In this document: piece after piece, positions 1 to 29,543 of the stretch
Layout: each line of letters starts with the position of its first letter
Numbering within the stretch: position 1 is the first letter of the stretch
IMG/VR virus record: IMGVR_UViG_3300045944_000072
Coordinates: 1 to 29,543 of that record
Strand: one strand, 5' to 3'
DNA length: 29,543 nucleotides
DNA from: a virus
The notes under the pieces: generated by a model
Databases searched by the model: none
Seen by the model: only the letters and a program-made list of their open reading frames with translations
What the model was told of the DNA's origin: nothing
Position numbers and translations under genes: made by a program

Positions 1-55
1 TGTCGCAGCCCCTGGCCCTGGGTCTGGTGATCCGGGGGGAGTCACGCAGTGTGAG

Positions 56-88
56 GCCCGCAACGGGCGCCCCTTTCCCGCAACGGGA
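56..88 (+). promoter_or_regulatory. Tandem CAA-loop hairpins in the leader of the terminase small-subunit gene
   Basis: Two short perfect inverted repeats lie in tandem. GCCCG-CAA-CGGGC is at 56-68 and TCCCG-CAA-CGGGA at 76-88. The 3' arm of the second contains the GGGAG that serves as Shine-Dalgarno for the ATG at 99. The core CCGCAACGG recurs in the same arrangement before the scaffold gene near 4158-4191, with different but compensating outer stem pairs. The inverted repeats are seen directly. A role in translation control is inferred from the overlap with the ribosome-binding site. Confidence 0.6.
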
Positions 89-98
89 GTGATGAACG

Positions 99-563
99 AT
101 GGCTGGTCATGGTCCTGCGCCGAAGCCGGCGCATCGTCGTGCTGGGAAGTCGAAGGACGCGCATGCGGTGACGGTGCTTCGGTTCGAGCTCGGCTCGCAG
201 CCGGAGTTGCCTGGGGTGTCGCCGCTCGGTGAGCCGTGGCCGGCGCAGACGGTGACGTGGTGGGAGATGTGGGGCGCGTCGCCGTTGTCGGAGAACTTCA
301 CGGCGTCGGACTGGTCGGAGCTGTTGGACACGGCGATCTTGCATGCGCGGCTGTGGTCGGGGGATGTGAGGGCTGCTCCGGAGCTGCGGTTGCGGGTGGC
401 GAAGTTCGGTGCGACGCCTGAGGATCGGGCGCGGTTGCGGATCACGTTCGCTCAGGCGGATGAGGCTGACGCGAAGCGGCCTGAGGCGCGGTCGAGGTCG
501 CGTGAGCGGCGTGGCGTGTTGGTGGGGTTGCCGGGTGCCGTGGAAGCCGTCGCAGCCGGGTGA
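99..563 (+). CDS. terS: Terminase small subunit
   Basis: This 154-aa protein probably recognises phage DNA for packaging and hands it to the large terminase. The middle region carries WWEMWGASP, then SDWSELLDTAILHARLWSG, then ELRLRVAKFGATPEDRARLR. I recognise this pattern from actinobacteriophage small terminase subunits. The N-terminus (residues 1-25) is basic and probably disordered. The ATG at 99 is supported by GGGAG at 85-89. It is the first gene of the late operon and overlaps the TerL start by about 29 nt in another frame. The last 40 residues are Arg-rich, but part of that reflects the overlapping reading frame. Codon use is G-rich compared with genes further downstream. Confidence 0.8.
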   Translation: MAGHGPAPKPAHRRAGKSKDAHAVTVLRFELGSQPELPGVSPLGEPWPAQTVTWWEMWGASPLSENFTASDWSELLDTAILHARLWSGDVRAAPELRLRVAKFGATPEDRARLRITFAQADEADAKRPEARSRSRERRGVLVGLPGAVEAVAAG

Positions 564-2163
564 GGTTCCGACGCTCGGCTTCTACGTGATCGACTGGATC
601 GCCGAGCATCTCGCAGCGCCGGACCGGCCAGGGTACGAACCGATGGTGTTGACGGCGGAGCAGGAGGATTTCGTTCTCCGCTTGTACGCGGTCGATCCGA
701 GATCGGGGCGGCGCCGGTTCCGGCGTGCCGTCTACTCGAGGTCGAAGGGATCGGGAAAGTCGCCGCTGCTCGCCGCCATCTCGTGCGCGGAGGCGTTGGC
801 GGATGTGGTGCCGGACGGGTGGGATCTCGATGGGCAGCCGGTGGGTCGGCCGTGGTCGTCGGTGCGGACGCCGTGGGTGCAGCTGGCGGCGGTGTCGGAG
901 GATCAGACCCGGAACGCCTGGGCGCCGCTGTTGGAGATGTTGCGCGAGGGCCCGGCCGTGGATGCGTTCCCTGGGTTGGAGCCGTTGGACACGTTCGTGA
1001 ACCTGCCCGACAAGGGCCGGATCGAGTTCGTCACCTCCGCGGCAACATCTCGTGAGGGGAACCGGCCGGTGTTCGCGGTGCTGGATCAGACGGAGGAGTG
1101 GAAGCCGTCGAACGGCGGTGTCCGTCTGGCGGCCACGATCCGCCGGAATCTGGGCAAGACGGGCGGGACGTCGGTGGAGTCACCGAACGCTTACGAGCCT
1201 GGGGTCGGGTCGGTGGCGGAGGACTCGGCCGAGTTTTGGCGCCGGATCCTTGAGCGCAGGGTGCGGGACGACGGGCTGCTGTATGACCATCGCGAGGCGC
1301 CAGCTGAGACCGATCTGGCGGATCGGGAGTCGCTGCTCGCCGGACTGGCGGTCACCTACGGCGATTCGGCTGAAGGCGCCGGCGGCTGGGTTGACTTGGA
1401 TCGGATCGTCGCGGAGGTGTGGGATCCGGCGACGGACCCGCAGGATGCCCGCCGCTTCTACCTGAACCAGGTGACGCACGCGTCGGATTCGTGGCTGTCC
1501 CAACCGGAGTGGGCCGGCTGTGCGGATGCGACGAAGGTGGTCGCCGATCGGGACGTTGTGACGCTTGGCTTTGACGGGTCCCGCTCGCGGGCGAAGGGTG
1601 TCACCGATGCGACGGCGTTGATCGGGTGCCGCGTGTCGGATGGGCATGTGTTCGAGGTTGGGGTGTGGGAGCAGCCGACCGGTCCGGCGGGTGAGGGATG
1701 GTCTGTGCCGGTGGTCGAGGTGGACGCGGCGGTGGCGCACGCGTTCGATCGGTGGCGTGTCGTCGGGTTCTATGCCGATCCGGCGAAGTGGGAGTCGTGG
1801 ATCGCTTCCTGGGAGGCGAAGTTTCACCGCAGGTTGAAGGTGAAGGCGACGCGGGATCATCCGATCGAGTGGTGGATGACGACCGGCCGCCGCGGGCTGG
1901 TGGTGAGGGCGCTCGACAAGTTCCATTCGGCGGTCGTCGACGGTGACCTGTCGCACGACGGGTCGTACGCGTTGACACGGCATGTGCTCAACGCCCGCCG
2001 GCGGGCGACGACGTCCGGGGTGATCATCGCGAAGGAGCATCCGGAGTCGTCCCGCAAGATTGATGCTGCGGTGGCTGCGGTGCTCGCTTGGCAGGCCCGG
2101 TTGGCTGCTGTCGCTGTCGGTCTGGGTCGGGCGACGGGTCAGGTGCCTCGCCGCATCAGGTGA
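535..2163 (+). CDS. terL: Terminase large subunit (ATPase and nuclease)
   Basis: This is the packaging motor that pumps DNA into the prohead and cuts it. With the chosen GTG start at 535 the protein has 542 residues. A Walker A-like SKGSGKS lies near residues 70-76 and a Walker B-like VFAVLDQTEEW near 179-189. C-terminal nuclease acidic residues appear in TLGFDGS (about D347), GFYADPAKW (about D415) and RKIDAAVA (about D510). The frame is open from 409, and GTG 502 and 511 are alternative starts. I chose 535 because GGTGGGG precedes it by 7 nt and because the protein then begins with PWKPSQPGEVPTLG, a typical N-terminus for this family. It overlaps TerS and is followed after 22 nt by the portal gene. 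Confidence 0.9.
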   Translation: MPWKPSQPGEVPTLGFYVIDWIAEHLAAPDRPGYEPMVLTAEQEDFVLRLYAVDPRSGRRRFRRAVYSRSKGSGKSPLLAAISCAEALADVVPDGWDLDGQPVGRPWSSVRTPWVQLAAVSEDQTRNAWAPLLEMLREGPAVDAFPGLEPLDTFVNLPDKGRIEFVTSAATSREGNRPVFAVLDQTEEWKPSNGGVRLAATIRRNLGKTGGTSVESPNAYEPGVGSVAEDSAEFWRRILERRVRDDGLLYDHREAPAETDLADRESLLAGLAVTYGDSAEGAGGWVDLDRIVAEVWDPATDPQDARRFYLNQVTHASDSWLSQPEWAGCADATKVVADRDVVTLGFDGSRSRAKGVTDATALIGCRVSDGHVFEVGVWEQPTGPAGEGWSVPVVEVDAAVAHAFDRWRVVGFYADPAKWESWIASWEAKFHRRLKVKATRDHPIEWWMTTGRRGLVVRALDKFHSAVVDGDLSHDGSYALTRHVLNARRRATTSGVIIAKEHPESSRKIDAAVAAVLAWQARLAAVAVGLGRATGQVPRRIR

Positions 2164-2185
2164 CTCGGCTCTGTGGGAGGTGCCC

Positions 2186-3583
2186 GTGCCGATCGACACG
2201 ACGTCTCCCCGTTCCCCGGGCTGGTGGTTCTCCAAGCTGCTCGGCGAGCTCGCTGCCCGTCAACCGCGGTTGAATCGGCTCGACTGCTACTACCGCGGCG
2301 ACCCGGATCTGCCGGAGGGGGCGCAGGGCTGCCGGGACTCGTACCGGCGTTTCCAAGCGAAGGCGCGCACGAACTTCGCGCAGCTCGTGGTGGAGGCTGT
2401 GCGGGAGCGGATGCAGCCGGCCGGGTTTCGCACCGGCGCCGCCGGCGACGACATCCAAGACGCCGATGCGTGGGCGATCTGGCAGGCCAACGGACTCGAC
2501 GCCGACTCGGCGCTCGTGCACCGGGCGCAGCTGGCGATGGGCGACGCCTACGTGATCGTCGGCCCGGCGGATGAGGAGGGTGGCGCGCCGGTGATCACAC
2601 CGGAGGACCCGCGGGAGGTCGTCACCGCTCATGACCCGATCCGCCGCCGTCGGACGGTTGCGGCGTTGAAGGCGTACCGGGATGTGGAGCAGGGCCGCGA
2701 CGTCGCCTACCTGTACCTGCCCGGCGTCGTTCTCCGTGCTGGCCGCCGGCCGGACGCCGCGGCGGTCGGGGTGCAGCTTGACGTCGGCGGCTGGGAGTGG
2801 GAAGGGGCGCAGACGACACGGGTTCCGGCGGTGCCGGTGGTGCGGTTCGCGAACCGTGCCGATCTGGCGGGCCGGTCGCTCGGAGAGTTCGAGGACGTCA
2901 TGGACGTGCTCGACCGGATCAACTTCATGGTGCTGCAGCGGCTCGTCGTCGCCGCGTTGCAGGCGTTCCGTCAACGGGCCGTGTCGAACCTGCCGGACCG
3001 GGACGCCGACGGGAACGAAATCGACTACAACGGGATCTTCTCCGCCGACCCGGGGGCGCTGTGGCAACTGCCTGAAGGGGCCGAGATGTGGGAGTCGCAA
3101 CAGGTTGACCTGACCCCGATCCTGTCCGCGGTCCGCCACGACATCCAAGACCTCGCCGCTGTCACCCGGACGCCGCTGTTCTACCTGACCCCGGACGCGG
3201 CGAACGGCTCCGCTGAGGGGGCGTCGCTGGCTCGTGAGGGGCTGGTGTTCAAGACGCAGGACCGGCTGTTGCAGGCAGGCGAGTCGTGGGAGCAGGTGAT
3301 GTCGCTGGCGTTCGCGTTCGCCGGCGACGAGGAGCGGGCCCGCCGTGGCGACATGGAAGTGATCTGGTCGTCGCCGGAGCGGTTCAGCCTGGTGGAGCGG
3401 TACGACTCGGCGTCGAAGGCTCAGGCGGCTGGTGTGCCGTGGCGGACGGTGATGACCGACGTGCTGCAGTTCACTCCGCAGCAGGTGACCCGCATGGAAG
3501 CCGAACGAGCGACCGATGTGCTGTTGGCCGGCATCCAAGAACCGGCCGAGCGTGAGCCGGTGTCAGCTGATGCCGCTACCTGA
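2186..3583 (+). CDS. Portal protein (SPP1 gp6-like)
   Basis: The portal is the dodecameric ring at the unique capsid vertex through which DNA enters and leaves. The 465-aa length fits the SPP1 gp6-like portal family. The N-terminal RLNRLDCYYRGDPDLPEG resembles the family's opening helix, and a long helical stretch around EDVMDVLDRINFMVLQRLV is typical of the crown and wing. The frame is open upstream into terL, but GTG 2186 directly after the TerL stop has GGGAGG at 2175-2180 and is the preferred start. Its stop overlaps the next gene by 14 nt. The place between TerL and the MuF-like gene is canonical. Confidence 0.85.
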   Translation: MPIDTTSPRSPGWWFSKLLGELAARQPRLNRLDCYYRGDPDLPEGAQGCRDSYRRFQAKARTNFAQLVVEAVRERMQPAGFRTGAAGDDIQDADAWAIWQANGLDADSALVHRAQLAMGDAYVIVGPADEEGGAPVITPEDPREVVTAHDPIRRRRTVAALKAYRDVEQGRDVAYLYLPGVVLRAGRRPDAAAVGVQLDVGGWEWEGAQTTRVPAVPVVRFANRADLAGRSLGEFEDVMDVLDRINFMVLQRLVVAALQAFRQRAVSNLPDRDADGNEIDYNGIFSADPGALWQLPEGAEMWESQQVDLTPILSAVRHDIQDLAAVTRTPLFYLTPDAANGSAEGASLAREGLVFKTQDRLLQAGESWEQVMSLAFAFAGDEERARRGDMEVIWSSPERFSLVERYDSASKAQAAGVPWRTVMTDVLQFTPQQVTRMEAERATDVLLAGIQEPAEREPVSADAAT

Positions 3584-4151
3584 CCGGCAGCGGCGGGCGT
3601 TGACCCGCCGACATCAGACGTTCCTTGACCGTCTCGGACTGCGGGCCGGTGTGCTGTTGGCGTCGGTGTGGGATGGCCTGGACGGCTACGACGAGGCGGA
3701 CGTCGACGATTTCGAGGCACGGTCGAGGCCGCCGCTGGCCGCGGCGAAGCGTGTCGCGGTGGCGTCGAGCGTCGCCTACTTCTCGACGCTCGCCCAGATC
3801 CGTCCCGCCGCGATCGAACCCGGAGACGTGCCGGTGCCGGTCGAGACCCGGGAACCATTCATCGCCTACTGGGCGGCGCTGAAGAACGGACACCCCGTCG
3901 AAGCCGCGCTTGAATCCGGGCGGGGTCGGGCGGCGGCGATCGCGGCGAACTTCGTCGTTTCCGCGGCGCGTCGCACCGGCGACCACGCCACCGCCAGCGC
4001 CGAAGTGGACGTGATCGGTTTCGAGCGTGTCGCGAACCGCGGCGCGTGCACGTGGTGCCGGGCCCGTTCCGGCACCGTCTACGACACCGCCGAAGCAGCC
4101 GACTACGGCCACGACCGCTGCCACTGCTCCGCCGCCCCGGTCTTCGCATGA
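3570..4151 (+). CDS. MuF-like minor capsid protein
   Basis: This 193-aa protein probably sits inside the capsid next to the portal. The C-terminus holds the cysteine and histidine signature of MuF-type proteins: CTWCRARSG near residue 152, then GHDRCHCSAAPVF near the end. That pattern suggests metal binding. The N-terminal half is helical and rich in Ala and Arg. ATG 3570 was chosen because it overlaps the portal stop; GTG 3552 in the same frame is possible, and neither has a strong Shine-Dalgarno. The order portal, MuF, scaffold, capsid supports the call. It is short compared with MuF proteins that carry fused toxins or enzymes, and no extra domain is seen. Confidence 0.75.
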   Translation: MPLPDRQRRALTRRHQTFLDRLGLRAGVLLASVWDGLDGYDEADVDDFEARSRPPLAAAKRVAVASSVAYFSTLAQIRPAAIEPGDVPVPVETREPFIAYWAALKNGHPVEAALESGRGRAAAIAANFVVSAARRTGDHATASAEVDVIGFERVANRGACTWCRARSGTVYDTAEAADYGHDRCHCSAAPVFA

Positions 4152-4157
4152 TCTCTC

Positions 4158-4271
4158 GCCCCGCAACGGGGCACCAGCCACCCGCAACGGGAGGAACCCA
4201 TCCATGACCGATGTGTCCGCAACGGACGCCACCACCACCGCCGACACCGTCGACACCGAAGCCGCAACGGC
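4158..4271 (+). promoter_or_regulatory. Cluster of four CAA-loop hairpins spanning the scaffold gene start
   Basis: Four inverted repeats with the same CAA loop lie within 114 nt. They are GCCCCG/CGGGGC at 4158-4172, CCCG/CGGG at 4181-4191, GTCCG/CGGAC at 4215-4227 and GCCG/CGGC at 4261-4271. The second overlaps the Shine-Dalgarno GGGAGG (4189-4194) of ATG 4204. The third and fourth lie in the first 25 codons. The stem sequences differ but stay complementary, which points to selection on structure. The two leader hairpins match the arrangement at 56-88. Confidence 0.65.
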
Positions 4272-4752
4272 ACCGGAGAAGGACTGGCAGGCGGAAGCCG
4301 ACAAGTGGAAGCGCCAGTCTCAGAAGCAGGAAGAGCGCGCCAAGGCCAACGCCGCGGCCGCTGCCGAGCTCGCTGAGCTGCGCAAGTCCACGATGACCGA
4401 CCTCGAGAAGGCCGTTGCCGAGGCCCACGCGAAGGGCCGCGCTGAAGGCGCCGCGGAGGCCGGGTCGAAGCTCGTCGCCGCCGAGCTGCGCGCCGCCCTG
4501 GCGGGCCGCAACGTCGACGTCGACGCGCTCCTCGAAGGAGTCAACCAGTCCCGGTTCATCGGCGACGACGGCGACCCCGACCGGGAAGCGATCGGCAAGT
4601 GGGTGGATCGCATCGCCCCCATCCCCGAGCAGCCGGAGAACCCTCTCGCCGCCGTGCTCGACCTGGGGCAGGGGCAGCGCAGCGGGTCAGCGATGGCGCT
4701 CAACGGGGACCCGCTCGAGCGGGCCCTCAAGTCGAAGCTCGGCATCACCTGA
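4204..4752 (+). CDS. Capsid scaffolding protein
   Basis: This 182-aa protein probably guides assembly of the major capsid protein into proheads and then leaves. Residues 1-25 are acidic and Thr/Ala-rich. Residues 28-90 are charged and strongly helical (KDWQAEADKWKRQSQKQEER and a run of AAAELAELRK), as expected for a scaffold coiled coil. The C-terminus is short and basic (LERALKSKLGIT). ATG 4204 has GGGAGG nine nt upstream; the frame is open further upstream across the MuF gene but that part is not protein-like. It lies immediately before the capsid gene. Its start is wrapped in CCGCAACGG hairpins, so translation of this gene may be regulated. Confidence 0.8.
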   Translation: MTDVSATDATTTADTVDTEAATAPEKDWQAEADKWKRQSQKQEERAKANAAAAAELAELRKSTMTDLEKAVAEAHAKGRAEGAAEAGSKLVAAELRAALAGRNVDVDALLEGVNQSRFIGDDGDPDREAIGKWVDRIAPIPEQPENPLAAVLDLGQGQRSGSAMALNGDPLERALKSKLGIT

Positions 4753-4760
4753 GCACCCTT

Positions 4761-4770
4761 CCGTAAGGAG
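4761..4770 (+). promoter_or_regulatory. Ribosome-binding site of the major capsid gene
   Basis: AAGGAG at 4765-4770 lies eight nt before the ATG at 4779. CCTT at 4757-4760 can pair with AAGG at 4765-4768 across a four-nt loop, so part of the site may be in a weak hairpin. Confidence 0.5.
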
Positions 4771-4778
4771 AACCTGTC

Positions 4779-5729
4779 ATGGCGATTTCCGCCGCAACCG
4801 TCACCGGCGACTTCTCCGGCTTCCTGCCGGCGAACATCGCTGCCCCCATCTTCGAACGTGCCGCCCGCATGTCGGTCGTGCAACGCGTCGCCCCTCAGAT
4901 CCCGCTCGGCGCGAACGGCGAATCGATCCCGGTCGTCACCGGACGCATGTCGGCCGGCTGGGTCGCTGAGGCCGCAGCCAAGCCGGCGTCGTCCGGGTCG
5001 ATGACGCTGAAGACGATGACCCCGCAGAAGCTCGCCGCCATCGCGGTCGTCTCGGCGGAGGTCGTGCGCGCCAACCCCGGCAACTACATGAACCTGCTCC
5101 GCCCGCAGATCGCGGAGGCGTTCGCCGTCGCGTTCGACTACGCGGCGCTGTACGACGCCGGCCCCGACGGCACCCCCTCCGGTGGCCCGTTCTCGACGAA
5201 CCTCGCCGCGACGACGAAGGACGTCGAGTTCGGCACGTCGGCGCAAAACACCGGCGGCGTCCACAACGATCTCGTCGACGCTCTGAAGCTCCTCGTGCAG
5301 GACAGCGACGCGGTCGGTCGCCGCTACCGGCTCACCGGCTGGGTGCTCGACCCGAAGGTGGAGGGCATCCTCCTCGACGCCGTCGACACGACCGGCCGCC
5401 CGATTTGGACGGCGATGGAGACCCCCGACGGGACGGTCAACATCGGCGCCGGTGTGCAGAACGGTCGGCTGCTCGGTCGGCCCGCCGCGATGGGCGAGCT
5501 GTCGTACGGGATCACGTGCGGGTTCGGCGGCGACTTCTCGCAGTGCGCGTGGGGTGTCGTCGGAGGCATCAGCTACGACGTGTCGACCGAGGCGACCGTG
5601 ACGATCAACGGGTCGCTCACGTCGCTGTGGGAGAACAACCTCGTCGCGATTCGGGCGGAGGCCGAGTACGGCTGGCTCGTGAACGACGTCGACGCGTTCG
5701 TGCAGTTGACGGACATCCAGACGTCCTGA
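4779..5729 (+). CDS. Major capsid protein, HK97 fold
   Basis: This 316-aa protein forms the icosahedral shell. The N-terminal FLPANIAAPIFERAARMSVV and the following SIPVVTGRMSAGWVAEAA match the N-arm and E-loop region of HK97-fold capsid proteins of the phage capsid family. The spine helix and P domain follow with KLAAIAVVSAEVVRANPGNYMNLLRPQIAEAF, here given in overlapping parts, and the C-terminal part with WENNLVAIRAEAEYGWLVND is typical. There is no obvious protease domain or long delta domain at the N-terminus, which agrees with a separate scaffold gene upstream. Start ATG 4779 has AAGGAG. A perfect inverted repeat follows the stop. Confidence 0.9.
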   Translation: MAISAATVTGDFSGFLPANIAAPIFERAARMSVVQRVAPQIPLGANGESIPVVTGRMSAGWVAEAAAKPASSGSMTLKTMTPQKLAAIAVVSAEVVRANPGNYMNLLRPQIAEAFAVAFDYAALYDAGPDGTPSGGPFSTNLAATTKDVEFGTSAQNTGGVHNDLVDALKLLVQDSDAVGRRYRLTGWVLDPKVEGILLDAVDTTGRPIWTAMETPDGTVNIGAGVQNGRLLGRPAAMGELSYGITCGFGGDFSQCAWGVVGGISYDVSTEATVTINGSLTSLWENNLVAIRAEAEYGWLVNDVDAFVQLTDIQTS

Positions 5730-5736
5730 ACCAAGA

Positions 5737-5768
5737 GACCCCGGACCGGTCCAGGCTGGTCCGGGGTC
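5737..5768 (+). terminator. 11-bp perfect inverted repeat after the major capsid gene
   Basis: GACCCCGGACC at 5737-5747 pairs perfectly with GGTCCGGGGTC at 5758-5768 around a 10-nt loop. There is no T tract, so it may be a partial terminator, an mRNA 3'-end stabiliser or a processing site. It lies between the capsid stop and the next start at 5790. Confidence 0.6.
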
Positions 5769-5789
5769 ACCTGCTGTTGGAGGTGGCAT

Positions 5790-6407
5790 GTGGCTGCTCT
5801 CGCGACCATCGTCGATCTTCAGCAGCGGGTCGCCATCGACCTGAACGACGGGACCGTGAAGGCCCGCGCCGTCGCCCTGTTGGACGACGCGTCGGCGGCG
5901 GTGCGTGCCGCAGCCGGTGGTCAGGTCATCTCGTCGGTGGCGAACGACTCGGTGAAGATCGTTCCACAGTGCGGCATCGTCCGCCTCCCGCAGATCCCGG
6001 TGACGGCTGTGGATTCGGTTGTGGACAAGGACGCTGCGGCGCTCGACTTCACCTGGTATCAGGTTGACGGCGGCGGGACCGAGATCACGCTCACGTCGGC
6101 TGAGGTGTACCGGTTTGACTACGAGTACCCGTGGCGCACCCCGCTGGCTCCGGTCACCGTCGTCTATGACCACGGCTACGACCCGGTCCCGGACGACATC
6201 GTCGCCCTGGTGTGTCAGGTGGCGGCGCGGGCGTTGGGTCGGCCACCGGAGACGTCCGGGTTGACGCAGGAGACGATCGGCGCCTACTCGTACAGCATCG
6301 GTGTCGCCGCCGCGGCTGGCGGGCTCGGGTTGCTCGACTCGGAGAAGGTGATCGCCCGCCGCTACGCCAACCCGGTCCGACCGGCTCGCCAGATCCGCGT
6401 CGGATGA
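5790..6407 (+). CDS. Head-tail adaptor (connector) protein
   Basis: This 205-aa protein probably docks under the portal as the first neck ring. The N-terminal helical part (TIVDLQQRVAIDLNDG, then RAVALLDDASAAVRAAAG) followed by a beta-rich middle (GIVRLPQIPVTAVDSVV) is characteristic of gp15/gp6-type adaptors. The C-terminal part has VPDDIVALVCQVAARALG and ends in a basic tail. The start is GTG 5790, with GGAGG nine nt or so upstream. It ends in an ATGA overlap with the next gene, so the two are translationally coupled. Confidence 0.75.
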   Translation: MAALATIVDLQQRVAIDLNDGTVKARAVALLDDASAAVRAAAGGQVISSVANDSVKIVPQCGIVRLPQIPVTAVDSVVDKDAAALDFTWYQVDGGGTEITLTSAEVYRFDYEYPWRTPLAPVTVVYDHGYDPVPDDIVALVCQVAARALGRPPETSGLTQETIGAYSYSIGVAAAAGGLGLLDSEKVIARRYANPVRPARQIRVG

Positions 6408-6736
6408 TCACCCTTCCGCACACGGTGACCGTGCAACGCGCGTCGTCGTCGTCCGACCGGTACGGCAACAGCGAACCGGACTGGTCGGCGCCGTCCGAGG
6501 CGGAGGTGCGGGCGTTCGTGCAGCAGCGGACCCTGCCCGGTGAGCAGCACGCCGACGGCCGCCAGGTCGTGGTCACTGGCTGGGTGGCGTTCATGGATCC
6601 GGCCACTGCGATCGCCGCCGGCGACCGGGTCGTGTGGGACGGGCGGACGTTCGAGGTCGACGGTGTCCCTGGGTCGATGTGGACGACGACCGCCGCTCAT
6701 CACCTCGAGGTCGCGCTGCGCACCGTCGACGGCTGA
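6404..6736 (+). CDS. Head closure (stopper) protein
   Basis: This 110-aa protein probably closes the neck after packaging. It begins ITLPHTVTVQRASSSSDRYG and continues with AEVRAFVQQRTLPGE and GDRVVWDGRTFEVDGVPG. That beta-barrel-like pattern is seen in SPP1 gp16-like and related head-tail joining proteins. The ATG at 6404 overlaps the preceding stop (ATGA) and has no strong Shine-Dalgarno of its own, consistent with coupling. The frame is open upstream over the adaptor gene, but that part is a shadow. The next expected gene, the gp10-like neck protein, is found only at 12188, after the modification cassette. Confidence 0.7.
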   Translation: MITLPHTVTVQRASSSSDRYGNSEPDWSAPSEAEVRAFVQQRTLPGEQHADGRQVVVTGWVAFMDPATAIAAGDRVVWDGRTFEVDGVPGSMWTTTAAHHLEVALRTVDG

Positions 6737-6743
6737 CCCCTCT

Positions 6744-6757
6744 GGAGCCTCGCCATG
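6744..6757 (+). promoter_or_regulatory. Start-associated GGAGCCTCGCC element
   Basis: GGAG (6744-6747) serves as Shine-Dalgarno and is followed by CCTCGCC and the ATG at 6755. Nearly the same block, GGAGCCTCGTC, precedes the ATG at 13561. Related GCCTCGCC octamers occur at 12841-12848 and 12855-12862. Confidence 0.45.
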
Positions 6758-7723
6758 TTGAACGTCGCCCTGATCGGCAACCACTCCGTGCCCCATTCGA
6801 CCGAGACACACCTGGCGAACGCTTGGGAAGCCAACGGCCACGACGTGGCCCGCATCCAAGAGGCGCCGTCGGCGTGGCGACACATGGCCGAACGGATCCC
6901 CGACGACGTCCAGCTCGTGCAGTGGGTAACCACCTACGACTACGCGCCGCCCGTCACCTACGACGACCAGCGCCGCTTCCTGAAAGAGATCCGAAACCGC
7001 GGCGTCCCGATCATCGGCACCCATCTGGATCGCTGGTGGGGATTGGATCGGGAGCATCGCATCCGCGAGTCGCCGTTCTTCACCGTCGATCTGCTGGCGA
7101 CGGCCGACGGCGGACACAACGCACAATGGGCCGAAGTCGGGATCGAGCACGTGTGGATGCCGCCCGGCGTCTCAGAGGCCGAGTGCGAACCCGGCACGTT
7201 CCGCGAGGACTTCTCTTCCGACGTCGCGTTCGTCGGATCGTGGCAGGGCCACTATCACCGCGAATGGCCCCACCGCGGGCAGCTCGTCCGGTGGCTGCGT
7301 GAGACGTACGGCACCCGCTGCCGGTTCTGGCCAGCCAAGGGGCAGCCAGCTGTTCGAGGCGAGGCGCTGCGCGACCTGTACGCGACGGTGAAGGTGCTCG
7401 TCGGCGACTCCTGTCTCGCCGGCGGCCAGACCAGGTACGCAAGTGATCGGATCCCGGAGACGCTCGGACGTGGCGGGTTCCTCATCCACCCGCACGTCGA
7501 AGGTGTCACCGACGGCCGCCTCTACAGCGACGGGCAGCATCTGCTGACGTGGCACGTCGGTGACTGGTCGAGCCTGCGTGACCTGATCGACGGGTCGCTC
7601 CGCTACGACTCCACACGAGAGCGGGTCGCCGAGCTCGGCCGCCGCCATGTGCTCGCCGGCCACACGTACGAGGTGAGGATGCGTCAGCTCGTCGCCGTCC
7701 TCGAGCAGCGGGGCATGCTGTGA
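6755..7723 (+). CDS. CgeB-like glycosyltransferase (GT-B fold)
   Basis: This 322-aa protein is a likely sugar transferase acting in the cytoplasm on a donor nucleotide sugar. The N-terminus MLNVALIGNHSVPHS is a Rossmann-like strand-loop-helix. The C-terminal half has RIPETLGRGGFLIHPHVEG near residues 230-248, which resembles the donor-binding block of CgeB-like and other GT-B enzymes (Arg, Glu, Gly-Gly, hydrophobic run). A further domain motif SSDVAFVGSWQGHYHREWPHRG near residue 155 also fits CgeB-type proteins, though it is given here only as context. It starts the five-gene cassette after an 18-nt gap and ends in a GTGA overlap with the next gene. Acceptor and sugar cannot be read from the sequence. 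Confidence 0.7.
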   Translation: MLNVALIGNHSVPHSTETHLANAWEANGHDVARIQEAPSAWRHMAERIPDDVQLVQWVTTYDYAPPVTYDDQRRFLKEIRNRGVPIIGTHLDRWWGLDREHRIRESPFFTVDLLATADGGHNAQWAEVGIEHVWMPPGVSEAECEPGTFREDFSSDVAFVGSWQGHYHREWPHRGQLVRWLRETYGTRCRFWPAKGQPAVRGEALRDLYATVKVLVGDSCLAGGQTRYASDRIPETLGRGGFLIHPHVEGVTDGRLYSDGQHLLTWHVGDWSSLRDLIDGSLRYDSTRERVAELGRRHVLAGHTYEVRMRQLVAVLEQRGML

Positions 7724-8427
7724 AACCCGCCGTCGTGAACGGCCGGTGGCGGCTGATCCTGCCGGACAGCATCGCCGACTGGGATGCGATCTCCCGCTGG
7801 GAAGTCGAACGGTTCGCGTCGATGGAGCACCATCTCCGGCACGGGATGACCCTGTTCGACGTCGGCGCCGAGCACGGCTGGATCTCCGCGATCTACGCAT
7901 CGTTCGTCGGCGCCGAGCACATGGTGCTGATCGAACCGACCGGGCCGCTGTGGGGCAACATCCGGCTCACGTGGGAGCACAACGCTCTGGCGGCGCCGCT
8001 CGCCACCGTCCGGTCGCTGGTCGGGCACGCCGGCCAGTGGGGTGCCGGCGAAGCCGAGATCAACGTCGGTGGGTGGCCTGACTGTTCGATCGGCGGCGAA
8101 TGGGGCGCCATGTCATACACGTACCTGCACGAACCGAAGCACCTGACCGAATGTCCGGTGACGACCATCGATCGGCTGGCCCGGACGGCGATGCCGGACG
8201 CGATCACGATCGACGTCGAAGGTGCCGAGCTTGACGTGCTGCGCGGCGCAGACATGGTGCTGCGGATGCGTCGCCCGCTGGTGTGGGTGTCGATTCACCC
8301 GGATCTGATGGCCCGCGACTACGCCGCCACCCCGGAAGAGCTGCTCGCCTACATGGCGGAGCGTGGCTACGACGGGGAGCATCTCGGCACTGACCACGAG
8401 CAGCATTGGCTCTTCTCGCCGTGCTGA
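7720..8427 (+). CDS. FkbM-family methyltransferase
   Basis: This 235-aa SAM-dependent methyltransferase probably O-methylates a sugar or similar hydroxyl. The glycine-rich SAM site TLFDVGAEHGWIS is at residues 44-56, the acidic strand-end MVLIEPT is near 68-74, and the FkbM hallmark IDVEGAELDVLRGA is at 164-177. GTG 7720 overlaps the preceding stop as GTGA. FkbM enzymes often sit beside glycosyltransferases and cap glycans, which fits this context. The substrate is inferred from neighbours only. Confidence 0.8.
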   Translation: MKPAVVNGRWRLILPDSIADWDAISRWEVERFASMEHHLRHGMTLFDVGAEHGWISAIYASFVGAEHMVLIEPTGPLWGNIRLTWEHNALAAPLATVRSLVGHAGQWGAGEAEINVGGWPDCSIGGEWGAMSYTYLHEPKHLTECPVTTIDRLARTAMPDAITIDVEGAELDVLRGADMVLRMRRPLVWVSIHPDLMARDYAATPEELLAYMAERGYDGEHLGTDHEQHWLFSPC

Positions 8428-8984
8428 CCGGGCTCGATTGGTGGCGCAGTCTCGAAGGTGACGCCATCGACGACAACACGGCAGGGGTCCCGCCATACGA
8501 CGTCGACCGGGTCGCCGAGATCGTGACCAACAAGCTCGAGGTGCGCGAAGGCCCGGTGCTGGACTTCGGGTGCGGTACCGGTCGTCTCACGGCCGCCGTA
8601 GCGCGGTTGCGGCCCGGCTTCGACATTCGCGGCGTGGAACCCGCTGACGCGATCCGGGCCAGGTTCATCGAGCGTCTAGTTCCTGCTGTGGTGGATCCGG
8701 TCATCCCGGACGTGTGGTTCGTCGGCGCCTACACCGTCACCGTGCTCCAACACCTCACCCACGGCGAAGGGGCGGTGGCGATCAAGTCGATCGGGCAGCG
8801 TCTCGTCCCCGGTGCACGGCTAGTAGCCCAGTACGTCGAAGGTGACGAGCACGGCCCGACGTCGCACCAGGTCAACCGTGACGTCGTATTCGACTGGTGT
8901 CACGCCGCCCGGCTCGCACCGATCACCCACCTCCTCAACGACTGCTACAGCGAATGGCGTTGGATCGTCGCGGTGAAGCGATGA
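8421..8984 (+). CDS. Class I SAM-dependent methyltransferase
   Basis: This 187-aa protein has the SAM motif VLDFGCGTGRLTAAVA near residues 46-61 and a following acidic strand end, IRGVEPAD. Later strands (VTVLQHL, then GARLVAQYVEG) fit a small Rossmann methyltransferase. GTG 8421 overlaps the FkbM stop (GTGCTGA) and is my chosen start; TTG 8406 in the same frame is possible. It ends in an ATGA overlap with the next gene. A second methyltransferase in one cassette suggests two methylated positions or two substrates. The substrate is unknown. Confidence 0.75.
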   Translation: MLTGLDWWRSLEGDAIDDNTAGVPPYDVDRVAEIVTNKLEVREGPVLDFGCGTGRLTAAVARLRPGFDIRGVEPADAIRARFIERLVPAVVDPVIPDVWFVGAYTVTVLQHLTHGEGAVAIKSIGQRLVPGARLVAQYVEGDEHGPTSHQVNRDVVFDWCHAARLAPITHLLNDCYSEWRWIVAVKR

Positions 8985-10495
8985 TCCCGGTCCGCTGGCT
9001 CGACGCTCATCCGCTCTGCTGGGACCAGGCCCTCCTCGACGAGATGCTCCCGGCTGAGACGCCCCGCCAGACGGTCGTCGTCCCGGCCCGCTACCACACC
9101 CCCGGCGACGTCGACCCGGCGGACGTGGCGATCCTCACGTCGGACGAGGAATCAATCTTCCCGTGGCGCGAGCTGCGCGCTCCGCTCGTGTGGATCCAGA
9201 CCCCCCGACCCGACATCCACGCCGGCCATGACCGGTTCTGGCCGCTCGGCTGGCCGGCCGACACCAGGGCGCTGCTCGGCCAGCTGCAGGGCGACGGACC
9301 CGTCGACCCGACGGGGGACTGGTGGTTCGCCGGTCAGGTCAACCACCGCCGCCGCCAAGAGGCCGTCGCGGCGATGCGGGCCGTCGACCCGGCGAACGTC
9401 GTCGAAACGCCCGGCTTCACCCAAGGCGCGGCCAGAGACCGCTACTTGGCCACGTTGGCGGCGGTCAAGGCCGCGCCGTGCCCGTCCGGGCCGAAGACGC
9501 CGGACACGTTCCGGGTGTGGGAGGCGCTCGAGGCCGGAGTGGTGCCGATCGCCGACGGCCGATGCCCGGCCGGAGTCGATGGCTACTGGCCATTCACGTA
9601 CGGGCAGGTGCCATTCCCGATCATCGACGACTGGGCCAACCTGCCCGACGTCCTGGCCGTCGAGCTCGACCGATGGCCGGCCAACGCGAACCGCTGCTTC
9701 GCATGGTGGCAGCTGCACAAGCGCACCCTCCGCCGCCAGCTCCTCGACGACGTCGGCTGCAGCGACCAGCGCCCCGTCACGGTGCTCATCCCGACGTCGC
9801 CGATCCCGACCCATCCGGACACGTCGATCATCGAGACCACCGTCGCCTCCGTCCGACACTGGCTCCCCGACGCCGACATCATCATCATGTGCGACGGGGT
9901 CCGCACCGAGCAGGAACACCACCGCGGCCGGTACGAGGCATATCTGCGCAGGCTGCTGTGGCTCTGCCAATGGCGATGGCAGGGTGTCACCCCGATCGTG
10001 TTCGACGACTTCCAGCATCAGGCGAACATGACCCGCGTCACGCTCGGTCACGTCGACACCCCGGCGGTGCTGTTCGTCGAGCACGACACGCCGCTCGTCA
10101 CCGACTGGCTCATCGACTGGCCCGCCCTCTTCGACGCCGTCGGCGACCAGCTCGACGTGATCCGGTTGCATCACGAAGCGGTGATCGTCGGGTCGCACCG
10201 CCCGCTCATGGTCGACAAGACACCGATCGACTTCGCTGGGGCGCCGATCCTGCGCACAACCCAATGGTCGCAACGCCCCCACCTCGCTGCCGCCGGCTAC
10301 TACCGGCGGATCCTCGACGACCACTTCCCCACATCGGGGCGCACGATGATCGAGGACAAGATGCACTCGGTCGCCCAGGTCGAAGGCTGGCACGCGCATC
10401 GCATCGGCCTCTACGCACCGGGGGAGAACCTGAAGCGCAGCTGGCATCTCGACGGGCGCGGCGACGACCCGAAGTTCGAGTGCAGGTTCACGTGA
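8981..10495 (+). CDS. Two-domain glycosyltransferase (exostosin-like plus GT-A-like)
   Basis: This 504-aa protein appears to join two transferase domains. Residues 1-255 form a GT-B-like half with TFRVWEALEAGVVPIADG near 174-191, like the donor-binding block of exostosin-type enzymes. Residues 265-500 begin VTVLIPTSPIPTHPD and continue with ADIIIMCDGVR and AVLFVEHDTPLV near 362-373, where EHD may take the role of the DxD metal site of GT-A enzymes. ATG 8981 overlaps the preceding stop as ATGA, and its own stop overlaps the next gene as GTGA. The call of a glycosyltransferase is fairly sure; the sugar and the activity of each half are not known. Confidence 0.65.
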   Translation: MIPVRWLDAHPLCWDQALLDEMLPAETPRQTVVVPARYHTPGDVDPADVAILTSDEESIFPWRELRAPLVWIQTPRPDIHAGHDRFWPLGWPADTRALLGQLQGDGPVDPTGDWWFAGQVNHRRRQEAVAAMRAVDPANVVETPGFTQGAARDRYLATLAAVKAAPCPSGPKTPDTFRVWEALEAGVVPIADGRCPAGVDGYWPFTYGQVPFPIIDDWANLPDVLAVELDRWPANANRCFAWWQLHKRTLRRQLLDDVGCSDQRPVTVLIPTSPIPTHPDTSIIETTVASVRHWLPDADIIIMCDGVRTEQEHHRGRYEAYLRRLLWLCQWRWQGVTPIVFDDFQHQANMTRVTLGHVDTPAVLFVEHDTPLVTDWLIDWPALFDAVGDQLDVIRLHHEAVIVGSHRPLMVDKTPIDFAGAPILRTTQWSQRPHLAAAGYYRRILDDHFPTSGRTMIEDKMHSVAQVEGWHAHRIGLYAPGENLKRSWHLDGRGDDPKFECRFT

Positions 10496-12249
10496 AGATC
10501 GGAGTCATCGCCCAGTCCACGAACCGTGGCCTCGGCATTCAGACGTGGGAAGCCTGCCGGCATCTGAACCCGGAGCGGGTGCTGCTCATCCGCCCCCGCC
10601 CGTGCCGGGTGTCGGAGCATCCCAACCGGTACCGCGATTGGGACACGACGTCGGTTGACTGGCCCGCCCGTGACGTCCTCGACGACCAGACGGTGAAGCG
10701 GTGGCTGTCCGGGCTCGACGTCGTCTACACCGCCGAAACGCTCTACGACTGGCGGATGCCCAGCTGGGGTCGGGCCGGGATCGTCTGCCACGTCAACCCG
10801 GAGATGCTGCGCCCCGACCGGGCGGCGATCCCCGACATCACCTGGTGGGCGGCGACCGACTGGCGGCTCCCCCTGCTCCCGTCCGACACACGCGTCGTTC
10901 CGATGCCCGTCGCCGTCGACCGGTTCACCCCCACGACACCAGCCGACGGGCCTACCCGGTTCCTGCACGTCGGCGGTGTCACAGCGATGCGCGACCGAAA
11001 CGGCGTCCGCATCGCTGCCGCCGCTCTCCACCACCTCGAGCAGCCCGTCCACGTCCGGTTCGCCACACAGGACCGGACCATCCCGCTCGGCAAGCACACA
11101 CCGCTCCACGTCACCGTCGACGTTCACCGGTTCGAGACCCCCGACTACTGGCGGCTCTACGACGACGCTGACGTGCTCGTCATGCCCCGCCGCTACGGCG
11201 GACTGTGCCTCCCGGCCCAGGAGGCGATGGCCGCCGGCCTCGCCGTCATCGTCACCGACTGCGAACCGAACGACACGTGGCCCGGGTTGAAGATCCCCGT
11301 CGACCGCTTCGACCAGGTCGACATGCCCGGCGGCACCGTCGACGTCGCCGAACCATCCACCACTGCGCTGGCCAAGCTCATGGACCGGCTCGCCGCCCCC
11401 TCGTCGCTCGCGGTGTGTCAGAAGATGTCCCGCCAGTGGGCGCGGCTGAACTCGTGGGAGCGGCTCCTACCGGTGTGGCTCGACGAGCTCGACCGGGCCG
11501 CTACCCGACCGCCTCGCCCGGCCGGGCCAAGAGTCAGTGTGCTGATTCCGTTCGGCGGCGACGACCCGCAACGGGTCCGGCTGCTCGACTGGGTGACCGA
11601 CTGGTGGCGAACGAACTTCCCGGACTGGCAGGTGATCGTCGGACGCTGCGAAGGCGACTGGGTGAAAGCCCGAGCCGTCGAAACCGCTGCCCTGCAGGCG
11701 ACCGGCGACCTGTTCGTCATCGCCGACGCCGACGTCTACTGCGACCCGCAGACGGTGCGCATCGCTGCCGCTCAGGCACTGCGGTTCGGATGGGCCAAGC
11801 CACACGGCCAGGTGCACCGCCTCGACGAAGCATCCACCGCCGTCCTCCTCGCCGGCGGCGAAGAGCCGCGGCGGTTCATGGAGCAGCACCACGCCAACCA
11901 GGGCGGCGGCATCACCGCCATCACCCGCTCCGTGTGGCAACGGGTGCCGCTCGACCCCCGCTTCGTCGGCTGGGGTCAAGAGGACTCTGCCTGGTCGCTT
12001 GCGCTGCACCTGCTCGTCGGGCCGCCCGGTCGGAACGACGGGCCGCTGATCCATCTGTTCCACCAGCCCGCGCAGCGGCTGACCCGCAACGCCGGCAGCC
12101 GCGAGAGCAAGAACCTGTTCATCCACTACCGGCAGGCCAACCATGAACGCATGACGGCGATGGCTGCGACGGCGCGGGAGATGCTCGATGGCGAAGGTGC
12201 GGATCGTGCTGAACCGGTCCGGGGTGCGGCAGCTGCTCCGATCGTCTGA
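10492..12249 (+). CDS. Two-domain glycosyltransferase (GT4-like plus GT-A with GWGxED)
   Basis: This 585-aa protein has an N-terminal GT-B half, with MPRRYGGLCLPAQEAMAAGL near residues 231-250, the GT4 pattern. A GT-A half follows from about residue 347 (VSVLIPFGGDD). The second half has a clear metal-binding VIADADVYCD near 409-418 and FVGWGQEDSAW near 491-501; the GWGxED block is known from GT27 and beta-1,4-galactosyltransferase-type enzymes. GTG 10492 overlaps the preceding stop as GTGA. The C-terminal 20 residues overlap the next gene by 62 nt in another frame and look low-complexity (Ala, Pro). The reading frame is open far upstream, but that part shadows the previous gene. Confidence 0.75.
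   Translation: MKIGVIAQSTNRGLGIQTWEACRHLNPERVLLIRPRPCRVSEHPNRYRDWDTTSVDWPARDVLDDQTVKRWLSGLDVVYTAETLYDWRMPSWGRAGIVCHVNPEMLRPDRAAIPDITWWAATDWRLPLLPSDTRVVPMPVAVDRFTPTTPADGPTRFLHVGGVTAMRDRNGVRIAAAALHHLEQPVHVRFATQDRTIPLGKHTPLHVTVDVHRFETPDYWRLYDDADVLVMPRRYGGLCLPAQEAMAAGLAVIVTDCEPNDTWPGLKIPVDRFDQVDMPGGTVDVAEPSTTALAKLMDRLAAPSSLAVCQKMSRQWARLNSWERLLPVWLDELDRAATRPPRPAGPRVSVLIPFGGDDPQRVRLLDWVTDWWRTNFPDWQVIVGRCEGDWVKARAVETAALQATGDLFVIADADVYCDPQTVRIAAAQALRFGWAKPHGQVHRLDEASTAVLLAGGEEPRRFMEQHHANQGGGITAITRSVWQRVPLDPRFVGWGQEDSAWSLALHLLVGPPGRNDGPLIHLFHQPAQRLTRNAGSRESKNLFIHYRQANHERMTAMAATAREMLDGEGADRAEPVRGAAAAPIV
11563..11577 (+). other. Isolated CAA-loop inverted repeat inside a glycosyltransferase gene
   Basis: GACCCG-CAA-CGGGTC is a six-bp perfect inverted repeat with the same CCGCAACGG core as the leader hairpins at 56-88 and 4158-4271. 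It falls at the start of the second transferase domain of the 585-aa protein. As a single copy it may be chance. Confidence 0.3.
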
Positions 12250-12436
12250 AGTGCAGGGCGATCTGCGCGGCCGGGCTTCCCGGATCGCGACGGCGGCCGG
12301 CGACGGTCATGAGGTCGAACTCGCCGTAGGCCGTGTCCGTGCCCGGGCGTCGGTGCGCACGGCGACGTTCGAGGCGATGCGCGCCGAGGCGGAGAATCGC
12401 ACGCTCAGCAGAGCCATCGATGCGGGGAGGGGCTGA
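12188..12436 (+). CDS. HK97 gp10-like neck / head-tail joining protein
   Basis: This 82-aa basic protein begins MAKVRIVLNRSGVRQLLRS, the usual opening of gp10-like head-tail proteins. It continues with helical DLRGRASRIATAAG and a central beta segment HEVELAVGRVRARASVRTATFEA, again given in parts. It is shorter than the average family member but of a length seen in actinobacteriophages. It belongs with the head closure gene at 6404-6736, from which it is now separated by the modification cassette. Its first 62 nt overlap the end of the 585-aa glycosyltransferase gene. A two-nt gap separates it from the next gene. Confidence 0.65.
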   Translation: MAKVRIVLNRSGVRQLLRSSEVQGDLRGRASRIATAAGDGHEVELAVGRVRARASVRTATFEAMRAEAENRTLSRAIDAGRG

Positions 12437-12438
12437 CC

Positions 12439-12840
12439 ATGCCCGCAGACCCTGTCGAGTTCCCCGACGCCGTCAAGATCGTGATCGACGCCATCGACCC
12501 GCAGATGTGGGTACCCGTCCTCTCCCGAGTCCCCGACGAACGCCCCGCCCGGTTCGTGACCGTGCGCCGCATCGGCGGCCCCCGCATGAACCTCGTCGCC
12601 GACGAGGCGATGCTCACCGTCGAAGCGTGGGGATCCGACGAAGCCGACGCCCACGACCTGTGCCAGCAAGCCCGAGCTCTCATCTACGCGATGCGTGGGA
12701 CCACGTCGTCCGGAGTCGCTGTCTACCGGATCACGGAGATCTCCGGCCCCGCCCGACTCCCGGACCTGTCCGACCATGAGCGGTACACGTACACGGTCCA
12801 GATCGGGATGCGCGGATCGCTGCTGACCCCCATCTCCTGA
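12439..12840 (+). CDS. Tail terminator protein
   Basis: This 133-aa protein probably caps the tail tube and joins it to the neck. It begins with a helix (PDAVKIVIDAID) and has strands RPARFVTVRRIGG and AMLTVEAWGSDEADAHDLC, followed by a helix QQARALIYAMRG. That order is typical of gpU/gp17-like terminators. It ends with ERYTYTVQIGMRG, a common closing strand. ATG 12439 has GGGGAGGGG upstream. It lies directly before the tail tube gene, as expected. Confidence 0.7.
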   Translation: MPADPVEFPDAVKIVIDAIDPQMWVPVLSRVPDERPARFVTVRRIGGPRMNLVADEAMLTVEAWGSDEADAHDLCQQARALIYAMRGTTSSGVAVYRITEISGPARLPDLSDHERYTYTVQIGMRGSLLTPIS

Positions 12841-12917
12841 GCCTCGCCGCCAGGGCCTCGCCACCTGAGAACCGACACCTTCGCCGCGTGGCGGCGTGAG
12901 TTCAGGAGGCCGCCTTC
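12841..12917 (+). other. Intergenic leader of the tail tube gene with a six-bp hairpin
   Basis: This 77-nt gap holds two GCCTCGCC octamers (12841-12848 and 12855-12862) and a perfect hairpin, CGCCGC-GTG-GCGGCG, at 12882-12896. AGGAGG at 12904-12909 is the Shine-Dalgarno for ATG 12918. The hairpin has no T tract and lies just before the ribosome-binding site, so it looks more like a leader structure than a terminator. Confidence 0.45.
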
Positions 12918-13475
12918 ATGGCCGGTGATGTTGACAACCCACGCATCTGGATCAACGCCGACGTGTACCACGCGCCGGAAGGCTCCACGATGCCGACCAC
13001 CCCCGCCGCGGCTCTCGACCCGGCGTTCGAGGCGCTCGGGCTTCTCTCCGACGACGGGATGACCGAATCCCGCGAGGAAGAGCAGACCGACCACTACGCG
13101 TGGGGCGGCATCCTCGTGCGCACCACCCGCGCCAAGCACAAGCGCACCTTCACCGTCACCGCGCTCGAGGACAACGGCCGCGTCTTCTCGGTCGTCAACC
13201 CCGGCTCGACGGTGACGATCGCCGGCGCGAACGTGACCCGCGGCCACTACGTGCCGACCGAGCCGAACGTCAGGGCGTGGGTGATCGAGACCGTCGACGG
13301 GGACATCACTCGCCGGTTGTGCGTCGCTCGCGGTGAGGTCACCTCAGTGGGTGACGTCGTGTCGTCCGACTCCGAGATGACCGGGTACGAGCTGACGATC
13401 ACCGTCTACCCGGACGCGAACGGTCTGCTCTACACCGAGCTCACCGACGACCCGCAGAACATCACCGAGTCCTGA
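12918..13475 (+). CDS. Major tail (tube) protein
   Basis: This 185-aa protein probably forms the stacked rings of the tail tube. It begins AGDVDNPRIWINADVYHAPEG and then has a short linker and FEALGLLSDDGMTESREEE, followed by WGGILVRTT and KRTFTVTALEDN. These are characteristic of actinobacteriophage major tail proteins. It has a strong Shine-Dalgarno AGGAGG eight nt before ATG 12918. A 13-bp perfect inverted repeat follows the stop. Position between the tail terminator and the assembly chaperones agrees. Confidence 0.85.
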   Translation: MAGDVDNPRIWINADVYHAPEGSTMPTTPAAALDPAFEALGLLSDDGMTESREEEQTDHYAWGGILVRTTRAKHKRTFTVTALEDNGRVFSVVNPGSTVTIAGANVTRGHYVPTEPNVRAWVIETVDGDITRRLCVARGEVTSVGDVVSSDSEMTGYELTITVYPDANGLLYTELTDDPQNITES

Positions 13476-13482
13476 CCTGTTC

Positions 13483-13527
13483 CTCGGGTGGGTGGTCCCC
13501 TTTGGCGAGGCTCGCCACCCACCCGAG
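13483..13527 (+). terminator. 13-bp perfect inverted repeat after the tail tube gene
   Basis: CTCGGGTGGGTGG at 13483-13495 pairs perfectly with CCACCCACCCGAG at 13515-13527 around a 19-nt loop. Within the loop and inner arm, GGCGAG (13504-13509) and CTCGCC (13511-13516) form a competing palindrome. No T tract follows. It could lower transcription into the chaperone genes or protect the 3' end of the tube message. Confidence 0.65.
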
Positions 13528-13560
13528 TCAGACCCTTGAGCCACGCCGAGGAGCCTCGTC

Positions 13561-13842
13561 ATGCCGAAGAAGGAACAGCGCGTCGTCGTCCTCTCCGACT
13601 TCATCGAAGAGCACGCCGCCGAGTCGGTCATCATCCGCACCCCAACCGGAGACCTGTTCGTCCCGTCGCCGCTCATGTGGCCCGACGAAGCGATCGAAGC
13701 CGGCAAGCAAGGCGACATGGTCGCGTGGGCGAAGGCGCTGCTCGGCGACGCCCAGTACGCCACCTACACGTCGTCGGGCGGGACGGCCAACATGCTGTCC
13801 AGAATGATCGCCGACGCGCAGGGTGTCGCCGAGGGGGAATGA
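13561..13842 (+). CDS. Tail assembly chaperone, first reading frame
   Basis: This 93-aa protein probably coats the tape measure during tail assembly, like lambda gpG. It is acidic at the start (VVVLSDFIEEHAAESVII) and helical at the end (WAKALLGDAQYATYT, ANMLSRMIADAQG). ATG 13561 has GAGGAG upstream. The gene ends in GGGGGAATGA, where the stop overlaps the ATG of the next gene, which is in the -1 frame. This is the usual layout of a gene pair joined by programmed frameshifting. The pair lies directly before the tape measure. Confidence 0.7.
   Translation: MPKKEQRVVVLSDFIEEHAAESVIIRTPTGDLFVPSPLMWPDEAIEAGKQGDMVAWAKALLGDAQYATYTSSGGTANMLSRMIADAQGVAEGE
13833..13839 (+). other. Candidate -1 frameshift site GGGGGAA
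   Basis: In the frame of the first chaperone gene the heptamer reads G-GGG-GAA and lies directly before the TGA stop. The -1 frame is open here and leads into the second chaperone gene. The heptamer permits good re-pairing in the P site but imperfect re-pairing in the A site, so it is a weak candidate; simple ATGA reinitiation is an alternative. Confidence 0.35.
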
Positions 13843-14246
13843 TCGGCCTTCTCGTGTTCGTGCGTGAGCATGGGGAGGCGATCGAAGCGGATCTGCTCCG
13901 CTGGTACGGGCTGGACCTGTTCGACCTGGGCCGGCCGCGTCTGTCGATGCGCCGCTTCCGGAACCTCATCGGCCGGCTGCCGCGTGACGCGGAGCTGTGG
14001 CGGGAGATGCACGGCGACGTGATGGCGTGGGGTCCGGTCGAGCATCTCGTCGCGGATCTGGTCGACGTCGAGCGGTTGGCGCTGTGGCAGCGGGGCGGCA
14101 ACTCGAAGGCGCCCCGGCCGCAACCGATCGACCGGCCCGGCACGTCACGTCGCCGCAAGTCGGAGCTGTCCGGCGGGGAGATGAAACGACGGCTGATCGA
14201 CCTGCACCGTCGAGACGAGGCACGGAGGCGAGACGATGGCAGTTGA
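13839..14246 (+). CDS. Tail assembly chaperone, second reading frame
   Basis: Counted from its own ATG at 13839, this protein has 135 residues. It begins IGLLVFVREHGEAIEADLLRW, then LDLFDLGRPRLSMRRFRNLI, a sequence type common in the second chaperone gene of actinobacteriophages, and ends very basic (KRRLIDLHRRDEARRRDD). It may be made alone by ATGA-coupled reinitiation, or as the C-terminal part of a fusion with the first chaperone through a -1 shift, like lambda gpGT. It overlaps the tape measure start by 11 nt. Confidence 0.65.
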   Translation: MIGLLVFVREHGEAIEADLLRWYGLDLFDLGRPRLSMRRFRNLIGRLPRDAELWREMHGDVMAWGPVEHLVADLVDVERLALWQRGGNSKAPRPQPIDRPGTSRRRKSELSGGEMKRRLIDLHRRDEARRRDDGS

Positions 14247-16182
14247 GCTCGCGACCGCCTACGTGTCGATTACGGCGTCGGCGAAGGGCATCCAACGGTC
14301 GATCGAGCAGGAGTTCGGCGCGCCGTTGGAGAAGGCGACCCGCAAGGCCGGGGACACCGCCTCGAACGAGATCTCCCGGGTTCAGCGGGCGTCGGCCGGG
14401 TTGGGGAAGGTGCTCGGCGCCGGGTTCGCCGGGTTCGCCGTGGGTGGCGCGGTGGTGGACGGGATCTCCCGGGCGGTCGGAGCGGCGGTCGACTTCCAGG
14501 AGACCGTGTCGAAGACCGAAGCGATCTTCGGTGACCAGTCCGACGCGATCCGGGAGTGGGCCGACCAGGCGGCCGCCGATTTCGGTCAGTCGAAGCAGGG
14601 CGCGCTCGACGCGGCGTCGACGTTTGGGAACATCTTCGATCAGCTCGGGTTCGGCACCGATCAGACGGCGGCCTTCTCTCAGCAGCTGACTGAGCTGGCG
14701 TCTGACTTCGCGTCGTTCCACAACGCCGACATCACACAGGTGATCGAGGCGCAGACGGCGGCGTTCCGCGGCGAGTTCGACGCGCTGCAAAGGTTCGTGC
14801 CGACGATCACGGCGGCGTCGGTGCAGCAGCAGGCGATGGCCGAGACCGGCAAGACGAACGCGGCGGCGCTGACCGCGCAGGAGAAGGCGGCGGCGACGGT
14901 CACGCTGATGTTCCGGGACGCCGGTGAGGCGCTCGGCGACTTCGACCGCACCGCCGACTCGGCGGCCAACCGGAGCCGCACCCTTCAGGCCACGCTCGAC
15001 AACCTGACCGTCACCATCGGCCAGAAGCTGCTGCCGATCGTCGACGAGGGCATCCGCTCATTGGGCGGACTCGCGAGCGTGGCGTCCGCCGCTGAGCAAA
15101 AGGACGCGGGCGGGTTCTTCGACGGGCTAAAGGACGCCGCCGGCGGGTTCCTCGGCACCCTTCAAGAGTTTCGCCAGATCAACCCGCTGACCGTCGGCAT
15201 CGACGCGCTCATCACGAACGCAGAGGATGCGGGCCGGTCACTGCTCGGGATGGGTTCCGGAGCGCAGGAAGCCGCCGACGGGCTCGGCGCGGTCACTGAA
15301 GGGGCGTCCCGGTCGGCGGGGGCGATCCGTGCGCAACGGGCGGCGCTGGACGCCGCGGCCGATTCGTCGGGTGCGCTGGCTGGCGCCGCCCAGTCGGTCG
15401 CCGACCAGCTTGCCGGCATCGAGGAGAAGGCGAACGACGCGCTGACGGCGACGCTGTCGCTGTTCGATTCGCAGATCGGGCTCGAGTCGGCGCTGCAAGG
15501 CGTCGATGAAGCGGCGGTTGGGGTGCTGTCGAACATGGATGCGATCGCCGCCGGCGGCGAGGGGGCGGCGGAGGCGTCCGGGAATCTGTCGGAGTCGCAG
15601 CGCGACTTCCGTGCGTCGGCGTTGGAGGCTGCGGCGTCGGCTGCCCGCCTGGCCGAGGACCAGGCCCGCCTGGAGGGGCGCACCTTGTCGGCGTCGGAGA
15701 AGGCGCAAGCCCAGGTCGGCGCCCTCGAGGATCTGGCCGGGAAGTTCCCGACGTTGCGGCCTCTCATCCAGGGCTACATCGACAAGCTGAACGAGGTTCC
15801 GCCGTCGAAGGCGACCGACGTGTCGGTGAACGACCGGGCCTCGGCGGTGTTGGCCAACATTCTGCGGCAGCTTGCGCGCATCTCCGGTCAACGGTACGTG
15901 GCGGACGTGTCTGCCGGCGGTGCCGAGCCCCACGCGAAGGGCGGCCCGGTCGCTGCCGGCATGCCGTACCTGGTCGGCGAAGAAGGCCCGGAGCTGTTCG
16001 TGCCGAAACGGTCCGGCACCATCGTCCCCAACCGGTCCGGCGCCATGTCCGGCATCTCCGCAATCGGACCGGCCTCGGCGACCGTCTACGACCTGCGCGG
16101 TGCGGTCATCGCGTCTGACACCGAGCTGGCCCGTCGGATGCGGCGCGCCGGTCAGGTCGGGACGCTGGTCGGGATCGGCTGA
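14236..16182 (+). CDS. Tape measure protein
   Basis: This 648-aa protein sets tail length and is threaded through the tail tube. It opens AVELATAYVSITASAKGIQR, has a Gly-rich hydrophobic stretch (VLGAGFAGFAVGGAVVDGIS) near residues 57-77, then long Ala- and Gln-rich helices. It ends with the block GGPVAAGMPYLVGEEGPELF, which closes many tape measure proteins. ATG 14236 has GGAGG upstream. At the usual rule of about 0.15 nm per residue the tail would be near 97 nm, fairly short for a siphovirus. No lysozyme or peptidase domain is seen in it. It overlaps the next gene as TGATG. Confidence 0.9.
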   Translation: MAVELATAYVSITASAKGIQRSIEQEFGAPLEKATRKAGDTASNEISRVQRASAGLGKVLGAGFAGFAVGGAVVDGISRAVGAAVDFQETVSKTEAIFGDQSDAIREWADQAAADFGQSKQGALDAASTFGNIFDQLGFGTDQTAAFSQQLTELASDFASFHNADITQVIEAQTAAFRGEFDALQRFVPTITAASVQQQAMAETGKTNAAALTAQEKAAATVTLMFRDAGEALGDFDRTADSAANRSRTLQATLDNLTVTIGQKLLPIVDEGIRSLGGLASVASAAEQKDAGGFFDGLKDAAGGFLGTLQEFRQINPLTVGIDALITNAEDAGRSLLGMGSGAQEAADGLGAVTEGASRSAGAIRAQRAALDAAADSSGALAGAAQSVADQLAGIEEKANDALTATLSLFDSQIGLESALQGVDEAAVGVLSNMDAIAAGGEGAAEASGNLSESQRDFRASALEAAASAARLAEDQARLEGRTLSASEKAQAQVGALEDLAGKFPTLRPLIQGYIDKLNEVPPSKATDVSVNDRASAVLANILRQLARISGQRYVADVSAGGAEPHAKGGPVAAGMPYLVGEEGPELFVPKRSGTIVPNRSGAMSGISAIGPASATVYDLRGAVIASDTELARRMRRAGQVGTLVGIG

Positions 16183-19163
16183 TGACGGTCCCCCCGACGC
16201 TTCTCGCAGCCGCGACCGGGCTCGGCACCGCCGCCACAACCGCGACCCTGCCGGGTCTCGTCACCGGGGCAACCCTGATCGTCTCCGTGAAGGCCGCCGC
16301 CGAATCCGGTAGCACCATAGGCAACCCGGTCATCACCGACACGATCGGCACGCTCACCTACGACGACACACCGGCCGGGCTCACCTCGACGATCGAGAAG
16401 GACGCCAACGTCTCCGACTCGACCCGGCAATGCCTGACCGCGATCTACACCGCGACGGTCGGCGCCGACCTCACCGGAACGGTGACGGCGACCGTGAGCA
16501 ACGCCGATGTGGTGCGGGTCGCCGTCTACCAGATCGACGAGACGGTCACGTTCCTCGCCACGGCGAGGGACGACGGGGCGCTGCCCCTCGCACCGGACAT
16601 CGGCTCCGCTCCGGAGCTCGACGACGTCGTGTTCGGATGCTTCGCGCAACACGAGTACGTCATTCCGTCGTCGGTGCTGGCGGACACCGGCACGTCGACC
16701 GTCGACTCCGGCTCGGCTGGTGACGGCACCACCACCGGCGTCTCCGTGTCGCTGCGCTGGCTCGACGTCATCCGGGTCGATTCGACCGATGACACGCTCG
16801 ACTGGTTCTACGACTCGGGTGGCGGCTGGTGCCACGCAGCGTCGGTGCTGTCGTACCGGTCGACAGCGGCGCCGGATCCGCCGGTCGAAGACGAATCCGG
16901 GGTCGGCACCCGCATCGAGCTCGCCTACGGCGGCGGCCCGTTCACCGAAGCGGCCGACCTGACGTGGACGGACGAGACCGAGAACCTCGACGGCCGCGAC
17001 GTCGTGACATGGCGACGCGGCGACGACGCTCCGTTCCCGGCGCCGCAACCCGGTGAGGCGTCGTTCTCGCTCATCTCGACGACCCGCCGCTACGACTCCG
17101 CCCACGCCACCGGTCCGCTGTACGGACAGCTGCTCCCCAGGGTGCCGTGCCGGATCACCCGCTACCTCGCCGGTATCCCGTACCGCCGGTTCTTCGGGTT
17201 CGTCAGAGCGTTCCCGCTCGAGGACGCCGACGCCGGCGCGTCCGGTCAGGTGACCCGCATCGAAGCCGACGACGCGTTCACGATCTTGCAGACGATCGCT
17301 GCGCCCCGCTCGGAGCATGAGCTGCGGGTGTTGCAAGACGATCCGCTCGGATACTGGCCGCTCGACGACTCTGAGGGTGGCTACACGCGGGACACTGGCC
17401 GGTTCGACTTCTTCGGCGAGTTGCCGCACGGACTCACGTCGTCGCCGGTCGCCGAGTTCGGCGGTGACGGTGGGGTGGTCGGCGCCTACGCGGATTCGGC
17501 GCTCGCCGGCGTCGCAGGCACCGCCACTCACACTCACCCGGACGGCGACGTGGATATCGCCGCGATCGAGTTCATCGCCGATATGGGGGTGAACGAGTTC
17601 CCCGACTACTCCGGGTCGGGGACCGAGAGCTACACGACCCGCGTCGTGCAGATCCAATCAGGATTGGCGTCGTGGGTGGCACGCATCGTCCGCACCTACT
17701 CAGAGGCGCCGCTCACCGGCCACTTCGCCGAAGTGACAAGGTTGCAGATGTATTGGGCGGACGGGTCAACGACCCGGGCCGCCGAGAACATCGAGATCGG
17801 CCGCATCCCGTTCTTCGATGTTGCCACCCAATCGGCGAGCCTGGACCGGTTGAAGTCCACGGCGGCCGGCAGGGAAGCGGTGCGGGCGTGGAAGGCGTTC
17901 CGCGAATCGGAGCGGATCACACGAAACCTCGAAGTGTGGGCATGGGTCGAAGCTTCGACCGGCAGGGACGCGTCCGGCACGTTGGATCTGGCGCGGCAAC
18001 AGAAACGGACCACTGAACAGGCTCACCGTGACGCGGCGGCGGCGATCAAACAGGCGCAGGCGGCGCGCATCCTTGCGGTGTCGAACACGGCGGCGTTAGC
18101 GAATCTGGACGTCGCCCGAGATGACACGTCCCGCCCGGTTCACATCGTCGGGCGCGTCACCTCCGGGCCGACGTTGCAAGTGTGGGTCGACGGTGAGCTG
18201 GTCGCGTCGTCGACGACAACCGGCGACCCTGGCGGCGCTGGGGTGCTTTCTAACTCGGTTCGGATTCGGCTCGCCCCCCGCGGCGTCCCGGTCGGCCATG
18301 TCGCCGCCTACGACCACGACCTCGACCCGCAGTCGATCCTCGAACACTACGTCAGCGCCCGGGCCGGGATCGGCCCGCAACGCACCGGGGAACGTGCACG
18401 GATGGTGCTCGCCGCCGCCCACTGGCCGACGTCGTTTTCCGACGTTGACAACGGCCACTCCTACATCACCGGCCCCCCGACCGGGTCGACGCTCTCCTAC
18501 CTGCAGCAGCTCGCCGAAGCCGAGCAGACCAGGATCTTCGTCGCCGGTGACGGCAAGGTCACGTTCCGGGGACGCATGTGGGACGTCACCGCCACAGAGG
18601 CGACCGTCGCGCAAGCCACCCTCGTCGGACACGAAGGAGACCCGGCCGAACGGTTCGCCGCCGTGCACCGCTCCCCGGCGTCGGCGGAGACGATCATCAA
18701 CGATGTGATGGTCGTCCGCGACGGCGGCATCGCACAACGGCGGACGATCCCGATCACCCAACGGCAGGGCGGCACCTTCACAAGAGGGTACGCCGGGTTG
18801 CCGTTGAACAGCGACGCGGCGGCCGGCTACTTCGCCGCCTACATCGTCGACCGGTACAGCACCCCGCAGGACCGCATCGACCAGCTCGTCATCGACGCCG
18901 CGTTCGACTCAGCCTACTGGCTGCCGATCGTCTCCACCCTCGACCTCGGCCACCGGGTCCTCGCCGAGTTGCATCCGCAGCAGGTCGGCGCCGTCCTAGA
19001 GCAGGACGCGACGATCGAAGCGGTCGAGGAGCAGTTCACGCTCGACGGGTCGCTGCACACCGTCGCTCTGCATCTGGTGCCGGCGCAGGAGTCGGCCATC
19101 GACGCACCGTGGGCGCTCGTCGGGACGACGCTGTTCGACGGCGAGACCCCGATCCACTTCTGA
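16182..19163 (+). CDS. Large minor tail protein with carbohydrate-binding-like domains
   Basis: This 993-aa protein occupies the place of the distal tail and tail-associated proteins. Residues 1-225 form a beta-rich Thr-rich domain similar in style to the N-terminus of the 1309-aa fibre. Residues 235-370 (RIELAYGGGPFTEAADLTW, later YRRFFGFVRAFPLEDAD) look like a distal-tail or baseplate-hub domain. A LamG-like sandwich seems to start at about 385 (DPLGYWPLDDSEGG) and to resume at about 655 (GRVTSGPTLQVWVDGEL), split by a helical segment at about 555-640. The last 270 residues (from SYLQQLAEAEQTRIFVAGDG) resemble the C-terminal part of tail tip proteins. The start overlaps the tape measure stop as TGATG. 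Confidence 0.65.
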   Translation: MTVPPTLLAAATGLGTAATTATLPGLVTGATLIVSVKAAAESGSTIGNPVITDTIGTLTYDDTPAGLTSTIEKDANVSDSTRQCLTAIYTATVGADLTGTVTATVSNADVVRVAVYQIDETVTFLATARDDGALPLAPDIGSAPELDDVVFGCFAQHEYVIPSSVLADTGTSTVDSGSAGDGTTTGVSVSLRWLDVIRVDSTDDTLDWFYDSGGGWCHAASVLSYRSTAAPDPPVEDESGVGTRIELAYGGGPFTEAADLTWTDETENLDGRDVVTWRRGDDAPFPAPQPGEASFSLISTTRRYDSAHATGPLYGQLLPRVPCRITRYLAGIPYRRFFGFVRAFPLEDADAGASGQVTRIEADDAFTILQTIAAPRSEHELRVLQDDPLGYWPLDDSEGGYTRDTGRFDFFGELPHGLTSSPVAEFGGDGGVVGAYADSALAGVAGTATHTHPDGDVDIAAIEFIADMGVNEFPDYSGSGTESYTTRVVQIQSGLASWVARIVRTYSEAPLTGHFAEVTRLQMYWADGSTTRAAENIEIGRIPFFDVATQSASLDRLKSTAAGREAVRAWKAFRESERITRNLEVWAWVEASTGRDASGTLDLARQQKRTTEQAHRDAAAAIKQAQAARILAVSNTAALANLDVARDDTSRPVHIVGRVTSGPTLQVWVDGELVASSTTTGDPGGAGVLSNSVRIRLAPRGVPVGHVAAYDHDLDPQSILEHYVSARAGIGPQRTGERARMVLAAAHWPTSFSDVDNGHSYITGPPTGSTLSYLQQLAEAEQTRIFVAGDGKVTFRGRMWDVTATEATVAQATLVGHEGDPAERFAAVHRSPASAETIINDVMVVRDGGIAQRRTIPITQRQGGTFTRGYAGLPLNSDAAAGYFAAYIVDRYSTPQDRIDQLVIDAAFDSAYWLPIVSTLDLGHRVLAELHPQQVGAVLEQDATIEAVEEQFTLDGSLHTVALHLVPAQESAIDAPWALVGTTLFDGETPIHF

Positions 19164-19181
19164 GCCGGGAGGCCGTCAGCG

Positions 19182-19787
19182 ATGCCGATACCTGACTGGA
19201 CGGACGCGCCCACCCAAACCGAGCTCGACGAGTGGGTGACGAAGCAGACGATCAACCTCGTCACGTCCGCCGGGCACCCGTCGCCCGGCAACCCGATGCG
19301 AGTCATCGGCGAAACCAACAACCTCGCCCTTCTCGCCGACGACGGCACCGACTTTCGGGAGATCATGCGCCTCGGCGCCTGGCACAGCTTCACGCCGACG
19401 ATCGACGGGGCCACCTCCGACCCGGCACGCGTCAACGGCACCTGGTCGGGACAGTACGTGCTTCTCGGCAACCTCGGGCTGTTCATGTGGCAGATCACGT
19501 TCGGCTCGTCGGACACGTTCGGGTCGGGTGAGTGGCGGTTGACGCTGCCGGACGGGTTGACGACCTACAACTCGGTCGCGTTCCGGTTGGGGACGTTCCA
19601 CGCCTACGACGCGTCCACCGCCGCCAACGATCAGGTGCTCGTCCCGTTTCTGCACACCAGCGACGCCACCCTCATCCGGGTCGGCCAGGTCCAAGGCGGG
19701 GTGGCGAACATCTCCAACACGGTCCCGTTCACGTGGGTGTCCACCGACCAGCTCAACGGGTTCGCTCTCGTCCCGTTGGACCTCTGA
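19182..19787 (+). CDS. Minor tail protein
   Basis: This 201-aa protein begins PIPDWTDAPTQTELDEWVTKQ, a short helix, and continues as a beta-rich domain (YVLLGNLGLFMWQITFGSSD, then GEWRLTLPDG). Such proteins commonly lie after the tail tip gene of actinobacteriophages and are virion components. GGGAGG precedes ATG 19182. I do not recognise a specific enzymatic or binding domain. The stop is separated by only two nt from the amidase gene. Confidence 0.55.
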   Translation: MPIPDWTDAPTQTELDEWVTKQTINLVTSAGHPSPGNPMRVIGETNNLALLADDGTDFREIMRLGAWHSFTPTIDGATSDPARVNGTWSGQYVLLGNLGLFMWQITFGSSDTFGSGEWRLTLPDGLTTYNSVAFRLGTFHAYDASTAANDQVLVPFLHTSDATLIRVGQVQGGVANISNTVPFTWVSTDQLNGFALVPLDL

Positions 19788-19789
19788 AC

Positions 19790-20701
19790 ATGCCCCGCTA
19801 CGACCGGGCCGAATGGCGGCCGCTGCCGGAGACGCTGCCCGGCCCGGAGATGCAACCGATCGGTCGGGTCCGTTCGTTCGTCATCCACACCCACGTCGGT
19901 CCGAAGGGTGGCGGGTTCCGGCTGCCGCCGCAACCGGGCCAGGAGTACACGTTCGACATGCGCGTGGGTGCCGACCGGGCCGGCAAAGCCGGGCTCCGCC
20001 AATACATGGACTCGAGCGTGCGGGCGGACAACAACTACAAGGCGAACGGGTTCATCCGCGACGGCGTCTACTACATCTCCGGGTCCGTCGAAACCGGCGA
20101 CCAGTACTACGACGGCGACCCCGGCCTGACCAAGACCTTCACCGAGCTCGGCCAGTGGGATTCGCTGGTGCATCTGTGCGCCTGGTACGTGCAAACCCAC
20201 GACCTGCCGATCCAGTGGTGTCCGGACCCGTACGGGCCGGGGTTCGGGTGGCATTCGATGTGGCGGACCGTCACCCCCGACAACCCGCACGACGACACGA
20301 TCTGGACAAAGACCGCGTCGAAGACCTGTCCCGGCGCCGGCAAGATCCGCCAACTCCGCGCCGAGCTGCTACCGGCGATCCGTGACGTGCTGTCCGTCAA
20401 GCCGCCGTCGAAGCCCGATCCGGTGCCACCCCCGGTGCCGACGTTGGAGGACGAGATGCTGTTCATCGCCAAGAGTCCGACCGGCGGATTCCACCTAGTC
20501 GCCATGACCGGATCGGGGGTCACGACGGTGGCGGTGGCGTCCGGCGCCGACCTCGAGCAGTTCGTGCGGCTCGGCGTCACGGTGCTCGACACGCTCACCG
20601 TCGAACAGTGGGCACAGCTCCGCGCTCCGAAGGTGTCGACGTTGCCGGTGTCCACCACCACGGCGGGACCGACGACGACAACGGTGATGCCGGACGTGTG
20701 A
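19790..20701 (+). CDS. Endolysin: N-acetylmuramoyl-L-alanine amidase
   Basis: This 303-aa protein probably cuts the amide bond between N-acetylmuramic acid and the stem peptide at lysis. The catalytic domain spans residues 1-200. Candidate zinc ligands are H33 or H35 (FVIHTHVG), H155 (GFGWHSMW) and C180 (SKTCPGAGK), the His-His-Cys set of T7-lysozyme-like amidases. A Pro-rich linker (PPSKPDPVPPPVP) follows at 205-217, then a C-terminal domain of about 70 residues that I cannot place and a Thr-rich tail. ATG 19790 has only a weak Shine-Dalgarno. No signal peptide is seen, so a holin is needed; candidate membrane proteins follow. The stop overlaps the next gene as TGATG. Confidence 0.8.
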   Translation: MPRYDRAEWRPLPETLPGPEMQPIGRVRSFVIHTHVGPKGGGFRLPPQPGQEYTFDMRVGADRAGKAGLRQYMDSSVRADNNYKANGFIRDGVYYISGSVETGDQYYDGDPGLTKTFTELGQWDSLVHLCAWYVQTHDLPIQWCPDPYGPGFGWHSMWRTVTPDNPHDDTIWTKTASKTCPGAGKIRQLRAELLPAIRDVLSVKPPSKPDPVPPPVPTLEDEMLFIAKSPTGGFHLVAMTGSGVTTVAVASGADLEQFVRLGVTVLDTLTVEQWAQLRAPKVSTLPVSTTTAGPTTTTVMPDV

Positions 20702-20775
20702 TGCCCCGCATCGGATGGCTAGTCGTCATCGCTGTCGCAGCCGTGGTCGTGATCGTTCTCGCTGTCGGCCAATAG
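20701..20775 (+). CDS. Tiny single-span membrane peptide (24 aa)
   Basis: ATG 20701 overlaps the endolysin stop as TGATG. The frame reads MPRIGWLVVIAVAAVVVIVL followed by AVGQ and a TAG stop. Nearly all of it is one hydrophobic span with a single Arg at the N-terminus. Coupled translation right after the endolysin suggests a lysis-related membrane peptide such as a small holin or regulator. It is below the usual length cut-off of gene finders. Chance is possible, but the hydrophobic run with an intact start and stop is persuasive. Confidence 0.5.
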   Translation: MPRIGWLVVIAVAAVVVIVLAVGQ

Positions 20776-20819
20776 TCCGCTAGGTGTCGCGCCCGCAAGC
20801 GGCCGAGGAAGGAACCGCC

Positions 20820-21014
20820 TTGTGGACACCATCCCGCATCCGCCTCGGCCTTGAAGTCATCTCGTTCATGACCGGCTGCGCCCTGGTAGTCCACTCGGCG
20901 GCGGTCGGCGGGGACATCACCCGGCTCCCCTTCTATCTCCTGATGATGGGCATCCCGGTCTCCAACGCCATCGACCGGGTGCGTCGCAACGGCAACGGAA
21001 AGGAGGGGGCGTAG
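20820..21014 (+). CDS. Putative holin, two membrane spans (64 aa)
   Basis: I chose TTG 20820 because GAGGAAGG (20805-20812) lies seven nt upstream; GTG 20784 in the same frame lacks a good site. The protein has two hydrophobic segments, LEVISFMTGCALVVHSAAVG and LPFYLLMMGIPVSNAI, and a charged tail RVRRNGNGKEGA. Small size, two spans and position just after the amidase fit a holin that releases the endolysin. Stop and next start abut exactly. Confidence 0.55.
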   Translation: MWTPSRIRLGLEVISFMTGCALVVHSAAVGGDITRLPFYLLMMGIPVSNAIDRVRRNGNGKEGA

Positions 21015-21314
21015 ATGCGTCGTCTCCTCTCCCGCCATCGGGTCGCCATCGCAATCGCCGTCCTCTACCTGCTGTCCGCCTGCGGGTTCTTCATCGCCCG
21101 CGACACCATCGACAACCTCGAACGCGAGGTGGCCCGCTCCACCCGCACCGACTGCGAGATCGCCGCTGCCCACAACCAGAGCCTGGTGACGTTCGCCGGT
21201 GAGGTGGTCCGCATCCTCGAAGAAGCCGGACCGACCACCCCTGCCGGGTTGAAGCTCGTCGCCGAGCTGTACGCGTCGACCGAGCGGCTGTTCCCCGTCA
21301 CGCCCTGCCCATAG
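21015..21314 (+). CDS. Membrane-anchored small protein, possible lipoprotein (99 aa)
   Basis: It starts with a basic segment (MRRLLSRHR) and one hydrophobic span (VAIAIAVLYLLSACGFFIA). Residues 20-23 read LSAC, which satisfies a lipobox, so it may be a lipoprotein or just a membrane anchor. The outside part is helical (TIDNLEREVARSTRTDCEIA, then LVTFAGEVVRILEEAG) and ends TPCP. The Shine-Dalgarno is AGGAGG at 21001-21006. Its place in the lysis region suggests a lysis accessory such as a spanin-like or holin-regulating protein, but the family is not recognised. Confidence 0.6.
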   Translation: MRRLLSRHRVAIAIAVLYLLSACGFFIARDTIDNLEREVARSTRTDCEIAAAHNQSLVTFAGEVVRILEEAGPTTPAGLKLVAELYASTERLFPVTPCP

Positions 21315-21324
21315 GAGGCGCCTG

Positions 21325-21408
21325 GTGACCGACACCCAAGCGTGGATCCTCGTCGTCGAAGTCGGCGTCATCGCCCTCCAAGCCCTCGTCGGGCTCATCC
21401 GCAGATAG
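21325..21408 (+). CDS. Tiny single-span membrane peptide (27 aa)
   Basis: GTG 21325 has a perfect AGGAGG at 21313-21318, six nt upstream. The frame reads MTDTQAWILVVEVGVIALQA followed by LVGLIRR and TAG. It is one hydrophobic segment with acidic N-terminus and basic C-terminus. The strong ribosome-binding site and the AGGAG of the next gene directly behind it argue for a real gene. It is too short for most gene finders. Function unknown; a lysis-related role is inferred from position. Confidence 0.55.
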   Translation: MTDTQAWILVVEVGVIALQALVGLIRR

Positions 21409-21415
21409 GAGAACC

Positions 21416-21592
21416 ATGTCCAAGTACGTGAAGGCCCTCGTGGCCGTCGCCGGCCTCGTCGCCACCACCGTCCAAGCCGCCCTCTCCGACGGCGAGTTCA
21501 GCCAGGACGACTGGTGGCAGGTCGCAATCGCCGCACTGACCGCGATCGGCGTCTACTTCTTCCCCAACGAAACCGACCCGGCAGACGGCTGA
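21416..21592 (+). CDS. Small holin-like membrane protein (58 aa)
   Basis: ATG 21416 has AGGAG seven nt upstream. The protein has two hydrophobic segments, VKALVAVAGLVATTVQAALS and QVAIAALTAIGVYFF, joined by an acidic turn (DGEFSQDDWW), and an acidic tail. Small two-span proteins with this aromatic-acidic turn are common in the lysis regions of actinobacteriophages and are often taken as holins. It is the fifth small membrane gene in a row. The stop overlaps the next start as TGATG. Confidence 0.6.
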   Translation: MSKYVKALVAVAGLVATTVQAALSDGEFSQDDWWQVAIAALTAIGVYFFPNETDPADG

Positions 21593-21717
21593 TGTCCGAC
21601 GTCGAGCCCGCCGCGATCACTTTGACGGTCCACGCCGAAGGGACCGTCATCAACCCACCCGACCCCGACCCCGAACCGGAACCCGAGCCGGACGACGACA
21701 CAGGAGAAGATGACTGA
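21592..21717 (+). CDS. 41-aa acidic Pro-rich protein
   Basis: ATG 21592 overlaps the preceding stop (TGATG), and its own stop overlaps the next start in the same way. The protein has a short beta-like part (AAITLTVHAEGTVIN) and then alternating Pro and acidic residues (PPDPDPEPEPEPDDD). The coupling on both sides supports a real gene. The PDPEPEP run would form an extended, negatively charged tail. Function unknown. Confidence 0.5.
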   Translation: MSDVEPAAITLTVHAEGTVINPPDPDPEPEPEPDDDTGEDD

Positions 21718-22115
21718 TGGCTCTCGGCCTGAACGAGAACCCGCTGCGAAACAACATGCTCGACGAGATCACAGCGCGGGCTGGCGCGTCGGCGCTACTG
21801 CGCATCTACGACGGCTCCCGCCCGGCGACCGGCGGCACCGCCACCACCCTGCTCGCCGAGCTGACATGCAACTCGACGTTCGCCGCCGCGGCATCCGGTG
21901 GGGTGCTCACCCTCAACGCGATCACGTCGGACTCGTCGGCGAACGCGACCGGCACAGCGACGTGGTTCCGGATCGTCCAGTCAGGCGGCTCCACCCATGT
22001 CCTCGACGGCAACGTCGGCACCTCCGGCTCCGACCTCAACCTGAACACGACGTCGATCGTGTCCGGGGCGACGGTGTCGATCTCGTCGTTCACGATCACC
22101 GCAGGCAACGCCTAG
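21717..22115 (+). CDS. Small virion-associated protein of unknown function
   Basis: This 132-aa protein begins LNENPLRNNMLDEITARAG and ALLRIYDGSRPATGG, followed by TLLAELTCNSTF and a beta-rich Ser/Thr-rich end. I recognise the RIYDG...LLAEL pattern as recurring in phage tail or fibre regions, without a known role. ATG 21717 overlaps the preceding stop as TGATG. It lies directly before the large fibre gene. Confidence 0.5.
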   Translation: MALGLNENPLRNNMLDEITARAGASALLRIYDGSRPATGGTATTLLAELTCNSTFAAAASGGVLTLNAITSDSSANATGTATWFRIVQSGGSTHVLDGNVGTSGSDLNLNTTSIVSGATVSISSFTITAGNA

Positions 22116-22166
22116 CACTGTTCCTCGGCCGCGTCGGCGGCGATTGACGCGGCAAGAGGAGACGAT
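22116..22166 (+). other. Short gap before the fibre gene
   Basis: The gap holds a five-bp hairpin, GCCGC-GTCG-GCGGC, at 22128-22141 and an AGAGGAG ribosome-binding site before ATG 22167. Nothing else is seen. Confidence 0.35.
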
Positions 22167-25100
22167 ATGACTCTGAGCGTCGCAGGAGTCCGAGGCGCCA
22201 CCGGAGTGTTCCAGGCGGGGACGGTCACGTCGCCGTCGTGGACGTCTGTGTCTGGGTCGACGATCGTCGTTATCTGCATCCACTTCCACACGGCCGGGGC
22301 GAGCGCCAACGGGGACTGCACCGACTCGAAGTCGAACAGCTACACGCTCGCCACGTCGCTGCTCGGCGGCACCAACCTGGTCGGCGTCTCCGCCTACTAC
22401 AACATTGGCGGCACCCGCGGGACGTCGCACACGGTCACGGTGGACCGGGTCAACTCGTCGCAAGAGACCACGAATCTTCACATCATCGAGATCACGTCCG
22501 ACGGGAACATCTCGTACGACTCGGCGTCGGCCGCCACCGCGAACGACACCACCAGCCCGTTCTCGGTGACCGCCGCCGCCGCGCTGCAAGCCGGAGCGAT
22601 CGGCCTCTACGGTGTCGTGCTTTCGACCGGCGGCACGAACGCGTTCACGAACCCGACCGGGTACACCGACATCTACGAAGAAACCGACGGGGCGAACAAC
22701 ACCGTTTCGCACGCCAGCTACAAGCTGAACGAGTCCGGCACCCCCGCGGTCGCGGCATCCAACTCGGACACGGTCGACGACGCCCGCGAAATCTTCCTGT
22801 CGTTCTACGACGACTCGTCGTCCGGTGTGACCGGCTCCGCCGCGGTGACCCTCGCCGCCTGCACGAGCTCGGCCAGCGGGTCGGTGATGAACCCGCCGGC
22901 CGTCCTCTACGTGAAAGAGGTCGGGTTCGTCACGAACACCACCGGCGCCGGTACCTCCGACATCACCGTCGCCTCCGGTGGGGTGCCGATCGGCGACACG
23001 ATCGTCATCTACGGCGCCTGCGACAACACCGGCTCCGCCGGCGCAGCCACCACCATCTCCGTCGCCGACAACTCGAACAACGCGGGCACCGCCAACACCT
23101 ATACGCTGCAAACCCCGCAGGCGATCGCCGACCCCGGCGCCGCCTCCGCAGGGCAGCAGGGTTTCTTCGTTGTCTGCCCCGTGACCCGGTCGCTCGACGC
23201 CGGCGACACGATCACGATCACCTACGGCAACTCGACCACCGCGAAGGCGATCTGCGCGCAGCAGTTCGCCGGCGCCGACACGACCACCCCCGTCCTCGCC
23301 TCCTCGTACGCCCGGCAGGACAACCAGACCGGCCAGGCCGTATCCGTCGCTGCAACCCCGGACATGAACGGTCAAGTGGTGTGCGCTCTCGTCGCGGTCG
23401 AGGGTGGCACCGCCGACAGCTTCACGCAGGACACCGACACGACCGACGGTGCCTGGGTGACGCTGACCCGCCGCGGGTCGGGGACGACCACGTCCGGGTC
23501 GACGCTCAACTCGACGTACAAGTACGTCCAGAATACGGGCACCCCGTCGGCGCAGACCTACGACCACTCGACGATGCTCGGCACGGCGAGGGATCACTGC
23601 GCAGCGATTCTCGTCCTCGACTGCCAGCCGATCACCGGCACCGTCGCGGTCACGTTGGCGGGCGCCACCTCGAGCGCCTCGGGCACGGTCACGGATCCGG
23701 GGATCACCGGGACGGTTGCGGTCACGCTCGAAGCGTTCACGTCGTCGGCTTCAGGTGCCGAGGTCTTCACCGGCACTTCCGCACAGACCCTCGCCGACTA
23801 CACCAGTTCGGCGTCGGGCACGGTCGCGAACCCGGTCACCGGCACCGTCGACGTCACACTCGAAGACTTCACGAGCTCGGCGTCGGGCACCGTCGGAGAC
23901 GTCATCACCGGATCCGCCGCGGTGACGTTGGCCGACTTCACGAGCTCGGCGTCGGGCCAACTGGTCATCACCGGCACCTCGGCACAGACCCTCGCCGCGT
24001 TCACCTCGACCGCGTCCGGCACGCTGATCATCACCGGCTCCGCCGCGGTCACCCTCGCCGACTTCACATGCGACGCGTTCGAGACGCTCGCCCCCTACGC
24101 CACCGCCGTCGCCGCCTCCGGCCGCTACCTCGAAGACCAGTTCGCCAACCCGTGGCTCGGCAACGGCATCTCGATCCAGATGTGGCAGAACTACCAGCCG
24201 GGCGGCGCCGTCATGTCGACCCTGCTCTCCACATCCGAGACGCTGAGCGTCAACCTGTGGCAGTGCATCGGCAACGCCAAGGGCGCAGCGATGAACGCCC
24301 CCGAGGACGGCTCCGACTGGGATGGGAACCTGCCGTACATCGGCGGCGACATCACCGACCCCAACCCTGACTACTGGGTGGACACGATCCGGGCCCACGT
24401 CCGGGCGGCGGCGCTCGCCGGCATCACCGTGATGCTAAACCCAGTCGACAACATCTCGTGGGCCAACGACTTCGGGTCCGAGACCGACGCCGACTGCCGA
24501 ACGTTGGGCCAGGCCATCGGCGCCTGGTTCGCCGACGAACCCAACCTGCTGTGGTCGATCGGCAACGACTGGCAGGACGAGCAATGGTCGGCGCTCAACT
24601 CGAAGTACGGGTCGCTCTTGCGCGGCATCCGTGAAGGCGGCGCCACCCAACCGGTCACCCTCTGGCTTCAGTACCTGCGGTCGATCTCCACGGACAACAC
24701 CGCTTGGGACGGCACCACCGACCGGGGCGGCTACACCTACGAGTACCCGGACATCAACGGCACGTACACGTACTACACGACCGAGATCGAAGCGAACCGG
24801 GCGTGGGAGACCGACAACATCCCGGTCATGTTCCTCGAAAGCCACTACTGGCAGTCAAGGTTCCACACGGTCGACGGCATCTCGACCACGACCCGCAAAG
24901 CGGTCCGGAAGAACGCGATCCGCTCGATCTGCTGGGGCGGTCTCGGCGGGTCGATCGTCTCCTCCGACGACCTGAGCTTGGCGACCGACGACGCCGACAC
25001 TGACATCGCCGACGCCGTCTTCGCTCACGTCGCCCGCACCATCGCCCACATCGCCAGCCTCGACGGGTGGGAGGGGCTCGTCCCCGACGCGGCCGCGGCG

Positions 25101-26096
25101 TTCGTCACCACCAACGCCGACACCGAACCGACGTTCGGGGACGTCGACTCGCCGCCCGCCAACGGGCAGGACGCCGACACCACCGACTTCACCACGGCCG
25201 GCGTCACGGCGGATGGGCTGCTAGCCGTCGCCTACGTCACCGCCACCGGCAACACGTTCGACCTCGGCGAGCTCACCGGCACGGTCACCCACTACTGGTT
25301 CGACCCGACCAGTGGCGACACCACCGCCCCAACGACCGGCCAGCCGACCTATCCGGGCAACAACGACGCCGGCGACCCCGACTGGCTCTTGGTGTTCACC
25401 GGCACCCCGGAGATCACCGGCACCGTCGCAGTCACCCTCGCCAACTTCACCTCGACTGCCTCGGGCACTGAGACGATCACCGGCACGTCAGCGCAGACCC
25501 TGGCGGACGTCACGTCGACCGCGTCTGGGTCGGTGGTGATCACCGGCACCGCCGCGGTGACCCTCGCGGACTTCACGAGCTCGGCGTCGGGTACTGAGAC
25601 GATCACGGGGTCGGCCGCCGTCACTCTCGCCGACGCGACCTCGGCGGCGACCGGCACTGAGACGATCACGGGGTCGGCCGCGGTCACGCTGGCCGACTTC
25701 ACGTCGAACGCGTCCGGTGGCATCGGCGACTTCATCACCGGATCGGCCGCGGACACCCTCGCCGATGCGACATCGACCGCCGCCGGGGCCGTCGTCATCG
25801 TCGGCACCGCCGCCGTCACCCTCGCGGACGTCACGTCGACCGCCACCGGGATCGTCGCCCCCCCAGTCACCGGCTCGGCAGCCATCGAACTCGAAGCGTT
25901 CACCGGCAACGCCACCGGCCAAGTCATCGCGAACGTCACCGGTACCGCAGCCGTGATCCTCGCCGCGTTCACCGCCGCCGCTTTCGGGCAGACCGGCATC
26001 CCCGACATCGGCAGTCCGGTCCGCTCCCGGCTGACGCGTGCGACCACGGCATCGACGTTCACCACAACCGGCACCACGGCAACGGAGTTCGACTGA
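22167..26096 (+). CDS. Fibre or spike protein with a glycoside-hydrolase-like domain between repeat arrays
   Basis: This 1309-aa protein is probably a receptor-binding fibre and depolymerase. Two Thr/Ser-rich beta domains form residues 1-220 and about 245-485. A first array of about seven repeats (TG-x-x-AVTLADFTSSASG pattern) covers 488-641. Residues 643-1078 match the DUF4038 apiosidase-like layout: YLEDQFANPWLGNG, then NLLWSIGNDWQ (D801) and VMFLESHYW (E891) as candidate acid pair, then a small beta domain with HYWFDPTSGD and DWLLVF like the one that follows that catalytic domain in related proteins. A second array of about nine repeats covers 1081-1280. One more repeat lies near 220-240. 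The start is ATG 22167. Confidence 0.65.
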   Translation: MTLSVAGVRGATGVFQAGTVTSPSWTSVSGSTIVVICIHFHTAGASANGDCTDSKSNSYTLATSLLGGTNLVGVSAYYNIGGTRGTSHTVTVDRVNSSQETTNLHIIEITSDGNISYDSASAATANDTTSPFSVTAAAALQAGAIGLYGVVLSTGGTNAFTNPTGYTDIYEETDGANNTVSHASYKLNESGTPAVAASNSDTVDDAREIFLSFYDDSSSGVTGSAAVTLAACTSSASGSVMNPPAVLYVKEVGFVTNTTGAGTSDITVASGGVPIGDTIVIYGACDNTGSAGAATTISVADNSNNAGTANTYTLQTPQAIADPGAASAGQQGFFVVCPVTRSLDAGDTITITYGNSTTAKAICAQQFAGADTTTPVLASSYARQDNQTGQAVSVAATPDMNGQVVCALVAVEGGTADSFTQDTDTTDGAWVTLTRRGSGTTTSGSTLNSTYKYVQNTGTPSAQTYDHSTMLGTARDHCAAILVLDCQPITGTVAVTLAGATSSASGTVTDPGITGTVAVTLEAFTSSASGAEVFTGTSAQTLADYTSSASGTVANPVTGTVDVTLEDFTSSASGTVGDVITGSAAVTLADFTSSASGQLVITGTSAQTLAAFTSTASGTLIITGSAAVTLADFTCDAFETLAPYATAVAASGRYLEDQFANPWLGNGISIQMWQNYQPGGAVMSTLLSTSETLSVNLWQCIGNAKGAAMNAPEDGSDWDGNLPYIGGDITDPNPDYWVDTIRAHVRAAALAGITVMLNPVDNISWANDFGSETDADCRTLGQAIGAWFADEPNLLWSIGNDWQDEQWSALNSKYGSLLRGIREGGATQPVTLWLQYLRSISTDNTAWDGTTDRGGYTYEYPDINGTYTYYTTEIEANRAWETDNIPVMFLESHYWQSRFHTVDGISTTTRKAVRKNAIRSICWGGLGGSIVSSDDLSLATDDADTDIADAVFAHVARTIAHIASLDGWEGLVPDAAAAFVTTNADTEPTFGDVDSPPANGQDADTTDFTTAGVTADGLLAVAYVTATGNTFDLGELTGTVTHYWFDPTSGDTTAPTTGQPTYPGNNDAGDPDWLLVFTGTPEITGTVAVTLANFTSTASGTETITGTSAQTLADVTSTASGSVVITGTAAVTLADFTSSASGTETITGSAAVTLADATSAATGTETITGSAAVTLADFTSNASGGIGDFITGSAADTLADATSTAAGAVVIVGTAAVTLADVTSTATGIVAPPVTGSAAIELEAFTGNATGQVIANVTGTAAVILAAFTAAAFGQTGIPDIGSPVRSRLTRATTASTFTTTGTTATEFD
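23629..24090 (+). repeat. First Thr/Ser-rich repeat array of the fibre gene
   Basis: About seven coding repeats of 60-75 nt encode variants of ITGTxAVTLADFTSSASGT. Two perfect 23-bp DNA copies within it lie at 23865-23887 and 23934-23956. Confidence 0.8.
25408..26005 (+). repeat. Second Thr/Ser-rich repeat array of the fibre gene
   Basis: About nine repeats of the same family follow the hydrolase-like domain. The 23-bp block of the first array recurs without change at 25569-25591. A 26-bp block is identical at 25593-25618 and 25656-25681. Identity at DNA level within a diverged array suggests recent duplication or conversion. Confidence 0.8.
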
Positions 26097-26437
26097 TGGC
26101 GACGTTCACGATCAAACGCGACGACCGGCTGCCCGTGCTCCAGGCGACCCTCCGCCAGAACGTCGGCGAGACCGACGAGGCCGCCATCGACCTGACCACG
26201 GCGAGCGCCGTCCTGTTCAAGATGAGGAACCGGGACACCGGCGAGCTGAAGATCGACGCCGCAGCGTCGATCGTGACACCGGCGGCCGGCGTCGTGTCCT
26301 ACGCGTGGGCCGCTGACGACACGGACACCGAAGGCGCGTACGACTCGGAGTTCGAGGTCTCCTACGGGGGCGGCGTGACGCTCACCGTCCCGAACGACGG
26401 CTACGACCTGATCGTCATCACCGCCGACCTCGCGTGA
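26096..26437 (+). CDS. BppU-like baseplate or fibre-associated protein
   Basis: This 113-aa protein resembles the N-terminal domain of BppU-type baseplate proteins. The pattern is RDDRLPVLQATLRQN, AAIDLTTASAVLFKMRN, then AGVVSYAWAADDTDTEGAY and DSEFEVSYGGGVTLTVPNDG. It may attach or orient a fibre. ATG 26096 overlaps the fibre stop. In BppU proteins this domain is fused to a longer receptor-binding part; here it stands alone. Confidence 0.6.
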   Translation: MATFTIKRDDRLPVLQATLRQNVGETDEAAIDLTTASAVLFKMRNRDTGELKIDAAASIVTPAAGVVSYAWAADDTDTEGAYDSEFEVSYGGGVTLTVPNDGYDLIVITADLA

Positions 26438-26475
26438 CCGTCCGCTAGTCCCTGTCCCTCGGACATCGGAGCCGA

Positions 26476-26880
26476 ATGCTCGCTCGCGCCCTCGCACCGC
26501 TCGTCTTCGTCCTCGCCGCTTGCACCCCCGACCAGGTCGCCCAATGGCACCAGCTGCGGGCCCGTGACCCGGCCGCCGCGCAAGCTGTCGTCGACGCGTT
26601 GCGGGACGCCCGCGGCTACGCCTACGACTCTGTGTGCGCCCGGTGGGGATGCGATCAGTGGCCCGCCCTCGAGGACCTGTGGCAACGCGAATCGCACTGG
26701 CAGCCGGACGCGGTCAACCCGTCATCGGGGGCGTGCGGCATCCCGCAGAGATACCCGTGCCACGGACTCGACGCCCTCCACCCACACGCTCAGGTGGATT
26801 GGGGGCTCGACTACATCGCCGCCCGGTACGGCACCCCTGGCAACGCGCTCGCCGAATGGAACGCCAAAGGCTGGTACTGA
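26476..26880 (+). CDS. Lytic transglycosylase-like lipoprotein
   Basis: This 134-aa protein has a lipoprotein signal: Arg at position 4, hydrophobic core ALAPLVFVLA and lipobox LAAC with C16. The mature part has DLWQRESHWQPDAVNPSSGA with E72 as likely catalytic Glu, then GIPQ, and YIAARYGTPGNALAEWNAKG at the end. That is the pattern of small SLT-type transglycosylases of phages and actinobacteria. It would cleave glycan strands while tethered to the outside of the membrane. GGAG lies six nt or so before ATG 26476. It is the last gene of the late operon, before a strong terminator. Confidence 0.75.
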   Translation: MLARALAPLVFVLAACTPDQVAQWHQLRARDPAAAQAVVDALRDARGYAYDSVCARWGCDQWPALEDLWQRESHWQPDAVNPSSGACGIPQRYPCHGLDALHPHAQVDWGLDYIAARYGTPGNALAEWNAKGWY

Positions 26881-26924
26881 TTCTCTAACCCCTTCCCGCT
26901 GTTTCCCCTTTCCGGCGGGAACCT

Positions 26925-26980
26925 GCCCCTCGACCTTGTCTCCCCCCGTCCGCCCGGGGCGACAGGTCGAGGGGCTTTTT
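26925..26980 (+). terminator. Intrinsic terminator of the late operon
   Basis: GCCCCTCGACC (26925-26935) pairs with GGTCGAGGGGC (26965-26975), and TGTC (26937-26940) with GACA (26961-26964); the only flaw is a one-base bulge at 26936. Five T follow at 26976-26980. The strand of the T tract shows that it ends transcription coming from the late genes. Confidence 0.9.
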
Positions 26981-26997
26981 GCGTTCTAGCGGTCAGG

Positions 26998-27003
26998 TAT
27001 GAT
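26998..27003 (+). promoter_or_regulatory. Candidate -10 box for the HNH gene
   Basis: TATGAT stands out in high-G+C surroundings just after the terminator and 64 nt before ATG 27067. No good -35 lies at the usual distance. Confidence 0.35.
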
Positions 27004-27066
27004 GGGTGGGCCGGGCAACGCGTCAACGTTCCCGGCCCCGGCCGCACCTCTTGGGAAGGTGACGAC

Positions 27067-27528
27067 ATGCTCGACGATAGAGCGGAAGCGCTGTTCCGAA
27101 CGAAGTTCACTGTCGGCCTCATGGATGAATGCTGGCCGTGGCGGGGTCCGAAGAATCCCGACGGGTACGGCAAGTTCAAGATCCAGCGGGACAAGCACGC
27201 GACCACGTACGGAGCACACCGGCTCGCCTATCAGCTTCTACGGGGGCCGGTACCCGTCGGGTTGGTCATCGACCATCTCTGCCGAGTTCGGCACTGCGTC
27301 AATCCGTGGCACATGGAGCCGGTCACCAACAGAGAGAACCTCCGACGCGGATCGGTCAGCAGGGGACGTCGGAACATTCTTGGGTCGGCGTGTCGGAATG
27401 GACATCCCTACGTCGAAGGCTCGTTCGTCGTCAGGTGTCGGCCCATGCAGGGTGTCCTCCGAACCTGGCGCGAATGCCTGATCTGCGCTCGGGCGCGAAC
27501 CCGTCCGGTTCAAGGCAGCAATCTATGA
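27067..27528 (+). CDS. HNH endonuclease
   Basis: This 153-aa protein has the HNH core: AHRLAYQLLRGPVPVGLVID, then HLCRVRHCVNPWHMEPVT and NRENLRRG, with the Cys-x4-Cys pair typical of phage HNH proteins. A second Cys/His cluster (CRNGHPYVEG, then CLICARAR) may hold zinc. The N-terminal half carries DECWPWRG and GYGKFKIQ, common in the same family. Phage HNH proteins can act with terminase in packaging or be homing enzymes. It is separated from the late operon by a terminator and seems to have its own promoter. It converges with the integrase. ATG 27067 has GGGAAGG. Confidence 0.85.
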   Translation: MLDDRAEALFRTKFTVGLMDECWPWRGPKNPDGYGKFKIQRDKHATTYGAHRLAYQLLRGPVPVGLVIDHLCRVRHCVNPWHMEPVTNRENLRRGSVSRGRRNILGSACRNGHPYVEGSFVVRCRPMQGVLRTWRECLICARARTRPVQGSNL

Positions 27529-27734
27529 CTCAGCCGTGACTCAACAGGGATAGACAAACAGAGACCAGCAGAGACCGTCACGACACATCGAAACCCCTGC
27601 GTACCGGCCAAATCCGCCCATTGTGCCTGCTAACGACGGCGAGTCGACCGATAGGCGGGATATAGTGCGATATTCCGGCATCGTTCCTGCGTGTGGCAGG
27701 GATTGTACGGGTCAGCCGGGGGTGTCGTGACTCA
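27526..27734. other. Candidate attP region
   Basis: Between the convergent HNH and integrase genes lies an imperfect 7-bp inverted repeat, GGGATAT-AGTGCG-ATATTCC (27657-27676), like a core site. TGACTCA occurs three times: 27526-27532, 27537-27543 and 27728-27734, twice on one side of the core and once on the other. CAGAGACC repeats at 27559-27566 and 27569-27576. Such an arrangement fits core and arm sites for a tyrosine integrase. A short hairpin, CCTGC-GTGTG-GCAGG, is at 27686-27700. Confidence 0.45.
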
Positions 27735-28785
27735 GGCGGGACACGGGCGCCGCCCCCCATGCCTTCGTCATCGCGTCTCGCACCACGTCACCCTCCGCCG
27801 GCCACCACCCCGCATACGTCCGCAGACACTCCGCCGGTGAATGCCCCAACGCCGCCGCCACCGCCGTAACCGACGCGCCGTCACGGATCAACACCGACGC
27901 GGCGTGACGTCTGAGGTCGTGCCACCGGCCGCCCGCCTGGCGGATCGCCTCCGCCGCCGGCGACCTCCCCCACGGTCGCCCGTCCCGGTGGAACACCCAA
28001 CCGTGATCGGGCGGGTGCCGCTCGAGGTGCTCCGCCAACACCTCGACGGCCCGATCGGCCAGCGGCACGACCCGCACCGACCGGGACGTCTTGCACGGCC
28101 CGAGGCGGAGATCCTGACCGACCAACGTGAGGAGCTGCCGGTCCACCACGACCTCACGCTTGAGCCACCGCACCCGATCCTCGGTCAACCCGAACAGCTC
28201 GCCCTGGCGTAGCCCGGACATGGCGGCGAACAGGACGGCACCGCGGAGGTCGGGGCGGATCGCCGCCGCAATGGCTTCGACGTCGGCCACGGTCAACGGC
28301 TCCGACAGCCTGCCCTCACGGCGGGGTAGGCGGACCCCTTCGCAGGGGGAGCGGCCGATCATCCCGTCCTGTTGCGCTGCCCGGAACAGGGCCGCCAACA
28401 GCCGGAACGTGCCCTCCACCGTCGACGTCGCCAGCCGAGGAGTCAATGTCGCCAGCCACGCCTGGATGTCGGAGCGGCGCACCGACGCCATCGGCCGGTC
28501 AGCGAACGTCGGGGCGATCCGGTTCACGTACACCGCCGTCTGCGTCTCCCTGGTGCCGTTGCGCCACGACTGCACCGTCGACCACTGCCGCCAGAACACG
28601 TCGAGCGTGACCTGGCCGGCCCGTGGGTCGACGTACCGGCCGCCGTCGATGTCCGCCTGGATCCGGGTCAGGAACCGCTGCGCGTCCAGCTTCCGAGTGA
28701 ACGACTTCGACCTCTGGGGGCCGCCCGGTGTCGGCCGCCACCTCGCCCGCCACTTCCCCGACGGGGTGCGATCAATCGACGCCAC
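27712..28785 (-). CDS. int: Tyrosine integrase
   Basis: This 357-aa site-specific recombinase integrates and excises the phage. The N-terminal 45 residues (GKWRARWRP, then RSKSFTRKLDAQRFL) fit an arm-binding domain, residues about 60-150 the core-binding domain, and the rest the catalytic domain. Catalytic residues are R193 (SGLRQGEL), K232 (GPCKTSRS), H289 and R292 (WHDLRRHAA), H315 (LGHSPAE) and the nucleophile Y324 (LRTYAGWW). All are present. The start is a GTG with no clear Shine-Dalgarno; TAGCCT seven nt upstream could be a -10 box for a leaderless transcript. The gene converges with the HNH gene across the candidate attP. Confidence 0.95.
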   Translation of the reverse strand: MASIDRTPSGKWRARWRPTPGGPQRSKSFTRKLDAQRFLTRIQADIDGGRYVDPRAGQVTLDVFWRQWSTVQSWRNGTRETQTAVYVNRIAPTFADRPMASVRRSDIQAWLATLTPRLATSTVEGTFRLLAALFRAAQQDGMIGRSPCEGVRLPRREGRLSEPLTVADVEAIAAAIRPDLRGAVLFAAMSGLRQGELFGLTEDRVRWLKREVVVDRQLLTLVGQDLRLGPCKTSRSVRVVPLADRAVEVLAEHLERHPPDHGWVFHRDGRPWGRSPAAEAIRQAGGRWHDLRRHAASVLIRDGASVTAVAAALGHSPAECLRTYAGWWPAEGDVVRDAMTKAWGAAPVSRLSHDTPG

Positions 28786-28892
28786 GGGACAAGGCTACGC
28801 GACGGTCTCTGTCTCACCGGTCAGGTACCGTTGTCTCCAATCAGGGCGGCTGGCTACCAGGAGGGTGTCAGGGATGGCGGGGATGAGTCCGA
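28786..28892 (-). other. Gap between repressor and integrase genes
   Basis: This 107-nt gap holds TAGCCT at 28797-28792 (minus strand) directly upstream of the integrase GTG as a weak -10 candidate. No terminator was seen. On the plus strand an AGGAGG at 28859-28864 and an ATG at 28874 form a possible antisense start, judged unlikely to be used. Confidence 0.3.
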
Positions 28893-29321
28893 CTACGTAC
28901 GGTGAGTTGATGATCGCGCTCGCCGCCGTTGAGGTGGCAGCGGTTCAGCTACGAACCCGTTTGGCAGCGCGACATGCAACGTCATCGCCACCTCTGCCAT
29001 CACCTCCGCCATCCGCCGCCCGACGGCGATGCGCTCGTTCTCTTTTTCGAGGAACAGGGCACGGAACGCCGCAAGGTCAGCGGCGAGCTGATCGAGCGTC
29101 ACCGTCGTTCTAGCCGCCGCCTCAACCTGATCGACCGGGACGCCGGCAAGCTCAGCTACGGCCGCGACCACGTCGACGTCATCGGTTCCGCCGCCACGCT
29201 CCCATCGGGACACGTCCTGCTGTAGCACGGTCTTCCCGGCGACCTCGGCGATCTTCTTCGCGGCTTGTGTCTGCGTGAGTTCGCCGCGCCAGTCCCTGAT
29301 GATGACCCCGAATCCCTCCAT
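28893..29321 (-). CDS. Immunity repressor-like helix-turn-helix protein
   Basis: Read from ATG 29321 it has 142 residues. The helix-turn-helix is LTQTQAAKKIAEVAG followed by KTVLQQDVSRWERG (residues about 15-45), of the XRE/Cro-CI kind. The rest is helical (VEAAARTTVTLDQLAADLAA, LEKENERIAVGRRMAEV) and may serve dimerisation. The tail is basic. There is no LexA-type Ser-Lys peptidase domain, so induction by self-cleavage is not expected. A longer start at 29357 is possible, but GGAAGG nine nt before ATG 29321 favours the shorter form. It is divergent from the Cro-like gene, across an operator-like region. Confidence 0.75.
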   Translation of the reverse strand: MEGFGVIIRDWRGELTQTQAAKKIAEVAGKTVLQQDVSRWERGGGTDDVDVVAAVAELAGVPVDQVEAAARTTVTLDQLAADLAAFRALFLEKENERIAVGRRMAEVMAEVAMTLHVALPNGFVAEPLPPQRRRARSSTHRT

Positions 29322-29345
29322 GCCATCCACCCTTCCACACAACCG

Positions 29346-29416
29346 ACGCTTGTACATGACCCGCTAGCGGTACATTCTCGACACAAGTACTTGACGTACG
29401 CTTGTAACGGGCGTAC
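29346..29416. promoter_or_regulatory. Divergent operator region of the genetic switch
   Basis: ACGCTTGTA occurs at 29346-29354 and again at 29398-29406. CCGCTAGCGG (29361-29370) and CAAGTACTTG (29384-29393) are perfect palindromes. GTACGC-N9-GCGTAC (29396-29416) is an inverted repeat that covers the spacer and -10 of the rightward promoter. These are the best operator candidates for the two helix-turn-helix proteins. Confidence 0.55.
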
Positions 29417-29419
29417 GGT
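29391..29419 (+). promoter_or_regulatory. Rightward promoter of the Cro-like gene
   Basis: TTGACG (29391-29396) and TACGGT (29414-29419) are separated by 17 nt. The expected transcription start near 29426 is only a few bases before the ATG at 29428, so the message is probably leaderless or nearly so. Confidence 0.65.
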
Positions 29420-29427
29420 GCGTGCCC

Positions 29428-29543
29428 ATGAGCATCACCCGCCTCCGCTGGGGACTGCGCATCAAAGCCGCACGCGAGGCGTTGGACATCGACCAGGTGA
29501 CGCTCGCCGGCACGGTCGGAGTCTCACAACAGATGGTCTCCGC
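29428..29543 (+). CDS. Cro-like helix-turn-helix protein (partial, cut by window end)
   Basis: ATG 29428 opens a frame that runs to the window end (38 codons seen). It reads SITRLRWGLRIKAAREALD, then IDQVTLAGTVGVSQQMVS, the start of an XRE-type helix-turn-helix. It is divergent from the repressor and follows a good promoter, so a Cro-like or early regulator role is likely. No Shine-Dalgarno is seen, in line with a leaderless message. Size and C-terminus are unknown. Confidence 0.7.
   Translation, partial: MSITRLRWGLRIKAAREALDIDQVTLAGTVGVSQQMVS

Follow-up and report, generated by a model that had tools for sequence, protein, structure and literature searches.

A putative phage lysis cassette with a three-protein membrane core and two optional single-span microproteins

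Results

Five small membrane protein genes follow the lysin

A lysin gene and five small membrane protein genes directly downstream of it probably form the lysis cassette of a temperate siphovirus with an apparently actinobacterial host. The cassette would consist of a three-protein core (64, 99 and 58 aa) and two optional single-span microproteins (24 and 27 aa). We analyzed it in a stretch of 29,543 nucleotides, i.e., positions 1 to 29,543 of the IMG/VR record IMGVR_UViG_3300045944_000072 (hereafter the window), and in related phage lineages.

The five co-directional ORFs of 24, 64, 99, 27 and 58 aa occupy positions 20701–21592 (Table 1). ORF listing and Kyte-Doolittle hydropathy confirmed the original prediction that all five are tiny genes with hydrophobic spans. 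Its Shine-Dalgarno (SD) sites for four of them were also found, i.e., AAGGA (64-aa gene), GGAGG (99-aa gene), AGGAGG (27-aa gene) and AGGAG (58-aa gene). The 24-aa gene has no SD and, as predicted, overlaps the lysin stop, with its start inside TGATG at 20699–20703. On the Kyte-Doolittle scale, a crude measure read here as the best 19-residue mean, spans were strong in the 24-aa (3.19), 99-aa (2.52) and 27-aa (2.35) products and moderate in the 58-aa (1.79) and 64-aa (1.69) products, which each also have a weak second span (1.12 and 1.22, respectively). All five products are distinct and have no similarity to one another.

As a control for chance, all plus-strand start-to-stop ORFs of 20–35 aa in the 29.5-kb window (n = 91) were scored for a span with a mean hydropathy of at least 1.6. 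Only the 24-aa gene, with two nested starts, and the 27-aa gene passed (3 of 91), and on the minus strand one of 204 short ORFs did. From this control we conclude that the two hydrophobic microproteins are not chance ORFs. The cassette is also the only run of small hydrophobic genes among the gene-like ORFs of 40 aa or more in the window. Third-position GC was 0.85–0.91 in the 64-, 99-, 27- and 58-aa frames, compared with 0.83–0.86 in the portal and terminase genes, and 0.71 in the 24-aa frame.

Table 1. Positions of the lysin gene and the downstream membrane protein genes in the window.
Feature	Position	Strand	Remarks
Lysin A, 303 aa	19790..20701	+	By profile, divergent relative of Amidase_2 lysins
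24-aa single-span microprotein	20701-20775	+	ATG start; TGATG overlap with lysin stop
Leader and ribosome-binding region of 64-aa gene	20783..20827	+	Kept in L005
64-aa protein, two hydrophobic spans, basic C-terminus	20820-21014	+	Core member; TTG start
99-aa protein, N-terminal span then predicted helical domain	21015-21314	+	Core member; ATG start
27-aa single-span microprotein	21325-21408	+	Accessory; GTG start
58-aa protein, two hydrophobic spans	21416-21592	+	Core member; ATG start

In the window, terminase, portal, protease, capsid and tape-measure genes are followed by the lysin and then by the membrane set. Farther 3′ lie an acidic 41-aa ORF, a virion protein (PHROG 3758), a 1309-aa repeat protein and a minus-strand integrase. 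This gene content most likely indicates a temperate siphovirus. Relatives of the portal protein are nearly all found in phages of actinobacteria, and the host is apparently actinobacterial. The 1309-aa protein (22167–26096) contains many repeats of the type TGSAAVTLADFTSSASG and resembles glycoside hydrolase family 5 (cellulase) weakly and below the cut-off (E 5.7e-4). Glycosyltransferase-like genes (PHROG 28745, 1721 and 2170) were found amid the head and tail genes at 6755–12249.

Three membrane proteins are common to four phage lineages

Scans of 2.9 million viral contigs yielded three further uncultured phage lineages with the set, L002, L003 and L005, i.e., four genomes including the window. 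L004 is the same genotype as L003 from a second sample (100% over 4731 bases), and the two were counted once. A pattern match in L016 was due to chance and lay in an unrelated region. Prophage relatives of the set were not found in genome contigs, nor was a cultured phage relative in the phage records searched. In these records, a nucleotide search gave no match in the cassette and one weak match downstream, and tblastn with the 64- and 99-aa proteins and the lysin gave none. The 58-aa protein retrieved only weak matches to Microbacterium phage "membrane proteins", which lay outside the lysis cassette where examined. An Rfam search of the cassette gave nothing credible.

The 64-, 99- and 58-aa genes are present in all four lineages. 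Identities to the window in L002, L003 and L005, respectively, were 94%, 92% and 25% for the 64-aa protein, 70%, 69% and 52% for the 99-aa protein, and 89–91%, 100% and 69% for the 58-aa protein. In comparison with L002, silent changes clearly exceeded replacement changes in the 64-aa (p = 9e-8, Fisher) and 58-aa genes (p = 5e-6). The excess was modest in the 24-aa gene (p = 0.011) and not clear in the 99-aa gene (p = 0.08). By these counts, purifying selection acts on the 64- and 58-aa genes, more weakly on the 24-aa gene and little on the 99-aa gene (dN/dS about 0.4–0.8).

The set remains adjacent to the lysin in all four lineages, which carry three different lysins. When the window is compared with L002, their DNA becomes similar from 20698 onward, at the start codon of the 24-aa gene, which indicates that the lysin was swapped while the membrane set was kept. 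The L005 lysis cassette also includes a DNA N6/N4 methylase gene (L005:6164–6919), preceded by the 24-aa gene and followed by the two-span gene.

In a stretch of about 45 nt that leads up to and spans the TTG start of the 64-aa gene, the window and L005 are 87% identical, while the proteins share only about 25–29% identity, a hint of translational control. A hairpin that would hold the SD in its loop was predicted before this gene but was not clearly better than in shuffled sequences. Neither the 64- nor the 58-aa protein had a significant match to holin families in Pfam, PHROGs or NCBIfam; the 64-aa protein had no holin match at all, and for the 58-aa protein the best was a weak one to PHROG 11087 ("holin", E 0.016). 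Its stronger profile match was to PHROG 17055, of unknown function (E 1.3e-5). Compared with the type II holin plan of two spans in an N-in/C-in arrangement, both proteins have two spans by hydropathy, the second being weak, with a topology read from the charge distribution only. PHROG 17055 is 115 positions long; the 58-aa protein matches its second half (54–104) and the L005 homologue its first half (1–54), as if this family contained a doubled hairpin.

The 99-aa protein has one N-terminal span, a basic N-terminus and two invariant cysteines, C47 and C98. From the basic N-terminus, an N-in/C-out orientation is predicted, which would place the helical part outside. Its AlphaFold model is helical and of low confidence (pLDDT 54).

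The lysin resembles Amidase_2 enzymes

The window lysin gave no Pfam or PHROG match above cut-off, and did not exceed the curated cut-off of Pfam Amidase_2 (PF01510). Its profile matched the Amidase_2 lysin of Brevibacterium phage LuckyBarnes over residues 24–189 (hhalign E 4.8e-6 as the value for this single comparison, probability 86%), and more weakly lysin A of Streptomyces phage Ibantik. In the profile comparison, H33, H155 and C180 align with the expected His, His and Cys of the zinc site. Profile similarity to PF01510-positive lysins and these active-site residues characterize the protein as a divergent Amidase_2 relative, and the label "endolysin" in the original prediction stands. The L005 lysin is 84% identical to that of the window.

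A profile search of solved structures with the window lysin gave no match, and its AlphaFold model was too poor for use (pLDDT 38). A C-terminal domain common to the window and L003 lysins, suspected by eye, was unsupported by pairwise or profile comparison. No export signal was evident on reading the N-terminus, from which we infer that the enzyme would need a membrane lesion. At 26476–26880, 5 kb from the lysin, a 134-aa protein that resembles transglycosylases (PHROG 12661, E 3e-21) is possibly a second wall enzyme.

The two microprotein genes differ in their conservation

Conservation of sequence or length, on which the original prediction had staked its two smallest genes, was found for the 24-aa gene in three of four lineages and was mixed for the 27-aa gene, which is intact in one of three relatives. 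The 24-aa gene has exactly 24 codons for residues in the window, L002 (83% identity to the window) and L005 (54%). In all three it forms a stop-start overlap with the upstream gene, whichever gene precedes it, i.e., the window lysin, an unrelated Amidase_2 lysin in L002, and in L005 a 65-aa ORF, which in turn overlaps the lysin. The gene is not intact in L003, where other sequence stands in place of its 5′ half and provides no start for the frame. L003 (4476–4577) and L005 (6919–6993) also have a tryptophan-rich tiny ORF (24–33 aa, core WHR.WDC.WR) before the 64-aa gene, which is absent in the window; its similarity between the two lineages was above that of 2000 shuffles.

In L005, the 27-aa gene is intact, with one residue changed besides the start codon. 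Its DNA is 96% identical to the window, compared with 75% for the neighbouring 58-aa gene and 60% for the 99-aa gene, which suggests a recent exchange. The upstream contexts differ between the window and L005, and both retain the SD and a start codon, GTG in the window and ATG in L005. From 21319 to 21405 the similarity of the window to L002 is interrupted, so that L002 lacks just the 27-aa gene; in L003/L004 a 7-nt deletion shifts its frame. As two of the four lineages have no intact copy, the 27-aa gene is, by this comparison, evidently optional. An extra 29-aa ORF of L005 with one hydrophobic span (MRLWRRYRIFITWEAVAVGCAVIAWLSGR; L005:7257–7346) is flanked by the homologues of the two-span and 99-aa genes and overlaps the stop of the preceding gene.

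The clean absence and the frameshift of the 27-aa gene, its apparent exchange on its own and the broken 24-aa gene in L003 would also fit passenger genes ("morons", e.g., superinfection-exclusion or envelope-modifying peptides), with only the 64/99/58-aa set acting in lysis. We consider this unlikely, because in two of the three lineages having it, the 24-aa gene keeps its length, its start overlap and its slot immediately ahead of the 64-aa gene, and in all of them it follows the lysin or the lysin's neighbour. Moreover, both peptides are single-span and in kind like known lysis modulators, and an accessory status is compatible with a role in lysis.

It is quite improbable that one or both microprotein ORFs yield no functional protein, i.e., are GC-rich by-products or DNA that serves only as a coupling or spacer element. 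Their hydrophobic sequence is of low complexity, the 24-aa frame has its lower third-position GC and no SD of its own, and the window/L005 comparison of the 27-aa gene is too recent to reveal codon-level selection. However, the two are unique among the 91 short ORFs of the window. The exact 24-aa length at the L005 level of identity and the silent-change excess against L002 argue for translation of the 24-aa gene, as do the SD and start codon retained in two contexts for the 27-aa gene.

Discussion

The original prediction of a multi-part holin or antiholin set is the reading best supported by the linkage to the lysin and by published actinophage cassettes, whereas nothing was found that points to its further suggestion of membrane signalling. 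A signalling or defence module unrelated to lysis might explain why no curated holin matched and why the better PHROG matches are to unknown-function or "membrane protein" families, but it is highly improbable given the adjacency to three different lysins in four lineages and the lack of a sensor or effector domain in any of the five members.

In Gordonia phages, lysA is followed by as many as four distinct holin-like genes, with one-span proteins of 79–145 aa (Pollenz and colleagues, PMC9671378), and Gordonia phage Xenia2 has four such genes (PMC11385102). That one or two such proteins are usual, as the original prediction assumed, is true for classical lysis models but not for Gordonia phages, where three or four are common (PMC9671378). 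Like the present set, the Gordonia cassettes consist of lysA and several unrelated small membrane genes in varying combinations that are singly gained or lost (PMC9671378; PMC11385102). They differ in having at most four genes instead of five and in the length of their one-span proteins, which here are 24, 27 and 99 aa; moreover, the present set has no sequence relatives in the phage records searched. With a lysin at its head and at least two distinct, non-duplicated small membrane genes downstream, the set has the make-up of an actinophage multi-membrane-gene lysis cassette. By this comparison we regard it as the same kind as the Gordonia multi-holin cassettes and not as a new category. New here are the number of five genes and the two among them of less than 30 aa.

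In the F1 mycobacteriophages Girr and NormanBulbieJr, lysis is set jointly by a two-span and a one-span protein, as deletions of LysF1a and LysF1b showed (PMC13056207). In both sets, a one-span protein of about 100 aa comes immediately after a small two-span protein (here the 99- and 64-aa products, respectively). In contrast, LysF1b is predicted to be N-out/C-in with a highly charged cytoplasmic tail (PMC13056207), unlike the predicted N-in/C-out 99-aa protein. Also, no lysin B was seen in the window, and the present set has extra members. The 99-aa protein shares its single span, predicted N-in/C-out orientation and lysis-cassette location with LysZ of Corynebacterium phages which, compared by its description in that work only, is much larger (PMC13056207). 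The 64- and 58-aa proteins resemble the type II holin S21 of phage 21 which, as far as outlined there, is a small two-span protein of about 60–70 aa (PMC13056207). Here, however, there is no SAR lysin and no clear dual start, and separate genes would encode the holin and antiholin forms.

Gene content, conservation and lysin identity were observed, and from them we infer possible individual roles as holin, antiholin and LysZ- or spanin-like protein. At a set time, one or both two-span proteins would open the membrane for the lysin, and as hairpins the 64- and 58-aa products are natural candidates for hole-formers or hole regulators. The 99-aa protein may tune timing or act on the envelope, like LysZ or an inner-membrane spanin. 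Through its stop-start overlap, the 24-aa peptide would be translated in step with the upstream gene. Both microproteins could have an antiholin-type role, as single-span modulators packing against the holins so as to shift when these trigger, and phages could gain or lose such peptides. A more specific version is a five-component lysis timer, where the 24-aa peptide, coupled to the preceding gene (usually the lysin), would be a portable brake or trigger on the two-span holin pair and the mobile 27-aa peptide would fine-tune it; this we consider speculative and rather unlikely.

As a probable lysis cassette, the set widens the range of multi-gene lysis cassettes, with five members and with peptides of less than 30 aa, which tend to be skipped by standard gene callers. 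Work on Gordonia phages and mycobacteriophages has raised the question of microprotein tuning of lysis timing, for which relatives that carry or lack the 24- and 27-aa genes would provide natural contrasts.
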